The translations under genes were made by a program, and so were the position numbers. From an uncultured Leptolyngbyaceae cyanobacterium (GTDB lineage: Bacteria; Cyanobacteriota; Cyanobacteriia; Leptolyngbyales; Leptolyngbyaceae), in the NCBI GenBank assembly GCA_938023035.1, contig CALIDI010000011.1, positions 1 to 64,000 of the forward strand: a DNA stretch of 64,000 bases. Reading direction: 5' to 3'. This document shows, one piece after another, positions 1 through 64,000 of the stretch (the first letter of the stretch is position 1; each line of letters starts with the position of its first letter). A model generated the notes under the pieces. It worked only from the letters and a program-made list of their open reading frames with translations. It was not told the DNA's origin and made no database searches.

Positions 1-62
1 CGAAGCTCAAACAAGGTGCGCTCTTCAGCAGCACTGAGAAACACTCGTAAGCGGGCGCCCAT
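1..62 (-). CDS. IS630-type transposase, N-terminal fragment cut by window edge
   Basis: Reading leftward from an ATG at 62-60, an open frame runs off the window edge and encodes about 20 residues beginning MGARLRVFLSAAEERTLFEL. This resembles the N-terminus of the helix-turn-helix domain of IS630-family transposases, which commonly open with a similar LRVFLS..E...LFEL stretch. The remainder lies outside the window, so completeness cannot be judged. The call rests on a short similarity recalled from the family. Confidence 0.5.
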   Translation of the reverse strand, partial: MGARLRVFLSAAEERTLFEL

Positions 63-545
63 CGTCTGACTCTCCAAACTGTTGAAATCGATGCCTTTAT
101 CTAACTTCACACACCTGAACTTTTCAAGCCCGGTCTACTTATTGGCTTTTCTTTCATCTAGGCTGTTTCATTGTGACTAAACAAAAACTCACACAAATCT
201 TGAAACAAAATTCTGGCTATTTATCAACTCATGCTAAAAATTATAACGATTACTAAGGGGATAATAGCCGGCAATTTAACTATGAGTGTATAGGATTTCA
301 TGCCATTTTGGATTTTGGACATGTGATGATCTTATCCAACAATTTGTGTTGGATGGCATCAGCCTTGCAGCACCCAGCATTTAATCGGGTATCTACCGGA
401 TTCTTTGGTTAAATCGCTCTCAGGCATCACTGTGATCCACCAGAGATAAACCTCGGTGCAGGGCGTTGTGCAAAAAGCGCCCTACAGGTCAATGCCCGAT
501 GAATGGCTATTGGTTTAATCCAGTTCTTGATAGCAGTGGGATTTT
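63..545. other. Intergenic region with one copy of a dispersed repeat
   Basis: No gene is seen. The part next to the transposase start should hold the terminal inverted repeat of that insertion sequence, but its partner end is outside the window. At 362-416 there is a reverse-oriented copy of a repeat also found at 43798-43853. The rest is A/T-rich and unremarkable. Confidence 0.5.
362..416 (-). repeat. Dispersed intergenic repeat (family 4), copy 1
   Basis: The reverse complement of this stretch shares a long imperfect match with 43798-43853, including the cores GGTAGATACCC and TTAAATGCTG and the ending GCTGCAAGG. Both copies are intergenic. No coding function is apparent. Confidence 0.6.
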
Positions 546-2366
546 TCAGAAGGAAAAGGGATTGATCACAATCGAGAAATAGATACCCTGTTCTTGCAGA
601 GTATTTTTACTGCCTGAAATGGATGTTAGAGGAATGCCATAGTCCAGTCGTGCTGTAATGCTATTCCCCAATTGAAATCTTAGCCCTGCGCCAATGCCTG
701 CTAAAAGTTGCTGCTCTGGGTTGACTCTGCCGGAAAGGTTCCAACCATAACCAAGGTCGATGAAGGGGGTCAGTTGCAATAGGCCCTTGATTTTGGGTAA
801 GCGCAGGATGGGGATCCGCACTTCGGCAGAGAGCAAGGCTCCGTCGTCGGTTAATAGGGTGTCTTGACGGTAGCCTCTAACAGTGTTGTTACCACCTAAA
901 CCAAATTGTTCAAAGGGGAGCAGGGTGCGACTGGCCAACTGCAAATCGCCTCGCACGAGTAAGAGGGTTTCAGGAGCGAGTAGGCGTACCCACTGAGCCT
1001 GTCCCCGCCAAGCCAGAAAGCGACTATCTGGAGGTTTATCATTAAGCGTGGCATTAAATGCTCCTAGCCCCAGGCTAAACTGCGATCGCAGTGCAATTAC
1101 CTCAGTACTACTACGCCATACCGCTTCTTGAAAAAAGCGTAGGGCAGAGAGCCGGGTTGTACCGTCATCATCCGATCCGATGGCTGGAAAGGGCAGATCC
1201 CCATCAAAAAGAGTAGCATTGCTAAAACGGCGAGTAAAGGTTAACCCAAGAGCCAGTTCACGACTGGGGGTTTGCACAATGGGTTGACGAAAGGTGGCTT
1301 CAAAATAGCGCGATCGCGCGTCAATGTCTAAGACGTTAAAGGGGGCTTCTATTACGTTGCTCTTGGATGTGCCGAAGCTGAAACTGACGGTGCTATTATG
1401 AGGGCTAATGGGGATTGTATAGCCCACGTCCAGAGTATCACTGCCCTGGGTATTGGTATAACCTAAGCTAATGCGATCGCCATAGCCGAGAAAATTATTG
1501 TGAATGATTTGGGCCTGTCGTCGAAACGTACCAGCACTCGGCGATCGGCTATTATCCAAAGTGATTGGAGTGGCCAAAGCCGGTGCTTCTGTGACCTGAA
1601 CCTCCAGCAAACTTTCACCAGGACGGGCACCTGCTGACAATTCAGCAGATACTGATTGTAAGAGCGGATCGAGTTGTAGAAGCTGTAATGCCTCCAGCAA
1701 TCGTTCTCGGTTGAGGGGTTTCCCTGTTTTCAAGCCAATGCGACTAGAGATATAACCGGGTTTAAGACGGCGCGTTCCGGTGACACGAATCGCTTCTAAT
1801 TGCCCTTCAACAACGCGAATTTCTACTGCCCCCCCCTCTAATTTCTGGGGCGGGATGAAGGCTCCAGATGTAATGTAACCCCGCTCAATGTAGAGTTGAG
1901 TCACGGCAGAGCGGGCCTGAAATAGCTCGGCAAGCGTAATTGGACGCTTAGTAAACGGTTGAGTGACGGCGGCTAATTCTGCCTCAGTAAAGACGGTGCT
2001 ACCAGTAACATTAAAACGCTCGACGACAATGGATTGCGGCTCATCTGGAAGCGGTTCAGTCGGCGTTGGCACCGGTTGCACAGGCGGAACCAACTCCTCC
2101 GGGGGTGGAATTGGCGTGATCTCTGAGGGAGGCTGAGCTGAAGGTGGCTGAATATCTCGTGGTAACGTGCTTGGCGGGAGTACTTGGGCGATCCGGTCAG
2201 CGCTCGCTTGGGGCAATGGCTGAGACGGATGAGAACGCGCCCCAAAGCTGCCTGACTCACTCACAACGGTAGCCTGCGCCATCATTCCCAGCCAGGTTAG
2301 CACGAAGGTATTGCCAAGGCAAAGGGTAACACCAAACTTAAGAGTCAACAGACTGTTGATGTTCAA
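546..2366 (-). CDS. TpsB-type outer-membrane transporter (ShlB/FhaC/HecB family)
   Basis: A 606-residue protein that should form an outer-membrane beta barrel and export a large partner (TpsA) by two-partner secretion. An N-terminal hydrophobic segment (about 5-32) acts as signal peptide. A proline-rich linker (about 45-110) follows, then a POTRA_2 domain (about 113-195, with VTGSTVFTEAEL and RGYITSGAFIPPQ) and the ShlB barrel (about 265-606). The barrel contains the family's VRGY motif near residue 500. The chain ends in Phe, as expected for a BAM-recognised barrel. Length is normal. No TpsA gene is visible nearby, so the substrate is unknown or lies left of the window. The ATG start is supported by the signal peptide. 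Confidence 0.92.
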   Translation of the reverse strand: MNINSLLTLKFGVTLCLGNTFVLTWLGMMAQATVVSESGSFGARSHPSQPLPQASADRIAQVLPPSTLPRDIQPPSAQPPSEITPIPPPEELVPPVQPVPTPTEPLPDEPQSIVVERFNVTGSTVFTEAELAAVTQPFTKRPITLAELFQARSAVTQLYIERGYITSGAFIPPQKLEGGAVEIRVVEGQLEAIRVTGTRRLKPGYISSRIGLKTGKPLNRERLLEALQLLQLDPLLQSVSAELSAGARPGESLLEVQVTEAPALATPITLDNSRSPSAGTFRRQAQIIHNNFLGYGDRISLGYTNTQGSDTLDVGYTIPISPHNSTVSFSFGTSKSNVIEAPFNVLDIDARSRYFEATFRQPIVQTPSRELALGLTFTRRFSNATLFDGDLPFPAIGSDDDGTTRLSALRFFQEAVWRSSTEVIALRSQFSLGLGAFNATLNDKPPDSRFLAWRGQAQWVRLLAPETLLLVRGDLQLASRTLLPFEQFGLGGNNTVRGYRQDTLLTDDGALLSAEVRIPILRLPKIKGLLQLTPFIDLGYGWNLSGRVNPEQQLLAGIGAGLRFQLGNSITARLDYGIPLTSISGSKNTLQEQGIYFSIVINPFSF

Positions 2367-3289
2367 TTAAGCACTCCTTGTTTATATCAATCAATTCAGA
2401 TCGGCACAATAAGCAGGATATTTAGATGCATTCAAGCAAATCAACTCAAATCCGGGAATCCTCTGCGCCCAGAATGGCTTCAAGGGGCGTTTGAAAAGTA
2501 TCGGGTGGTAAAACACGGCGACACCAACAAAATCCGCCGGACACAGCCTCAATAAAATTCAGGTTTTCAGTAACCTGCATTGGCAGGGTTTCTCCATATC
2601 GCTATGACTTTAGCCGCTAAAGTGACAGAGTAACAGACTTTTAGAGCATTTTCTTAGGTGAAATTGAATAAGGTTTATATCTCTCAACGAAAAGTAGTGT
2701 ACTGCATCATGACCTCAGTTTGCCTCCCGGAATCGGCGATCACGCGGTTTGTTAAAGTCTGGTTTTTCTGAAACCACCGTCAGATCGAACTCGAAGCCAC
2801 TTGTCTCTCCTGCAAGTAAACCGTTAGTTCTGGACTAAAATCAGGCTAGCTTCTAGACGAAGCACCTGCATCTGGAGATTTGGATCCTCCAAAAGGGATT
2901 CTGTTCATTTCGCTACCATCCAAAAGCCGGCTTAGTTAGCCTGCATACCTGCTGGAGTTAACCTGGACTGAATAGTATCTAAATATAGCTTTGGTCAGAA
3001 AGCTTAAGATCAAACCAAGTACTTAATCACCAATACTGGTTAACCTTTCTGAAGGCTCTTGAAGCTGATAAGCCAGTTATGCGTGAATTGCAAAAACCGC
3101 CTACAGAGACTTCTACTGGTACGAAGACAGCTTCTTCACGGGTAGATGGCAAGACCAACAGGGATAGACTCCTTGCACTACTTTAGAGGTGTTGCAATAA
3201 ATCCAGGTTTCACTTCTAGATCTAAAAAAAGATGATTCAGTCACCAATTGCCGTTTATCATAAGTTGATTACCTTTAGATTTAAGTCTG
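2367..3289. other. Long gap with possible coding remnants
   Basis: About 920 bases without a convincing gene. On the minus strand a 44-codon ORF lies at 2446-2580 (listed separately). A second open stretch at 2715-2835 has no start codon and contains protein-like text such as GETSGFEFDLTVVSEKPDFN. Both could be remains of decayed genes. The stretch 2840-3289 shows nothing further apart from the leader of the next gene. Confidence 0.4.
2446..2580 (-). CDS. Small ORF of unknown function (44 aa)
   Basis: An ATG at 2580-2578 opens 44 codons beginning MQVTENLNFIEAVSGGF and containing CWCRR, ending in TGA at 2448-2446. A GGAG lies upstream, but at 13 bases it is too far to be a good ribosome binding site. 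It sits upstream of and co-directional with the TpsB gene. No family is recognised. It may be a genuine small gene, a remnant of a longer one, or chance. Confidence 0.25.
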   Translation of the reverse strand: MQVTENLNFIEAVSGGFCWCRRVLPPDTFQTPLEAILGAEDSRI

Positions 3290-3838
3290 ATGGCGACATT
3301 AACGAAGCAACGGTCACGAGCAACCTTAGTCACAATTGAAGCAGTAGAGCAAGCACGTCAATTTTTGAGTGAACTGCCAGATAAACCCAAGGATGATCTT
3401 TCCCTGAAAGAGGCAATTGGACATATGACAGAGGCAATCCAGGCGGCACTGGCCAAGGGATATTCTTACCGTGAGCTGGCTGGGATGCTGAGTCAAAACG
3501 GCATGAAGATTAGTGAGTTCACTCTCAAGAGCTATGTTCCCGTTGGTAAGCGGCGTAACAGTAAACCCAAGGGGCGCAAGTCAGCCTCTGCGGATTTAAG
3601 CGGTGGGGTAGAAGAAGCTTTATCCAATGCGTTGGAAAAAGATGAAACCCCGGGCCTAGAAGCCGAAGCCCTCGAGGAAGTAGTCACGCCGAAGCGGCGA
3701 CAATCGACCAAATCTACAGCCGCGAAGACAAAACCAGCCAGTACAACAGCTGCCCGAGGGCGGGCTGTGGGTTCCCGGTCAACCACTACCGCCAGTAAAA
3801 CAGCCTCAAGCCGCCGTCGTAAATCGAGTGCCAGTTAA
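3290..3838 (+). CDS. HTH-like protein with basic, histone-H1-like tail
   Basis: 182 residues. The first ~90 are helical and charged, and include GYSYRELAGMLSQNGMKISE at about 57-76. This reads like a helix-turn-helix of the kind found in plasmid and mobilisation accessory proteins. The last ~85 residues are low complexity, rich in Lys, Arg, Ser, Thr and Ala (KTKPASTTAARGR, SRRRKSSAS), like histone H1-type or nucleoid-associated tails. An acidic patch lies between. The gene stands alone. A DNA-binding role is inferred from composition and the HTH-like segment only. Confidence 0.7.
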   Translation: MATLTKQRSRATLVTIEAVEQARQFLSELPDKPKDDLSLKEAIGHMTEAIQAALAKGYSYRELAGMLSQNGMKISEFTLKSYVPVGKRRNSKPKGRKSASADLSGGVEEALSNALEKDETPGLEAEALEEVVTPKRRQSTKSTAAKTKPASTTAARGRAVGSRSTTTASKTASSRRRKSSAS

Positions 3839-4217
3839 TGGCTGCTGGCTAGGAGGATGCTCTGCCAATAAAGCCGAGACCCCCGATGGAGATCGGGGTA
3901 GTCTGCTGTCTAACAGTGCAGCCAAAAACTGGGGAAGATTGCCTGTTTTTTCATTGTTCCAAGTGTCGCGCTGGCACTATGGCTTGTTGCTCAGACAATC
4001 AACCATCTGTTAACCTAAGGCAGGTTTAGCTAAAGCCCTCTAGTAAAAACCAGAAGCTCAGGCAATATCTTTACCTGTAGGGAACGCTCTCTCAGAGAGG
4101 CACTCAGATATATATCTTGGGTCGAAAGGCTTAGAACAAAACCCGGTGCTCAACTGTCAATGCTGAATAGGTTTTCTATCTTGCGATTGCCATGCTTCTC
4201 ATAGCGACAGCGGTCAC
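3839..4217. other. Intergenic region between convergent genes
   Basis: No gene is supported. A strong hairpin lies at 3881-3898. The rest carries short open frames only. Confidence 0.5.
3877..3903 (+). terminator. Hairpin, candidate terminator of the 3290-3838 gene
   Basis: CCCCGAT (3881-3887) pairs perfectly with ATCGGGG (3892-3898) around a GGAG loop. Flanking AGAC and GTCT extend the stem imperfectly. It lies about 40 bases after the stop codon. There is no U-tract, so it may be a 3'-end stabiliser or pause site rather than an intrinsic terminator. Confidence 0.45.
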
Positions 4218-5039
4218 TTAGTCTTGCTGCATTTGTTGAAGCAGTTGTTGGACTGCGATCGCATCTTCTGCTTCTGGTATTTGACGGAGGTAAGTCTCTA
4301 AGTCTTGGCGGGCTTCGCTCAATCGATTGAGATGGTAGTACAGAATGCCGCGATCGCGCAGTTCTAACAGCGCTTCTGGCATTAACAGTAATAACCGCTC
4401 AACAATAGCAACAGCGCGGCGTAGATCCCTTTGGTTTAGATAAATCGCCTTTAGGTTAGTCAGCATGCGGGCAAGAAATTGGCGGTTGTTGACCGTGGGT
4501 AAATATTCGGGACGCCACTCAATTGGCTGAGCATAGAGCTGGGCGAGCCGCGCCTGGCAATCTTGCAGAAAGAGGACTTCACCCTGCTGAAAGGCATCCA
4601 CAAAAATTTCCATCTCAGGTAAAGCCGGGCGAATGAGAAAATGTCCTGGCATACCCACGCCGACCATGGGAAAATCAAGCCGTTGGGCGATCGCTAGATA
4701 GACCAATGACAGCGTAATGGGAATACCCGTGCGACGCTCAATCACTTCGCTTAAGAAGCTATTACGGGGATCGTAGTAGTTTTCAGTGTTGCCATGGAAC
4801 CCTAAATCCTCATACAGATAGCGATTGATAGCTTGAATTAGGCGCAACGGATAGCGTTCAATCGGTAACCGTTCTTGGATTTCGGCAGCCATGGTATCTA
4901 GCGCATTCAGATAGGCCTCTACATCTAGGTGGGGATACTCTTCCCAGGCAAGGTAGAGGGCCGCCCGCTCTAGGTTAATTTGGTGATCATCTTTTTGTAC
5001 TTCCTGATAGAAATACCTTCGCGCAATTGGAAAATCCAT
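4218..5039 (-). CDS. SirB1-like protein: transglutaminase-like domain plus TPR
   Basis: 273 residues matching the SirB1 family. The core (about 90-165) carries NSFLSEVIERRTGIPITLSL and GVGMPGHFLIRP, the hallmark of the transglutaminase-like (Transglut_core2) domain. It lacks an obvious catalytic Cys, as most of this family do. The C-terminal third has TPR-like helices (LRRAVAIVERLLLLMPEALL, GILYYHLNRLSEARQDLETY). The family has no established biochemical function. The gene is downstream of and co-directional with pyrG and the small ORF at 5372-5590, but 332 bases separate it from them. Confidence 0.88.
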   Translation of the reverse strand: MDFPIARRYFYQEVQKDDHQINLERAALYLAWEEYPHLDVEAYLNALDTMAAEIQERLPIERYPLRLIQAINRYLYEDLGFHGNTENYYDPRNSFLSEVIERRTGIPITLSLVYLAIAQRLDFPMVGVGMPGHFLIRPALPEMEIFVDAFQQGEVLFLQDCQARLAQLYAQPIEWRPEYLPTVNNRQFLARMLTNLKAIYLNQRDLRRAVAIVERLLLLMPEALLELRDRGILYYHLNRLSEARQDLETYLRQIPEAEDAIAVQQLLQQMQQD

Positions 5040-5371
5040 AACAAGCCCAAATTGTTGATAGAAAGTCGCTCAATAGCACTCCGATGTTCTTGAAAACCCC
5101 AATGCCTTTGGTCTGTGGATGCCGGGTATCAATGGTTTGCCAACCTGGAAGCAAAACACTCTCATTGCACCAGTGCAAGATGGCAACAATCAGCCGACAG
5201 TTTAGGAAGCTGAAAACATAAACGCCCTCAGCTTTTCACTTTACATTTTGCAGCTTGAATGCCGCGTAGCGACACCAGACAGGCATCAAATCAAATGGTG
5301 AGACCTAGGTGAGACCTAGCGATTAACGGCAATGGTAGGTGTTCGATACAGGCCCCCTAAACGCCGATGAC
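5040..5371. other. Intergenic gap with an 11-bp tandem duplication
   Basis: No gene is supported. The sequence GGTGAGACCTA occurs twice head-to-tail at 5297-5307 and 5308-5318. Otherwise nothing is evident. Confidence 0.5.
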
Positions 5372-5590
5372 TCAGGGTGAATTCAGGAGATAACCCGTTT
5401 GTTTTTCGATGTAGTTGAGCAAGAGCTGGTAGGTACTGGGATCACTCTGGGGATTAATCACAATTGTGATATTGTCATCAGGTAAAGAGAAAGACAATCG
5501 TCCATTAGCTGCCTGACAAAAAGCAGCTACGCGATCCAAATCAATCACATAGGTACTGCGATCGTAGGTGATTTTAATCCAATGGGCCAC
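5372..5590 (-). CDS. Small conserved-looking protein of unknown function
   Basis: 72 residues starting at a GTG (5590-5588), reading VAHWIKITYDRSTYVIDLDR, with a compact mix of beta-like and helical text and no signal peptide or membrane segment. It begins 51 bases after the pyrG stop on the same strand, so co-transcription with pyrG is likely. The text has the composition of a genuine small cytoplasmic protein and I recall similar short cyanobacterial proteins, but no function can be named. Confidence 0.65.
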   Translation of the reverse strand: MAHWIKITYDRSTYVIDLDRVAAFCQAANGRLSFSLPDDNITIVINPQSDPSTYQLLLNYIEKQTGYLLNSP

Positions 5591-5641
5591 AGGAGATCTC
5601 TACCTGATTTGTTAAGTGTCTTCTTTAATACTTTTACGCAT

Positions 5642-7357
<1,716 letters not shown>

Positions 7358-7489
7358 TCAGGCAAAAGTGCAAGGTCAAAGGTTATCCAGCAAAAGCTCT
7401 TACCGACATCCAAAATCCGGCGTTGCTTGACGAAAAGATGCATTGCCCTTATCGCCACCCCTGCTTCTAATTATAAGAAGGGAACCAGA

Positions 7490-7562
7490 GAGCCAGTTCC
7501 CTCTTCCAAAGGAAAAGGGCCAGAGAGAGGGCGAGTTGGGTGATTCCTATCCAGATTCAGCA
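7490..7562 (-). repeat. MITE-like repeat (family 3), copy 1
   Basis: The right end reads GGGCGAGTTGGGTGATTCC then TATCCAGATTCAG. Its reverse complement matches the left end of the copy at 43479 (CTGAATCTGGATAGGAATCA). It contains CTCTTCC...AGAGAG palindromic sequence and lies in the gap between xth and pyrG. The left boundary is uncertain. Confidence 0.55.
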
Positions 7563-7591
7563 ACGTCTCCAAAGTCCAAAATAGGATCAAG

Positions 7592-8377
7592 TTATAGCTC
7601 CACAATCACTGGAGTGTGGTCGCTGGGCTGCTCCCAAGTACGCGGCTCTTTGTCGATAAAGCAGGCGATCGCCCGAGAATAGAGCATAGGAGATAGATAG
7701 ATGTGATCAATCCGCCAGCCCAGGTTACGGCGAAAGGCAGCAGCGCGATAATCCCACCAGCTAAAGTGGCCACCCTCAGGAGTAAATTTACGAAAGGCAT
7801 CTGCCAGCCCTAAATCGGTAATAGCGGCCTGCAAAGCCAGACGTTCGGCATCGGTAGCCATCACCTCCTTTTCTCGCCCAGTGGGGTCATGGATATCGAT
7901 ATCCTGGGGCGCAACATTAAAATCACCACAAACAACCAGATGGGGGAATTGCTTGAGCACAGTCGCCAGGTAAGTCCCCAAAACTTTCAGCCAGCCAAGT
8001 TTATAGATATATTTTTCACTGCCTACTGCCGACCCATTTGGAACGTAGAGATTCACAATTCTTAAATCATTGACGGCCAGGCTCAAAACTCGTTTTTGCT
8101 GATCCCAGGGAATCACTTCGGTACCCAAAATCGCCGTAAAGCCAATATCGATTTGCTGAGGTGGCAACTTACTTAAAATCGCAACGCCGTTATAGCTTTT
8201 TTGACCAGAAATCGCTGCATGGTAGCCCAAGTCAGTAAAGACTTGAAGGGGAAACTTATCATCCGGCACTTTGGTTTCCTGGAGGCATAACACATCCACT
8301 TGGCTGGCTTGCAGCCACGTCGTAATATGCTCTAGCCGAGTCCGAATCGAATTGACATTCCAGGTAGCGATTTTCAT
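7592..8377 (-). CDS. xth: Exodeoxyribonuclease III (ExoIII-type AP endonuclease)
   Basis: 261 residues, normal for the family. It repairs abasic DNA and degrades 3' ends. The diagnostic motifs are in order: KIATWNVNSIRTRL (N-terminus), CLQETKVPDDKFP with the metal-binding Glu (~34), NLYVPNGSAVG, GDFNVAPQDID (~150) and the closing SDHTPVIVEL with the catalytic Asp-His. The ATG start at 8377 is at the first residue of the conserved domain. It stands upstream of pyrG on the same strand, with about 300 bases and a repeat between them. Confidence 0.97.
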   Translation of the reverse strand: MKIATWNVNSIRTRLEHITTWLQASQVDVLCLQETKVPDDKFPLQVFTDLGYHAAISGQKSYNGVAILSKLPPQQIDIGFTAILGTEVIPWDQQKRVLSLAVNDLRIVNLYVPNGSAVGSEKYIYKLGWLKVLGTYLATVLKQFPHLVVCGDFNVAPQDIDIHDPTGREKEVMATDAERLALQAAITDLGLADAFRKFTPEGGHFSWWDYRAAAFRRNLGWRIDHIYLSPMLYSRAIACFIDKEPRTWEQPSDHTPVIVEL

Positions 8378-9093
8378 GGAAGCGGCAAGACTTAAAACAG
8401 CTTTCTGAGAATAGCATTGCAGGCAGGCTGTTTGGCATAGCCATGGGTGATGAAAACCGGTGCCCTAGCAACAGACCGATAGCAACTCGTGCCAAGCAGT
8501 TCCTAAATAATGCCAGCCTGCAACGACTCGGGGTGAATGGGTGACCTGAATCAAATCGGGGTGTCTGTGGCAACGAGGGTACAAATCAGTGGAATGTTTC
8601 AGGTGTATTTGATGAGGGTGTTTCTCGTTGGCATCACCGTTCTAAAAGGAATACCGTCTGTCCAGCAACAATGGATGTTCGCAAATTACCCCCCAAATCC
8701 GGCCATCCCCAAAGAAACTCCTGTCATAGGAATCCAGTTACCGGGTCAGGGCGTAGTTAATGTCAGGTAAGGGGCACGACCACCAGTACGAACGAAGGTC
8801 ATCGATCGCATCGGGCAACGATCCTCGATGCCTTTGTCAGAGTCAATCGATTCGGGTGCCTGTCACTTTTACCCTCACCCTTTTCTGGTATGCCCGCAGG
8901 GCTTTAATCCCTCTCCCAATTTGGGAGAGGGACTTTGAGATAGCTCAGCTCTCCTTCTCCCAGTTTAGGAGAAGGGGCTAGGGGATGAGGGCCTGCAAAG
9001 GTGGCATACTCTCATCGTTTCGTCCAATTTGAAACGTTTTCTTATCAGTCTGCTTTAGCAATCAATCGTCTGGAAATAAATTTGGTGTAGCAA
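8378..9093. other. Intergenic region containing a family 1 MITE
   Basis: Short open frames here (for example 8537-8770) have no recognisable content and are not called. The right half holds the family 1 repeat at 8861-9007. The last 80 bases lead into the MFS gene. Confidence 0.5.
8861..9007 (+). repeat. MITE-like palindromic repeat (family 1), copy 1
   Basis: About 147 bases beginning TGTCACTTTTACCCTCACCC and ending GATGAGGGCCTGCAAAGG then TGGCAT. The two ends are imperfect inverted repeats (TGTCACTTT..CCCTCA against TGCCACCTTT..CCCTCA). Internal palindromes CTCCCAATTTGGGAG and TTCTCC..GGAGAA are present. It matches 43124-43270 in the same orientation and 10316-10440 in the opposite one. 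Confidence 0.8.
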
Positions 9094-10235
9094 ATGATGA
9101 TGTCGTCTGAGTCAAGCCCCTCCGTGCTGTGGCGACAGGTATGGGGTTTAGCAGCCCTCCTAGCTGCGATCGTCTTTAGCTGGATGGCCTACGGTCTTTA
9201 CCAACCCAAAGTGCTAAACCAGTTGGGATTTGTGACGCTTGCCAGTAGCTTGGGCGTTATCCAAGCCGTTTTAGGGGCCGCAATTGAGCCATTGGTTGGC
9301 GCCTATTCTGACCGCATCATGCAGCATTTTGGCAATCGGCTTCCGTTGATTACCGTGGGCATAACGCTAGCAGGGCTGTTATTTGTCATAACGGCCCTTT
9401 GTGTTCATACAAATCTGCCCCAGGGCTGGCACTGGCTGCTACCAGTAATGATGACGTTATGGGTCATCGCCATGATTATTTTCCGTGGCCCTGCAATTGC
9501 ACTGCTTCGGCAGTTTGCTCCAGTGGAAGCTCTGCCTCAGGCCAACAGTGTCTTGATTTTAGTGTTCAGTTTTATGGGGTGCTTAGGGCCATTATTATCA
9601 GAATGGCTGAGCACGATTGGGGCCTCTCTCACCTTTGTGATTGGAGCGATTAGTCTAATGACCGGGGCAGCACTGCTCTATACCACCTTACCCCGACATC
9701 GTCTTACCCCGTTGTCTCGGAAAACTTCAGTGGCAGTTGATTGCTCGCGATCGCTATTGACATTTTTGGTGGGATTAGGAACTAGCGCAGAGGTCAATCT
9801 GATGTTGCAGCTTTTGCCTAACCAAGCACAAACTCAATTTCCCTTCCTCAGTTCAGCTCAGCTATCTTCTGGAATTTTGCTGATTGCGACGCTAACCGTC
9901 TTGCCACTCAGCGAACTAGCGGCCAGGCTTGGTTCCAAACGGGCGATGACAATGGGTTTGGTCGCCATGGCAATTTGCCTAGGGCTAGCGATCGCGGCAA
10001 CAAACCCGCTGATTGCATTCGGCACCGTCCTAGCCGCAGGGCTGAGCTTTGGGCTGGCATGATCCCCTACGCATTGGAGCTAGTACCGCCCGCACAAGCC
10101 GGTTGGAGTACGGGTCTCTATTTTGGTGGGGGTGGACTGGCCACAGCGATTGTGCCCCTGTTGCTTAGTCAGTTGCCCCAGAGCAGCACCGCTGTGGGGG
10201 TCGGTATTTGTGTGCTCCTGTTGGCTGTATTCTGA
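9094..10235 (+). pseudogene. MFS transporter, broken by one frameshift
   Basis: A polytopic major-facilitator protein, resembling the sugar/cation symporter (SLC45- or BCD-like) branch. The first frame (9094-10062, 322 aa) gives about 10 membrane segments, with the loop GAYSDRIMQHFGNRLPLI after helix 2 typical of that branch. It stops right after GLSFGLA. The text resumes in another frame as MIPYALELVPPAQAGWSTGL to 10235. Adding one base near 10058-10060 would restore GLSFGLAMIPYALELVPP. Hence a single-base deletion or a sequencing error. The substrate cannot be told. The gene is bracketed by inverted copies of the family 1 repeat (8861-9007 and 10316-10440). Confidence 0.8.
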
Positions 10236-10315
10236 TGAATCGCCTCTGAAAGGGCCCCATTGACGCCTGTTCTAACTCTTCTATGCTTAAATAGTGAGGT
10301 TATTAATTTGAGAGC

Positions 10316-10440
10316 ATGTCACCTTTGCAGGCCCTCATCCCCCAGCCCCTTCTCGCGGGTTAGGAGAAGGGGAATTGAGCCATATCAAAGTCCCTCTCCC
10401 AAATTGGGAGAGGAATTTAGGGTGAGGGCAAAAGTGACAT
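10316..10440 (-). repeat. MITE-like palindromic repeat (family 1), copy 2, inverted
   Basis: Begins ATGTCACCTTTGCAGGCCCT and ends GGGTGAGGGCAAAAGTGACA then T. This is the reverse complement of the ends of copy 1, with the internal CTCCCAAATTGGGAG palindrome. Its right end abuts the sigma-factor pseudogene: the first in-frame ATG of that frame (10439) is formed by the repeat end. Confidence 0.8.
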
Positions 10441-10471
10441 GCGCCCATTAACTTATCGTTTCGACCCACTA

Positions 10472-11048
10472 ATGACCGATCAGGCCTCTACTAGTGATGC
10501 TGATCTAATCGCTCAAATTGCCCAACAAAATTCAACTGCCCTATCAACTCTGTACGATCGTTATTCTAGAGTGATGTATTTTGTTGCTTATAAAAAGCTG
10601 GGAACCGTAGAAGAAGCAGAGGAAGTCGTGCTAGACGTGTTTGCCCAGGTTTGGCGAATCGCTGAACGCTACGATCCCAGAAAAGGCAGAGTCGATAGCT
10701 AGCTTTTTATGCTAGTTCATAGCCGAGTGATTGATCGCTTGCGCCGGTTACAGCGGTCAGGAAAAGTAGAAACCGCTTCAATGGAGCTAGCCGAAAGCGC
10801 ACGAATCATGCTTACAACGACCCCATCACCGATGCTGTGATAGCAGAGCGGCGTAGCCGGGTGTTATCGGCCCTGGCAACCCTGCCAGCCGAGCAACGCA
10901 TTGCTATCGAGTTGTCTTAGCTATCAAGGGTTCACTCAAAGCGAAATCGCTGCTCAGACCAATGTCCCCCTTGGCACAGTTAAAACATAAAACACGCATT
11001 CGGTTGGGTCTGAGAAAGTTACGATTCGCCCTTGGAGATTGGTGTTGA
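10472..11048 (+). pseudogene. ECF-type sigma factor, multiply disrupted
   Basis: Region 2 is intact at the start (ADLIAQIAQQNSTALSTLYD, VEEAEEVVLDVFAQVWR). An in-frame TAG at 10700-10702 replaces an expected Trp codon, after which LFMLVHSRVIDRLRRLQRSG continues in the same frame. A first frameshift near 10803 leads to DPITDAVIAERRSRVLSALA and LPAEQRIAIELS. A second near 10918 gives SYQGFTQSEIAAQTNVPLGT, the region 4 helix-turn-helix. A third near 10990 gives RIRLGLRKLRFALGDW. One stop plus three frameshifts mean true decay rather than sequencing error. The adjacent anti-sigma gene (11365) was presumably its partner. Confidence 0.88.
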
Positions 11049-11364
11049 CCCAAGCAGTTATAGGAGTCGGTGTGCAGAGTACAAGACCCGTTTTAGTTAA
11101 CACGGAACGAAACCAAGTCCTGGCTTCAAACCTGTCATGCCCCATAGGGAAAACTTTAGGCATAAATTTAGACAAGGTTGAATTTTTTGGAAACGTATCC
11201 GGGATGTTGTGGCGTAAGATCGATCAAACAACAGAACGAATAGGAAAAAGTTATAGTAAAGAATGGTAATTTGTGTGTCTATTCACTCAATGGCTTCCAG
11301 GCGCACTGATCCTAGATGTACATTGTCAAATCTGTTTGTATCTCAGCATAAAAATTAGTCGGTC
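11049..11364. other. Gap between sigma pseudogene and anti-sigma gene
   Basis: No gene is supported. Short frames on both strands lack recognisable content. It probably contains eroded sequence of the former sigma/anti-sigma operon. Confidence 0.4.
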
Positions 11365-12030
11365 ATGACTTCTCCCCATTATTGCTTTTGTGAATTAGCT
11401 CCGCTTTATGTTCTAGGGAGATTGAGCGATGTAGAGCGGCTATGGGTAGAGCAGCAACTGATGAAGTACCCGGAACTGGCAGAAGAACTGGCGATGATAG
11501 AAGAGAGTGTAAGCGCTCTTGCTTACATTACACCGCTCCTCACTCCTTCTCAGGATCTAAAGCAACGATTATTTCAGCAAATTGGAGTTGAAGCACCTGA
11601 GTCGTCGTCTACTCCTTCGACCGACCTTATAGAACCCGTTTTCAGGATGGAGACCTCCCATAGAACAGAGACTCCAGAATTTTCTGAACAGGCTCCCTCA
11701 GCCGCACTGTTAGATGTGCTCTCTGGCTTAAACTGGCAACCTAAAGTTCCTGGCATTATGGTGGCGACTTTACAAATCAATCATCACACCCGGCAGGCCG
11801 TTTTTCTGCTCAAGGCAGAGGCAGGAGCACAATATCCGTTGCATTATCACACTGATGTAGAAGAGATTTTCATGCTAGCTGGTGATTTGATTGATGGCGA
11901 TCGCACCTATCGAGCTGGAGAGTATCTTCGTTCTACCAGTGGCTCAGCCCATGGGCCAAGAACAACGGAAGGATGTGTTTTTCTAGCTCGTACATCCCTA
12001 GATGACCAACTCCTAGAGTTGAACCATTAA
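11365..12030 (+). CDS. Anti-sigma factor-like protein with C-terminal cupin domain (ChrR-like)
   Basis: 221 residues. The N-terminal ~75 (CELAPLYVLGRLSDVERLWV, YPELAEELAMIEESVSALAY, then PSQDLKQRLFQQI) match the helical sigma-binding domain of RskA/ChrR-type anti-sigma factors, without a clear zinc-ligand set. The C-terminal ~90 form a ChrR-type cupin, with metal-binding HYHTDVEEIFMLAGDLIDGD and a later His in SGSAHGPRTTEGCVFLA. Such proteins hold an ECF sigma factor until an oxidative signal such as singlet oxygen acts on the cupin. The expected sigma gene just upstream is a pseudogene, so this protein may be an orphan. The reading frame is intact. Confidence 0.82.
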   Translation: MTSPHYCFCELAPLYVLGRLSDVERLWVEQQLMKYPELAEELAMIEESVSALAYITPLLTPSQDLKQRLFQQIGVEAPESSSTPSTDLIEPVFRMETSHRTETPEFSEQAPSAALLDVLSGLNWQPKVPGIMVATLQINHHTRQAVFLLKAEAGAQYPLHYHTDVEEIFMLAGDLIDGDRTYRAGEYLRSTSGSAHGPRTTEGCVFLARTSLDDQLLELNH

Positions 12031-12438
12031 TAGCCAATCATAACCACTGCCCTGGATAACTGGATCTTCTAGGATCAGGGTGACAGGCAGACAGGATTGC
12101 TGCATCCATTCGCCATTTGGCAGCTTTGTCTTTATTAGGAATGGCATAAAGCCCATACATGAGGATGCCGAGTTGAGAATTCTATCACCGTGCCAGATTG
12201 CTTCGTCCATTGAGGGTTAAGGGGGAGTGGGGGCACCGCCCCAGACAACAGTTCCACACCTCACGATGAAAACCAGCTGAGTTTAACCTGAGCACTTTGT
12301 CAGGATAAGCTCAGGTTACGACAGGATTAGTTTCAGAGGAGCTTCAGATCTGCCTGAGATGCTATCGACGGTGAGCTAATTGAGTTCATCGGAAAGACAT
12401 TACGCGGTTTTATTCTCAAATTCCGTTAGGAGTAATCC
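12031..12438. other. Gap with a weak minus-strand ORF
   Basis: A minus-strand frame at 12013-12210 (65 codons, containing KLPNGEWMQQSCLPVTLILE) reads somewhat like protein but overlaps the end of the cupin gene and matches no family I know. It could be a gene fragment. The final 60 bases lead into the next gene, which has AGGAG eight bases before its ATG. Confidence 0.35.
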
Positions 12439-12816
12439 ATGAAACTGAATTCTTTGCTTACCGGCATGGCGATGCTCGGCTTGGTTACAGTGGGGGGTGC
12501 TTCTCTAAACATCATCACTCCCAAGATGATTGGATTTGCGACGGCGGCTGAAGTGAAGCAATCAGGGCCATCTATTCAAGAGAAAATCGCTCTGATTACT
12601 AAAAGTAAGGGGCAAATTGGTAGTGGTGACCAATTGCGTCGCTTCTTTTATGGTGATCTAGAACCGCTTAGCGTCCAGCCGGGAGGAGCGGGTATGGTGG
12701 TTAACCTGTATAACAAGGCCAATGATGTCACCTTTTCATACTGCGCCACTTATGATGTGGTCGTTGCCGTTAAGAAGGGCCGGATTGCTGCCTTTGCTCC
12801 CAATGAAGTGAAGTAG
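12439..12816 (+). CDS. Exported small protein of unknown function
   Basis: 125 residues with an N-terminal signal peptide (MKLNSLLTGMAMLGLVTVGG onward, likely cleaved after a TAA-type site near residue 36). The mature part of about 90 residues includes GSGDQLRRFFYGDLEPLSVQ and VTFSYCATYDVVVAVKKGR. One Cys is present in the mature protein. A well-placed AGGAG precedes the ATG. Probably periplasmic or secreted. No family is recognised. Confidence 0.7.
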   Translation: MKLNSLLTGMAMLGLVTVGGASLNIITPKMIGFATAAEVKQSGPSIQEKIALITKSKGQIGSGDQLRRFFYGDLEPLSVQPGGAGMVVNLYNKANDVTFSYCATYDVVVAVKKGRIAAFAPNEVK

Positions 12817-13516
12817 AGCCTTAGAAAAGGCCGAGAAGTGATTGGGGTGGGCCTGCCCACCCTATAGCGACAGGAGCGCATCTAAGGGAAAGGGTATTCA
12901 GCGGATGATTGAAAGATATCTTCCATTATTACTTTGACGACTCTGTAGGTGCAGTCAGACAGACAAAACCAAGTGATTCTGGTGATAAAAATCTTCAATT
13001 TGCTGAAGTCAGCACCAGTTGGGTTCAAATAGCTGTGGTCTTAACCATCGAGTACTGTTCAGATGCTTGCCAAGAAAGCCTTTCTCTATCCTTAGACATA
13101 ACAGAGAACAGATATAGGGGGATCAGGACTAAAAGACCTCTCAATCAGGGCTTTCAAGACTTTCATTTCAAGACTTTAGATTATCCTAACCATCTCATCA
13201 ACTACCACAGCACAAGACAAACCTATTCAGACATTTGAATAGTAGAAGGGGAGATATGGAGATTTCACCCCCAGACAAGGGCTGCCACTTGCCTTCTACC
13301 CTAACCTTAGCTCGCCCCCTATAAAAGCCGCTATTCATCGGGTCGCTCACAAACTGAGAAATCACTGAAAAATTGCTAAGGACTTTTTCCTAGAAATATT
13401 AGAACTCTGAATTGAGTTTCTTAGACTTCTTTCACTTTCAAGTGAGTCCTTTCTAGCAGAATAATCGCATGGTCTAAAAGTACAAAAATTTGATGCAAAA
13501 CTAAAGGATATTTCTG
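12817..13516. other. Gap of about 700 bases, no supported gene
   Basis: A perfect palindrome GGGTGGGC/GCCCACCC occurs around 12845-12862 just after the preceding stop, possibly a 3'-end hairpin (no U-tract). An open frame at 12909-13238 starts with TTG, has no recognisable content and is not called. Nothing else is evident. Confidence 0.45.
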
Positions 13517-14056
13517 ATGAGGTTCAAATATTGGATATTGTTAGGTCTGACTACTCTAGTTATGGCTGGCTGCGGGAGAGAGCCAGCCACAAAGCCAGCA
13601 GCGCAGGATAGTGCCCCTGCAACCATCAGCTCTTCTGCACAACCGACTCAGGCCAAGCCCAAAGTCCAGCCCACTGTCAATACAAATCTCCAGCCAGCGA
13701 CCCTCAAATTTGGCAATTTTGTATCTGGAGAACATCCCACCCAAGGAGGGGTGCGTCTTGTCAACTGGGATGGCGCAACGGTTTTGGAGCTTGACCAGGA
13801 CTTTAATACCTCGGATATAGGGCCTGACCTTGTGGTAATTTTACATCGCTCTAGTGATGTCTTAGGTTCGACCCAGCCGCCCGCGTACGCACTAAAAGAA
13901 GGAGACTATCTGCTGCTGGCACCCTTGAAAAAATTTACAGGTGCTCAGCAGTATTCAATTCCGACTGCGGTCAATTTATCAGAGTACCAATCTGCGGCTA
14001 TTTGGTGTCGTCGGTTTAATGCAACCTTTGGGGCGGCCAAACTCAACCCTCAGTAA
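13517..14056 (+). CDS. Lipoprotein with DM13 domain
   Basis: 179 residues. The N-terminus is a lipoprotein signal with lipobox LVMAGC (Cys about residue 19). A Pro/Ala/Ser/Gln-rich linker (20-60) follows. A DM13 domain (about 62-172) carries FGNFVSGEHPTQGGVRLV, DFNTSDIGPDLVVILHRS, LKKFTGAQQYSIP and YQSAAIWCRRFNATFGAA, including the conserved domain Cys. DM13 is a small extracytoplasmic domain proposed to take part in electron transfer. Here it would be anchored in the periplasm. It lies 155 bases upstream of the redox cluster starting at 14211 and on the same strand. Confidence 0.88.
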   Translation: MRFKYWILLGLTTLVMAGCGREPATKPAAQDSAPATISSSAQPTQAKPKVQPTVNTNLQPATLKFGNFVSGEHPTQGGVRLVNWDGATVLELDQDFNTSDIGPDLVVILHRSSDVLGSTQPPAYALKEGDYLLLAPLKKFTGAQQYSIPTAVNLSEYQSAAIWCRRFNATFGAAKLNPQ

Positions 14057-14210
14057 AAGTTTGCCCGCGATCGCCCAATTGCGGCAGGTTATTAAATCAG
14101 CATTCCGGTTTTAAGCCCGGTTTAGCGCAAGACAGGTCTCCTATAGACAAAGCCATTGCTTTAGCCTGAGACAAGGGTTCATTCAAAAAACCTAACCATG
14201 GAGAGAGGGT

Positions 14211-15008
14211 ATGTCACTTGCAGGTAAAGTTGCTCTGGTTACGGGAAGTAGTCAAGGAATCGGCCAAGGCATTGTTTTGCGGTTAGCCCAGGCAGGGGCC
14301 GATGTTGTGATTAACTATCGCTCTCACCCAGAAGGGGCTGAGGAAACGTTAGAAAAGGTTAAGGCCATCGGTGGCCAATGCTATCTGGCCAAATGCGCTC
14401 ATCCCCAGGGGCATACCATTCAAGCAGACTTAGGTAGTGTCGATCAGGTTCGCGCATTGATTGCAGAAAGCATTCACCATTTTGGCAAGCTGGATATTTT
14501 GGTCAATAATGCTGGCATTGAAAAGCATGCACCTTTTTGGGGGGTCACTGAGGCCGATTATGATGCAGTGCTAAATGTCAATTTGAAGGGGGTCTTTTTT
14601 GCCACCCAGGCTTTTGTACAACATTTGCTAGAAACGCAACGCCCTGGAAAAGTCATCAACATCAGTTCTGTCCATGAAGATTTACCCTTTCCAAATTTCA
14701 CCGCCTATTGTGTAAGTAAGGGCGGCATGAAAATGCTGACACGTAACTTGGCCGTAGAGTTGGGGCCATTGGGCATTACGGTGAATAATGTGGCACCGGG
14801 GGCGATCGCAACTCCAATTAACAGCCAGTTACTCAACAATCCAGACAAGCTTGGGGCACTGCTAACGAACATTCCTTTAGGGCGGTTAGGGCAACCCCAG
14901 GATGTCGCGGCGCTGGTCGCATTCCTGGCTTCATCTGAGGCGGACTATATCACAGGTAGCACATTCTTTGTCGATGGAGGGTTGCTATGGAACTACCAAG
15001 AGCAATGA
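14211..15008 (+). CDS. Short-chain dehydrogenase/reductase (glucose 1-dehydrogenase-like)
   Basis: 265 residues with a classical SDR fold. The Rossmann motif TGSSQGIG is at about 11-18, NNAG at about 98, the catalytic Ser in ISSVHE, YCVSKGG with the catalytic Tyr and Lys at about 166-170, and the closing GSTFFVDGG. Text such as VINYRSHPEGAEETLEKVKA and the C-terminal part resemble bacterial glucose 1-dehydrogenases, but substrate cannot be fixed by motif. An insertion around 60-75 (CYLAKCAHPQGHT) is unusual. A GAGAGAGGG precedes the ATG. The stop overlaps the next gene by 22 bases, suggesting translational coupling to the aquaporin. Confidence 0.93.
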   Translation: MSLAGKVALVTGSSQGIGQGIVLRLAQAGADVVINYRSHPEGAEETLEKVKAIGGQCYLAKCAHPQGHTIQADLGSVDQVRALIAESIHHFGKLDILVNNAGIEKHAPFWGVTEADYDAVLNVNLKGVFFATQAFVQHLLETQRPGKVINISSVHEDLPFPNFTAYCVSKGGMKMLTRNLAVELGPLGITVNNVAPGAIATPINSQLLNNPDKLGALLTNIPLGRLGQPQDVAALVAFLASSEADYITGSTFFVDGGLLWNYQEQ

Positions 15009-15832
15009 TGACGACTCTCCGTCGCCACTACCCAGAATATTTGATGGAGGCCGTTGGTTTGGGCTGTTTCATGGTTTCTGCCAGTGTTGTTACGGCAATT
15101 CTGGAACATCCAGTCTCCCCAATCTATCAGGCGATTCCTGACCCGCTTGTACGACGATTCATGATCGGAGTAGGAATGGGGCTGACGGCGATCGCCCTGA
15201 TTTATTCCCCTTGGGGCAAGCAATCGGGAGCACACTTGAATCCTGCGGTTACCCTGACCTTCTTTCGCCTCGGCAAAGTGAAACTAGTGGATGCTGGCTT
15301 CTATATCCTGGCGCAATTCATCGGTGGATTGCTCGGAATCTTGCTAGCCGCCAGGGTTTTAGGAGCGGTGATCGCCCATGTCAGCGTTAATTATGTCGTG
15401 ACAACTCCTGGCAGGGGTGGAGCAGGGGTTGCCTTTTTGGCTGAATGGATCATTTCTTTCGGCATCATGATGACGATTTTAATGGTCTCTAACACCCCCC
15501 GATTTGCGCGTTGGACGGGGCTATTTGCAGGTGGATTGATCACCCTCTATATCACTGTAGAAGCGCCGCTTTCTGGCATGAGTATGAACCCTGCCCGCAC
15601 CTTTGCATCGGCGATCGCAGCCAATCATTGGACAGCAATTTGGGTTTATTTTGTCGCCCCTCTAGCCGGAATGTTATTTGCATCCCAGGTCTTTGTTCAA
15701 TGGAAAGGCCAAGAGGCCGTGTGCTGTGCCAAGCTCCATCATCACAATCATCAACGGTGTATTTTTCGTTGCGGTTATCAGAGCAACCCGGTAAGGCGTG
15801 ACGCTTCTCGATTAAGCGACCGGTTGCTCTAA
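14987..15832 (+). CDS. Aquaporin / MIP-family channel
   Basis: 281 residues with six membrane helices and two half-helix NPA loops: AHLNPAVT at about 81-88 and MNPART at about 199-204. This is the diagnostic pair for the MIP family, which conducts water or small neutral solutes. The start overlaps the SDR gene. The last ~40 residues (LHHHNHQRCIFRCG onward) look non-homologous, rich in His, Cys and Arg. They may be a lineage-specific tail or read-through past an older stop. Glycerol versus water selectivity cannot be told from sequence alone. Confidence 0.92.
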   Translation: MELPRAMMTTLRRHYPEYLMEAVGLGCFMVSASVVTAILEHPVSPIYQAIPDPLVRRFMIGVGMGLTAIALIYSPWGKQSGAHLNPAVTLTFFRLGKVKLVDAGFYILAQFIGGLLGILLAARVLGAVIAHVSVNYVVTTPGRGGAGVAFLAEWIISFGIMMTILMVSNTPRFARWTGLFAGGLITLYITVEAPLSGMSMNPARTFASAIAANHWTAIWVYFVAPLAGMLFASQVFVQWKGQEAVCCAKLHHHNHQRCIFRCGYQSNPVRRDASRLSDRLL

Positions 15833-15936
15833 GGGCGGGGGGCAAGGCCATTGTTGGATTGGGATAAACCACAGGGTGGGTCAGCGGAGTAAAGCCCACA
15901 CTAGGCAAAGGTTGCACGACAAATGGAGAGTTCGCC

Positions 15937-17272
15937 ATGTTGGAAAGCTTAAGCAGAATTCAAAACCCCGCTGCGAGAGGGTTAACAGCGGCCCTGACAA
16001 CGGCTGCGGTGGTCACCTTTGCCGCTGCGATCACGATGGGGTTATCCCAATCTAAGGGAGCCGCTACCTACAAAACAGCCCTAATCACTTCCTTAGTGGG
16101 AGCAACAGGTGGCGGATTGTTTGGTCTTCTTTATTCCCACAAAAGGCACGACCAAACAAAGCAAAACCTCTCCACAACCCCATCATCCACTGCCAGAGCA
16201 TCAACAGATTGGAAAGACTGGCGAAATTTTGTGGTTATTCGCAAGGTCAAAGAAAGCGAGGAAATCACTTCATTTTATTTAAAGCCAGAAGATCAAGGTA
16301 ACATTCCCCAGTTCTTGCCCGGACAATTTCTCACTATCAAACTAGAGATTCCAGAACAGTTAAAACCAGCGATTCGCACTTATTCCCTCTCAGATTATTC
16401 CAGCCAATGTGACTACTATCGTCTGTCAATCAAGCGTGAACCATCTCCCAAAGGGCTAGAAGTGCCACCAGGGCTAGTATCTAATTTTCTACATAATCAC
16501 ATTCAAACAGGGGCGATCATTCTGGCAAAGCCTCCCAGCGGCAAGTTTGTTCTGGATGTACAAAAAACACTCCCCGCAGTGCTGATCAGCAATGGGGTCG
16601 GAATTACTCCGATGATGAGTATGGCAAAGGCAGTCTCTGCTTTGAATCCTCAGCGGCCCGTTTGGTTTGTGCATGGGGCCAGAGATAGGCAATTTCATGC
16701 CTTTTGGGAAGAGACTTGGGCGATCGCCCAACACAATCCCAATTTAACCCTTCACTTTGCCTACAGTCGCCCCAGGGAAGAGGACGCGGGGCACTACCAC
16801 AGTGCCGGTTATGTGGATGCGGCCCTGATTCAATCTTTGGTAAAGCAAGAGGCAGAGTATTTTCTCTGTGGTTCTCCCCCTTTTTTAGCAGCCTTGCGGG
16901 AAGGGCTGCGGCAGGCTGGGGTACCAGAAAGTCGAGTCTTCTTTGAAATGTTTACAAAGGTTGGCACAACGGGTCGCGATCGCCCAGAGGAGACGATTTC
17001 TGCCCCAGATGAAGCGCGAAAGGTTGGTTTTTGCCCAATCCCAGCAAACGGTGGTTTGGCATGCGACTTCAGAAAATCTGCTGGAATTTGCCGAAGCCAA
17101 TGATTTACAGCCTCCCTATAGTTGCCGCCAGGGGATTTGCGGCACCTGTGAGTGCAGGCTGCTGGCAGGGGAAGTGGAATACCAGGAGAAGTCCACCGCA
17201 CCCGTTACAGCCGGTTCCGTTCTGATCTGTATTGCAACCCCAAAAACCACAACAGTGGTTCTCGATTTGTAG
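15937..17272 (+). pseudogene. Membrane-anchored FAD/NAD(P)H reductase with 2Fe-2S domain, split by a frameshift
   Basis: Two N-terminal hydrophobic segments (about 12-33 and 46-68) precede a ferredoxin-reductase module. The FAD motif RTYSLSDY is at about 146-153, the nucleotide motif GVGITPMMSM at about 220, and CGSPPF at about 311. The first frame runs to 17103 but loses meaning after DEARKV. In another frame VFAQSQQTVVWHATSENLLE continues through YSCRQGICGTCECRLL to LICIATP, a plant-type 2Fe-2S domain ending at 17272. One extra G near 17024 explains the break. The intended protein (about 445 aa) resembles phthalate-dioxygenase-reductase-type electron donors. It is either a pseudogene or a base-call error. 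A GGAG lies seven bases before the ATG. Confidence 0.85.
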
Positions 17273-17404
17273 TCCATCTCCTAGCAGTTTTGTGGAGAGT
17301 ATCATTTGGTCAATGCTCTCCCGACTTATTCGCTTTATATATTTGCCTTTATATATTCACACTATTTCAGCAAAGTCTGTTCTCATCCATCGGGAGCAAG
17401 GAAA

Positions 17405-18985
17405 ATGAATACCCAAACTCACTATGACATTATCATCATTGGTACTGGGGCAGGCGGCGGCACGCTCACCTATCGCCTCGCTCAAACGGGCAAGAAAATT
17501 TTGGTACTGGAGCGTGGCCCGTTTCTTCCCAGAGAAAAGGAAAACTGGGATGTCAAAACAGTCTTTAATAGCGATCGCTACCACAACCCCGAAGTTTGGT
17601 ACGACAAAGACGGTAACGCAATCCATCCGGGGATGAGTTATTTTGTTGGGGGCAATACCAAGGTGTACGGGGCGGCCCTCTTTCGCCTGCGGGAAAAAGA
17701 CTTTGAGAAATTTCAGCACCGGGATGGCATCTCTCCAGAATGGCCGCTGAAATATAAGGATTTTGAGCCTTATTACCTCCAGGCAGAAAAGCTCTACCAG
17801 GTGCATGGCCAGAGTGGAGAAGACCCAACCGAACCCTATCGCAGTGAAGCGTTTCCCTATCCGGCGGTGAGTCATGAACCCCGCATTCAAGAAATTGCTG
17901 AAACTCTGCAAGCCAAAGGGTTACATCCTTACCACACCCCTATGGGGATTCGATTAAATGAAGCTCAGCGCTATCTCAGTGCCTGTATCCGCTGCAATAC
18001 CTGTGATGGGTTCCCTTGCTTGGTGCATGCAAAGTCCGATGCGGAAGTGAGTGCAGTTCGCCCTGTGATAGGCCAGGAAAATGTCACTCTCTTAACCGAG
18101 GCAAAGGTACTCAAATTACATACGAGTGCTTCAGGGCGAGAAATTACGCGGGTAGAGGTGGAAGTCCGCGATTCAGACTCCGGGCAGGTCTCGATGCAAC
18201 AATTCTCTGGGGATATTGTCGCGATCGCCTGTGGCGCGATTAATACCGCTATCCTCTTGTTGCGATCGGCGAATGATCGACATCCCAGAGGGTTAGCCAA
18301 CCGTTCTGATCTAGTCGGGCGCAACTTGATGAAACACGTTCTTGGTTCGATTATTGGAGTGAGTCAGAAGCCAAATCCAACGAAGTTTCAGAAGACCCTC
18401 TCAATTAATGACTTTTATTGGGGAGCAGAGGGCTATGACTACCCCCTGGGGCAGATTCAAACCTTGGGCAAAATCAGTTCAGCCGCCCTAGAAGAAAACG
18501 CTGCCGCCTATGCGCCCCTCACTCCCGAACAAGTGGCAACTCATTCAATTGATTGGTGGCTTACAGTCGAAGACTTACCCGATCCCAACAATCAGGTTCA
18601 TGTAGAGGGCGAGCAGATCATCCTGAACTACACCGAAAATAACTCCGAGTCCTACGATCGCTTAGAACAACACTGGATTGAAATTCTCAAGTCAATTGAA
18701 TGCGGGCAGGCGATTATGCCTAACTGCTCCTACTTTGCAGGTGCGGGCAAAACCTTCACTGGGCGCTTGCCCCTGGATGGAGTAGGGCACCAAGTGGGAA
18801 CCTGCCGCTTTGGGGAAGACCCTGCCACCTCTGTTTTAGATCTAAATTGCCAGACTCACGAAATTGCCAATCTCTATGTGGTGGATGGTAGCTTTTTCTG
18901 CTCTAGCGGGGCAGTGAATCCAACTTTAACGATTATCGCCAATGCCTTACGAGTTGGCGACCACTTAATAGATCGGATGAAATAG
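17405..18985 (+). CDS. GMC-family oxidoreductase, paralog 1
   Basis: 526 residues from the ATG at 17405, preceded by AAGGA. An upstream in-frame extension to 17306 lacks family character. The FAD-binding motif IIIGTGAGGGTLTYRLA is at about 9-25. GGNTKVYGAALFR and SPEWPLKYKDFEPYY belong to the central part. The C-terminal part has VGHQVGTCRFGEDP with the active-site His, then AVNPTLTIIANALRVGDHL with the Asn partner. SACIRCNTCDGFPCLVHAKS holds four Cys spaced CX2CX2CX4C. Such enzymes oxidise alcohols, sugars or related compounds with FAD, and the substrate is unknown. The gene is 132 bases after the reductase and has a close paralog at 19959. Confidence 0.93.
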   Translation: MNTQTHYDIIIIGTGAGGGTLTYRLAQTGKKILVLERGPFLPREKENWDVKTVFNSDRYHNPEVWYDKDGNAIHPGMSYFVGGNTKVYGAALFRLREKDFEKFQHRDGISPEWPLKYKDFEPYYLQAEKLYQVHGQSGEDPTEPYRSEAFPYPAVSHEPRIQEIAETLQAKGLHPYHTPMGIRLNEAQRYLSACIRCNTCDGFPCLVHAKSDAEVSAVRPVIGQENVTLLTEAKVLKLHTSASGREITRVEVEVRDSDSGQVSMQQFSGDIVAIACGAINTAILLLRSANDRHPRGLANRSDLVGRNLMKHVLGSIIGVSQKPNPTKFQKTLSINDFYWGAEGYDYPLGQIQTLGKISSAALEENAAAYAPLTPEQVATHSIDWWLTVEDLPDPNNQVHVEGEQIILNYTENNSESYDRLEQHWIEILKSIECGQAIMPNCSYFAGAGKTFTGRLPLDGVGHQVGTCRFGEDPATSVLDLNCQTHEIANLYVVDGSFFCSSGAVNPTLTIIANALRVGDHLIDRMK

Positions 18986-19096
18986 CTGTAGAAAAGCTAG
19001 CCCAGTTTATACAGTGATCAATTGTAATGAAATGACGCAAAAGAAGTTGATTATGGAATTAATACGATGAAAGCATGACAGACAATTTCTAAAATT

Positions 19097-19936
19097 ATGT
19101 CAGACACATTGATCAACAGTAGGGTACAATTGCACTATGCGATTCAGTTTATTGCAGCAACGGGTGCGGCCTTAGCAGAGCCGCTGCCAGACCACAGCCA
19201 CACCAGTCTGGCCTGGCATCCCAACTTAGAGATCTTTGTGGGGGCTGCCGTTCAGACAACACAACCTTTTCAAGTAGCCCTAATGCCAGCAAGTCTCACC
19301 CTGGTTTTGCTGAATCAACAGAGTGCAGCGATCGCTTCCTTACCCCTACACGGAAAAACGATGGCTGAAGGATTAACCTGGCTGCGACAAGAAAGTGCCA
19401 AACTCGGTGCCGATGCCAACAAAATCGTGTTTTTAGACTACCCACCCGATGATTTTCCCGATCATCCCCTGGCCCACGGTGCCACCTTTGAGGCGACGCA
19501 AACCCCAACACTCCAGGAATTAACTGACTACTATGCCAACACCTATGGGCAACTCCAGAACATTATTGCCACTGTAGAGGATGCCACAGCCATTCGCATT
19601 TGGCCCCATCACTTTGATATGGCCACACTGATTATGTTGCCTGGGATGCGAGAGGGCGTTCCCCTCACTGTTGGGGTTGGCTTCTCCCCTGGAGATACTA
19701 GCTACACAGAACCCTACTGGTATGTCTCGCCCTATCCCTATCCCAATATTACCCATTTGCCAGGTCTAGAAGGAGAGGGATTTTGGCATACCCAGTACTG
19801 GGTGGGGGCAGTTTTAAAAGCTTCCCAGTTGGCTCCAACCGCAGAGACACAACAAAACCAACTTAAGGCTTTTTTGCATTCTGCCCTGCACCACGCGATC
19901 GCCCTACTCCAGCCAGGACTGGCAGCTCCCACCTGA
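19097..19936 (+). CDS. Conserved-looking protein of unknown function between two GMC genes
   Basis: 279 residues, no signal peptide or membrane helix. Notable text: IRIWPHHFDMATLIMLPG (about 167-184) and YWYVSPYPYP. Together these suggest a metal- or cofactor-linked fold with conserved aromatic and His residues. It lies 111 bases after the first GMC gene and 22 bases before the second, so it is almost surely part of their operon. I do not recognise the family with certainty. A DUF5996-like relationship came to mind through the W-HHFD motif but is not established. Confidence 0.75.
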   Translation: MSDTLINSRVQLHYAIQFIAATGAALAEPLPDHSHTSLAWHPNLEIFVGAAVQTTQPFQVALMPASLTLVLLNQQSAAIASLPLHGKTMAEGLTWLRQESAKLGADANKIVFLDYPPDDFPDHPLAHGATFEATQTPTLQELTDYYANTYGQLQNIIATVEDATAIRIWPHHFDMATLIMLPGMREGVPLTVGVGFSPGDTSYTEPYWYVSPYPYPNITHLPGLEGEGFWHTQYWVGAVLKASQLAPTAETQQNQLKAFLHSALHHAIALLQPGLAAPT

Positions 19937-19958
19937 ATCAAAGTCAACCCTCTAAACC

Positions 19959-21515
19959 ATGTCAAATCCCCATTACGATTTCATTATCATTGGTACAGGA
20001 GCAGGCGGCGGCACCCTTGCCTACCGACTCGCTCCAACCGGAAAGAAGATTCTGCTTTTAGAGCGAGGCCCCTTTTTACCCAGGGAAAAGGCCAATTGGG
20101 ATACGGTGGAAGTTGTGCAAAAAGACCGCTATCACACCACCGAAGCCTGGCAAGATCACAACGGTCGAATCATTCATCCAGGGGTAAGCTACTACGTTGG
20201 TGGTAACACCAAGCTCTATGGCGGAGCGTTATTTCGATGGCGCGAACGCGATTTTGAGCAAGTCATCCACAAGGGCGGAATCTCCCCAGAATGGCCGTTG
20301 AAATATCGTGACTTTGAGCCGTACTATACAGAGGCAGAACGACTTTACGCAGTGCGCGGTCAGCGGCGGCTAGACCCAACAGAGCCTCCTGCTAGCAAAG
20401 ACTACCCCCACTTGCCTATTCGCCATGAGCCGCGGATTCAAGAAATTCATCAGGATTTGCAGGCGAAGGGGTTCCATCCATTTTATCTGCCCCTTGCAAT
20501 TCGGCTGAATGAAGAAAAGCGGCGGATGAGTGCTTGTATTCGCTGTGATACCTGTGATGGGTTTCCTTGCTTAGTTGATGCCAAGGCCGATGCCGATACC
20601 ACTTGCATTCGATCAATCGAGCTATTTGCAAACGTGACTCTGGTTACAGAGGCAAAGGTCGTGCGCCTCCACACCAGCCCTTCCGGGCGAGAAGTCACTA
20701 CTGTAGAAACCGAGGTTGCAGGGGAACCCCAATTCTTTTCTGGAGAAATTGTCATAGTTGCCTGTGGTGCAATCAACTCGGCGGCATTGCTCTTGCGTTC
20801 AGCCAATGACCAGCATCCTCAGGGCCTGGCAAATCGCTCTCACCAAGTTGGGCGCAATTTGATGAAACATCAAAATGGTGTACTGATTGGAATCAGTAAA
20901 AAACAAAATCCAACTGTCTTTCAAAAGACAATGGGAATTAATGATTTTTACTGGGGTGAAACTGGGTTTGATTACCCGATGGGGCATGTTCAATTACTTG
21001 GAAAGGTAAATGCAGAGATGATTGCAATGGAGTCGCCCGCGATCGCAGGAATTTCATTTCAAGAAAAGAATGCTTTTACCGTTATGGCCAATCATTCCGT
21101 CGATTGGTGGCTAACGGCAGAAGACCTGCCCGATCCAAACAACCGAGTGCGGCTAAAGAATGGTACTATCCAGCTCGAATATACTGAAAATAATACCGAA
21201 GCCTATCATCGCCTACTAAACCGCTGGACTGAAGTGCTCAAGTCGATTGACTGCGGTGATCAGATTCTTCCCTGTTCCTTTTATTTCAAGAAAAAGCTGC
21301 CTTTACAGGGGGTTGCCCATCAGTGTGGCACTTGTCGATTTGGAGAAGATCCAGAAACTTCAGTGCTAAACCTGAATTGTCAAACCCATGACATTGACAA
21401 TCTCTATGTGGTTGATAGCAGTTTCTTTTGCTCCAGTGCAGCGGTGAATCCAACATTGACGATTATTGCCAATGCTTTGCGGGTAGGAGATCACCTAGCT
21501 CAATGCGTTGCCTAG
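19959..21515 (+). CDS. GMC-family oxidoreductase, paralog 2
   Basis: 518 residues, closely similar to the protein at 17405 over its whole length. It has IIIGTGAGGGTLAYRLAPTG near the N-terminus, GGNTKLYGGALFRWRERDFE, the Cys set SACIRCDTCDGFPCLVDAKA (CX2CX2CX4C), VAHQCGTCRFGEDPETS, and AVNPTLTIIANALRVGDHL near the end. Full length and intact. Local duplication is the simple explanation for the pair, with the 19097 gene between them. The two may act on different substrates or form a heteromer. Likely co-transcribed from the SDR gene or from a promoter after the reductase. Confidence 0.93.
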   Translation: MSNPHYDFIIIGTGAGGGTLAYRLAPTGKKILLLERGPFLPREKANWDTVEVVQKDRYHTTEAWQDHNGRIIHPGVSYYVGGNTKLYGGALFRWRERDFEQVIHKGGISPEWPLKYRDFEPYYTEAERLYAVRGQRRLDPTEPPASKDYPHLPIRHEPRIQEIHQDLQAKGFHPFYLPLAIRLNEEKRRMSACIRCDTCDGFPCLVDAKADADTTCIRSIELFANVTLVTEAKVVRLHTSPSGREVTTVETEVAGEPQFFSGEIVIVACGAINSAALLLRSANDQHPQGLANRSHQVGRNLMKHQNGVLIGISKKQNPTVFQKTMGINDFYWGETGFDYPMGHVQLLGKVNAEMIAMESPAIAGISFQEKNAFTVMANHSVDWWLTAEDLPDPNNRVRLKNGTIQLEYTENNTEAYHRLLNRWTEVLKSIDCGDQILPCSFYFKKKLPLQGVAHQCGTCRFGEDPETSVLNLNCQTHDIDNLYVVDSSFFCSSAAVNPTLTIIANALRVGDHLAQCVA

Positions 21516-21555
21516 ATTTTGCAGAAAATGAAGCCCAACGAGAAATCTGGTGCCG

Positions 21556-21620
21556 CTACGCAGAATTCAAAATGACAAATTCAAGGTGAAAGCTGCTGAG
21601 TATATTCATGTTTCAAGATT
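21556..21620 (+). repeat. Repeat block A, copy 1
   Basis: CTACGCAGAATTCAAAAT followed after a short gap by GTGAAA..GCTG..AGTA..CATGTTTCAAG. The same elements occur in the same order and orientation at 36476-36530. In both places a family 2 MITE follows within about 40 bases. Confidence 0.6.
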
Positions 21621-21647
21621 CCTAAATCGGCGACTTATTTCTGCCGT

Positions 21648-21762
21648 GGTGTGCGAATACTGAATGGCAGAAATCTCTGGACTAGCCTCAGCCACTCTCA
21701 TTCTCTAGCCTCTACTTCCATCAAGAGCAAGGGGGAGCCAGCCGGATGTCTTAGTCTACTAG
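21648..21762 (+). repeat. MITE-like repeat (family 2), degraded copy
   Basis: GGCAGAAATCTCTGGACTAG then CCTCAGCCA matches the left end of 48062-48251. The right end reads GTCTTAGTCTACTAG. The left terminal CTAG is lost. Confidence 0.6.
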
Positions 21763-21969
21763 TGCTCCGTCAGGAAAATTTTGATCAGTTTCAGACCCTC
21801 AAAATTGAATTCTATTACCGTTCTGGCACTCGGTTATCGCTATCGCCAGTTTGCTGAGTCTATTGGGGATGCAGAGAGCGGGGCAACTCCCCCAAGCAGG
21901 GGGTCTAACTCCCCCACCCCCGAAATCAGCTTCAATCTAATCGCGCCCCACTACTTAAGGTTATCGACG

Positions 21970-23067
21970 ATGAGGCCAAAATTAATCAAACGATTGCAAC
22001 GATCGCTCCTTTCTGCTCTTGTTTTTGCTGCAATTGTCATCATCTCTGCTCCTGCGGCGGTTTTACCAGTTGCGCGATCGCAGGCATCTAGTAGTACTGC
22101 CTCGGTAGCACAGAAACAGCCAACTCAAAATAGAACTCTAGCGATTGAGTCGGTGGGTATGACAGTTTCTGATATGGATCAGGCAGTTGCCTTCTACTCG
22201 CAGGTGCTTGCCTTTCAAAAGGTGTCAGATGTCGAAGTGTTAGGAAATACCTATGAGCAACTCCAGAGGTTATTTGGCGTCCGGCTGCGGATTGTAAAGA
22301 TGCAACTGGGTGATGAATTGATTGAACTGACCGAGTATCTGACCCCAAAGGGTCGCCCTATTCCCATTGACTCCCGCAGCAATGACCACTGGTTTCAGCA
22401 CATTGCCATTGTCGTCAGCGATATGGATAAAGCCTATCAGCACTTGCGCCAGTTTAAGGTGCAGCATACTTCTCCAGTTCCTCAACGGATTCCTGATTCC
22501 AACAAAGTGGCTGCTGGCATCCGCGCTTTTTACTTTAAAGACCCAGATGGGCATAATTTAGAGATTATTTCCTTCCCACGTGGTAGGGGCAATCCAAAGT
22601 GGCAGAAGGCAACAAGCTCCTTGTTCTTACGAATCGACCATACAGCAATTGTTGTTTCTAACACAGCAGCCAGCACTCAATTTTATCGCGACCTGCTGGG
22701 TTTGGAGTTTGCTGGGGAGAGCTTTAACTCTGGTCTTGAGCAAGCTTACCTGAATAACGTGCAGGGAGCACGCCTCCACATTAGTGGTTTGCGGGCAATG
22801 ACTGGCCCTGGTATTGAGTTTTTGGAATATCTGGAACCTAAAGATGGGCGATCGCTCCCTGCCGATGCCAGATCCAACGATTTGCTACACTGGCAAACAA
22901 CCCTGATCATCGCCGATCTCTCTACACTTGTTCGGCGGTTGAAGCTCAATCAATCAACCTTGATTTCACCAGGCATCATCACCATTCCAGAACACACCCT
23001 AGGGTTCAGAAAAGGGCTTTTAATCCGCGATCCAGATGGCCATGCCCTCCGTTTCATTGAAAAATAG
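21970..23067 (+). CDS. Exported VOC (glyoxalase/bleomycin-resistance fold) protein with two domains
   Basis: 365 residues from the ATG at 21970, chosen because it begins a signal peptide (MRPKLIKRLQRSLLSALVF). Two VOC domains follow. The first (about 62-215) has IESVGMTVSDMDQAVAFYSQ and IAIVVSDMDKAYQHL and ends DPDGHNLEII. The second (about 225-365) has RIDHTAIVVSNTAASTQFYR and ends RDPDGHALRFIEK. Potential metal-ligand His/Glu positions are retained. The VOC fold serves in glyoxalases, dioxygenases and resistance proteins. Export makes a classical glyoxalase unlikely. Substrate unknown. It converges with the CHAT cassette 47 bases downstream. Confidence 0.88.
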   Translation: MRPKLIKRLQRSLLSALVFAAIVIISAPAAVLPVARSQASSSTASVAQKQPTQNRTLAIESVGMTVSDMDQAVAFYSQVLAFQKVSDVEVLGNTYEQLQRLFGVRLRIVKMQLGDELIELTEYLTPKGRPIPIDSRSNDHWFQHIAIVVSDMDKAYQHLRQFKVQHTSPVPQRIPDSNKVAAGIRAFYFKDPDGHNLEIISFPRGRGNPKWQKATSSLFLRIDHTAIVVSNTAASTQFYRDLLGLEFAGESFNSGLEQAYLNNVQGARLHISGLRAMTGPGIEFLEYLEPKDGRSLPADARSNDLLHWQTTLIIADLSTLVRRLKLNQSTLISPGIITIPEHTLGFRKGLLIRDPDGHALRFIEK

Positions 23068-23114
23068 ACTGGCTTAAAACGCCTGCCTTTCTCAATACCA
23101 ATCCAACAAAACGG

Positions 23115-23792
23115 CTAACCACATATATTCTTGACTAACGTGTTGAGTTCAAGCTTGAGTTCTTCAGAGGGTGCATCGACCCCATAGGCCTCTTGCAACA
23201 TATCCGCCCAGAGTTGGCGTTGGGCGAAATAGTCAGCACGTTGCCGGGTAATTTCTTCGCGACTGGCATTTTGAGCGGTGAGCCGCTGTTCTAGTACCTG
23301 TAAGTCAGCAGTAATCGGGGCACGATCGCGATCTGCCATCACTTGAAATCGGATCGGATCCATTCGCAGGGGGATTGACGGAGTAATAAAAAGCAGCCAT
23401 TCATAGGTCTGCCCCGCTTGGAGTGGCTCTCCGTCGTAACGTAGGCGCTGCAACTTTTCGGCTCCTGGGGATGCCGTTTGTTTGAAGAGAACTCCACCCT
23501 TACTAGCCTGCCGCACCGCCATGACCCGGCGATCGCCCCGCCAGACAAAAACAGGGCGCGTATTCCACAAAGGCTGACCGGGTTTTGGCGTGATTAGACA
23601 AGCCCCATCTCTCGTTCCACCCTCGCCTTTTTTTCCAGGATCTTTGCGGTTTAACCAGGATTGGAAAATAGTGTGCCAGGAGTAAGGGCGAGCTGCGGCT
23701 GGATCTGGTGATCCAGAATGCAGCCCAACCTGTAAACCCATCATGAGACCTGCAACTAGCAGACGTTGGAATGAACAAGCAAAACTAGCCAT
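23115..23792 (-). CDS. DUF928-like exported protein of CHAT cassette
   Basis: 225 residues from the ATG at 23792-23790, which overlaps the stop of the CHAT-CHASE2 gene by eight bases, pointing to translational coupling. A longer frame to 23885 lies inside that gene and is not preferred. There is a signal peptide (FQRLLVAGLMMGLQVGLHSG). The mature part contains GGTRDGACLITPKPGQPLWN, then RPVFVWRGD, then LQAGQTYEWLLF. This arrangement recalls the cyanobacterial DUF928 family often found beside CHASE2/CHAT genes. A helical C-terminus follows. Probably the periplasmic component of the cassette. Confidence 0.72.
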   Translation of the reverse strand: MASFACSFQRLLVAGLMMGLQVGLHSGSPDPAAARPYSWHTIFQSWLNRKDPGKKGEGGTRDGACLITPKPGQPLWNTRPVFVWRGDRRVMAVRQASKGGVLFKQTASPGAEKLQRLRYDGEPLQAGQTYEWLLFITPSIPLRMDPIRFQVMADRDRAPITADLQVLEQRLTAQNASREEITRQRADYFAQRQLWADMLQEAYGVDAPSEELKLELNTLVKNICG

Positions 23793-26211
23793 GACTTCTC
23801 CTAAAGATAGGGGGCAAAACGTAAATGCAAGTGACAACTGAGGGGAGCACAACTGGTAGCAATAGCTTCCCATGTTGATAGACAAGTAGACTCAAACTGG
23901 CATAGCCAGCCATCAATCCTAAAAATGTTAGGAAGATAAAGTATCGGCAATGCCGCATCATCAATAGAGAAAAACCTTTGCCAAGCACTGCGGCGAGGGG
24001 CATCATCCATAAATCTGGAATGGGGATAATCAGATGTTGCGTTAAAAAATGATGGGTCATATAGGCATGCACCTCGCCCCCCGTCAATTGACTTAAACTT
24101 CCGGGTTGCTTGAGTGCACTGCGCCACTGAGAAATGGCAGGCGGCAGGGGAAAATTATCGGCTCCATCCCCAGCAATGCCCGCTTCATCATAACCACCCG
24201 CAGCGAGGATGACAATCGTCGATCGCAAAGAGTCCCGATTGCGCGATCGCAGCCAATCTTCGCCCTCTTCTAAAAGTTGCCAGGCCGGTAACGTCTCATA
24301 AACCTGTGAGGGGGCAAGAGAGAAGTCAAGAATGGGTTGCAGCCAGCGTTGATGGATCCAATAGGAAAGTACTGTAATGGGCTGCAAGTATATCTTGCGA
24401 CGGGTCAATGGCTGGAAAGCCGGTTGATTGATCACGTCACTCAACTGGCTTTGGAGAGACTCTGTGCTTTGCAAGCTCGGTTGAAGCGGTATTAAACGCT
24501 CAAAAGAATAAGGTGCTCGTTGGGTCATCTGCTGAGCGATCGCCAGTTGGTAAGCAAAAGAATTGGGTGATTGATCTCGCCGGTCAATTGGCTTGATATG
24601 CCAGAGGGGAAACTCAATGTCTCCTTTTAAGCACCAAGATGACTTGGCAATATCTTCCAAAACGCTAAACCAATGGCCATCTTTTTGGCGCGCTGCAAAC
24701 ACAAACCAGGTTTGTTGCTGCTCGACGGCCTGCTCTAAAACTTCCCGTAGTTGAGGATCATGGGATTGAGGGCGATCAAAGAGATAGTCAATCCCAATGA
24801 CCTGTGCCTCAAGTTGGGTTAGGCGCTCGATTAGCCGGGCAAGGACGCTCCGATCCATGGGCTTGACCTGTTGGATTTTTAGCTTCTGAATTGATCGATC
24901 ATCAATCTGCACCAGCACAACCGGCGGCACCACTTGTGGATTTGTTTCACTCACTTGGCGGTGAATCGCCTGTACCCACAGGCGCTGCTCTAGCAACCAG
25001 GCTTGAACTGAGGGCAATCCTCCGATTACGAGCAGTAGCGCCAGGCTGATTGCCTCCCGTTTGGTCGGTCGCCATTGCTGCAACCGCTGCTGCCAACGAA
25101 AGGGTTTGGGGCAAAAGAGGGGCGCTTCGGGGTGGCGAAACAGAGAGGGTACCAGATAAGCCGAGGGATAGGTTAAATGCTTTTCGAGTTTCAGGTATTG
25201 CCCAGCAGCTAAGAGCGCTTCTTGCACATCCTTTAACTCCGCTAGGCTCCGCACAAAGCGCAGCAAAAACTCCTGGGCAACCTGATTATGAATCGGCTCT
25301 CGCATCACTGCCACCTGGTTAAACCCCAGATTGATCAAGTGCTGGGCAATGCTCAAACCACTACAGGAATTAAAAATTGCAAACTGCAAGCCGTTTTCCT
25401 TGGCGATCGCCAGATAGCGCGCTAACTCTTGCAATAGCATCGACTCATTGGGCGCGATCGCCAACTCTCCCCCCGTCAAGACGGCTTCATTGCTATGGCC
25501 CGCAAAAAACAAAATATCCCAACCGTTCGGATCAGCGATCGCCTGTGCAATATTTGTGCGGAGCACTGTCGTATCCATACCCGGTTGCCAGCCGACAAAG
25601 TGAATTTCGGCCATCCGCTGTAGTGCTTTCACCGCCACGCGATCCTGATGAAAATCCAAACCGGTTTCATCGCCAAGAATTGCAAGAATGCGCATGCGCC
25701 CCTGGCGAGAACGAGTCACTGGCTCCCTTTGAATGGTACTAGGCGTGCGACTCAGGCGGATAGGTTTCGTTGCAGCAAACTCTGTGCCAATCTCCCACAC
25801 TTCCCAGGGGAGGCGCATTAACTCCGCCGTATCACAGGTGAGAAAAACATCTACTGCTGTCACAGACCGATCAGGATGAGCCGCGGCTTGGGCGATCGCC
25901 TTACGGATATTCAGCAGTTCAGCACTATTAAGCCAATGGTGAAATTCGGATAAGAGCTGAGCCTCAGCCTCTACCAGTTTCTTCCGCCAATCAATCGGGG
26001 GAGCCACAAGCGTCCCGCTCCAGGAGGTACGCGCCCGAAGAGACGACTGATAAAAATTGAAGTAAGCCTGCTGCCAAGTTTGGTATAGATGGGTCAGCGT
26101 GTGAGGATAGGTCACCTGAGCCGTCAGTTGCTGCCCCTGCCCCCAGGTGAGATCGAACAGGCACGTTTGCCCAATGAGCCAAGTTTTGAGACGAAAAGAA
26201 ACAGTCAGCAT
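23785..26211 (-). CDS. CHAT-CHASE2 membrane protein (caspase-like domain plus extracytoplasmic sensor)
   Basis: 808 residues. The N-terminal half carries a CHAT caspase-like protease domain, with the catalytic His in ILFFAGHSN (about 239) and the Cys in FAIFNSCSGLSIAQ (about 283). A membrane helix (about 385-405) leads into a CHASE2 domain (about 410-710) with VLVQIDDRSIQKL, GIDYLFDRPQ and STIVILAAGGYDEAG. Three closing membrane helices fill about 720-805. CHASE2 is an extracytoplasmic ligand-sensing domain, so this looks like a one-protein receptor with a cytosolic protease head. Third in the cassette, 138 bases after DUF1822 and overlapping the DUF928-like gene. Confidence 0.92.
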   Translation of the reverse strand: MLTVSFRLKTWLIGQTCLFDLTWGQGQQLTAQVTYPHTLTHLYQTWQQAYFNFYQSSLRARTSWSGTLVAPPIDWRKKLVEAEAQLLSEFHHWLNSAELLNIRKAIAQAAAHPDRSVTAVDVFLTCDTAELMRLPWEVWEIGTEFAATKPIRLSRTPSTIQREPVTRSRQGRMRILAILGDETGLDFHQDRVAVKALQRMAEIHFVGWQPGMDTTVLRTNIAQAIADPNGWDILFFAGHSNEAVLTGGELAIAPNESMLLQELARYLAIAKENGLQFAIFNSCSGLSIAQHLINLGFNQVAVMREPIHNQVAQEFLLRFVRSLAELKDVQEALLAAGQYLKLEKHLTYPSAYLVPSLFRHPEAPLFCPKPFRWQQRLQQWRPTKREAISLALLLVIGGLPSVQAWLLEQRLWVQAIHRQVSETNPQVVPPVVLVQIDDRSIQKLKIQQVKPMDRSVLARLIERLTQLEAQVIGIDYLFDRPQSHDPQLREVLEQAVEQQQTWFVFAARQKDGHWFSVLEDIAKSSWCLKGDIEFPLWHIKPIDRRDQSPNSFAYQLAIAQQMTQRAPYSFERLIPLQPSLQSTESLQSQLSDVINQPAFQPLTRRKIYLQPITVLSYWIHQRWLQPILDFSLAPSQVYETLPAWQLLEEGEDWLRSRNRDSLRSTIVILAAGGYDEAGIAGDGADNFPLPPAISQWRSALKQPGSLSQLTGGEVHAYMTHHFLTQHLIIPIPDLWMMPLAAVLGKGFSLLMMRHCRYFIFLTFLGLMAGYASLSLLVYQHGKLLLPVVLPSVVTCIYVLPPIFRRSHG

Positions 26212-26349
26212 ACTTAAAAGCAGCGATTTAGCGTTAGCCGGAGCCAGTTATTTTCAAAATAGAACGACAGCGTACCCAGGATGGGTTGACTCGTGCCTCT
26301 TTAAAGGAAAAACATAAAGGGGGGGGTGCGATTGGCGATTTCCTCACCG

Positions 26350-27519
26350 CTACTCAGTCGGGAACCCAAAGGGAGGTAAGGTTAACGCGGCTCCATCGAG
26401 TAAGCTAATCGTAGCGATGAAGCTTTCATCTCGGTTACCCATAACCTGAGCAATGAGGAAATTGGCATCGGTTGCCGCTTGCAAGCGCTGCTCCACTACA
26501 ATTTCGGTGGCTGTTCTCACCAGCAAAGTCGTCTCTGCTGGCAGCGTGGCCCCTTGCTGCGCACCCAACAGCAATAGCAGCATCCATTCAGGGGGGTGAC
26601 CCGGTTCAAAAATCTCCCCTGAGACCGCATACAGTCGCAGCGGAATGGAGGCCATCATCCAATCGCGATAGGCGATGCCCACTTGCGATGGCAGCACGAC
26701 CCCCTGACGCGCCAGTTGGTAGAGTAGGGCTTCGGCTTCTTCCATTGGAGAGCGCGTCACTTCGGCGTCTGATGGGGAGGCGGCACCCGTTGAGAGGGAG
26801 ATTGGCATCCCCGTGGTGGAACGAAACCCAGGAGCAAGCGTGAGCGCAGGTAAAAGCACCCAGGCAAATTCTTGGGCGATCGCATCTAGTTGGTTTTGCA
26901 ACCATAGCTGAGCGTTAATCAGGGGTTGCCGCCGAGTCGATGCCGTTGTAGAGTCAGGGGAAGCCGCTGCCTCTACTAAAGGTATTGCCGTTGGGGATAA
27001 ACAGCGCAGGTATAGCAACAGGTGATCCGGATCGAGATCAAACCAAGCCAAGGGCAACGAGTAAGTGTGATCAACCTCCAGAGGTTGGGGTTGAGTTTGC
27101 CAATAGGTTTGTAAGTGGTCGTGGCGGAGAAAGCCATCGATCACTGCTTGCCCCTGTTCTTCATAAATGGAGACTAGCACGTAAAAATGCGCTGGATTTT
27201 CTGGAGCATCAATGATGGCGCGGGGAACTGAAACCAATGAATCGGGTGGACTCGCGATTGAAATAAAAGCAATCCGAAATTGATGGATAGTAAGTTGGCA
27301 AGTGGTCAGCATATGAACCGACTCAAAGGGCTGTGACCAACCGCGTTGACGCAGCCACTGCTCAAAGCCCTGCATCGCCAGAAAATCTAAGTAGGTTTGC
27401 CACCGTTGAGCGGGTTGGGGGCATTGATGACTCTGACCCATGGCGTAGTCAATCTGGACATCCGATAGGGCGATCACAGTCGCTGGGATTGGATCAAACT
27501 CAAGCATCAAATCATTCAT
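26350..27519 (-). CDS. DUF1822 family protein
   Basis: 389 residues, soluble. The N-terminal part (AQRWQTYLDFLAMQGFEQWL) and the pattern of Trp/Gln-rich text (RHDHLQTYWQTQPQPLEVDH, SLPLAWFDLDPDHLLLYLRC) are typical of DUF1822. This cyanobacterial family has no known function and is commonly encoded next to CHASE2/CHAT proteins and sigma-like proteins. The C-terminal region (AVSGEIFEPGHPPEWMLLLL) is family-like too. It sits 30 bases after the sigma-like gene, clearly in the same operon. It probably links the sigma-like factor to the membrane CHAT protein, but that is inference from context only. Confidence 0.85.
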   Translation of the reverse strand: MNDLMLEFDPIPATVIALSDVQIDYAMGQSHQCPQPAQRWQTYLDFLAMQGFEQWLRQRGWSQPFESVHMLTTCQLTIHQFRIAFISIASPPDSLVSVPRAIIDAPENPAHFYVLVSIYEEQGQAVIDGFLRHDHLQTYWQTQPQPLEVDHTYSLPLAWFDLDPDHLLLYLRCLSPTAIPLVEAAASPDSTTASTRRQPLINAQLWLQNQLDAIAQEFAWVLLPALTLAPGFRSTTGMPISLSTGAASPSDAEVTRSPMEEAEALLYQLARQGVVLPSQVGIAYRDWMMASIPLRLYAVSGEIFEPGHPPEWMLLLLLGAQQGATLPAETTLLVRTATEIVVEQRLQAATDANFLIAQVMGNRDESFIATISLLDGAALTLPPFGFPTE

Positions 27520-27549
27520 AGGAAACTCTCTCGATAGATCAGAAATAAC

Positions 27550-28869
27550 TTAATGAATAGAAGCGGGCAGTTGACGATCCAGATAATGGCAAAGGATGCG
27601 GGCAAAAAGACTCCTGACCACATAGCTCTTAGGACTTTTAGCATTAGCCTGCTCCTGTTGAATCACAGCATCAATCTGCGCTGCCAGAGCGACTTCGATT
27701 TGCTCGTCGAGTTGATTCAACTGTTCGGGAGCGGTATAGTCCGTTGCTTTATCCGTAATCACTTGTTTGAGATATTGCCATAGACAATGGCGGACATCAG
27801 CACGAAACTCTTTCAACTTCAGCAAGCGAGTGACTTGATACTGACCTTGTAAGCCGATCACCGGGGCGATCGCCGTCATCGATTCACCCTGACAATAAAA
27901 TAATTGCAGAGCCTGCAAAAACAGTTGAGCTTTGGCAGATTTTTGGGTTTTGACCCGCTGACCCACTACTTGAGCGAAGGCCATCTCCAGGCCGGTAAGC
28001 AACTGCTGTCGGTAAAATTGCAAAAAAACGGATTGTTCATCAGGTTCATTTAACCCATGGGTTGGTGCGTCATCGGCTAAGGGAAAAGCTTCTGGCTGAT
28101 GGAGGGACTGCCCCCGGGGGTTGCCTCCCCGCGAAGCAATGCGATACTGCCGCAGGCGATCAGCGAGGGCTTCGAGTTGGAGTTGCAGCGCTTGAAGCGT
28201 GTGACGCTGACCAGTTTGCGCTTGCATCCGTTGGCCGATCGCGTGTAACTGCGGCTCTGTGGGTGGGAGACACTTCCCCTTTTGCCGCTGTTGCAGGCGA
28301 TCGCGGCGATAAACAGCATGGTAGCTTTCTAGCAGAACCTGGACCTGAGTAACCTCGCGATCACTCATTTGATAAAACTGTTTGAGCACTCGTTGCAACT
28401 TGGGCAAACCCGTATCGTTTAAGAGCGCCCAATCACTCAACAGGCAGAGACCGCATTCTAAGAGAAAGGCATTTAACCCAGCATGACTTTTGACTAACCG
28501 CGCCACCCAAGTGGAAAGACTAGCTCGCTCTGGATCAAAGGATTGCAGAATTTTGAATGCCAGGGGTTGATAGCGGTTAGGGCTTGGGGATTCGCGAATA
28601 GAGAAGAAGGTTTTGCCATCATCATCCAACACAAAGGCAAAGAGATCTTGCCGCATCAAACCATAGTCATGGCCGTACCTTTTTTCTAGCCCGATGCAAA
28701 CCTGCTGAATTTGATGGGAGATAAAGCAACGGAGGCAGAGATTTGCTAGCATCCCATCTGGCCTATCTAATTGATCCCTAGCGATCGCCAGCAGTTGTTT
28801 CTGAATTTCTCTATCATCATCTATAGTTGAGCTTATTTTTTGCTGAAAAAATGCTTTAGCTGATGGCAC
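27550..28869 (-). CDS. Sigma-factor-like protein of CHAT cassette
   Basis: 439 residues from a GTG at 28869. Helical throughout. The N-terminal ~150 residues recall sigma region 2-type helices (ILQSFDPERASLSTWVARLV resembles the conserved ...W...v stretch of divergent sigma factors). The part around 330-370 (LQALQLFYCQGESMTAIAPV then LKLKEFRADVRHCLWQYLK) is compatible with a region 4 helix-turn-helix. Similar proteins are encoded before DUF1822 genes in other cyanobacteria, where they are annotated as sigma-70-like. DNA binding is unproven. Head of the four-gene cassette. Confidence 0.7.
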   Translation of the reverse strand: MPSAKAFFQQKISSTIDDDREIQKQLLAIARDQLDRPDGMLANLCLRCFISHQIQQVCIGLEKRYGHDYGLMRQDLFAFVLDDDGKTFFSIRESPSPNRYQPLAFKILQSFDPERASLSTWVARLVKSHAGLNAFLLECGLCLLSDWALLNDTGLPKLQRVLKQFYQMSDREVTQVQVLLESYHAVYRRDRLQQRQKGKCLPPTEPQLHAIGQRMQAQTGQRHTLQALQLQLEALADRLRQYRIASRGGNPRGQSLHQPEAFPLADDAPTHGLNEPDEQSVFLQFYRQQLLTGLEMAFAQVVGQRVKTQKSAKAQLFLQALQLFYCQGESMTAIAPVIGLQGQYQVTRLLKLKEFRADVRHCLWQYLKQVITDKATDYTAPEQLNQLDEQIEVALAAQIDAVIQQEQANAKSPKSYVVRSLFARILCHYLDRQLPASIH

Positions 28870-29473
28870 TTCGGTTCTTCAGCTAGAACCTGTCATATCC
28901 AGTGTGACTAATCTCCAGTAGCGTATTTTATCATTCATTACACCTCCATCAGTTCATGATCTCTTTACTTTTGGCGATCAGTCTTCAGTCTGCGGATTAG
29001 TATACCGAACCTTCGTTTAATCTCAGCAAACCTGGCACAACTGTTCCATACTGAGCCGAGCAGACTAAGATATGAGTCTCGCCACCTTCACCTCAAATCC
29101 TGCGTCTGTCGGCTTCAGCAACCCATCCGTCTGGCGACCCTCACCCCTTTCTTAAATGTCTGTTAGGGTGATACCCTTCTCCCTGCCCCCGGCCCCCATT
29201 CATGGGGATCGAGGGGAAGAGTTGAGAGATGAGGGTAGCTGAGGCCAAGCCAGAAAATTCTGCCTCGCTGTACTCGTACAGCATCTATCAAGTTCCGCAA
29301 CGTTAGTCATAATGACTTTAGTTGTTGCAGGCTAAAGCCAGCACTATAAACGGTGCAGCATTTACCTTTTGAGCAACTGGGTGGCAAGACTAAAGACCAG
29401 CGTCTTCCTGCATTTCTCACATCTCTGCCCAAGCTTCAGCCATGAGAAATGTAGGCAACAACCTTAGCCTAAG
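28870..29473. other. Gap of about 600 bases with a family 2 repeat relic
   Basis: No gene is supported. The promoter of the CHAT cassette should lie at the left side (28870-29000). A degraded family 2 repeat occupies about 29120-29276. Confidence 0.5.
29120..29276 (-). repeat. MITE-like repeat (family 2), degraded copy
   Basis: Shares CCATCCGTCTG, CGGCCCCCATTCATGGGGAT, GATGAGGGT.GCTGAG and CAGAAAATTCTGCC..GCTGTACT with the intact copy at 54434-54614, in the same relative orientation. The terminal CTAG motifs have eroded. Confidence 0.55.
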
Positions 29474-30007
29474 CTATTGACCAAAAGCAGCCAAGCCGTA
29501 GTGGCAAGGAGCACTAGAACACTGGCCCATGGTCGTATTAATTCTGAAGCGACCTGTCCAGCGAGGGGTGATCCGAACAACCGGCACCTTGGTATTACGA
29601 GTATCTGAAACAACGAGATTGCCATTTTCGTCATACAGCCGGATCTGCAGATTTTGGCAACTATCATCACAAACACCAACAATTAAATAACTGACTCCTT
29701 GTCTTAGGGTTAACGTGGTGTTGGTATCTACGCCGTTGCCCATATACCCTAGTGAATCATCATGGGTTTTTCTCAATCCATTACGGTTGGCTACATCAGT
29801 AGCTTGATTCAATCGAATCTGAACTTGATAGACACGTTGGTTTAACTGAGCAACCTTGAGCGAACTACCAGTAGCGATCTCAGACCCAAGCAGAGGCACC
29901 GGGGTGAGGCCAGAAGAAACGGAGGAGGATTTTCCCAAGGCAAACCCTGGAGCAGCATTGAGCAAAGGAACAAGAGCAATAACAGATAGACGGCGAAGGT
30001 ACTTCAT
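29474..30007 (-). CDS. Exported protein of unknown function
   Basis: 177 residues with a signal peptide (MKYLRRLSVIALVPLLNAAP, likely cleaved near GFA-LG). The mature protein is beta-rich, with GVSYLIVGVCDDSCQNLQIR, YDENGNLVVSDTRN and RWTGRFRINTTMGQCSSAPC. Four Cys (CDDSC and QCSSAPC) could form disulfides. The text resembles beta-sandwich periplasmic proteins of the bacterial pre-peptidase type but no named family can be given. It lies between the CHAT cassette and the TPR-CHAT gene on the same strand. Confidence 0.7.
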   Translation of the reverse strand: MKYLRRLSVIALVPLLNAAPGFALGKSSSVSSGLTPVPLLGSEIATGSSLKVAQLNQRVYQVQIRLNQATDVANRNGLRKTHDDSLGYMGNGVDTNTTLTLRQGVSYLIVGVCDDSCQNLQIRLYDENGNLVVSDTRNTKVPVVRITPRWTGRFRINTTMGQCSSAPCHYGLAAFGQ

Positions 30008-30384
30008 GGTGAAAATCCTGGATATCTAAATTGACAAGCAAGCTATAATTCATCAACCCTTTCCAAGACTCAAACAGAAGTTTTGTTTATGAGAAACAAC
30101 CGGCGACAAACCGGACTTGGGTTGGGTCTAAAACGAGCACCCTAATTGTTTTTCAGGGAATGTTGAGGGCGACTACAGAGGCACAGAAAACCTGGAGCCA
30201 TTCCTTGACGCCCTGTATATCTTGGTAGTGAAGTTTTAGGTGACCATATCTTTGCTGCTATCGGGCTTCTGTACTTTCCTAGTTCTGGGGCCAAAGAGGT
30301 TATGCAAGTGTGCGATCGCGTATTAGCCTGTCACCGGATCTAAGTGTCCCTTTCCCTAGGGCAGCCGCTTTTGCATCGCTCCTA
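30008..30384. other. Gap with a short repeat
   Basis: No gene. The stretch 30274-30320 resembles 37775-37820 (see repeat). Confidence 0.45.
30274..30320 (+). repeat. Short dispersed repeat (family 5), copy 1
   Basis: CTTTCCTAGTTCTGGGGC, then AGGTTATGCAAGTGTGCGAT. Copy 2 at 37775-37820 reads CTTTCCTAGTTCTGAGGC, then AGGATATGCACGTTTGCGAT. Both end in a HIP1-type GCGATCGC. Confidence 0.5.
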
Positions 30385-33300
30385 TCATAACCCATTCCCG
30401 ATCAAAATAAAGGGTGCCCAGTAGTGGGGATGGGTCAGCTTATCCCCTGTAATGCTTTGTCCGGTCTGTGCACTTTCTGGAATCAAATCAGAGCGCTTGC
30501 CCCCAACCGTTGTGTAATCACCAGTAATCAACGCTTTTTGCGCGGCCTGTATTGCTTTGGCCTTGGTCATCCCCTGCTTCAGCGCCCCATAAAAGGCATT
30601 CATTAATACTTGCGTGCCGCCATCATCCACCTTCCACAGCGAAGAAAGAGCAGCTCGTGAACCAGCCCGTTGCATCTGGTAGCCAAACCCCAGAATCTCA
30701 ATGCCATTACCGAGCTTACCGCCAATCGCCGTTTCACAAGCACTCAGTACAACCAGAGAAAGATTGGGAAATTTCCATTGCTGTTCAATTTCTCGTAAGG
30801 TAATAGCAGTCCCATCACCGAGCAGCATGATGGACTGGTCGGGGCTACCCGGCACAAACAGGCCATGGGTCGCAAGATGCAGAATGGTGGATTGGGGAAG
30901 ATTTTGATTGAGGTTGACCCGATTGAAGGTTTGATCCACTAAGGTTGTCGTGTCAGGCAGGATCTTGGCCAAATTGCTAATCTCAGGTTGGGTAAATTGC
31001 AATGCTGGAAATCGATGTGTTTTTCCTAACAAGGTGATTTGCTGCTCTCGGGTAAGCGCCGCTGCCAAAACACGCGATTGGGAATTTTGATCGGGTTCAA
31101 GAGGAGTCAGGGCAAGGGCTGTAAGGTAGTTAATTGGGTAGCGCTCCGCCAGCCACTGGGTGCCATCGTGCAGTGCCGCTAGGGGAACATAGCGCATAAT
31201 GCTATCAGGAGCATAGACAATGGTTTCTACCCCTGCGGCTTTAAGGTCACTTTCAAGAGGTTGAAACAGGGTCTGATAAAGTTTTTGGGCAGATGGTTGA
31301 ATTTGTGGCGATCGCGCTTCTAATTGCTGACGAAAGGCTCGAATTTCCGTTTCCAGTTGTTTAGCAGAAATGGCAACCGATTTGCGCACTGGCGGGCGAT
31401 CCTCAGTCAGGATGACCAGTTCTAGGCGATCGTCCAAAACTAAGGGATAAAAGAGCGCCACATCTTTGCCCAGCCTCTGGCGACGGGCTTGCAAATCTTG
31501 GTAGGCATTTAGCCTTCGATTCTGCTCAGCCGCCGTGCGTTGGAGGATTTGCACCTGGGTTTGAATCGTTGCATCCTGCAGCCGAGCATGCAGCGATACC
31601 TGAGAAGACGGGTTGATACTTGCCAAAATAGCTGTTTCTTGAGGCAAAAACTCTACGCCCTTAGCCGTGTGCTCATTTCCGTTTACATCTTTGAAGAAGT
31701 CTTGCAAGTCTTGCACCTTAAGCAAATCTAAAACCTGCATCGCTTCGATGATGCGATTCTGCTGAAGGAGGAGATCTGCCAGGTTACGGTAGGTTTTAGC
31801 CACAGAACCGGTATAAGAGACTTGCAGTTCACGAGGGAGCGCACGAATATCTTGCCGAATCGATTCACTCACATTGACGGCTTGTTTATAGAAAATAATA
31901 GCCAAATCGATTTGCCTTAGCTTTTCTAAAACAGAACCAATATCAGTAAAAGAAATTCTCTCACCCGCAAGACTTTTGATTTCCTGCTGAATTACAAGGC
32001 TTTTTTGGTAAGACTCTATCGCCTCAGGGTAATTACCAAAATCCCCATAAATACTTCCCAATGCGCTCAATGCAATTGCCTCGCCTGCCCGATCCTTAAT
32101 CCTTCGGTAAATTGCCAAACCTTGCTCGCGATACTCAAGTGCTTTTGTCTGATTACGAAGCGCGCTATAAACATTCCCAAGATTACCTAAGATACTGGCT
32201 TCTGTTTGCGAATCATTGATTGAGCGAGCAATCGCTAAACTTTTCTGGTAGTAGTCAATCGCTGTACTGTAGTTACCAAGTTTGTAATAAGCACTTCCCA
32301 GATAAGCCAGCATAGAACTATGTAACTGATGGGCACCTCGGAGTTTTGGCCCCTGGTGAGTCGGCAATCCTTGCTTATAATAACTAATCGCTTTAGGGTA
32401 ATCGCCCATATCATAGTAAGTATTTCCCAAATAAGATAATACGACAGCTTCTCTGAAGCGATTATTAAACTTCCTGATAATCGCTAGGCTCTTTTCATGA
32501 TATTCAATTGCTTTTGTATAACTACCCAGCTCACTATAGAGATTTCCCAAATCACTTAAAGCGTCAGCTTCCTCTAGAGTGTCTCTTTTCTTTTGTGCAA
32601 TCGCTAGCCGCTGCTCTATCTGTAGGAGGGCTTTAGAATAATTGCTAAGTGCTAGATTTGTATACACAACTCCTCTTGTATCAGATGCTGTAGTAGACGC
32701 ATCAGTAATCGCTAAAAGTCTTTCTCCATATTCCATTGCCTTGGAATAATTGCCGAGACTGCGATAGGTATTTCCTAGTCTTTCCAAAATGTCCACTGCA
32801 CTGAATCGACCCATAGGTAACTCTTGAGATCGACTTTGAATAACACGGTAAATCTGTAAAGCTTTTTCCCATGACTGAATCGCAGCTTCAAATTGATTGG
32901 CTTGCTCTTGCTGAATTCCCTGTTGCCATAGTCCAAAAGCACTACCTCTCAGAACACTATAAGTCTCTTCAAGGTTGCCGCGTGCATGGAAGATTAAGCT
33001 GTCATCTTTCAGTGCTTGGGCGAGTTGAACACCCTTTTCTTGTACTTCGATTGCTTTTGCCGCATCACCTGCTCGTAAGTAAACAAAGCCCAAATCACCT
33101 AAAGACAGAACTTCTTCAATGCGGTTGTTGCTTTTTCGATGAATTGCCAGGGTTTGCTCAACAGTAGAAATTGCCTTCGGATGGTTACCCGTCAGAGAAT
33201 AAATCAGTCCTAAACGCCTTAGTACTGCCAACTCAAGTGGCTGCTCTTTGATGGCTCGCGCGATCGCCAAGCTTTGCTCAGAATATTCAATCGCTTTAGC

Positions 33301-33636
33301 ATAGCTACGAAAAGCAAAATGGGCGCGCCCCAAACTTGCCAGTGCGTTTCCTTCACCCAAACGATGTTTAATTTTTTGATAAATCTGCAAAGCCTGCACT
33401 AAGGGTTGTAATGCTTTTTCAGGCTGTCTGGATTGAATCTGATCGATTCCCTGTTGTAGCAACTTATCGGCTTCTGCTTTGTAATCCGGCGTTGTCTGTG
33501 CGACTGCAACAGCATTCAATAAGAAAAAGGAAACATTAGCCGGAGCAGTTAGGGGAGCCGCCAGTAAGCCAACGGCGATCGACAAGAGGCAAAGGCTGAA
33601 CCACTGGCGTTGGCGATCAGCAAAGCGTTGACTCAT
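30385..33636 (-). CDS. Exported TPR-CHAT protein
   Basis: 1083 residues from the ATG at 33636, with AAGGA upstream. A further 19 in-frame residues lack a better start. There is a signal peptide (RQWFSLCLLSIAVGLLAAPL) and then about a dozen TPR units (about 50-620, repeated pattern such as ALGSIYGDFGNYPEAIESYQ and LGNTYYDMGDYPKAISYYKQ). A helical linker is followed by a C-terminal CHAT caspase-like domain (about 760-1080). Catalytic residues are visible: His in STILHLATHGLF (about 920) and Cys in VVLSACETAIGG (about 965). TPR-CHAT proteins are abundant in multicellular cyanobacteria and their substrates are mostly unknown. It is on the same strand as the CHAT-CHASE2 cassette but not in its operon. 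Confidence 0.93.
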   Translation of the reverse strand: MSQRFADRQRQWFSLCLLSIAVGLLAAPLTAPANVSFFLLNAVAVAQTTPDYKAEADKLLQQGIDQIQSRQPEKALQPLVQALQIYQKIKHRLGEGNALASLGRAHFAFRSYAKAIEYSEQSLAIARAIKEQPLELAVLRRLGLIYSLTGNHPKAISTVEQTLAIHRKSNNRIEEVLSLGDLGFVYLRAGDAAKAIEVQEKGVQLAQALKDDSLIFHARGNLEETYSVLRGSAFGLWQQGIQQEQANQFEAAIQSWEKALQIYRVIQSRSQELPMGRFSAVDILERLGNTYRSLGNYSKAMEYGERLLAITDASTTASDTRGVVYTNLALSNYSKALLQIEQRLAIAQKKRDTLEEADALSDLGNLYSELGSYTKAIEYHEKSLAIIRKFNNRFREAVVLSYLGNTYYDMGDYPKAISYYKQGLPTHQGPKLRGAHQLHSSMLAYLGSAYYKLGNYSTAIDYYQKSLAIARSINDSQTEASILGNLGNVYSALRNQTKALEYREQGLAIYRRIKDRAGEAIALSALGSIYGDFGNYPEAIESYQKSLVIQQEIKSLAGERISFTDIGSVLEKLRQIDLAIIFYKQAVNVSESIRQDIRALPRELQVSYTGSVAKTYRNLADLLLQQNRIIEAMQVLDLLKVQDLQDFFKDVNGNEHTAKGVEFLPQETAILASINPSSQVSLHARLQDATIQTQVQILQRTAAEQNRRLNAYQDLQARRQRLGKDVALFYPLVLDDRLELVILTEDRPPVRKSVAISAKQLETEIRAFRQQLEARSPQIQPSAQKLYQTLFQPLESDLKAAGVETIVYAPDSIMRYVPLAALHDGTQWLAERYPINYLTALALTPLEPDQNSQSRVLAAALTREQQITLLGKTHRFPALQFTQPEISNLAKILPDTTTLVDQTFNRVNLNQNLPQSTILHLATHGLFVPGSPDQSIMLLGDGTAITLREIEQQWKFPNLSLVVLSACETAIGGKLGNGIEILGFGYQMQRAGSRAALSSLWKVDDGGTQVLMNAFYGALKQGMTKAKAIQAAQKALITGDYTTVGGKRSDLIPESAQTGQSITGDKLTHPHYWAPFILIGNGL

Positions 33637-34204
33637 ATAGGCTTCCTTTTGATAGAAGTGAATACATGGATCGGTTTGGTTCCTCTGCCCCATCGCCCTA
33701 TCGAAATCCTAGGAAGGCTACAGAGCATGGTCAAATCACTGCACAGTCAAATTGCTCAGACAAGTCGTTAGGAGTGCGGAGTAAATAAACCCAAAAGCCT
33801 AAAACTCTAACCGGGAGCGACCAAGCAATACCTTTGTATCCTCTGTATCTCTGGGGTAAAGCTTTAGGCGATAAGATACGAGGCGTTGTCTAACGCAGGG
33901 ATAAATTGCCCTCATCCCCTTTCTTTGAATACCCGTCAGGGGTGTACCCCTCTCCCATTGGAAACGAGAGATTCTGTGCTCTCTCTGTAGGAGAGGGCGA
34001 GAATGAGGGCGAATGGGGTAATTCCTGTCCAGGCGACATCAGATACCCTGGTGAACCGAATCACCAAGAGCCTCTCCGCCAAGCCCAAACTCAAACCCAG
34101 ACTGAAGAGGCTTTTGGAGAGACTTTTCAGACACACTGACATCCCTTGCCCAGATGGCATAGAGCATTCAGAATTTGCTTTGTGTCCTCTGGGACTGGCC
34201 CGTT
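33637..34204. other. Gap between TPR-CHAT and M48 genes, with a family 3 repeat
   Basis: Leader of the TPR-CHAT gene at the left, family 3 repeat at 33908-34034, nothing else recognisable. Confidence 0.5.
33908..34034 (-). repeat. MITE-like repeat (family 3), copy 2
   Basis: The right end GAGGGCGAATGGGGTAATTC then CTGTCCAGGCGAC is the reverse complement of the family 3 end at 43479. The left part contains CCCTCATCCCC and CCCCTCTCCCATTGG. Confidence 0.55.
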
Positions 34205-35251
34205 CTAGCGGTTACTACCAGCCCTAGATTTGACTTGTAAAGATTGGCCATCTCTGGAAATGCCATAGCCCAGGGGTTTAGAATTCGATGCCAAGCGAGA
34301 TTTGCCCTCATTCGCCAGTTTGGCTGGAGGGTATTGCGTGGTTAGGGCATTCATCGCGGCAATGCGATCGCTCGTGAGCGGATGGGTGTCACTATCGAGT
34401 TGGCTGGTTGGCATCCGTTCAATCACATTAAACATTGTGATACAGCCTCGCGGGTTATACCCCGCCCGCACCATGTATTGATAACCAAACTTATCAGCCT
34501 CAAACTCATGGCGATGGCTCAACTCTCGCCATTCTTTTTTGCGCTGTCCTTCCTTCTCAGCGTAAATTGTCTTAATGCGCTGTTCTGCCTCTGCAATTCG
34601 TCTTCTACGCCCAGACTGAAGGACGCTGCCAACGATTCCAGTCAGGATGCTCCCTGTTCTTCCTGTTACCTGACCGGCTGTACCGGTGACCCACGCCCCA
34701 ATATCCATGGCGTTTAAGTCTTTCCGCAGGTCTTCATTTTCTGCGGTGACTTCATCCACTACTTCTTGCCGGAGTCGCTGCAAAATCTGCTGGCGCTCAC
34801 CCACACTCACCGGAATATGCTTTTGGGTATGGTGAGCCATCTCATGGGCAGCAACACAGGCGAGGGCATCGCGATCGCCATCCACTTGATCTAGCAAACC
34901 ATCAAAAAATGCCAGCAGGTTGACCTCTGTTGCAAAGGCATTAATGTCATAGGTGGGAATTGTGCGAATTCGCCAGGGGCGATCATCCAAGCCATTAGCA
35001 CGGGCTAATCTGTCAACAATTACATAGAGGTCGTAATAATCTTTCCATTTAGGCTCGCCAAACGTCTTGCGTAGATACTGCTCAACCTGTTTATAGTGAG
35101 CATTGCTCCCTGCTTGGGCCACATGAGTTGGGAGCGATACGACAACCCCAGAGGGTCGGGTAGCAGGCGACTGGGCAGCCTGAGCTACGTGAGTGGCATT
35201 CAATAGCAGGCAACCAGCAACACCGAACACAAACTTTCTCATCGAACGCAT
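34205..35251 (-). CDS. Exported M48-family metalloprotease
   Basis: 348 residues from the ATG at 35251 (MRSMRKFVFGVAGCLLLNAT), which begins a signal peptide. A GAGGG lies upstream. The frame stays open to 35350 but the extension is not protein-like. The zinc motif HEMAHH (about 136-141) and the third ligand in RHEFEADKFGYQYM (about 250) define an M48 peptidase of the BepA/YfgC-like periplasmic group. The segment between is helical. The domain ends with LDSDTHPLTSDRIAAM, typical of the group. A role in outer-membrane or periplasmic protein quality control is expected from the family. Stand-alone gene. Confidence 0.92.
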   Translation of the reverse strand: MRSMRKFVFGVAGCLLLNATHVAQAAQSPATRPSGVVVSLPTHVAQAGSNAHYKQVEQYLRKTFGEPKWKDYYDLYVIVDRLARANGLDDRPWRIRTIPTYDINAFATEVNLLAFFDGLLDQVDGDRDALACVAAHEMAHHTQKHIPVSVGERQQILQRLRQEVVDEVTAENEDLRKDLNAMDIGAWVTGTAGQVTGRTGSILTGIVGSVLQSGRRRRIAEAEQRIKTIYAEKEGQRKKEWRELSHRHEFEADKFGYQYMVRAGYNPRGCITMFNVIERMPTSQLDSDTHPLTSDRIAAMNALTTQYPPAKLANEGKSRLASNSKPLGYGISRDGQSLQVKSRAGSNR

Positions 35252-35694
35252 AGATTGGTTTCCCTCACAGGTGTACAGCACGGGGTTCAAGAGGAGAGCG
35301 CTCACTAACGTATCATTGACAATGACAGAGCCGATAGCTCGGTTTATCAAAAATTCATTGATTGACTCTCCTCAGGATTTCCCAACTTTCTTCAATCTCC
35401 TACCTCCCAGCCTTGAGAGGTTATGCACAGATGGTCTGCAACGCTAGAGAAATAGTTCAGATTGATGGTAGGCCTTAGCAGACACCAGTTCACCGAACTG
35501 TTGAGACTGGACTGGTGGGAGAGATGAGTAGCGCTACACAAAACTCAAAGTAAAAGGTTTCAGCGCGATCGCTGATTAATTTTGAATAACGCTTGCCAAG
35601 CTGGTCTATCAACATGAAAGTGCCTGTCACGCAGCACCATGCAGACCCTCCAATAGAGAGTTTTGTGGATTGGTCGATTCAGCGTGCGATCGCC
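35252..35694. other. Gap of about 440 bases
   Basis: No gene is supported. A weak variant of the family 5 repeat may lie near 35400-35440 (AGAGGTTATGCAC). Nothing else is seen. Confidence 0.4.
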
Positions 35695-36345
35695 CTACTT
35701 GCGTAAGCGCTTAAACAGGGTACCTATTGCAGTCGCCCCCCCTAGCAACAAGATAGAACTAGGTTCAGGAACTGCAACCGGGTCGGGGTTAGGGGTAATT
35801 GGCAGACCCGGCGTTGCCGCAATCGTGGTCAAGTTTAAGCGAACAAACGAATTACGGTTGAACGACAGTCGTTGAACATTCACAAATAGCTCACTACCAT
35901 CAAAAGTCACGCGATCTGGCGTCAGTCCCAGGGTTGTCAATGGATCAATTGCCACACTGGTAATTTGCAGCGCAACAGGTGCAGTGAATGTAAACACGTA
36001 ACTATTCTTAAATCCTGACGCAAACAAACCCGACCCTGCATTATCAAAATCAATATCCAGGTAATTAGCACCCGCATCAATCGCAACATTGACAAGCGCT
36101 CTTGCAAACCCTGGAGGCACACCGACGGTTGGGGCAAACAAGCTCTGGACATTGGGAAACTCCACTCCTGGCTCACTGACAATTGCAGACGCCGGAAAGG
36201 ACGTGACAAACAATTGACTGCTGGGAGCAGCTTGAGCCTCAGTGCGCAACCTCAACTCTGACCCAATCAAGGAAAAGGCAGAAGCAGAGCCAGCACTGAG
36301 GGTAACAATTGCAATAGAGGCGAACGATGAAAGTAATTGATTCAT
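35695..36345 (-). CDS. PEP-CTERM exported protein
   Basis: 216 residues. Signal peptide (SFASIAIVTLSAGSASAFSL) and a C-terminal sorting tag consisting of VPEPSSILLLGGATAIGTL followed by the basic end FKRLRK, the PEP-CTERM pattern processed by exosortase. The middle is beta-rich (VNVAIDAGANYLDIDFDN, TFTAPVALQITSVAIDPLTT) without a known enzymatic motif. Probably a surface or exopolymer-linked protein. Confidence 0.88.
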   Translation of the reverse strand: MNQLLSSFASIAIVTLSAGSASAFSLIGSELRLRTEAQAAPSSQLFVTSFPASAIVSEPGVEFPNVQSLFAPTVGVPPGFARALVNVAIDAGANYLDIDFDNAGSGLFASGFKNSYVFTFTAPVALQITSVAIDPLTTLGLTPDRVTFDGSELFVNVQRLSFNRNSFVRLNLTTIAATPGLPITPNPDPVAVPEPSSILLLGGATAIGTLFKRLRK

Positions 36346-36728
36346 GAGATTCCTGACCTACTTTAGCTTGGTTTTAATATTTCAGCGTTCAAATCATCGA
36401 GATAAACGTAATTGCCATCAACAGAATCATCAGAATGAACAGTCGCAATAAGACTGACTAATCAGAAATAAACCACTACGCAGAATTCAAAATACAACGT
36501 GAAAATGCTAAGTACACCCATGTTTCAAGCTATCTGAACAAGCAAGTGATGCTTGCAGTCAGTGTACTAGTAGCCTAAGGCATCAGTCTGTCTCTCCTCA
36601 CCCCCACCCCTCTCCCGGCCCCCACGAATGAGGTTAAGGAGAGGGGCTTCGCTCTTCCCTGCTCCCTGGAGAACGGGCTAGAGCATGAGGGTGGCTAAGA
36701 CGAGTCCAAAGATTTTCGCCTTGCTGTA
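36346..36728. other. Gap with block A and a family 2 MITE
   Basis: Holds block A copy 2 (36476-36530) and the family 2 repeat (36567-36732). No gene. Confidence 0.55.
36476..36530 (+). repeat. Repeat block A, copy 2
   Basis: CTACGCAGAATTCAAAAT, then CGTGAAAATGCTAAGTACAC and CATGTTTCAAG. It matches 21556-21620 in the same orientation. Confidence 0.6.
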
Positions 36729-36732
36729 CTAG
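36567..36732 (-). repeat. MITE-like repeat (family 2) overlapping a stop codon
   Basis: Begins CTAGTAGCCTAAGGC and ends GCCTTGCTGTACTAG, near-perfect terminal inverted repeats around about 166 bases. It contains CTCACC, CCCCTCTCCCGGCCCCCAC and GAGGGTGGCTAAGACGAGTC. The last CTAG (36729-36732) includes the TAG stop of the DUF1194 gene on the minus strand. Confidence 0.75.
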
Positions 36733-37578
36733 GCGGAGTGCTGGCGACGCTTGAGATAGGTCAAGCCACTATCTGCCAAAGCAATGCCCAACATTGTTGC
36801 TGGCTCTGGCACCGCTTCTGCGGGGGGCGGTGTTTCTTCTCTGGGGAGTTGCGTCAGTTCTAGAATCAACTTTTGCTGAATTGCCCGACCAAAGTCTTCA
36901 AATCCTAGAGCGGGGACAACAAACGACCCTACCCCTCCCTGAATATTGTTTTGATACCAAATATCCAGGTTGGAGCGATGCGTTAAAGGAAGAATAGGCA
37001 ATCCATTAATTGCTGATACCCCTGCGGCTAGGGCATTATCTCTAGCTAAAGGGGTCGAAACTCCTGAATTTGCAGCGTCATCCCCTGATACATCAATAAT
37101 CCAGCGCCGTCCATCATAGTTATTGCGACTAAACAAAGGGGTCGCGAATTGAATCGCTGACCCTGGAGCCGTACCAGAAAATCTAATCGGTCTGGCCAGG
37201 GCACTGATTGCTTCTGCAAACCGGAGCGCACTGGTCTGATCATTTAATAGCGTCTAATAGCGTCCAGGGAATCGACTCTTGCTGTTGGCTAGGGCCAGTC
37301 CACTGGATGAAATTGATCGCAACATTGCCAAAACGACCCGTGCCAAATTCGGTTGCTAAATTCACAAAAGCATTTCTATAACCATTGATTTGCAGGGCAT
37401 ATTCCTGAATCGAAACACTGGGCGAAACATCGACCAACAGCGACAGTTCTACATCTACGGGGGTCAGTTGCGCCGCCACCGGCAGAGAAACCACCGTGGT
37501 GCAGCCAACAGCCGTCATTGTCACTAAGCCAAAAAGCAGACTTGGTCGTAAAGATTGAGGCAGTCGTTGATCAGACAT
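36729..37578 (-). pseudogene. DUF1194 (VWA-like) PEP-CTERM protein, frameshifted by a 10-bp duplication
   Basis: The N-terminal part (37578-37240) has a signal peptide and VELSLLVDVSPSVSIQEYAL, a MIDAS-like DxSxS motif of the VWA-type DUF1194 family. It stops after PWTLLDAIK. The continuation in another frame (SALRFAEAISALARPIRF, then MFSRNNYDGRRWIIDVSGDD) runs to 36729 and ends with the PEP-CTERM tag VPEPATMLGIALADSGLTYL then KRRQHSA. Deleting one of the two tandem copies of TAATAGCGTC (37245-37254, 37255-37264) restores a continuous frame reading WTLLNDQTSALRF. The full protein would be about 280 residues. The terminal TAG coincides with a MITE end. Confidence 0.85.
37245..37264. repeat. 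10-bp tandem duplication causing a frameshift
   Basis: TAATAGCGTC occurs twice in direct contact. The extra copy shifts the DUF1194 frame by one base (10 is not a multiple of three). Confidence 0.85.
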
Positions 37579-37890
37579 GCAAAAATTGTCCTTATAAGAC
37601 TTGAGTATTCAATCTGTTTTGTCAGACTCCGTTAAAGCTGGGTGCAATGGCTCTCAACTCTTCTCGGAAAGTAAATCCCTCTTGCATTGTCTTTGTTTTT
37701 TGCAAAAACAAGATGGATTTTCCGTATATTCACAGAATCAACATAAACTGGTCAGCACTCTTCTAGGTTCCAAGCTTTCCTAGTTCTGAGGCTTGGGAGG
37801 ATATGCACGTTTGCGATCGCCTAGATTGACTCGAGCATAACTAAATCTCATATACTACTTTTAACAGCGCCTTCTTTACCCCATTGGGTT
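37579..37890. other. Gap of about 310 bases with family 5 repeat copy
   Basis: Contains the family 5 repeat at 37775-37820. No gene is seen. It separates the divergently transcribed DUF1194 and Rpn genes, so both promoters should lie here. Confidence 0.45.
37775..37820 (+). repeat. Short dispersed repeat (family 5), copy 2
   Basis: Matches 30274-30320 with a few changes and ends in GCGATCGC. Confidence 0.5.
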
Positions 37891-38736
37891 ATGGGTTACG
37901 ACAACGTCTGTAAGTTTTTGGCCGAGCAGTATCCAGCCGATTTCGCCTGTTGGCTGCTCGGTTCTCCGGCAGAAGACGTTCAACCCTTGAAGACCGAACT
38001 CAGCCAGGAGCCGATTCGAGCCGATAGCCTTGTCTTTTTGCAAACCCGTCATCAGCTTTTGCACATTGAGTTTCAGACACTTCCCAACCCTCAGCCCTCG
38101 ATCGCCTTTCGAATGCTTGATTATGCTGTTCGCTTAAAACGCGAATATGGCCTGCCGTTGAGCCAGGTAGTGGTGTTTCTCAAACAAAGCACCTCCGAAC
38201 AGGTCTTTACAGACTACTACCAAGATGAGACGACACTCCACCGCTATCGGGTGATACGGCTATGGGAGCAAGACCCCGCGTTGTTTTTGAAAAATCCAGC
38301 GCTCCTACCATTGGCGACCCTAGCTCGGAGTGATGCACCCGTCGATCTATTACAAACGGTGTCGCAGGCGGTTAATAACCTGAGCGATCGCCAGCAGCGC
38401 AGCAATGTCGCCAGTTGTGTGGAAATTTTGGCTGGGTTACGATTTGACAAGGGGTTGATTCGGCAGTTGTTTGGGGAGGAAATCATGCAGGAATCAGTGA
38501 TTTATCAGGATATTTTGCAGCGAGGCCTGCAACAAGGCTTGCAACAGGGCGTTCAACAGGGAGAAGTGCTAGTCGTCTTGCGACTGCTGCGGCATCAGTT
38601 GGGGGAGATTCCGGCTCAGGTAGAGGAGCAAGTGCGGGGGCTGCCCCTAGAACAGGTAGAGGCATTGGCAGAGGCTCTGCTAAAGTTTAGGCAACTAGCC
38701 GATTTATTGACCTGGTTAGAAAGGCGTGAATATTAA
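37891..38736 (+). CDS. Rpn-family PD-(D/E)XK nuclease-like protein
   Basis: 281 residues. The N-terminal half fits the Rpn/PDDEXK_2 family of recombination-promoting nucleases and transposase-like proteins common in cyanobacteria. RADSLVFLQTRHQLLHIEFQ (about 48-67) holds the Asp and the ExQ/ExK-type active site. LDYAVRLKREYGLPLSQVVV follows. A Gln-rich linker (LQRGLQQGLQQGVQQGE, about 212-228) leads to a C-terminal helical region (LRLLRHQLGEIPAQVEEQVR) matching DUF4351. Such proteins cut DNA in vitro in some species. The cellular role is unsettled. Stand-alone. Confidence 0.85.
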   Translation: MGYDNVCKFLAEQYPADFACWLLGSPAEDVQPLKTELSQEPIRADSLVFLQTRHQLLHIEFQTLPNPQPSIAFRMLDYAVRLKREYGLPLSQVVVFLKQSTSEQVFTDYYQDETTLHRYRVIRLWEQDPALFLKNPALLPLATLARSDAPVDLLQTVSQAVNNLSDRQQRSNVASCVEILAGLRFDKGLIRQLFGEEIMQESVIYQDILQRGLQQGLQQGVQQGEVLVVLRLLRHQLGEIPAQVEEQVRGLPLEQVEALAEALLKFRQLADLLTWLERREY

Positions 38737-39157
38737 TAGCCTGGAATCTGCATCGATACCCGTTAGGGCCACGCCTCTACTCCACACGCCCTACGATTTC
38801 CTTCCAAATTTAGGAGCAGAGGAACCAGACTGAAGCCCCTCTCCCTGTTTGGGAGAGGGATTTAGGGTGAAGGCTAAAGCTAACGGCATGGCTAGCTCTA
38901 TTCTCTTTTCTCTCTTCTGTTTCCTCATTGCGGGTATCGTTAGCCATAAGCAGGCAATCCTAATCAACCGTAAGAAGGGAGGAGTGGAAACTGCGCCCTC
39001 GGGCGATGGGTTTCATGCCTGAAATTAGCTTCAATTTAATGATGCCCAACGACTTAACCACCATCATTCGGGTTGTATCACCAGTGCACGGGCGATCGTC
39101 GAGTCAGGTCATCATCGCTAAGAGCAGCAACAAACCCGCTGAGAGGAAATAACTCAC
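38737..39157. other. Gap of about 420 bases with a repeat relic
   Basis: At 38840-38880 the text CCCCTCTCCCTGTTTGGGAG then GGATTTAGGGTGA resembles the cores of family 1 repeats. No gene is seen. AGAGG lies upstream of the next ATG. Confidence 0.45.
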
Positions 39158-41761
39158 ATGCATGGCTTGCAGGGGGCTATGGCAGCTATCTTTCGGCGAT
39201 ACCGCGCTTTATGTCATGGGTATAAGCGGCGGCTTCGCTTGAATCTGCTGTTCATGGGAGGATGCATGGCCCTACTGATCGGGGAAATAATGGCCGGGGC
39301 AGCAGTAGAATCCCACTATGCCATTACGGGCCGGGCGGCTTTTAACCAGCCAGCGTTTTACCCCATTCAGCAAAGTCTGCCGGTTGATCGCTACCGCCCG
39401 ATCGCCCCCTGGATAGGACGGCTCCTTTTGCCAACTCGCCAAGAACAGGGAGCCAGCGATTGGGTGTGGTTAGAGGTGACCCATGCGCCCACAACGGCCA
39501 AGGAGTTAATTGGCCAGCGCATTCGCCTAGAGTGGAGCCAAAAACCAGATATCCAGCGAGAGGTTACCCTGGGGACACGGGCAGTTCAGTTTGTGCCATT
39601 ATTAAAAACCTTGCAGACAAAGGCCGATCTGTACCCGGATCGGTTAAACGGGCGATCGCAAGTCGGGCCATTGCAGGCGATCGCCGGAGCCAGGCCAAAA
39701 GATGATGTCACCGTCGCCATCTCAGAGGGGAAACTCTTACAGAGACCGGGAGGAGATTGGGTACTGCAAATTGAGCAAGAACCCCGGCTAGAAACAGGGC
39801 GATACTATACCCTGGTAAAAATTCTTGGCCCCGTCCACAATGGCCCGCCAAAGTTTACTCCCTCCGTCTGCCCGGCAGGGCCACCCTGTCCCAGCGAGTT
39901 GTTCCGGGTGCAGCACTATAACCCAGCAACCGGAGCATTTGACGGGGTGCAAGAAACCGTGCGCATTCCCCAACAACCCATGGATGGGAATGGGGTCTAT
40001 GCATCGACTCCCCGCCAGTTGGAAGCATCCCCCGCAGGGGAGGCTGGCTGGTACCTCTACGGTGCCCAAGACCGCACTGGGTTGTTTACAGTCCAAGCGA
40101 TTAAGCCCCGATCGCTGGTGCAACTCAAACCGCAGAAGATTTTGTTGAACCTAGCTCAGAGCCTGAACTATATCAATCAAGAAAATTGGCAGGGGACAGA
40201 GCAGCGCAAGGGCACGCTGCAAACGGTGGTCATCAATCCCTGGGCAGAGACTGCCGAAGAGGTAATAGAGCAATGGCAAGAAGGCGATCGCGCCCTCGTC
40301 ATCCATTTGTTTGGGGGGCGCGGCGGCGCACAGGGGGAAGGAGCAGTCATGGGCACTGTTACCGGCCATTTTGCCTACGGCTTCGCTGAAATCATTCGTG
40401 ACCCCTGGACGCAAGAACTGCAATGGGACATCCATTACGTCCAGGTCTATGCCAACAACACTGAAGGCATCATTTCGGGTGAACACTCCTGGGCTAATTA
40501 CATGGGCAATCTGCAACGGGGCTGGCTAGGGACTCGGCCTGTGGCCGATATCTTGGTTCGGCTGGATACCATCGCCCAGGATTACGACTTTGGCGGGCCT
40601 ATCCTTTCTCCCCTGGGGGAATTAAGCCGACAATTGCGGCTGATTGCCAACCGTTACCGCACAGGAGATGGCACCGGCATTGCCAGTGTCACAGCCGCTA
40701 CCTCCTGCGTGCAAGACTCTAACCAGGCATTGTTCACCACTATTCAAATCATTCGCAAACAGGTAGAGTCGAACCCAGAGATTCAGCACTGGTGGGCCTC
40801 CCATAGGGCAGATCCAACAGTGCAACGGTTTGAGCGCTTGGTCGCCCTAGGAGAAGCTTTAGAGAAGGAACTGGTGCCCTTTGGCCTAGTGCGCCAAGAC
40901 TGGAAAACCAATGCCGATGTGCTAGCAGGGACGCTCACTCGCGGAGATCAATTCGTGCGAGTTGCCGATGGGAGTGAAAACCTGATCAGAGCGTTGGCAA
41001 GCTGGCGCACAATTCTACCGCGACAGGCCCAGGATCAGCTGAGTACATTATTCTTGCGCCATAACGCCGAACTCTGGTACCTGACTACCTATCAGGTCGG
41101 GGGCAATGACCCCACCATTCTACCGATCGCCCCAACCCGCCCCTTTGCCCTCTGGACAGTGCCAGGAACCACCCTGCCCTTACTGACGATTCTGGTCACG
41201 CGCCTGCTGGGGGCCATCCATTGGCCGAACCTCTGGGGGTGGAGCGTGGGGCTGTTAAGCCTATTGAGTTACGGAGCGATCGCCCTACCCCTGGGGTTCT
41301 CTCAAGGTTTTTTACAATGCAAACCCTGGCCAGCTCCCGGGTGGCGCCATGGACTCATTTCCCTACGGCTATTGTTAATGCCAGCTTTCATCGAAGAAGT
41401 CGTGTTTCGCGTAATGCTACTGCCCGATCCTCGCGCGGCCATTACCAGTCAAATGTGGGTGATTTGGGCCATGGGCAGCCTGATTTTATTTGTTATCTAC
41501 CACCCGGTTAACGCTAAAACCTTTTATCCCCCTGGTAATCCGACCTTTTTTCAACCTATCTTTTTGGCGCTAACCGGTCTCCTGGGTCTTGTCTGCACGG
41601 TCGTTTACTTTTTGACTCAGTCACTGCTCCTGATCACCCTACTGCATGGGCTAGTGGTGATTCTTTGGCTGTTGCTCTTAGGGGGGATGGAGCGCTTACA
41701 ATGCAGAGGATCCGGAATCAACACCGGTGAAGAAGACAAATTGATTGAATCAGGCAGATAA
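39158..41761 (+). CDS. Large membrane protein with C-terminal CPBP (Abi) intramembrane protease domain
   Basis: 867 residues. One membrane helix near the N-terminus (LLFMGGCMALLIGEIMAGAA, about 31-50) is followed by a long extracytoplasmic region (about 55-640). That region contains beta-rich text such as GDRALVIHLFGGRGGAQGEG and HYVQVYANNTEGIISGEHSW. About six helices follow. The CPBP motifs are EEVVFR (about 745), a His in FVIYHPVN (about 780) and another in ITLLHGLVVILW (about 827). This is the glutamic intramembrane protease family that includes CAAX-processing enzymes and bacteriocin-immunity proteins. The long N-terminal part is not recognised. Two bases separate its stop from the next small ORF. 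Confidence 0.85.
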   Translation: MHGLQGAMAAIFRRYRALCHGYKRRLRLNLLFMGGCMALLIGEIMAGAAVESHYAITGRAAFNQPAFYPIQQSLPVDRYRPIAPWIGRLLLPTRQEQGASDWVWLEVTHAPTTAKELIGQRIRLEWSQKPDIQREVTLGTRAVQFVPLLKTLQTKADLYPDRLNGRSQVGPLQAIAGARPKDDVTVAISEGKLLQRPGGDWVLQIEQEPRLETGRYYTLVKILGPVHNGPPKFTPSVCPAGPPCPSELFRVQHYNPATGAFDGVQETVRIPQQPMDGNGVYASTPRQLEASPAGEAGWYLYGAQDRTGLFTVQAIKPRSLVQLKPQKILLNLAQSLNYINQENWQGTEQRKGTLQTVVINPWAETAEEVIEQWQEGDRALVIHLFGGRGGAQGEGAVMGTVTGHFAYGFAEIIRDPWTQELQWDIHYVQVYANNTEGIISGEHSWANYMGNLQRGWLGTRPVADILVRLDTIAQDYDFGGPILSPLGELSRQLRLIANRYRTGDGTGIASVTAATSCVQDSNQALFTTIQIIRKQVESNPEIQHWWASHRADPTVQRFERLVALGEALEKELVPFGLVRQDWKTNADVLAGTLTRGDQFVRVADGSENLIRALASWRTILPRQAQDQLSTLFLRHNAELWYLTTYQVGGNDPTILPIAPTRPFALWTVPGTTLPLLTILVTRLLGAIHWPNLWGWSVGLLSLLSYGAIALPLGFSQGFLQCKPWPAPGWRHGLISLRLLLMPAFIEEVVFRVMLLPDPRAAITSQMWVIWAMGSLILFVIYHPVNAKTFYPPGNPTFFQPIFLALTGLLGLVCTVVYFLTQSLLLITLLHGLVVILWLLLLGGMERLQCRGSGINTGEEDKLIESGR

Positions 41762-41762
41762 A

Positions 41763-41879
41763 ATGATTGAGACGATTGAAAACATTGATTGGATGACCGT
41801 TTCCATTGTGGGAGTAGCAGGCTTTATCTTTGTCGGTGGCCTGTTGATGATGTTTACTGGTATCTGGACAAAGCGATAG
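41763..41879 (+). CDS. 38-residue single-pass membrane peptide
   Basis: ATG at 41763 two bases after the stop of the CPBP gene, ending TAG at 41877-41879. It starts MIETIENIDWMTVSIVGVAG and ends MMFTGIWTKR, with one hydrophobic helix (about 12-33) and a basic end. The layout is like the tiny subunits of photosynthetic or other membrane complexes, but it matches none of the Psb, Psa or Pet peptides I know. Its position suggests translational coupling to the CPBP protein. Confidence 0.6.
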   Translation: MIETIENIDWMTVSIVGVAGFIFVGGLLMMFTGIWTKR

Positions 41880-41884
41880 ACCGG

Positions 41885-42961
41885 TTACTCCTCATCAGTC
41901 CTTAAATCCACAGAACGTTCCTGACTGCCCCCCATAGCGACAACTTCGAGATTGGCTGCGCTCTCCAACTGTTCTAGCTGCTGCCAAACCTGATTCATTA
42001 AGCGATCTAACCCTAGGCGCGTCGCCGCTGAAATGACAAAGACAGCTTGGCCGCTGGCTTGCTCTAGCGCGGTCTGAATCTGGGCGACTCGTTCTAACTC
42101 ATGGCCAATCACATCCAGCTTATTGAGAACCACAATTTGCGGGCGATCGCCCAACCCCCGGCCATAGGCAATCAACTCTGATTGAATCGTGTGGTAATCA
42201 GCTAGAGGATCGGCACTCGAACCATCCACCAAGTGCAGCAGTAAGCGCGTGCGCTCAACATGCCGCAAAAAGTCGTAGCCCAGGCCAATACCCTGATGGG
42301 CACCAGCAATCAGCCCTGGAATATCTGCAAAGACCGTGCCATCGCCCGTCGGCTTCCGAACAACCCCCAGGTTGGGCACCAAAGTCGTGAAAGGGTAGTC
42401 AGCAATTTTAGGCCGGGCAGCCGATAAGGCCGCAATCAGAGTCGATTTACCCGCGTTTGGCAGTCCGATGATACCGACCTCTGCCAATAACTTTAGCTCC
42501 AACCGTAGCAGGCGCGTTTCGCCCGGCAAGCCAGGTAGGGCTTTTTCAGGAGCGCGGTTACTGTTGCTCAGAAAGTGAGCATTTCCCAACCCCCCTTTTC
42601 CACCCTTGGCAATGGTGAGGGTTTGCCCAGGTGTAATCAGATCTCCGATCAATTCCCCTGTTTCGGCATCATAAACCACCGTGCCACAGGGCACCTCAAT
42701 CACGCGATCGCGACCCGAAGCACCCGTACAATTATTTGGCCCTCCCCGCTTGCCATTCTCAGCCTTAAAGAGACGAAGGTATTGAAAATCCAACAGGGTT
42801 TGTAAATGTTCCACCGCGACGAGCTGCACATCCCCACCTCGGCCACCATTGCCTCCTGCCGGCCCCCCCGCAGGCACATACTTCTCCCGGCGAAAGGCGA
42901 CAATGCCATCGCCCCCATCCCCAGCCTGCACCTGAATTTCTGCCTGATCAATAAATTGCAT
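41885..42961 (-). CDS. obgE: GTPase ObgE/CgtA
   Basis: 358 residues. The N-terminal Obg fold (1-~158) is glycine-rich ([30 protein letters not shown]). The G domain (~160-330) has P-loop [15 protein letters not shown], switch [30 protein letters not shown] and NKLD. It acts in ribosome assembly and the stringent response. Length is normal for a cyanobacterial Obg with a short C-terminal tail. It converges with the small membrane peptide five bases away. Confidence 0.97.
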
Positions 42962-43123
42962 GAATCCAATACCGTTTTATTAAGGCGATTTCTAGGAAAG
43001 ATCCTACTCTTCAAAATAACGCCTTGAGCGGCTTGTCTTGAGCGCAGCCAAAAAGTGGAGAAGGGCGCGGTTGGTTGCGCATCCTTGCTCTTGTCATCTC
43101 TCATAGAGAGGAAACCAGGGCAC

Positions 43124-43270
43124 ATGTCACTTTTGCCCTCACCCTTTTCGGGTATGCCTGGATTGCTCTAATCTCTCTCCCAAATTGGGAGGGGGACTTT
43201 GAGATAGCTCGACCCCCTTCTCCGAACCTAGGAGAAGGGGCTGGGGGATGAGGGCCTGAAAAGGTGGCAT
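43124..43270 (+). repeat. MITE-like palindromic repeat (family 1), copy 3
   Basis: Begins ATGTCACTTTTGCCCTCACC and ends GATGAGGGCCTGAAAAGGTG then GCAT, with internal CTCCCAAATTGGGAG. The length matches copy 1 (147 bases). Confidence 0.8.
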
Positions 43271-43478
43271 GCTCTCGAAAACCAGCCAGTCATTGGTTAG
43301 CTAGAAACGTCACAAGTTAATTATAATCAGCAACGCGATCAATTTAGCTTCTCCGGCAGTTTCTCCCCTTAGCCTATGTTTAGGACAATGCGTAGGATTT
43401 GTTGTCTTCTCGGTTTAGTTTATTTCAGTTGATCGAATGTCTCATCAGATTCATCAGATCTGAAATCGCTGACCTTGC

Positions 43479-43585
43479 TGAATCTGGATAGGAATCACCC
43501 CATTCGCCGTCCTCCCAAATCTCTCCCCTTGCGAGAGGGAACCGGATCTCTAGCCCCTAATGGAAAAGGTTGAGGATGAGGTCAA
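43479..43585 (+). repeat. MITE-like repeat (family 3), copy 3
   Basis: Begins CTGAATCTGGATAGGAATCA then CCCCATTCGCC. It matches the reverse complements of 7490-7562 and 33908-34034. Confidence 0.55.
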
Positions 43586-43797
43586 TTCATACCTTCGTTA
43601 AGAAATGCCGAATGGCTTTTTCTAAATAAGTCTTACCTATCCTATGAAAATTTCTGCCTTAGCAGTACAGAAGCAGATTGTCAAACGGTTATCGCCAGGT
43701 TAGAGTTTATTGCGGGTGAAGGAGGGTTGGGGGCGTTGCCCCTAGCCAAGCGTTCCATCCGTGCACCCTGCCCTCAATCAAGTAGCAATGGCTCTAC

Positions 43798-43853
43798 CGA
43801 TTGAAATCACAGAATGTGGTAGATACCCAGTTAAATGCTGTGCGCTGCAAGGC
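43798..43853 (+). repeat. Dispersed intergenic repeat (family 4), copy 2
   Basis: CGATTGAAATCACAGAAT, then GGTAGATACCCAGTTAAATG and CTGTGCGCTGCAAGGC. It matches the reverse complement of 362-416. Confidence 0.6.
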
Positions 43854-43924
43854 GGCGGCTAGCCAGAATCACCTCGCTTCGACCAGCTCACAAACCTATC
43901 CAAGCTCCAAAATCATATGACACC

Positions 43925-43978
43925 ATCGGGTTTTGCAAAAAACCCGATAGCCGCTGCCCTCCTAAGAAAGCAACGGCT
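43925..43978 (-). terminator. Double hairpin, candidate 3'-end of the 44008 gene
   Basis: ATCGGGTTTT (43925-43934) pairs with AAAACCCGAT (43939-43948) around a four-base loop. Next to it AGCCG (43949-43953) pairs with CGGCT (43974-43978), with inner TGC/GCA pairing. The pair lies 30-80 bases after the minus-strand stop at 44008. No U-tract. Confidence 0.5.
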
Positions 43979-44007
43979 ACACCAACTTAAAAATTTATTG
44001 CGGCGAT

Positions 44008-44325
44008 CTATTTTATGACCTGCTCTAAGGTCTTCTCCAACTCTTGCTGAATGGCAGGCCCCTTCTGGTTAGAGGACTCCATCTTATTAGCATCAGCAGA
44101 ACCTTGCACCTCGTTTAAGCCTTGATTCGAGCGTTGAGTCACTTCCTCTAAAGACTTGGGAGGAGATTGCAGCGTTTTCTCGATGCGGGAGAAGGTTTGA
44201 TCCATTTGGGCTTCGCCCTGACTGAGGCGGCTCGATTGATTCGCCGCGATCGCAGGAATGGCACTAGAAACAAACAAGACGGCACAGATTAACCCAGCAA
44301 GAAGAAACCGAAAAACTGATTGCAT
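44008..44325 (-). CDS. Small exported helical protein
   Basis: 105 residues. Signal peptide (MQSVFRFLLAGLICAVLFVS, cleaved near AIA-AN). The mature part is polar and helical, rich in Gln, Ser and Glu (RLSQGEAQMDQTFSRIEKTL, QKGPAIQQELEKTLEQVIK). It resembles its neighbour at 44515 in layout and composition. Probably a periplasmic stress-type protein. No family is assigned. Confidence 0.65.
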   Translation of the reverse strand: MQSVFRFLLAGLICAVLFVSSAIPAIAANQSSRLSQGEAQMDQTFSRIEKTLQSPPKSLEEVTQRSNQGLNEVQGSADANKMESSNQKGPAIQQELEKTLEQVIK

Positions 44326-44514
44326 TCGAACTTACTCCATTTAAGTTTTGGTTAGACAAGAATGTCAAACCAGCTATTTAGACCATGCTCAGATTAAGAC
44401 CAGTCGATTTATTAGTAAAAATCAGTTGGTTGTAATCTGATTTGATCCAATTGCCACAATGACTTCATCAACTACTGAAGAGTTGAACGAAAACAAAGCT
44501 AGCCAGTAAAAGCT

Positions 44515-44937
44515 TCAACTCTGCAAGCTATTTTTGACAGAGTCTGTAACATCCGCAGCAAAATCTTCGACATTAGAGCTTAACCGCTCCGCTGCATCTT
44601 GGGTTCGTTGCAAGTCTTGCTCAGCCCGTGATTGTACCTGCTCGCTTGCCTTATTTAGCTCAGTTTGAATGCGCCCTGTATCCTGCTTGGCCCGCCCAGA
44701 AATCTGCTTGGATAAACCTTTGACTTGCCCAGTGACTTTTCCAGTCTCCTGCTCAACCTTGCCCATCACCTGCTCAGCCGTTCCTTCTATCTGATTGCCA
44801 AAACCAAAGCCAAAAGGAGCCGCGATCGCAGAATTCGTTCCAACGATTCCCCAAGAAAATGCACTGACTAAAACCAGCAACAGGCCCACAATCAGTCGAT
44901 GTTTCACAGCCGTAAAGAAATGAGTCTTTGTATTCAT
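44515..44937 (-). CDS. CsbD-like exported helical protein
   Basis: 140 residues from the ATG at 44937. A TTG five codons upstream is less likely. Signal peptide (KHRLIVGLLLVLVSAFSWGI, cleaved after AIA). The mature start is Gly/Phe-rich and is followed by CsbD-like text NQIEGTAEQVMGKVEQETGK and TGQVKGLSKQISGRAKQDTG. The rest is an amphipathic Gln/Glu/Ala helix. CsbD proteins are stress-induced. Here the domain is exported. The neighbour at 44008 has the same architecture, and the two may be co-regulated. Confidence 0.72.
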   Translation of the reverse strand: MNTKTHFFTAVKHRLIVGLLLVLVSAFSWGIVGTNSAIAAPFGFGFGNQIEGTAEQVMGKVEQETGKVTGQVKGLSKQISGRAKQDTGRIQTELNKASEQVQSRAEQDLQRTQDAAERLSSNVEDFAADVTDSVKNSLQS

Positions 44938-45150
44938 TGGATTTAACCTCAATCCGTCTTTCCTTACTCTTTTTACTGTGAAATGAAATCCTAAAAATCA
45001 AGCAATAGTTAGAGATTAGGCTGACATTGAAGTCATCCAATTGAGGGAGATAATACTTGTTTCTAAATAATTGTTTCTATGAGTATTGGTTGGAGACAGT
45101 GGAGACGTGGGTTACCTTATCTATTCGCAGGCTTTATCTAGGACTAAGCC

Positions 45151-46347
45151 TTAAGCCTGGGCAGTAAAGTCGTGAATGGCGGCAACGAGTTGATCGATTT
45201 CTGATTCTAGGGTCAAGTAGTGCACACAAGCCCGGACACAGGCTGGATAAAGGAGGGTACGCACAAAAATTTGCCGATCTTCCAAAAATTTCACCAGTTG
45301 GTCTGGCTGCTGGTGCAGCAGCCGAAAGGAGACTAGGCCAGAAACTGGAGGACTGGTGCGGAGGCACTTGACTCCAGGAATGGATGTGAGTTGTAGCCAG
45401 AGTTGGCGGCTGAGCTGTTGAATGCGCTGAAACCGCGTTTCTGGAGAACCATATTGCTGATGCAGCGCGATCGCCGCCCGCAGCCCCCCATAAAGAAAGT
45501 AGGCAGAGGTCGCGACTTCGTAGCAGCGGCCATCGGGTTTGAAGCCGGTCGGGTTGCCGTTGGCATCGGTTGTGATACCGCGCCAGCCAATAAAAGTTGG
45601 GCTGAGCTGTGGGCGAGCTGTAGGGCTGACATAGAGGCCCCCTAAGCCTTCTGGCCCGCAGAGCCATTTATGCCCGGTAAAGGCGTAAAAATCAACTCCG
45701 GTTTCAGGCAGGTTGAGCGCCATGGCTCCCACTGATTGCGCTGCATCAACTAAAACCAGGGGAGGGCGATCGCGGCGATAGCCATGACAGGCGGCCACAA
45801 TCTCCCGCAAAGGCAACACCTGCCCGGTATTCCAAAGAATATGGCCAATTAACACCAGACGAGTGCTGGGGCGGAGATGATCCGCAATCACAGCGAGCGG
45901 ATCCCCCCCATTCAAAGTGGATTGCAACGGGCAAATACTGACCTCAATTCCTGATCGTCGCTGCAACTCTTGCACAGCCGCTACAATGCCGGGGTGCTCA
46001 CAATCTGACATCAGCAAATGGTCGCCATAGCGCCAGTCAATCCCCCAAAGGGCAATATTGCACCCCATCGACACATCTTCGGTCAGGCTGATGGTACTGG
46101 CAACGGTTCCTAACTCAGCGGCGATCGCCTGCCGGGTTTGCTCCGCTTCTCTGGCCATCCAAAGATTGGCCTGACTGGAAAAGGGGCCTAAGGTTTGAAA
46201 CTGCTCCAACCCCTGCTGGATTGCCTGCATCGCTACCATTGGTAACGGCCCCTGCCCACCGTAGTTGAAATAGCACTTCCCCTGCAGGGCGGGAAACTGT
46301 TGCCGAAACTCGGGGAGCGTCAAGCTGGTTAGGGAAGGATCCGTCAT
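45151..46347 (-). CDS. L-cysteine/cystine C-S lyase (C-DES type, PLP-dependent)
   Basis: 398 residues closely following the Synechocystis C-DES sequence I remember. It has KCYFNYGGQGPLP near the start, TEDVSMGCNIALWGIDW, LLMSDCEHPGIVAAVQ, LIGHILWNTGQVLPL, LVDAAQSVGA with the cofactor Asp (about 201), and YAFTGHKWLCGPEGLGGLYV with the PLP-binding Lys (about 227). Such enzymes split cystine to pyruvate, ammonia and a persulfide, feeding iron-sulfur assembly. It belongs to the class V aminotransferases, and NifS-type desulfurase is the alternative. Stand-alone, divergent from the next gene. Confidence 0.88.
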   Translation of the reverse strand: MTDPSLTSLTLPEFRQQFPALQGKCYFNYGGQGPLPMVAMQAIQQGLEQFQTLGPFSSQANLWMAREAEQTRQAIAAELGTVASTISLTEDVSMGCNIALWGIDWRYGDHLLMSDCEHPGIVAAVQELQRRSGIEVSICPLQSTLNGGDPLAVIADHLRPSTRLVLIGHILWNTGQVLPLREIVAACHGYRRDRPPLVLVDAAQSVGAMALNLPETGVDFYAFTGHKWLCGPEGLGGLYVSPTARPQLSPTFIGWRGITTDANGNPTGFKPDGRCYEVATSAYFLYGGLRAAIALHQQYGSPETRFQRIQQLSRQLWLQLTSIPGVKCLRTSPPVSGLVSFRLLHQQPDQLVKFLEDRQIFVRTLLYPACVRACVHYLTLESEIDQLVAAIHDFTAQA

Positions 46348-46549
46348 GGTCAGTATTCGCGAGGACAGTCTTGCATTTTACCAACTGCTCGGCATCGAAC
46401 TATGAGGAATGGGGCGTTAGCTGGTAGCATTGTGCTATGGGCATCGAAAAGTGCGACTTTCCCGCTTGACCCAAGCAAGGTTTACCTAACTCAATTTCGG
46501 CAAGTTTGATTGCATCTGCTCTGGCTGCTTCGGTTGCAACTCTAGACCC

Positions 46550-48055
46550 ATGATTGTCGATGCTGACCTACTTTTAAATTACCAACGCTGCAATCGGCGG
46601 GCATTTTTGGATACCTATGGAGACCCGCTGCAGCGAGATCCGACCAATGATTATCTGGTCAAGATCATTCAAGATAGCCAACTCCATCATCAGGCTGTGA
46701 TGGCAAATCTGCCCTACAGCCAACCGACCTACCCCCGGGGAGACTGGCCGGCGGGTGCAACGGCAACCTTAGCTATGATGCAGCAAGGGGTTGATCGTAT
46801 CTATCAAGGGGTGTTGCTGGCAGAGTCAGAGGGCGTTACTCTCCTCAGCATCCCCGATTTGCTGGTAAAGCAACCGGGACAGTCCATCTTCGGTGACTGG
46901 CTCTATATGCCGATGGATATCAAGCTGGGTAAACGCCCAAAACTGGAGTATCAGGTGATTGCGGCGTTTCATTCTTATGTTTTGGCGCAGGTGCAGTCTG
47001 CTTGGGCGGAGCAATCCTGGCTGATCCTCCGCGAACGGGGAGAGTACCCGGTGGATTTATGGGAGGTGTTGCCCCGCTTTCAGGAAATACTCGCGGGTTG
47101 TATCCAAACTTTACGCGATCGCCAGGAGCCAGAGGTCTTCATCGCCCGCAACCGTTGCAGCCTCTGTCACTGGTTTAGCCACTGCTATGCGATTGCCAAG
47201 GCGACCCATCATCTCTCCCTCTTGCCGGGTGTTACCCCTGTGCGCTACGCCCAATTACAAGAGTTGCAGCTCACGACAGTACGCGCCCTGGCAGAAACCA
47301 GCCCTGCCCAGTTAGAACCCCTCTCTGGGTTTGGCCGTGACAATGCCTTTAAACTGGTACGACAAGCCCGGTCAACCTTGCAAAACCAGGCTATGCTGAT
47401 CGAAGAGACGAGTGACAGTTTCAGCAATTCTGCGATCGCACATCGAGGAGGGCTGCCAAATCGGCAGCTTTCTTTGTTTTTACCGACCGCCCCCATTGAG
47501 CTTTATTTCGATATCGAAGCCGAGCCAGCCCTCAATTTAGTCTATTTACACGGGGTGCTTGTCGTCGATCGACAAAACCAGAACCAGCTTTTTCACGCCT
47601 TTTTAGCAGAAAGCCCTGATGACGAAGCCTTGATCTGGCACCAGTTTCTAGATTTAGTCTGGCAGTACCCTACAGCTCCCATTTTTCATTTCTGCCCCTT
47701 TGAAGTACAAACCGTCGAACGTTTGGCTAAGCTTTACAGCAGTCCACCTGAAAAAATTCGCCCCCTGCTACCCCGGTTTATTGATCTGCACGATTGGGTT
47801 ACTCGCCTGGTAACCCTCCCGGTTGAAAGTTATGCCTTGAAATCGATTGCTCGCTGGGTAGGGTTTGAGTGGCGAGATCCGGCGGCCAGTGGTGCCCAAG
47901 CCGTGTATTGGTATTCCCAGTGGTTAGAAACGGGCGATCGCTCCTTTCTCGAAGCAATCTTGATCTACAACGAAGACGACTGCCACGCCACCTACCGAGT
48001 CAAAGATTGGCTTGTCCACTTTTTAACAACAGTTTATCAAGCAGAGCTTGCTTGA
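46550..48055 (+). CDS. TM0106-family RecB-like nuclease
   Basis: 501 residues. The N-terminal RecB-like nuclease domain contains LLLNYQRCNRRAFLDTYGD (about 6-24) and MPMDIKLGKRPKLEYQVIAA with an Asp-Lys active-site pair (about 122-126). A cysteine set, CSLCHWFSHC (about 203-212), completes an iron-sulfur-type ligand group. A helix-hairpin-helix-like stretch (LEPLSGFGRDNAFKLVRQAR) follows. The C-terminal half is an RNase H-like exonuclease domain with LYFDIEAEP (about 317) and NEDDCHATYRVKDWL. The family has no settled role. DNA repair or processing is inferred. Stops seven bases before a family 2 MITE. Confidence 0.88.
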   Translation: MIVDADLLLNYQRCNRRAFLDTYGDPLQRDPTNDYLVKIIQDSQLHHQAVMANLPYSQPTYPRGDWPAGATATLAMMQQGVDRIYQGVLLAESEGVTLLSIPDLLVKQPGQSIFGDWLYMPMDIKLGKRPKLEYQVIAAFHSYVLAQVQSAWAEQSWLILRERGEYPVDLWEVLPRFQEILAGCIQTLRDRQEPEVFIARNRCSLCHWFSHCYAIAKATHHLSLLPGVTPVRYAQLQELQLTTVRALAETSPAQLEPLSGFGRDNAFKLVRQARSTLQNQAMLIEETSDSFSNSAIAHRGGLPNRQLSLFLPTAPIELYFDIEAEPALNLVYLHGVLVVDRQNQNQLFHAFLAESPDDEALIWHQFLDLVWQYPTAPIFHFCPFEVQTVERLAKLYSSPPEKIRPLLPRFIDLHDWVTRLVTLPVESYALKSIARWVGFEWRDPAASGAQAVYWYSQWLETGDRSFLEAILIYNEDDCHATYRVKDWLVHFLTTVYQAELA

Positions 48056-48539
48056 AACCACCTAGTACAGCAAGGCAGAAATTTCTGGACTAGCCTCAGC
48101 CAGCCTCATTCTCCTTTCTTGAATGCCCACTAAAGCTATGCCCCTTCTCTCACTTCTCTCATCAAGATACAAGGAAGCAATCAAAGCTCCTCTCTCGCCC
48201 TGGGAGATGGGTTGGGGTGAAGGCAGCCAAACTTACGCCTTCGTCTACTAGAGCAGAACCCCTGGAACTTTGCCAAAGAAAAAGGCAGGGCTTCCCCTAC
48301 CTTTTGAGCATGATGTAATCTGAACCAGAGGTTTTCAATTTCCATGAATAACGCCACCAATGCGCCCTTCGGCGCGATACGGGCCAGATGACTAAGGTTG
48401 CCGCCATCCAGCAGTAGCCATCACTCAACGGAGTCGTATCACTGATGCACCGAATATCAGCCAGAGCCAGACCTCAAAAGAAGCACTTCATCTAGGAAAC
48501 AACCTACTCCAGACCTGGCCCTGACTTGGTTTCCGTCAA
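48056..48539. other. Gap with a family 2 MITE
   Basis: The repeat occupies 48062-48251. The rest has no recognisable content. Confidence 0.55.
48062..48251 (+). repeat. MITE-like repeat (family 2)
   Basis: Begins CTAGTACAGCAAGGCAGAAA then TTTCTGGACTAGCCTCAGCC, and ends ACGCCTTCGTCTACTAG. Its terminal inverted repeats are CTAGTACAGCAAGGC and, inverted, CTAGTAGACGAAGGC. It is reversed relative to 54434-54614. Confidence 0.75.
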
Positions 48540-49088
48540 TTAACCTTCATACACTTGCAGCAGAACCTTAGAAATGTAGCCATAACCCAACACCTTTTGG
48601 CTGCACTTGTGAGAAGAAGGCCCAACGATCGCGGTGGCACTGATCATGTACAAACCAGGAGCCAAACCAACCTTATTAGGCAGAGCCTTGAGGTTGATCG
48701 CGTAGTCAAACACATCTTTCTCAGTTTCGATGGTTTCTGACAGGTCAATCTCGGTTGCAACACCACCCTGACCTTCAAAATGGAAATTAATCGTCACTTT
48801 GGTGCCCAGACACATTAACAAAGCAGCCAGAGGAGTGCTATTAAAGCTAACTTTGACGCTCGCAATAAAGGCTTCATCCGAAGCAATAATGTAGGGAGAT
48901 TGACCAGGTGCTACATACTCAGGAGGCAAAGGATCACCTGCGGTACCGGCAACAGCTAAATTAGATAGGGTGAAAAATACCGGCCCTAGAATATTTTTTG
49001 AGTAGGTTTCAGTCGTCCCCCATTGCTTATCTGGTTGAGGCCCTGAAACTGCGGCTGCCAAACGCTTTTCTTCACGAATCATGTTCAT
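48540..49088 (-). CDS. Protein of unknown function
   Basis: 182 residues from the ATG at 49088, chosen because AAGGA sits eight bases before it. A GTG 21 bases upstream is the other choice. No signal peptide. Text is beta-rich: FFTLSNLAVAGTAGDPLP, KVSFNSTPLAALLMCLGTKV, INFHFEGQGGVATEIDLSE, LAPGLYMISATAIVGPSS. It could be a small beta-sandwich protein. No family is recognised. Isolated, flanked by two long gaps. Confidence 0.7.
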   Translation of the reverse strand: MNMIREEKRLAAAVSGPQPDKQWGTTETYSKNILGPVFFTLSNLAVAGTAGDPLPPEYVAPGQSPYIIASDEAFIASVKVSFNSTPLAALLMCLGTKVTINFHFEGQGGVATEIDLSETIETEKDVFDYAINLKALPNKVGLAPGLYMISATAIVGPSSHKCSQKVLGYGYISKVLLQVYEG

Positions 49089-49712
49089 TGAATTGTTCCT
49101 TGTGTTCACTTCATTTCAGTTCATTAGATGACATCTTTTGCGGTGTTTAACAAACTATCAAGGTTTGATTGATTCGCTTTCAGGTGTCATCTGAATTCAT
49201 CATCTCCTGTGAACAAGGCTTTGCCATTACCCTCCCTGGGTACTCTTCTTTTGTTAATAACTAAATTGCCTACCCTTGTTTTCAGAAGCACCTACAAAAT
49301 AGAAAACAAAGAATTTTCTGAGTTTTCTTTAACAAATTCCTTTAATCAGACCTCACTTAAATAGGTGAGCTTTGAGAAGCGCGAGTGTACATTTTTTTAG
49401 TTTTTTAGTTGCTAAAAATCTCAGAACTCAAACTATCCGAGGAGTGGATTCCAGTTTTGCAAATTTGCCCTTATCCTCTTACTCCTTCTCTCAAAATTTA
49501 ATCGGCGGAGGCGAACTGAGATCGCCTAAGCATAACTTTAGTGCCCACTTAAAGAAGCGCTTATCAGAGGTTGGAGTCGTTTTGCCAGCGCATCAGTCTG
49601 TTATGTTATGGCGATCGCCACAGTTCCCATGGTGACGGCGAGGCAAAAAGCCTACCCACCCTTGGCAGTTAAGCACCTGGTTTTGTCCTAAGCTTTCTGA
49701 CTAACGCAATAC
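49089..49712. other. Gap of about 620 bases
   Basis: No gene is supported. A/T-rich leader (49110-49350) of the preceding gene. The open frame at 49372-49635 lacks recognisable content. Confidence 0.4.
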
Positions 49713-50519
49713 CTATCGACGGCTAGGCTGATGTCTGGGTAGGGGGAGTTGTTGCCAGAACTGATTAAAGCTAATTGGGTTGACCACACGCCAAACAGCT
49801 ATTCCCAGAGTAATCACTATTCCCAGGGTAATCAGTTGAGAGAGCAAGCCCATGGGGTTAAATAAGCGGCGGCGTGAGCGCTGGCTGACCGGGGAGCGCC
49901 GGGTTGGTTTGAGCGTAGTTGGCGTGACGGTAGCGTGAGTGCCCGCGACAGCCGTTGCAGCAGGCGAGCGATACCGATGGCCTGCCCCCACCATCGTAAA
50001 CTCACCAACGCCCAAACGCATTGTTTGCAGTTGGTGGTTGACGGCTTGAGGCCGACGCTGGGTGCGGAGCCACTGCATCAGGGCAGACAGGGGAATACCA
50101 CATAGATTTGACAACTCTAGCGATCGCACCTTTTGGGTTAACCCTTGATCATTCGCCACCAACACCACCAGACTATCTGGGTGGTTGCGAGCCAGCCCAT
50201 AGGCCGTCTGGGCGACCGCCAAAGCAACCCGGGCACGGTTGCTGAGAGCATGCCCCTCCGCCGGGCGCAATTTAGGGTGGGAAGCAATGGAAGACGTCTG
50301 TCGCCAACCACTAGTGGGATAAAACCGTTCAAACTCGCGAGCAGCACTTTCCGTGTCGGTTTCAGAGGCGCGATCGCGGAGAAAACTAATTTCCTGCGAG
50401 ACTACCCGTGGGAGATAACAGTCACCAATCCGCGAAAATAGCTGCCAATCTCGTGTTCTACAGGCTAAAAGCGCACTGGTGTCAAATAACAGCAAAATGG
50501 AAGGGAGCACAGCACTCAT
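49713..50519 (-). CDS. PIN-domain protein with C-terminal membrane anchor
   Basis: 268 residues. The PIN-like nuclease domain (about 5-155) shows LLLFDTSALLACRTRDWQLF with the first acidic residue, PRVVSQEISFLRDR with the Glu, and SLVVLVANDQGLTQKVRSL with the later Asp. A basic linker (VTPTTLKPTRRSPVSQRSRR) and a single hydrophobic helix (LLSQLITLGIVITLGIAVWR, about 225-245) end the protein. PIN domains cleave RNA, often as toxins, but no antitoxin gene is adjacent. The membrane anchor is unusual. Confidence 0.8.
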   Translation of the reverse strand: MSAVLPSILLLFDTSALLACRTRDWQLFSRIGDCYLPRVVSQEISFLRDRASETDTESAAREFERFYPTSGWRQTSSIASHPKLRPAEGHALSNRARVALAVAQTAYGLARNHPDSLVVLVANDQGLTQKVRSLELSNLCGIPLSALMQWLRTQRRPQAVNHQLQTMRLGVGEFTMVGAGHRYRSPAATAVAGTHATVTPTTLKPTRRSPVSQRSRRRLFNPMGLLSQLITLGIVITLGIAVWRVVNPISFNQFWQQLPLPRHQPSRR

Positions 50520-51015
50520 CGCTCCAATCTCCTAGATTTTCAGGATTTTTATTATTTGAATTCAATCGCAACAGAGAACACAAGCAATTCACGCCGAGGC
50601 GCAATTGAGCTGACTGTAAATGAGTTGTCTAGGAAAAACAACCCGGCTTGAAACTAGACTGAGAACCAAAGATTAACGCTTCTTAAGACTGATCAATATC
50701 ATTCTCTGGCAGCCTCTCCCAGGTTTAGGCAATCAGCGGCTTACTCTAGCAGACTCTTGGGAGTGTCGCAAAAAAGACGAGGGATTCAATTCCATAATCC
50801 TTAGTGCAGCCTTAAACTCTAAGACGTTGTAGCGACAAAATTTTTTAACCACTGTTATGTAAATCTTAACCTTTTTCCCAACATCCTGACGCACCCATCA
50901 TGAAGCAACGTAACAAAGATTTCAAAAAGCTTTAGAAAACCTCTACCAGGTTCTAAAAGCTTTACCTTATAGAGTTACAACAAGCTTTTAGCAGATTTCT
51001 CTCTGAGGGAAGCCC
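50520..51015. other. Gap of about 500 bases with a long hairpin
   Basis: A/T-rich. A hairpin lies at 50924-50964, about 50 bases before the next gene. No gene is seen. Confidence 0.45.
50924..50964 (+). promoter_or_regulatory. Inverted repeat in the leader of the 51016 gene
   Basis: AAAAGCTTTAGAAAACC is followed after eight bases by GGTTCTAAAAGCTTTA, an imperfect inverted repeat of about 14 pairs. It could be a 5'-UTR stem, an operator or a terminator of an unseen upstream transcript. Confidence 0.35.
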
Positions 51016-51327
51016 ATGAGCAATATTTCTCGATATCGCGTAGTTTGCACTCTTTCGTTCGGTGATATTTATGGTCAAATTATCGTTTGGTTAATCGTCA
51101 TCTTTATTAGCCTGGCAGGTGCTATGGCCATGATGGGGGCAAGTAAGCCCTACTATGCCCTGGCAACCGTTGGTATTATTTTGGTGCTTTCCTTACCCTT
51201 TCTGCTATTTGCCTTTGTTACCACCTTGCTCAACCACATTGAGCTTAGGGCAACGGATGCCGTCACTAACTCAACGGTCACTACCAGTCCAGTTTCAGGG
51301 CAACGCCCAGCCCAGGCTGCAAGTTAG
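51016..51327 (+). CDS. Small two-helix membrane protein
   Basis: 103 residues with two hydrophobic helices (about 18-38, IIVWLIVIFISLAGAMAMMG, and 48-72, YALATVGIILVLSLPFLLFA) and a polar Thr/Ser-rich end. GAGGGA lies upstream of the ATG. Function unknown. Confidence 0.65.
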   Translation: MSNISRYRVVCTLSFGDIYGQIIVWLIVIFISLAGAMAMMGASKPYYALATVGIILVLSLPFLLFAFVTTLLNHIELRATDAVTNSTVTTSPVSGQRPAQAAS

Positions 51328-52148
51328 TGTAACAGTACAGCCTAAGGTCAAGACAGGGTATAAGAGTAGCACTCTTTAGGTAGATGGCTTCCCGGAGCGC
51401 CAAGGCCGTGCACGATGGAGCCAGTAAACGCGATCTGGAAATACTGGCTTTCGTCTCGGCAGCACGAGTAGACAGTAGAGAATTGCCCTGTTCGGATCCG
51501 GCGGCAGAAACAACTACCTGGGATTGGTTTGGTGCCTTCCTATCGGACGTAAGTGATTATTTGGTGGACACTGAACAGCCTGGGAAAAACTTCAGAGGCG
51601 GCTATGGCAGATTTGCAGCAATCGCTCGAATCTTAGCAGGAGCAGCCTAGCTACTTGCCCCATCCACGAATTGCACAAGGTCACTCACTCAACTCATCAT
51701 CAGCTCATCGGTGACTGAGCCGACGTTACTGAGTATGAATATGAATCACTCGATTCGCGTGCTCCCTAGCCCTCTCTCAAAGGAAAAGGGCTGTATTGTC
51801 ACTGAGCTTGGCGACAAAACAGACCCACCCAATTACTTACCGAGGTCGTCCATCTCTAAGATTCTAGAGGCTTGCGCAAAAATCGCGATCCATCGGAGCC
51901 GCTTGATAACCCAACAAAGTGGCGGTCTTCACGGTTTTAAGGCGCGGTGATATAACAAGAAGAATGGCGATGGAGCTCGCCAAAACTGCCCTGCGTTGTT
52001 CCAGTCTTTCAGCATTCCAGCTTTAACCTCGCAAAGGCTAATGGCTCCTACTGTTCCGACTGGTAGCGGAAGAGTAGGAGAGGATTTGCCCCCAGATGCT
52101 TTCGTTACAGGTCGCGTAAGTCAACCCACTTAATCGCAACAGGGCGTG
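51328..52148. other. Gap holding the fluoride riboswitch; otherwise no supported gene
   Basis: An open frame at 51384-51650 reads partly like protein (TWDWFGAFLSDVSDYLVDTE) but matches nothing known and is not called. A repeat relic may lie at 51765-51800. The riboswitch is at 51966-52053. Confidence 0.5.
51966..52053 (+). ncRNA. Fluoride riboswitch (crcB motif)
   Basis: The aptamer fits the crcB consensus. P1 is GGCGA (51966-51970) with TCGCC (51977-51981). Its loop TGGAGC supplies GGAGC (51972-51976) for a pseudoknot with GCTCC (52044-52048). The AAAACTGCC segment follows P1. The second helix pairs GCC (51988-51990) with GGC (52036-52038) and GCG (51993-51995) with CGC (52030-52032). The 3' end reads GCTAATGGCTCCTACTG, the most conserved part of the motif. 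It lies about 95 bases before the antiporter start and should turn on the operon when fluoride rises. No clear U-tract terminator follows, so control may be translational or factor-dependent. Confidence 0.9.
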
Positions 52149-53789
52149 ATGTTAGAAAGCATAATTTGGATTTTGCTGATGGGGTTCTTTGTGGGGCAAA
52201 TAGCCCGACGACTTAAGGCCCCGGCATTGGTAGGGATGGTGCTAGTCGGCATTCTGTTAGGACCTCAGGTCGGCAACGTAATTGAGCCAGAGGTTTTGGG
52301 GGCAGCCAGCGCGCTGCGCACGATCGCGGTCATGGTGATTTTGATGAAAGCGGGGTTAGGGCTTGATCGGGAAAAGCTCGCCCAGCAGGGTTCGGTCGCT
52401 TTGCGGTTGGGCTTTTTGCCAGCAACCTGTGAAGCGATCGCCGTTGCTGTAGCGGCGATGGCGCTGTTCCAATTTGACTTTGCCACCGGCCTATTGTTAG
52501 GCTGCATCGTCGGAGCTGAGTCTCCAGCCGTGATTGTGCCAGCCATGTTGCGGCTAAAGAGCCTGGGCTGGGGCGTAAAAAAAGGAATTCCCGATGCTAT
52601 TTTGACCGGCAGCGCCCTCTCTGATGTGCTGTTGCTGTTGGTATTTAGTCTATTGCTGGCCTTTCTTTCCCAAGGAGCGACGACGGGCGTAACGTTACCC
52701 GGCGGGTGGACACTGAGTCCCCTACAGCTATTGCCACTACAAGTGATTATTCAAATCGTTTTTGGAGTGGTGTTGGGCTGGCTAACGGCCCAAATGCTGG
52801 TGTCGTTGCTCGCCCAGCAAAACTGGACTCAAAGTGCCGTTCAAGACGGGTTAGTTGCCGCAGGCTTTGCCCTTTTGCTGGTGGTTTTGGCGGAAAGGGT
52901 GCCGATTTTCTCTGGCTACTTGGCCGTGATGTCAACAGGGTTTTTCCTAATTGAGCTAGATGCCCCTCTGGCACGACGGCTACGGGGTGGGTTTGATAGT
53001 TTGTGGGTGATTGCTGAAACGATTTTGTTTGTACTGTTAGGGGCCAGTATTCAGCTCAGTGTCTTAGGAGATACGTTGCTGGTGGGGTTATTAGTACTGG
53101 CCATTGGCACGCTGGTAGGGCGATCGCTGGGCTGGTATCTCTCGACCCTAGGAAGTAACTGGAGTTGGAAAGAGCGTCTGTTTCTGCTGCCAGGGAACTC
53201 AGCAAAGGCCACGGTACAGGCAGCGATTGGGGCAATTCCTCTCGCTCAAGGAATTGCGGGAGGAGAAACCATTTTGGCGATCGCAGCTCTATCGATCTTA
53301 GTCACAGCCCCCCTAGGAGCCTGGGCGATTCCCACCTTTGCCCCCCAACTGCTAGAGCGCGGCGAGGTAGACCCGACAAAAGTGACGATTTCGCAGCGGA
53401 TTGTCTTGCTGGCCGCTGTTGACACCTCACCTCTGGGCACCCAGGTCTTAACGAAAGCTGCCGAAATGGCCCGTCGCAGTAACGGGGAGGTCGTCGTTCT
53501 ACACGTCATTCGGGTCAATAATTCCCAAGGAGTGGCACAACTACAGGAACATTCTCGCCAGATCCTGGCAGACATTCGCCATCAGTTTGTGACAGTAGTT
53601 GGCTCTGTGCCCGAAGAAATTGTTCGCACCGCACAGGAGTATGGGGTGACAGAGATCATCATGGGTAAGCGAGGGCATCGCCCCTTTGAAGATGTATTGG
53701 TGGGTTCGGTTTCACAGGCGGTATTAGAAACAAGCCCTTTACCTGTGGTAGTCGTGGAAGATGACCAAGTGGCTATGGTGAGCCGTTGA
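52149..53789 (+). CDS. Cation/proton antiporter (CPA-type) fused to a universal stress protein domain
   Basis: 546 residues from the ATG at 52149. A GTG one codon upstream is the alternative. Residues 1-~390 form about 12 membrane helices with typical antiporter text (PALVGMVLVGILLGPQVGNV, MKAGLGLDREKL, GAESPAVIVPAML, LTGSALSDVLLLLV). The last ~140 residues are a UspA domain (QRIVLLAAVDTSPLGTQVLT, VVVLHVIRVN, IIMGKRGHRPFEDVLVGSVS with the nucleotide-binding G-x2-G-x9-G[ST]-like stretch). Antiporters and USP genes are known members of fluoride regulons. Fifteen bases separate it from crcB. Confidence 0.92.
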   Translation: MLESIIWILLMGFFVGQIARRLKAPALVGMVLVGILLGPQVGNVIEPEVLGAASALRTIAVMVILMKAGLGLDREKLAQQGSVALRLGFLPATCEAIAVAVAAMALFQFDFATGLLLGCIVGAESPAVIVPAMLRLKSLGWGVKKGIPDAILTGSALSDVLLLLVFSLLLAFLSQGATTGVTLPGGWTLSPLQLLPLQVIIQIVFGVVLGWLTAQMLVSLLAQQNWTQSAVQDGLVAAGFALLLVVLAERVPIFSGYLAVMSTGFFLIELDAPLARRLRGGFDSLWVIAETILFVLLGASIQLSVLGDTLLVGLLVLAIGTLVGRSLGWYLSTLGSNWSWKERLFLLPGNSAKATVQAAIGAIPLAQGIAGGETILAIAALSILVTAPLGAWAIPTFAPQLLERGEVDPTKVTISQRIVLLAAVDTSPLGTQVLTKAAEMARRSNGEVVVLHVIRVNNSQGVAQLQEHSRQILADIRHQFVTVVGSVPEEIVRTAQEYGVTEIIMGKRGHRPFEDVLVGSVSQAVLETSPLPVVVVEDDQVAMVSR

Positions 53790-53804
53790 TTCACATGAGG
53801 CTGG

Positions 53805-54233
53805 ATGATGCTGAAAAAACCAATCATACGAACGGTCGGGGCGATTGCGCTGGGGGCGATCGGGGGAGCTTTGAGTCGCTACTATCTAGGGCAAAGCATC
53901 AGCCACATTGTAGGCTCTGATCTACCCTATAGCACCTTAATCGTTAATGTGAGCGGTTGTCTTCTCATGGGGTTTCTCACCACTCTGTTCTTAGGGCAAA
54001 TCATCCGCATCCATCCAGATATCCAATTGCTGGCGCTGACGGGGTTCTTGGGGTCCTACACCACCTTTTCCAGCTATGAGTTAGATAGCGCCCTTTTACT
54101 CCAGCATCATCGTTTACGGGCAGAGGTATTTTACTGGGGAGGGAGTACCCTTCTAGGATTGCTCAGCCTAGAACTAGGTATTCTTTCAGCAGAATGGGTG
54201 CTCCGAACGTGGAATCACCAGCATTTTCGCTAA
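53805..54233 (+). CDS. crcB: Fluoride channel CrcB/Fluc, copy 1
   Basis: 142 residues, four membrane helices. Conserved Fluc signatures: AIGGALSRYYLG near the start, LPYSTLIVNVSGCLLMGFLT, and GFLGSYTTFSSYELDSALLL. Fluc proteins export fluoride as antiparallel dimers. It follows the antiporter by 15 bases, so it is co-transcribed and controlled by the fluoride riboswitch at 51966. Two adjacent ATG codons (53805 and 53808) are possible starts. Confidence 0.95.
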   Translation: MMLKKPIIRTVGAIALGAIGGALSRYYLGQSISHIVGSDLPYSTLIVNVSGCLLMGFLTTLFLGQIIRIHPDIQLLALTGFLGSYTTFSSYELDSALLLQHHRLRAEVFYWGGSTLLGLLSLELGILSAEWVLRTWNHQHFR

Positions 54234-54734
54234 ACAATCCCTCAGACAGTTTTTGTGAAAATGCTGAAAATCCTTGTTACGCCGTCCACTTTGGCACTCA
54301 CCCAACATTAGCAGAGAGAATACAGGATAGAAACTTGCTATGCCTTCAGCTCTAGCCCTCACCCGAAATCCCGCTCCCAAGGAGGAAGAGGAACTTTGAA
54401 TCTGGCTCCCCTGCTCCCAAACTTGGGAGTAGTCTAGTAGACTAAGGCATCCGTCTGTCTGCCCTCACCTCCACCCCTCTTTCAGCCCCCTGGCCCCCAT
54501 TCATGGGGGGTTGAGGAGAGCGGCTTCGATTTTCCCTGCTCCCTCGATCGGAGCAGCAGCTAGGGAATGAGGGTGGCTGAGATGAGTCCAGAAATTTCGG
54601 CCTTACTGTACTAGAGGGCATGTGCAGCCAAGGCATTGCCCTGATGGGCATTCAAGCAAGGGGGGGGTGAGGAAGGTTCGGCGTGAAAGTGTCCGGACTA
54701 TTACGCTAAAGAACAGAAATAAAAGTGGGTGATT
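54234..54734. other. Gap between crcB genes, with a MITE
   Basis: The family 2 repeat occupies 54434-54614. No gene, and no second fluoride aptamer is seen before the second crcB. Confidence 0.55.
54434..54614 (-). repeat. MITE-like repeat (family 2), best-preserved copy
   Basis: Begins CTAGTAGACTAAGGC and ends GCCTTACTGTACTAG. The two ends are inverted repeats that differ only in the GACT/CAGT positions. It contains a CCCCATTCATGGGG palindrome. 181 bases. Confidence 0.8.
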
Positions 54735-55118
54735 ATGGCTTCTTCCCCTTTGATGGCGCTCAGCATTGCCTCTGGTGCTATTCCCGGAGCACTCTGCCGC
54801 TACTACCTCACTCTGATCTTTACGCAGAAGTTGGGCAGGCATTTTCCCTATGCAACGTTGGTGATTAATCTATCAGGAGCCTTGCTTATGGGATTTTGTA
54901 CGACGCTCTTTCAATTCATGGAGATGTCACCTTATTTCAGTGCTCTTGTTAATGTTGGTTTTTTAGGTTCTTACACAACTTTTTCAACCTATCAGTTAGA
55001 TAGCTCCAATCTGATCAGGCGCGGCAATTACAAAAGAGCGCTGCTTTACTGGGCGGGAAGCCCTATACTAGGCTTCCTGTGTGTAGAAGCTGGTCTGATC
55101 TTTGCCCGCCAGTTTTAG
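54735..55118 (+). CDS. crcB: Fluoride channel CrcB/Fluc, copy 2
   Basis: 127 residues from the ATG at 54735. A GTG two codons upstream is possible. Four helices, with AIPGALCRYYLTLI, FPYATLVINLSGALLMGFCT and GFLGSYTTFSTYQLDSSNLI. It is similar to, but clearly divergent from, the copy at 53805, as expected for the paired Fluc subunits found in many genomes, which may assemble as heterodimers. It is separated from copy 1 by about 500 bases containing a MITE, so its link to the riboswitch operon may have been weakened. Confidence 0.93.
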   Translation: MASSPLMALSIASGAIPGALCRYYLTLIFTQKLGRHFPYATLVINLSGALLMGFCTTLFQFMEMSPYFSALVNVGFLGSYTTFSTYQLDSSNLIRRGNYKRALLYWAGSPILGFLCVEAGLIFARQF

Positions 55119-55148
55119 TGTTTTGATGGCAATTTTGTGGTTATAGCA

Positions 55149-57908
55149 ATGGAAATTCTTTCAGTTACCCTGAAAAATTTTAAATCCCATCGCGATCGCC
55201 AGTTTGTCTTTGAACCGGGGATGAACGCCATCTGCGGTGAGAACGGTGCCGGCAAGACCAGCATTCTAGAAGCGATCGCCTGGGCCTTGTTTAATCATCG
55301 CGGGGCTTACACCACCGAAGATTTGATTCGCAATGGGGCCGCCAGTGCCCAAGTCATGGTGGAGTTTATCTCCAATCGAGATAGCCGCACCTATCGAATT
55401 CAGCGTTGCACCCGCACAGGCTACACCATCTACGACCCCCAGTTGGGACAAAAACTCGACTACAGCCGAATTGACGATGAAGTCATGCCTTGGCTGTGCG
55501 ACCAGTTTGGCATGCCCCGCGGCACCGATTTAGGTCGTTTATTTGCCAGCACTATTGGCGTTCCGCAAGGTACTTTTACAGTAGATTTTCTCAAAACTGA
55601 CCGAGAGCGGCGCGAAATCTTTGACCGGATTCTCAAGCTAGAAGAATATCGCCAGGCTTATCAGCAACTGGCCTCCTTGGAGAAATACGGTAAAGCGGAG
55701 AGCGAGCGGCTAGAGCGAGAAATTGCCCACTACGACCAGGCCCTCCAAGGATTTGAGGATTTGCAGCGGCGGTACCAAGGTCAATTGGCGGAGTTACACC
55801 AGGCTCAAGCAGAGCTACAGCAGCTAGAAGCTACTCTCCAACAGCAGCGCCAAGAGCTTGAACAACTGACTCAGCAGGCCGCACAGGTGCAGCAACTTAC
55901 GGCTCAGATCGAGCGTCTGCAAACCCAAGTTGCCACCCAAACTGGTTTTTTGCAACAGCAGCAAGCAGATTTGCATCAGGCCGAGCAGGCTGTTGCTATT
56001 TGCACGCGCCAACGGGAGGCATTTCAGGCCTATCAGCAGGCCGAGCAGACACTCACTGAGCTAGAGCAACACCGCCAACAGGAGCGCTTGCTGCACCAGC
56101 AACTCAGCCAGAAACAGCACCAGCTCGCTCAATTAGAGGCACAGTTAGCGGCTCTTAGCAATCAGCAAATGCGTCTGGAGCAGACTCAGACGACGATCGC
56201 CCACCTCAGCGCCCAGATCCCTCAGCAGGAAGCCCAAGAGGTCGCACTCCGCGAAGTTGAGCAGCAACTTCAGGCGATCGCCAACTTGCGCCAAATGCTG
56301 GAAAGCCAAACCAACAACCTGGCGCAAAAACAGGCTCAGCTCGCAAGTCTGGAGGAAAAAATAGAGCAAGTACAGACCCTGGCCCCCTGGGTCGAGCGCA
56401 TCCCCACCCTAGAGCAGCAACAGCAGCGGCTGCACCAGCAACTCAGCCACATTGCCGCAGCCCAACAGTTTGAAACCGAGCTGCGCCAGTTGGTGCAGCA
56501 AGCCACTCTCACCGGGGAGCAACAGCAAGCAGCGATCAGCCAGGCGATCGCGACCTTGCAGCAAATGCAAGCGGCTGCCCCCCTCTGGCAGTCAGCCCTG
56601 GCCAGCATTCAGAGTACGCTGGAGCAGGGTGCCCACTGGCAAACTCAGGTGTTGCACGCCATTCAAACGATCTTGGCAGATTTAAGCCAGCAAACCCACC
56701 CCACCCAACTTGAGCAACAACTTCAGCAGATTAGTGCAGAACTACAGACTGCTCGCCAATATCAGGCTGATTTTGCCAATCTGGAATGGTTGCAGACTCA
56801 GCGCCAGGAGCAAGTTACTGCGATCGCCCAGATCCAGGCGAGTTTGCCCCAGATAGAGGCTCAGGTGGCCGCTCAGCCCGCCTTAGAGCAGCAGCAGCAG
56901 ACCTTACTCCAGCAGCTAGCAGCACTCAACGACCCCCGCGGCCAGTGTCGGTTGCTCCAGCAAGAGTTGGAACAGTCAACTCACCTGCCGGCGGAAATGG
57001 CTACATTACAAACCCGTCTTGCAACCGAGCAGGGCGCGATCGCCCAACTTAAAACCCAACTCAACACCTTTGCCAACTTAGAGCAGCAGGTGCAGGCGCA
57101 ACAAGCCATTCGTCAGACCCACCAAGCCGCCTATCAAGAGTATCTGACCTATCGGGAATTGGCCAATACCTGCAAGGCCAAACAACAACAGGTACAAGAA
57201 ACCCAGGAGCAACTCACCACCTGGCAAACCCAAATTCAAGCCCTGATTGCCGATCGAGATGGCCTGCAAGCCCGTTTCGACCCTAGCCAGTTGCAAACCT
57301 TGCAACTGGAATATCAGCAGGCAAACAACCGAGCAATTGCCCTGAAAGCCCGCCTCCCCGATTTGAAGAAGCTACTCCAGGAATTAAACCAGCAATTAAC
57401 AAAGCTGACAGAGTTGCAAACGCAACGACAAGTAGCCGAAGCGCAACTCAAGCTGAAACAAAAAACGGCGCGTTTTATTAAATTTGCCCGCGATAGCTAC
57501 AAAAAAGCCGGGCCACGCATCACCGAGCGCTATGTGCAGCGGATTTCCTGGGAAGCAGATCGGCTGTTTCGCGAGTTGCTCAATCGTCCGAATGTCAGCC
57601 TAGAATGGACCCGCGACTACGAAATTCTAGTACGCGAAGCGGCCCATACCCGCCGCTTTGTCAACCTGTCGGGAGGGGAGCAGATGTGTGCAGCCCTAGC
57701 CGTGCGCCTAGCTTTGCTCAAAGTTCTGGCAGATTTGGATGTAGCTTTTTTTGATGAACCGACCACCAATATGGATCGCCCCCGGCGTAGACACCTGGCA
57801 GAGGCGATCAGCAACATTAAAACCTTTCGCCAACTATTTGTGATCAGCCACGATGACACCTTTGAAAACCTGACTGGCAACATCATCACGGTGCAACGGG
57901 AGGCTTAA
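55149..57908 (+). CDS. SbcC/Rad50-like SMC-family ATPase
   Basis: 919 residues from the ATG at 55149 (MEILSVTLKNFKSHRD). A GTG four codons upstream is less likely. The Walker A motif GENGAGKTSILEAIAWALF is at about 30-48. Long Gln/Leu-rich coiled coils fill about 180-790. The ABC signature LSGGEQM is at about 840 and Walker B VAFFDEPTTNMDRP at about 865. This is the layout of the ATPase half of the SbcCD/Mre11-Rad50 DNA-end nuclease. At the coiled-coil apex the CxxC zinc hook is not seen: LNDPRGQCRLLQQELE holds one Cys only. No SbcD gene is in the window. Confidence 0.92.
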   Translation: MEILSVTLKNFKSHRDRQFVFEPGMNAICGENGAGKTSILEAIAWALFNHRGAYTTEDLIRNGAASAQVMVEFISNRDSRTYRIQRCTRTGYTIYDPQLGQKLDYSRIDDEVMPWLCDQFGMPRGTDLGRLFASTIGVPQGTFTVDFLKTDRERREIFDRILKLEEYRQAYQQLASLEKYGKAESERLEREIAHYDQALQGFEDLQRRYQGQLAELHQAQAELQQLEATLQQQRQELEQLTQQAAQVQQLTAQIERLQTQVATQTGFLQQQQADLHQAEQAVAICTRQREAFQAYQQAEQTLTELEQHRQQERLLHQQLSQKQHQLAQLEAQLAALSNQQMRLEQTQTTIAHLSAQIPQQEAQEVALREVEQQLQAIANLRQMLESQTNNLAQKQAQLASLEEKIEQVQTLAPWVERIPTLEQQQQRLHQQLSHIAAAQQFETELRQLVQQATLTGEQQQAAISQAIATLQQMQAAAPLWQSALASIQSTLEQGAHWQTQVLHAIQTILADLSQQTHPTQLEQQLQQISAELQTARQYQADFANLEWLQTQRQEQVTAIAQIQASLPQIEAQVAAQPALEQQQQTLLQQLAALNDPRGQCRLLQQELEQSTHLPAEMATLQTRLATEQGAIAQLKTQLNTFANLEQQVQAQQAIRQTHQAAYQEYLTYRELANTCKAKQQQVQETQEQLTTWQTQIQALIADRDGLQARFDPSQLQTLQLEYQQANNRAIALKARLPDLKKLLQELNQQLTKLTELQTQRQVAEAQLKLKQKTARFIKFARDSYKKAGPRITERYVQRISWEADRLFRELLNRPNVSLEWTRDYEILVREAAHTRRFVNLSGGEQMCAALAVRLALLKVLADLDVAFFDEPTTNMDRPRRRHLAEAISNIKTFRQLFVISHDDTFENLTGNIITVQREA

Positions 57909-58182
57909 AGCAGCCTGGCCGCACATTCCCCTTGCTAAAGGAAATACTCTTTTGGATTTTGGCCCTGTGGTGAGCTTTCTGACTTGCCATCACCCTGTTT
58001 TTCCTGGCGATCGCCAGACGACTGCACAACGATGATCCTCGCTCTGCGGGTTAGACACCTTGGCATCCTCAAACCTGTGGCACGCCGCCCTTTTGGCCCT
58101 CTTCCCTATCCCCTCTTTTCCTCTATTCTCCGCTCTCTATTCTCCATTCTCTATCCAATCAGACTTCAGGCAACAAACTGCT
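57909..58182. other. Gap between convergent genes
   Basis: About 270 bases, C/T-rich on the plus strand (CCCTCTTCCCTATCCCCTC and TTCTCCATTCTC). No gene or clear terminator. Confidence 0.4.
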
Positions 58183-61100
58183 TCATTGCCAAGACAGGTG
58201 TTGCAGCAATGTCTCCATCTGAGTTGCCCAGGTGCGATCGCTCAAAAAGTCAGCCGCAATTGCCCCCCGCTGAGCAGCTTCTTCTCGATTTCGATAAATC
58301 CGCTCTAGATTCTCCAAGATTTCTTCAACACTCGACTCGCCCCAACCCACCCGCTCAACTTTGGCCTCCCTATCGGTCACCTCCTCCTGAGCGAGAAGGG
58401 GGTATCCTAAATTCTGCTGAGTCAAATCCAGATGCCCGGTATTAGCTGAGAGAATCGTCGGCACTCCACAAGCCAGACTGGCGATCGCCCAGCGATTGCT
58501 GACAGAGCAGCGATTGGGAAAAACAGCGACGCCGGCTTCTCGGATGAGTTGGGCCTGTTCTAGGTAGGGCAACGGCCCCAAATGGCAAAAGGCTTCGGCA
58601 GGTAAGTCAGTCGGCAGCCCCCGATCCCAACTGGTGACTAACAGTGCTTCTGGATGGTGGCGATAAAATGCTGCAAAGGCAGCTAAAACCAGATCCTGAG
58701 CGTTGGCTGAGTTAACTTGGCCCGCAGAAACAACAACAAAGCGATCACCCCAAATCTTTGCCTTTGGTGCCGGATGAAACACACTAGGATCAACGCCCCA
58801 GGGCACAACCCGCACATTTTCCTTGCCATCATTCTGAAGTTGCTGCGCCGCCCAAGCAGAAGGCACTACCCGATAGTCCCAATGTTTTTCAGTCATCGCA
58901 GCCAGACTAAGGTCTGCCAGATCTGCTACCACACCGACACAAATCAGGGCCTGTTCTGAGGCGAAGGGGCGATCGCCCAAATGCTGGATCACGAGACCAC
59001 GGGAATGTTCTAGCCATTCGAGCGGAAAAATTGTCTCACCTCTGGGGCGATCGCCTGCCAGCGTTTGCACCTGGCCAAGTCGTTGTTGATAGAGTGTCGG
59101 CAATTGGGGAGAAGCCGCCTGGAGTAAGAACGGTCGATAACCCTGCGATCGCTGCACTTGTAGTAACCACTGCAATCCCCAAATTCCAGCATCAGACTCT
59201 AACTCCGGTGCCCATGTCAGCAGGCAAGGGCGGAGAGCAGTCGGAGGAGACAGAGAAGCCGTTTGGGTTTGCCGCTTTAACGGTTGCAGGCTCATCTCAG
59301 GATAGGCAAGGCTCACGCGCCCATCTACCCCATTCTCCAGGATTACTACCGGCTCAGCTTGAGCTGTGGCAAAGCCTGCGTGCCCATCGGCTTCGCCACG
59401 GGTTGCTAAAATCACCTTTTCGACGGCTAATGCTGTTAGAGCAGCCTTAACACGGGCAAAAACCCCCGTCCAGTCGTCCCAACTGGTTTGGCGAAATAGT
59501 CGCATTGTGGGGTACCAGGGACTATCTTCTCGCTCCAGCATCCAGCGCCAATCGGGGGCGTAATGCAACAATACCCACACAGGTTTGCCTAAGGCACCCG
59601 CTAGGTGAGCTACCGCCGTATCCACAGTAATCACTAAATCAAGGGCCTGAATCGCCGCCGCCGTATCGGCAAAATCCTCAAGCGACTGCCCCCAATCGAC
59701 AACAGGTAAATCAGGGTGTTGGCGTAATTCCTGCTCGGCGGCCCCTTTCTGCAAGCTAAAGAACTGAACGTGGGGGATCACGACCAAGGGCAAAAAATCC
59801 TCAAGCTGGCACGAGCGCCAGCGGTCATTGCGATGATTGGGGTTGCCCGCCCAGACAATCCCTACTTTGAGCAAATCGCCAGCAATCGTTTCCGGGGGGG
59901 GCGATAGCTGCAAGCCCCGACCCAGGTAGGGCACTACAGCCGGTAGGGTTTCTAGCGTAGTTTGCAGCACATGGGGCAAACTCAATAGGGGCAAATGGGT
60001 GTCAAAGGGGGGGAGAGGACTGCCCTGGGCAATCAGTTGGTCAATGCCACGAACGGTTTCGAGCAATCGCAGGAGGGAAGGCTGACACTCTACCAGAACC
60101 TTTGCCCCCCTAGCCTTCACTAGCTCAGCAAAGCGGATAAATTGGATAGTATCGCCAAAGCCCTGCTCTGCGTGCAGCAAGATGGTTTGACCCGTAAGGT
60201 CTTCACCCTGCCATTGGGGTTGGCTAAAGGGGCGGCGCGTCCAGTATTCTTGCTGCCAGCGCCATTCGTTTTCGGCAAACCCTTCGCGAAAGTTGCCCTG
60301 GAGCAGCAGGGCATGGCCCAAGTTTTTATGCGCGGCCACAAAGTCAGGTTTCAGGGCGATCGCCCGTCGATACTGGCCAACGGCTCCTTCTAAATCGCCC
60401 GTTTGACGCAATAAAAAGCCCATGTTGTAGCAGGCTTCGGCAGAATCGGGTTGTAGGGCTACCGCACGACGGGCATGGGTGAGCGCAGGCTCAAGCTGGC
60501 CCTGTTCCCGCAGGACAATTGCAAGATTTTGGTGCGCCTCGGCAAAGTTGGGCTGCAAAGCCAGCGCCCGTTCGTAGGCGGCAATGGCCTCTTGGGTTTT
60601 ACCCTGTCCCTGCAAGGCTCCGGCCAGATTACTCCAGGCTTCCGCATGGTCGGGCTGCTGGGCTAGAACCTGGCGAAATAGGGCGATCGCTTCCTCCAAT
60701 TGGTGAGTCTGACAAAGAACAACCCCCAAAATGTGCATCGCCATCGCATCCTCAGGACGGCTGCTCAGGACTTGCCGACACAACCGCTCGGCCTCGGCAA
60801 ACTGGCGCTGCTGGATATACTGCATCGCCTGATTTAGCAAGGAATGCAGGTGAGTCACCGATAGTGCCACAGGTGGGCGGCGAGCAGGCGAAACAGATGG
60901 CTGTTTAGCAAAGCCCTGCCCTGACTGAGAGGAGGGGGCAGGCGGGGCAATGGGGGAAGGGGGAAGGGGAAGGGTTTGATCATCGCGCAACGCCGCCTGC
61001 ACTTCGACAATAACCGTATCCCAGGTGGCGGCTGACGTTTGCCGAAAGATTCTCAGGGTGGGGTACCAGGGGCTATCACTGCGATGCAGTAGCCAACGCC

Positions 61101-63978
61101 AGTCAGGGGTATATGGCAACAACAGCCACACGGGTTTGGCTAACGCTCCTGCCAAATGGGTCACTGCGGTATCAACGGAAATGACCAGATCCAATTCCTG
61201 AATTAGGGCAGCGGTATCGACAAAATCGGTCATCTGTTCTCGCAGATCGATCATCTCAGGATGCGCAGCCAGCAGGGCGGCATCTTCGGGTGGCATCTCC
61301 TTTTGCAGGCTATAGAGTTGCACGCTGGGCAGGCTGGCTAGGGGGAGTAACTGCTCCAAGGGGATTTGGCGCAGCTTGTTATAGGGATTCTGAGGATTCC
61401 CCGTCCACACAAGGCCGACTTTACGGGGGGGCGGCCCCTCTGTAGGGGTAACGATTGGCAAGCGTTGCTCACAGGGGGGCACCTGCAAATAGGGTACCTG
61501 GGCGGGTACGGTTGCCAGGGTGGTTCCTAAAATGTGGGGCAGGCTCATCAGCGGTGCCTGGAGGTCAAACTGTGGCGGCATACTGCCGTAGGGCACGACC
61601 CGCAGAACATGGGGCTGAGCTTGCAGCAGTTGAGTCAAAGGGGCATGACACTCCAGCACAATGTGGCCGCCCAACTCTGCCGCGATCGCCACATAACGAA
61701 AAAACTGTAGAATATCGCCCATCCCCTGCTCGGCATGGAGAAACAGCGTTTTACCAGGAAAGGGGCGACCATCCCACAGGGGGCGACCAAATTGGCGCAT
61801 GGGCCGAAAGTTCGCCAGTTTCACCTGCCAGCGCCACTCGTATTCAGCAAAGCCCTGCTGCAAATCGCCTTGCAACAGGTGAGTGAGCGCTTTGTTCCAA
61901 TGGGCTTCGGCAAAGTTAGGCTCCAACTGAATTGCCCGCTCATACTGGGCCAGGGCCTTGGGTAAGTCGCCTTGATCTCGGTAAACATTGCCCAGGTTAT
62001 TAAAGGCCTTGGCATAGTCAGGTTTGAGGGCGATCGCTTGTTCGTAACAGCCAATCGCTTGCTCCCAGGCTCCTAATTCCTTGAGGGCATTGCCCAGGTG
62101 GTTATGGGCCTGGTGATACCCAGGACGCAGGGCAATCGCCTGCCGGTAGGCCGCTGCCGCCTGGGTGTAGCGCTCCTGGGCGTAGTAGGCTAACCCCAGG
62201 TTGTTATAAGCATCGGCGTAGTCGGGTTTGAGGGCTAGGGCCTGCTGATAATGATGAATGGCCTTTTCTAACTGGTTTTGCTCCCGCAGGGCGTTGGCAA
62301 AGTTGTTATGGGCATCGGCATAGCCGGGGTCAAGGGCTAGGGCCTGCTCATAGTAGGCGATCGCCTGATTTAACTGACCCTGTTGTTGGTAGGCCACGGC
62401 CAAGTTATTGTAGGTTTCGGCATGGTCAGGGTTGAGGGCAATCACCCGGTTGTAATGGGCAATGGCCACCTCAAACTGCCGCTGCTGATGGGCCATTAAG
62501 CCCAACAGGTGCCAGGCTTCAGCCGTTTCTTGCTGGTCAATGAGCTGCCGACAAAGTTGCTCAGCCTGGGCATACTCCCCGGCGTTATAGTGGCGCACGG
62601 CAGTATATAGCTCTGGGGGAAGCGGCGCAGAGGTATTTCGCGGTTTGCGCTTTGGGGCCGGAGCTTGAAGCAGTTGTGGATGGCCAGCGGGGAAAGATGG
62701 TGAGTCTTCTAGACGGGCTGAGGGCAAAGTCTTTGTTGCAGGGGCTACATCACCCGGTGCTGCCTCCGGCCCAATGTTGAGGGTCAGGGCCTGTGTCTTT
62801 AAGAGGTGGGTCGATGGCAGTTGCAGCGACTGGGGTTGGGGTGAAGTCATAGCCGTACCCTCTCCCGCCAGTATAGATTGCAGCGCCGCTCGTACAGCGC
62901 TTAACACAGAGTCCCAATCTTGCAGAGTGGGCTGGCGAAAAATGTGCAGGGTGGGGTACCAGGGGCTATCGGTGCGATCGCGCTGCCAGCGCCAATCGGG
63001 GGCAAAGGGGAGGAGCAACCAAACGGGTTTACCCAGGGCGCCCGCCAGATGGGCCACGGCTGTATCCACAGAAATCACCAAGTCCAAATTCTGAATTAGG
63101 GCAGCCGTATCCACAAAATCGACCATGGCAGGCCGCAAATCGATGATTTCTGGATGGGCTGCCAAGGTTGCCTCCTCTGGGGGGGTAACTTCTTTTTGCA
63201 GGCTGTAGAACTGCACACCAGCGAGGGTTGTCAGGGTGAGCAGCCGTTCTAGAGGAAGCGCCCGCTGACGGTTATAGGCATTCGCAGGGTTTCCCGACCA
63301 GACCAGGCCAATTTTTTGGAGGGCACTTCCCTGCTGGAGCGGAGGGGGCAGTTCTCGCGCGTGGGTAATCTGGATATAAGGAATCTCTGCGGGAATGGTG
63401 GTTGCCGTTGTTCCGAGACGGTGGGGCAAACTCATCAAGCTGAGGTGGTAGTCAAAGTCGGGGAGGGGGTCACCTTGGGCAATGAGCTGGGTAATACCGG
63501 CAACCCCTTGCAGTAGTTGCAGCAGGGCTGTCGGGCATTCCACAAGCACCCTGACCCCTTGGGCCGCGAGGATGGGCACATAGCGAATAAACTGGATTGT
63601 GTCGCCTAGACCCTGTTCACAGTAAATCAGTAGCGTTTTGCTGGCGATGGGGCTGCCATCCCAATAGGGCTGGGGGTAGGGGCGGGGGGGATGTAACTGG
63701 CGGAATTTTTGCCACTGTAAGCGCCATTCGTATTCGGCGAAACCTTTTTCTAAGTCGCCTTCTAGTAGATAGTTGAGCGCACAATTCCAACGGGCTTCGA
63801 CACAGTTGGGATCACACTCCAAAGCTTTGGCATAGGCCGCAAAGGCCTCGGAGACTCGGCCACTGTTGCGCAGGGCGATTCCCAGGTTGTTGTAGGCCCC
63901 AGCGTAGTCGGGCTGGAGGGCGATCGCCCGATCAAAGTGGCGAAAAGCGGCTTCAAAATCCCCTAGGCTTTGTAGCAT
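58183..63978 (-). CDS. Giant TPR-glycosyltransferase fusion, truncated at the window edge
   Basis: 1931 residues are visible and the frame continues past the right edge, because text upstream of the first Met is also TPR-like. Three repeated modules follow one another. Each is a TPR array (LEKAIHHYQQALALKPDYAD, QAIGCYEQAIALKPDYAKAF) plus a glycosyltransferase-like domain, typified by LFLHAEQGMGDILQFFRYVA, GLVWTGNP and VISVDTAVTHLAGALAKPVW. These domains end at about residues 346, 975 and 1495. A separate C-terminal domain (about 1580-1931; LLTWAPELESDAGIWGLQWL, PNRCSVSNRWAIASLACGVP) looks like a GT4-type transferase. It probably builds surface glycans or glycosylates proteins. Donor and acceptor are unknown. 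Confidence 0.9.
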   Translation of the reverse strand: MLQSLGDFEAAFRHFDRAIALQPDYAGAYNNLGIALRNSGRVSEAFAAYAKALECDPNCVEARWNCALNYLLEGDLEKGFAEYEWRLQWQKFRQLHPPRPYPQPYWDGSPIASKTLLIYCEQGLGDTIQFIRYVPILAAQGVRVLVECPTALLQLLQGVAGITQLIAQGDPLPDFDYHLSLMSLPHRLGTTATTIPAEIPYIQITHARELPPPLQQGSALQKIGLVWSGNPANAYNRQRALPLERLLTLTTLAGVQFYSLQKEVTPPEEATLAAHPEIIDLRPAMVDFVDTAALIQNLDLVISVDTAVAHLAGALGKPVWLLLPFAPDWRWQRDRTDSPWYPTLHIFRQPTLQDWDSVLSAVRAALQSILAGEGTAMTSPQPQSLQLPSTHLLKTQALTLNIGPEAAPGDVAPATKTLPSARLEDSPSFPAGHPQLLQAPAPKRKPRNTSAPLPPELYTAVRHYNAGEYAQAEQLCRQLIDQQETAEAWHLLGLMAHQQRQFEVAIAHYNRVIALNPDHAETYNNLAVAYQQQGQLNQAIAYYEQALALDPGYADAHNNFANALREQNQLEKAIHHYQQALALKPDYADAYNNLGLAYYAQERYTQAAAAYRQAIALRPGYHQAHNHLGNALKELGAWEQAIGCYEQAIALKPDYAKAFNNLGNVYRDQGDLPKALAQYERAIQLEPNFAEAHWNKALTHLLQGDLQQGFAEYEWRWQVKLANFRPMRQFGRPLWDGRPFPGKTLFLHAEQGMGDILQFFRYVAIAAELGGHIVLECHAPLTQLLQAQPHVLRVVPYGSMPPQFDLQAPLMSLPHILGTTLATVPAQVPYLQVPPCEQRLPIVTPTEGPPPRKVGLVWTGNPQNPYNKLRQIPLEQLLPLASLPSVQLYSLQKEMPPEDAALLAAHPEMIDLREQMTDFVDTAALIQELDLVISVDTAVTHLAGALAKPVWLLLPYTPDWRWLLHRSDSPWYPTLRIFRQTSAATWDTVIVEVQAALRDDQTLPLPPSPIAPPAPSSQSGQGFAKQPSVSPARRPPVALSVTHLHSLLNQAMQYIQQRQFAEAERLCRQVLSSRPEDAMAMHILGVVLCQTHQLEEAIALFRQVLAQQPDHAEAWSNLAGALQGQGKTQEAIAAYERALALQPNFAEAHQNLAIVLREQGQLEPALTHARRAVALQPDSAEACYNMGFLLRQTGDLEGAVGQYRRAIALKPDFVAAHKNLGHALLLQGNFREGFAENEWRWQQEYWTRRPFSQPQWQGEDLTGQTILLHAEQGFGDTIQFIRFAELVKARGAKVLVECQPSLLRLLETVRGIDQLIAQGSPLPPFDTHLPLLSLPHVLQTTLETLPAVVPYLGRGLQLSPPPETIAGDLLKVGIVWAGNPNHRNDRWRSCQLEDFLPLVVIPHVQFFSLQKGAAEQELRQHPDLPVVDWGQSLEDFADTAAAIQALDLVITVDTAVAHLAGALGKPVWVLLHYAPDWRWMLEREDSPWYPTMRLFRQTSWDDWTGVFARVKAALTALAVEKVILATRGEADGHAGFATAQAEPVVILENGVDGRVSLAYPEMSLQPLKRQTQTASLSPPTALRPCLLTWAPELESDAGIWGLQWLLQVQRSQGYRPFLLQAASPQLPTLYQQRLGQVQTLAGDRPRGETIFPLEWLEHSRGLVIQHLGDRPFASEQALICVGVVADLADLSLAAMTEKHWDYRVVPSAWAAQQLQNDGKENVRVVPWGVDPSVFHPAPKAKIWGDRFVVVSAGQVNSANAQDLVLAAFAAFYRHHPEALLVTSWDRGLPTDLPAEAFCHLGPLPYLEQAQLIREAGVAVFPNRCSVSNRWAIASLACGVPTILSANTGHLDLTQQNLGYPLLAQEEVTDREAKVERVGWGESSVEEILENLERIYRNREEAAQRGAIAADFLSDRTWATQMETLLQHLSWQ

Positions 63979-64000
63979 ATTGCCAAGGTTACTATGGACT

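Follow-up and report, generated by a model that had tools for sequence, protein, structure and literature searches.

A cyanobacterial CHAT-CHASE2 cassette with a sigma-like protein, DUF1822 and a DUF928-like partner: a candidate proteolysis-gated sigma-factor switch

Described systems and the layout of the cassette

Filamentous cyanobacteria are rich in CHAT/caspase-like proteins, most of which, to our knowledge, have neither a known substrate nor a known output. In regulation of the RseA/RsiW type, an envelope signal leads proteases acting in series to cut a membrane-crossing anti-sigma factor and an ECF sigma factor is freed. The closest described class was predicted from sequence by Kaur, Iyer, Burroughs and Aravind (2021, eLife; PMC8195603). 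It has a constant N-terminal domain and a caspase, followed by a variable C-terminus that includes CHASE2, and its authors favoured activation as an autopeptidase. Most of the neighbourhoods without TRADD-N had an ECF sigma factor and DUF1822 beside the caspase (PMC8195603). In type III-E systems, the CHAT protease Csx29 cuts Csx30, and only intact Csx30 inhibits CASP-sigma (PMC10028731). The Anabaena CHAT protein HetF is reported to be able to cleave the regulator PatU3 (PMC12288457, citing Xing 2022). For the sigma factors of group ECF54, protease control without an anti-sigma factor has been proposed (PMC8999054).

We analyzed a stretch of 64,000 nucleotides from an uncultured Leptolyngbyaceae cyanobacterium (the window). 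Four co-directional genes lie on its minus strand, from 28869 down to 23115, in the order sigma-like, DUF1822, CHAT-CHASE2 and DUF928-like, and their ORFs were confirmed. They are spaced by 30 bp, 138 bp and −8 bp, the 8-bp overlap holding if the DUF928-like gene starts at ATG 23792. This ORF was listed as 23885-23115; ATG 23792 is preceded by an AGGAG-type ribosome site and is probably the true start. Both the tight gene order and the four-gene content of the initial annotation were retained, with Pfam matches for DUF1822, CHAT and CHASE2, a sigma identity taken from the family, and a DUF928 match below threshold. The features recognized were:

27550..28869, minus strand: predicted sigma-70-family (ECF-like) protein of a long-linker divergent subfamily, 439 aa, GTG start
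28450..28761, minus strand: sigma region-2-like part, ~residues 37-140 (profile columns 65-145 against sigmaF; boundaries approximate)
27745..27939, minus strand: sigma region-4-like HTH, ~residues 311-375 (profile columns 298-353 against sigmaF and FliA; HTH in the model)
26350..27519, minus strand: DUF1822 protein, 389 aa, proposed to restrain sigma and to be cut by the protease (Pfam E 2e-36)
26980..27477, minus strand: DUF1822 N-terminal alpha/beta domain, residues 15-180 (model)
26380..26748, minus strand: DUF1822 C-terminal beta-sandwich, residues 258-380 (model)
23785..26211, minus strand: CHAT caspase-like protease, transmembrane segment, CHASE2 and C-terminal transmembrane segments, 808 aa (Pfam matches over cut-off)
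25867..26211, minus strand: constant N-terminal domain of the caspase, EACC2-like (position and conservation)
25495..25497, minus strand: codon of the predicted catalytic His239 (AGHS; His in 65/69 relatives)
25363..25365, minus strand: codon of the predicted catalytic Cys283 (NSCSG; Cys in 65/69 relatives)
24988..25056, minus strand: first transmembrane segment, ~residues 386-408 (hydropathy)
23992..25035, minus strand: CHASE2 domain, residues 393-740 (Pfam PF05226, E 3e-20)
23800..23949, minus strand: C-terminal transmembrane segments, ~residues 755-804 (hydropathy)
23115..23792, minus strand: DUF928-like protein with hydrophobic N-terminus, predicted to be exported, 225 aa from the ATG

The cassette is a well-populated case of the kind predicted in 2021. 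With the EACC2-caspase/ECF sigma/DUF1822 system it shares the constant N-terminus, the His-Cys caspase, the variable C-terminus and the adjacent DUF1822. The adjacent ECF sigma factor is found here at the family level, the window member being sub-threshold. The window cassette has a DUF928-like gene, and DUF928 is absent from the text of Kaur et al. (PMC8195603). To what we found described before, the present analysis adds DUF928 as a likely partner, linked to CHASE2 in general, the exchange pattern of one versus 27 changes, a fusion of the DUF1822 N-domain to zf-HC2, and a DUF1822 model without TPR.

To assess the conservation of the neighbourhood, we used two partly overlapping samples, with some genomes in both: 120 loci from the phylum, with genes labelled by profiles built from the window proteins, and 80 loci from named cyanobacterial genomes, picked by the sigma gene alone. 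In 75/80 named loci DUF1822 was found directly or closely after the sigma gene. CHAT-CHASE2 was present in 48/80, 43 of these 48 also had DUF928, and the identical 8-bp overlap occurred in 21 of the 43 by our own count. Of 82 DUF1822 genes picked independently of the sigma search, 77 had a long or short (~205–300 aa) sigma gene directly upstream. Hosts of the cassette include Calothrix, Nostoc, Hydrococcus, Leptolyngbya and Nodosilinea, among them Calothrix sp. NIES-3974 and Nodosilinea nodulosa PCC 7104. Many genomes repeat this gene order, down to the 8-bp overlap, which puts the arrangement far beyond chance. The survey proposed in the initial annotation thus returned a strongly conserved neighbourhood. 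An adjacent CHAT protease was missing from ~40% of the DUF1822 loci (48/116, some cut by contig ends), so that there DUF1822 must act, or be cut, without a protease nearby.

The sigma-like protein and DUF1822

The sigma-likeness of the first gene is invisible from the window protein alone (TIGR02937, 12 bits, E 0.11). At the same gene position, the TIGR02937 sigma70-ECF model was matched by 42/65 family members, with a best E-value of 7e-33, and the CAS_III-E sigma model by 16/65. The family profile matched sigmaF (1l0o, E 4e-9) across regions 2 and 4, and also SigF and FliA. Motifs of both regions are conserved in the long subfamily, and the motif FDPE..sLsTW in the region-2-like part of the window subfamily. 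For the AlphaFold model (pLDDT 89), the best Foldseek match was B. subtilis SigD (probability 0.97, E 0.017), our interpretation of an entry labelled 'RPSD' with 254 residues. Sigma-A chains filled most of the next ranks, none of them individually significant. From family profile and model, we conclude that the first gene encodes a member of the sigma-70 superfamily, from a long divergent branch, with predicted sigma activity. The structure prediction, suggested beforehand to check the annotated sigma-like identity, agreed with the family profile in pointing to regions 2 and 4; the protein’s own sequence added only the 12 bits.

In the long-linker subfamily the model places a loop of low confidence (residues 253–274) between regions 2 and 4, and a short ECF form (~210 aa) with the same partners lacks the long linker. 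A search of the sequences ahead of the operons yielded no motif for a sigma-dependent promoter. A motif upstream of the short sigma genes, CAACT-N14-GTCA, had an ECF-like look but was coding sequence just inside the gene, an artefact and the only result of the search; motifs preceding the long type were set aside as probably dominated by close orthologues. Four cysteines (C48, C58, C326 and C427 of the window protein) were invariant in 19 sequences of the long family (alignment A3), and a metal or redox role for them is possible.

DUF1822 was recognized with a Pfam score of 126 bits (cut-off 25). In its model (pLDDT 87), the N-terminal domain was well predicted, and a low-confidence loop (residues 231–256) preceding the beta-sandwich is a candidate cleavage region. 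A conserved Arg before this loop (R-S/G motif) was considered but is no evidence for a cleavage site, being kept also without an adjacent caspase. Kaur et al. label DUF1822, as a non-defining feature, a TPR protein (PMC8195603), whereas the window-protein model has an alpha/beta domain and a beta-sandwich and no TPR; for the window member the label looks wrong. No significant structural match to the model was found, including to any anti-sigma factor, and PDB searches gave no match with Csx30. Matches to MHC chains were ignored as chance.

We mapped the sigma and caspase states on a tree of 115 DUF1822 proteins and compared them with shuffles. The sigma type (long or short) changed once, versus 22–28 times in the shuffles, and the caspase state (CHASE2, other or none) 27 times, versus 43–59. 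One sigma change against 27 caspase changes indicates joint inheritance of sigma and DUF1822, with exchange of the sensor. This pattern is as expected for a C-terminus that senses, a caspase that relays and a sigma-DUF1822 pair that forms the output.

In a sister class outside the window class (L173–L177, L258–L277; families f31 and f39), long proteins with open frames of mostly 770–1300 aa begin with the DUF1822 N-domain. This class was found once per genome in 25/25 genomes checked. Directly after the N-domain, a zf-HC2 finger, of a type known from anti-sigma factors, was detectable in 5/25 genomes, in two of them over the cut-off. A transmembrane segment followed the N-domain in L177. No sigma gene adjoined the zf-HC2 type in the three loci read (L173–L175). 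Co-inheritance with sigma and the zf-HC2 fusion in the sister class favour DUF1822 as a sigma-restraining cleavage target, and make a sigma-restraining role our best guess for this protein. In some DUF1822 subfamilies (L072, L082, L085 and L087), long HEAT-repeat-like insertions between the two DUF1822 domains were seen by eye in the alignment.

The caspase, its CHASE2 sensor and DUF928

The third gene gave a CHAT match with a Pfam E-value of 8e-8. The two catalytic residues of the initial annotation, His ~239 and Cys ~283, were exact in position and conserved in 65/69 relatives, and proteolytic activity on a partner is predicted from this dyad. Judged by its position, the N-terminal domain would correspond to the EACC2 of Kaur et al. 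(PMC8195603), and its residues W46, Y50 and W93 are conserved across the caspases whatever their C-terminus. On the same caspase, other C-termini were a periplasmic binding protein, nSTAND1 NTPase, WD40, TPR, HEAT and PsbP-like domains. Against the HetF model of NCBIfam (NF045509, cut-off 1200), the window caspase scored only 22 bits. A separate CHASE2 match in the same genome (G000:C18:642-1607) had 11 in-frame stops and is likely a pseudogene.

The window protein reached only 18.8 bits (E 0.0014) with DUF928 (PF06051), below the Pfam cut-off of 26. We name it DUF928-like because its subfamily is homologous by profile–profile comparison to the over-threshold DUF928 subfamily (hhalign probability 97%, E 4e-11). 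This match, together with the hydrophobic N-terminus, sustains the annotated exported DUF928-like protein. Its pairing with CHASE2, also part of that annotation, gained statistical support in two ways. Within the cassettes, DUF928 followed 28/39 caspases of the CHASE2 type versus 3/24 of the others (p 5e-6, an optimistic value, as the genomes are related). Outside the cassettes, in nine genomes, a CHASE2 gene was found within 2.5 kb of 28/49 DUF928 genes, where 0.6 were expected and the largest of 5000 random trials gave 4. Ten CHASE2 partners of DUF928 had diguanylate cyclase, SpoIIE phosphatase, guanylate cyclase or histidine kinase outputs, with none recognized in three. Given these mixed outputs, what DUF928 tracks is the CHASE2 ectodomain rather than any one output. 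DUF928 is thus likely a periplasmic partner of CHASE2, with putative binding. In the literature searched, DUF928 was mentioned in a single paper, which noted one Nostoc cluster with a CHASE2 gene (PMC5587647). The link to CHASE2 gives DUF928 a first likely role, as a periplasmic sensor partner.

In the nine cyanobacterial genomes, DUF928-CHASE2 clusters with many output types often contained exported TPR-CHAT proteins (examples are L153–L156, L160, L161, L163, L164, L166, L169 and L172). Near DUF928 in the cassettes, exported TPR-CHAT proteins were not significantly enriched (p 0.1), with a strict pattern that misses the window’s own copy. This copy, a probably exported TPR-CHAT protein (30385-33693, minus strand; CHAT E 3.5e-61), is upstream of the cassette, and a 177-aa probably exported protein lies between the two. 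The window also encodes a ShlB/FhaC-type two-partner secretion transporter (546-2366, minus strand). In related loci (L069, L131, L145 and L154), genes that are FHA-like by eye stood beside DUF928.

The proposed switch and its alternatives

We propose that the cassette is a proteolysis-gated sigma-factor switch, a reading to which we give a probability of about one half. CHASE2, outside the cytoplasmic membrane, would sense a signal from the envelope or the surroundings, probably with the aid of the exported DUF928-like protein, and the signal would cross the membrane to the cytoplasmic CHAT protease. DUF1822 would bind and restrain the sigma-like protein; once activated, CHAT would cut DUF1822, and the freed sigma-like protein would redirect RNA polymerase. 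A sensor-to-protease-to-sigma switch is well supported by the predicted anatomy. We infer the protease activity, the role of DUF1822 as an anti-sigma-like substrate, the direction of control, and the target genes. The protease-controlled transcription switch of the initial annotation keeps its support from this anatomy and from the conserved neighbourhood, but the architecture itself had already been predicted (PMC8195603).

Two systems are precedents for the mechanism, neither of which identifies the substrate here. Craspase (Csx29, a TPR-CHAT protein, with Csx30 and CASP-sigma) likewise combines a CHAT protease with an ECF sigma factor at a single locus. It has a cleavable inhibitor, Csx30, a counterpart role proposed here for DUF1822; its trigger is a guide RNA, whereas in the window system it would be CHASE2. 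No gRAMP/Cas7-11 or Csx30 gene was found among the four genes or their annotated neighbours, and the cassette has no CRISPR genes. HetF is similarly a cyanobacterial membrane CHAT protein reported to be able to cut a regulator (PMC12288457); unlike the window caspase, it has TPR repeats and no CHASE2. With RseA/RsiW the proposed switch would have in common an envelope signal, a protease and a freed ECF sigma factor. There, however, the cleaved protein spans the membrane, whereas in the cassette the role of transmembrane receptor would fall to the protease.

More tentatively, DUF1822 could represent a novel family of anti-sigma proteins that proteases cleave, and the system a widespread cyanobacterial, non-CRISPR counterpart of Csx29-Csx30-CASP-sigma. 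The same reading, with the same reserve, would have one caspase chassis with exchangeable sensors and one sigma-DUF1822 core, with DUF928 as the signal-binding subunit of the CHASE2 version. If true, DUF928 would play this signal-binding role also for CHASE2 kinases, cyclases and phosphatases. The constant sigma-DUF1822 core offers a direct handle on CHAT/caspase-like proteins, with one cleavage candidate and one transcription factor to follow.

Alternatively, the caspase might process itself or cut the sigma-like protein in its long, disordered linker (residues 253–274), with DUF1822 as an adaptor docking sigma to the protease. The low-confidence loop between regions 2 and 4 would offer a cleavage region, Kaur et al. 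favoured autopeptidase activation (PMC8195603), and ECF54 is a proposed case of protease control without an anti-sigma factor (PMC8999054). We regard this as unlikely, given that the short ECF form has the same partners and no linker, and that sigma-DUF1822 pairs exist without an adjacent caspase. Quite unlikely is a conflict or cell-death system, in which activated CHAT would cause death or arrest of the cell and the sigma-like protein would switch on defence. A role in immunity or apoptosis was proposed for related caspase systems that have TRADD-N partners (PMC8195603), and the versions with nSTAND, WD40 or TPR look like sensors used in defence. From CHASE2 and from periplasmic binding proteins, however, sensing of small molecules or the envelope state is expected and not of phage, the sigma-DUF1822 core is co-inherited, some genomes hold six or seven DUF1822 copies, and no mobile element or toxic effector was noted among the four genes. 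A sigma-derived DNA-binding or scaffold protein, with an output other than promoter selection, would suit the 12 bits of the window member and the non-significant Foldseek E-values, but is equally improbable, as the subfamily keeps the motifs of regions 2 and 4 and clear sigma factors occupy the same gene position in homologues.

A second DUF1822 gene was found in the same genome as the cassette (G000:C5:10815-11729; L001, L053). Directly upstream was a short ECF-like gene of 212 aa, with a sub-threshold match to Pfam Sigma70_r2 (E 0.0018), and there was no caspase among the flanking genes of this pair. In small-genome cyanobacteria (1.7 Mb; L128 and L129, family f19), a minimal sigma-DUF1822-like pair had a 4- or 8-bp overlap, its DUF1822-like member in one genome (G165, L129) being missed by the Pfam DUF1822 model.
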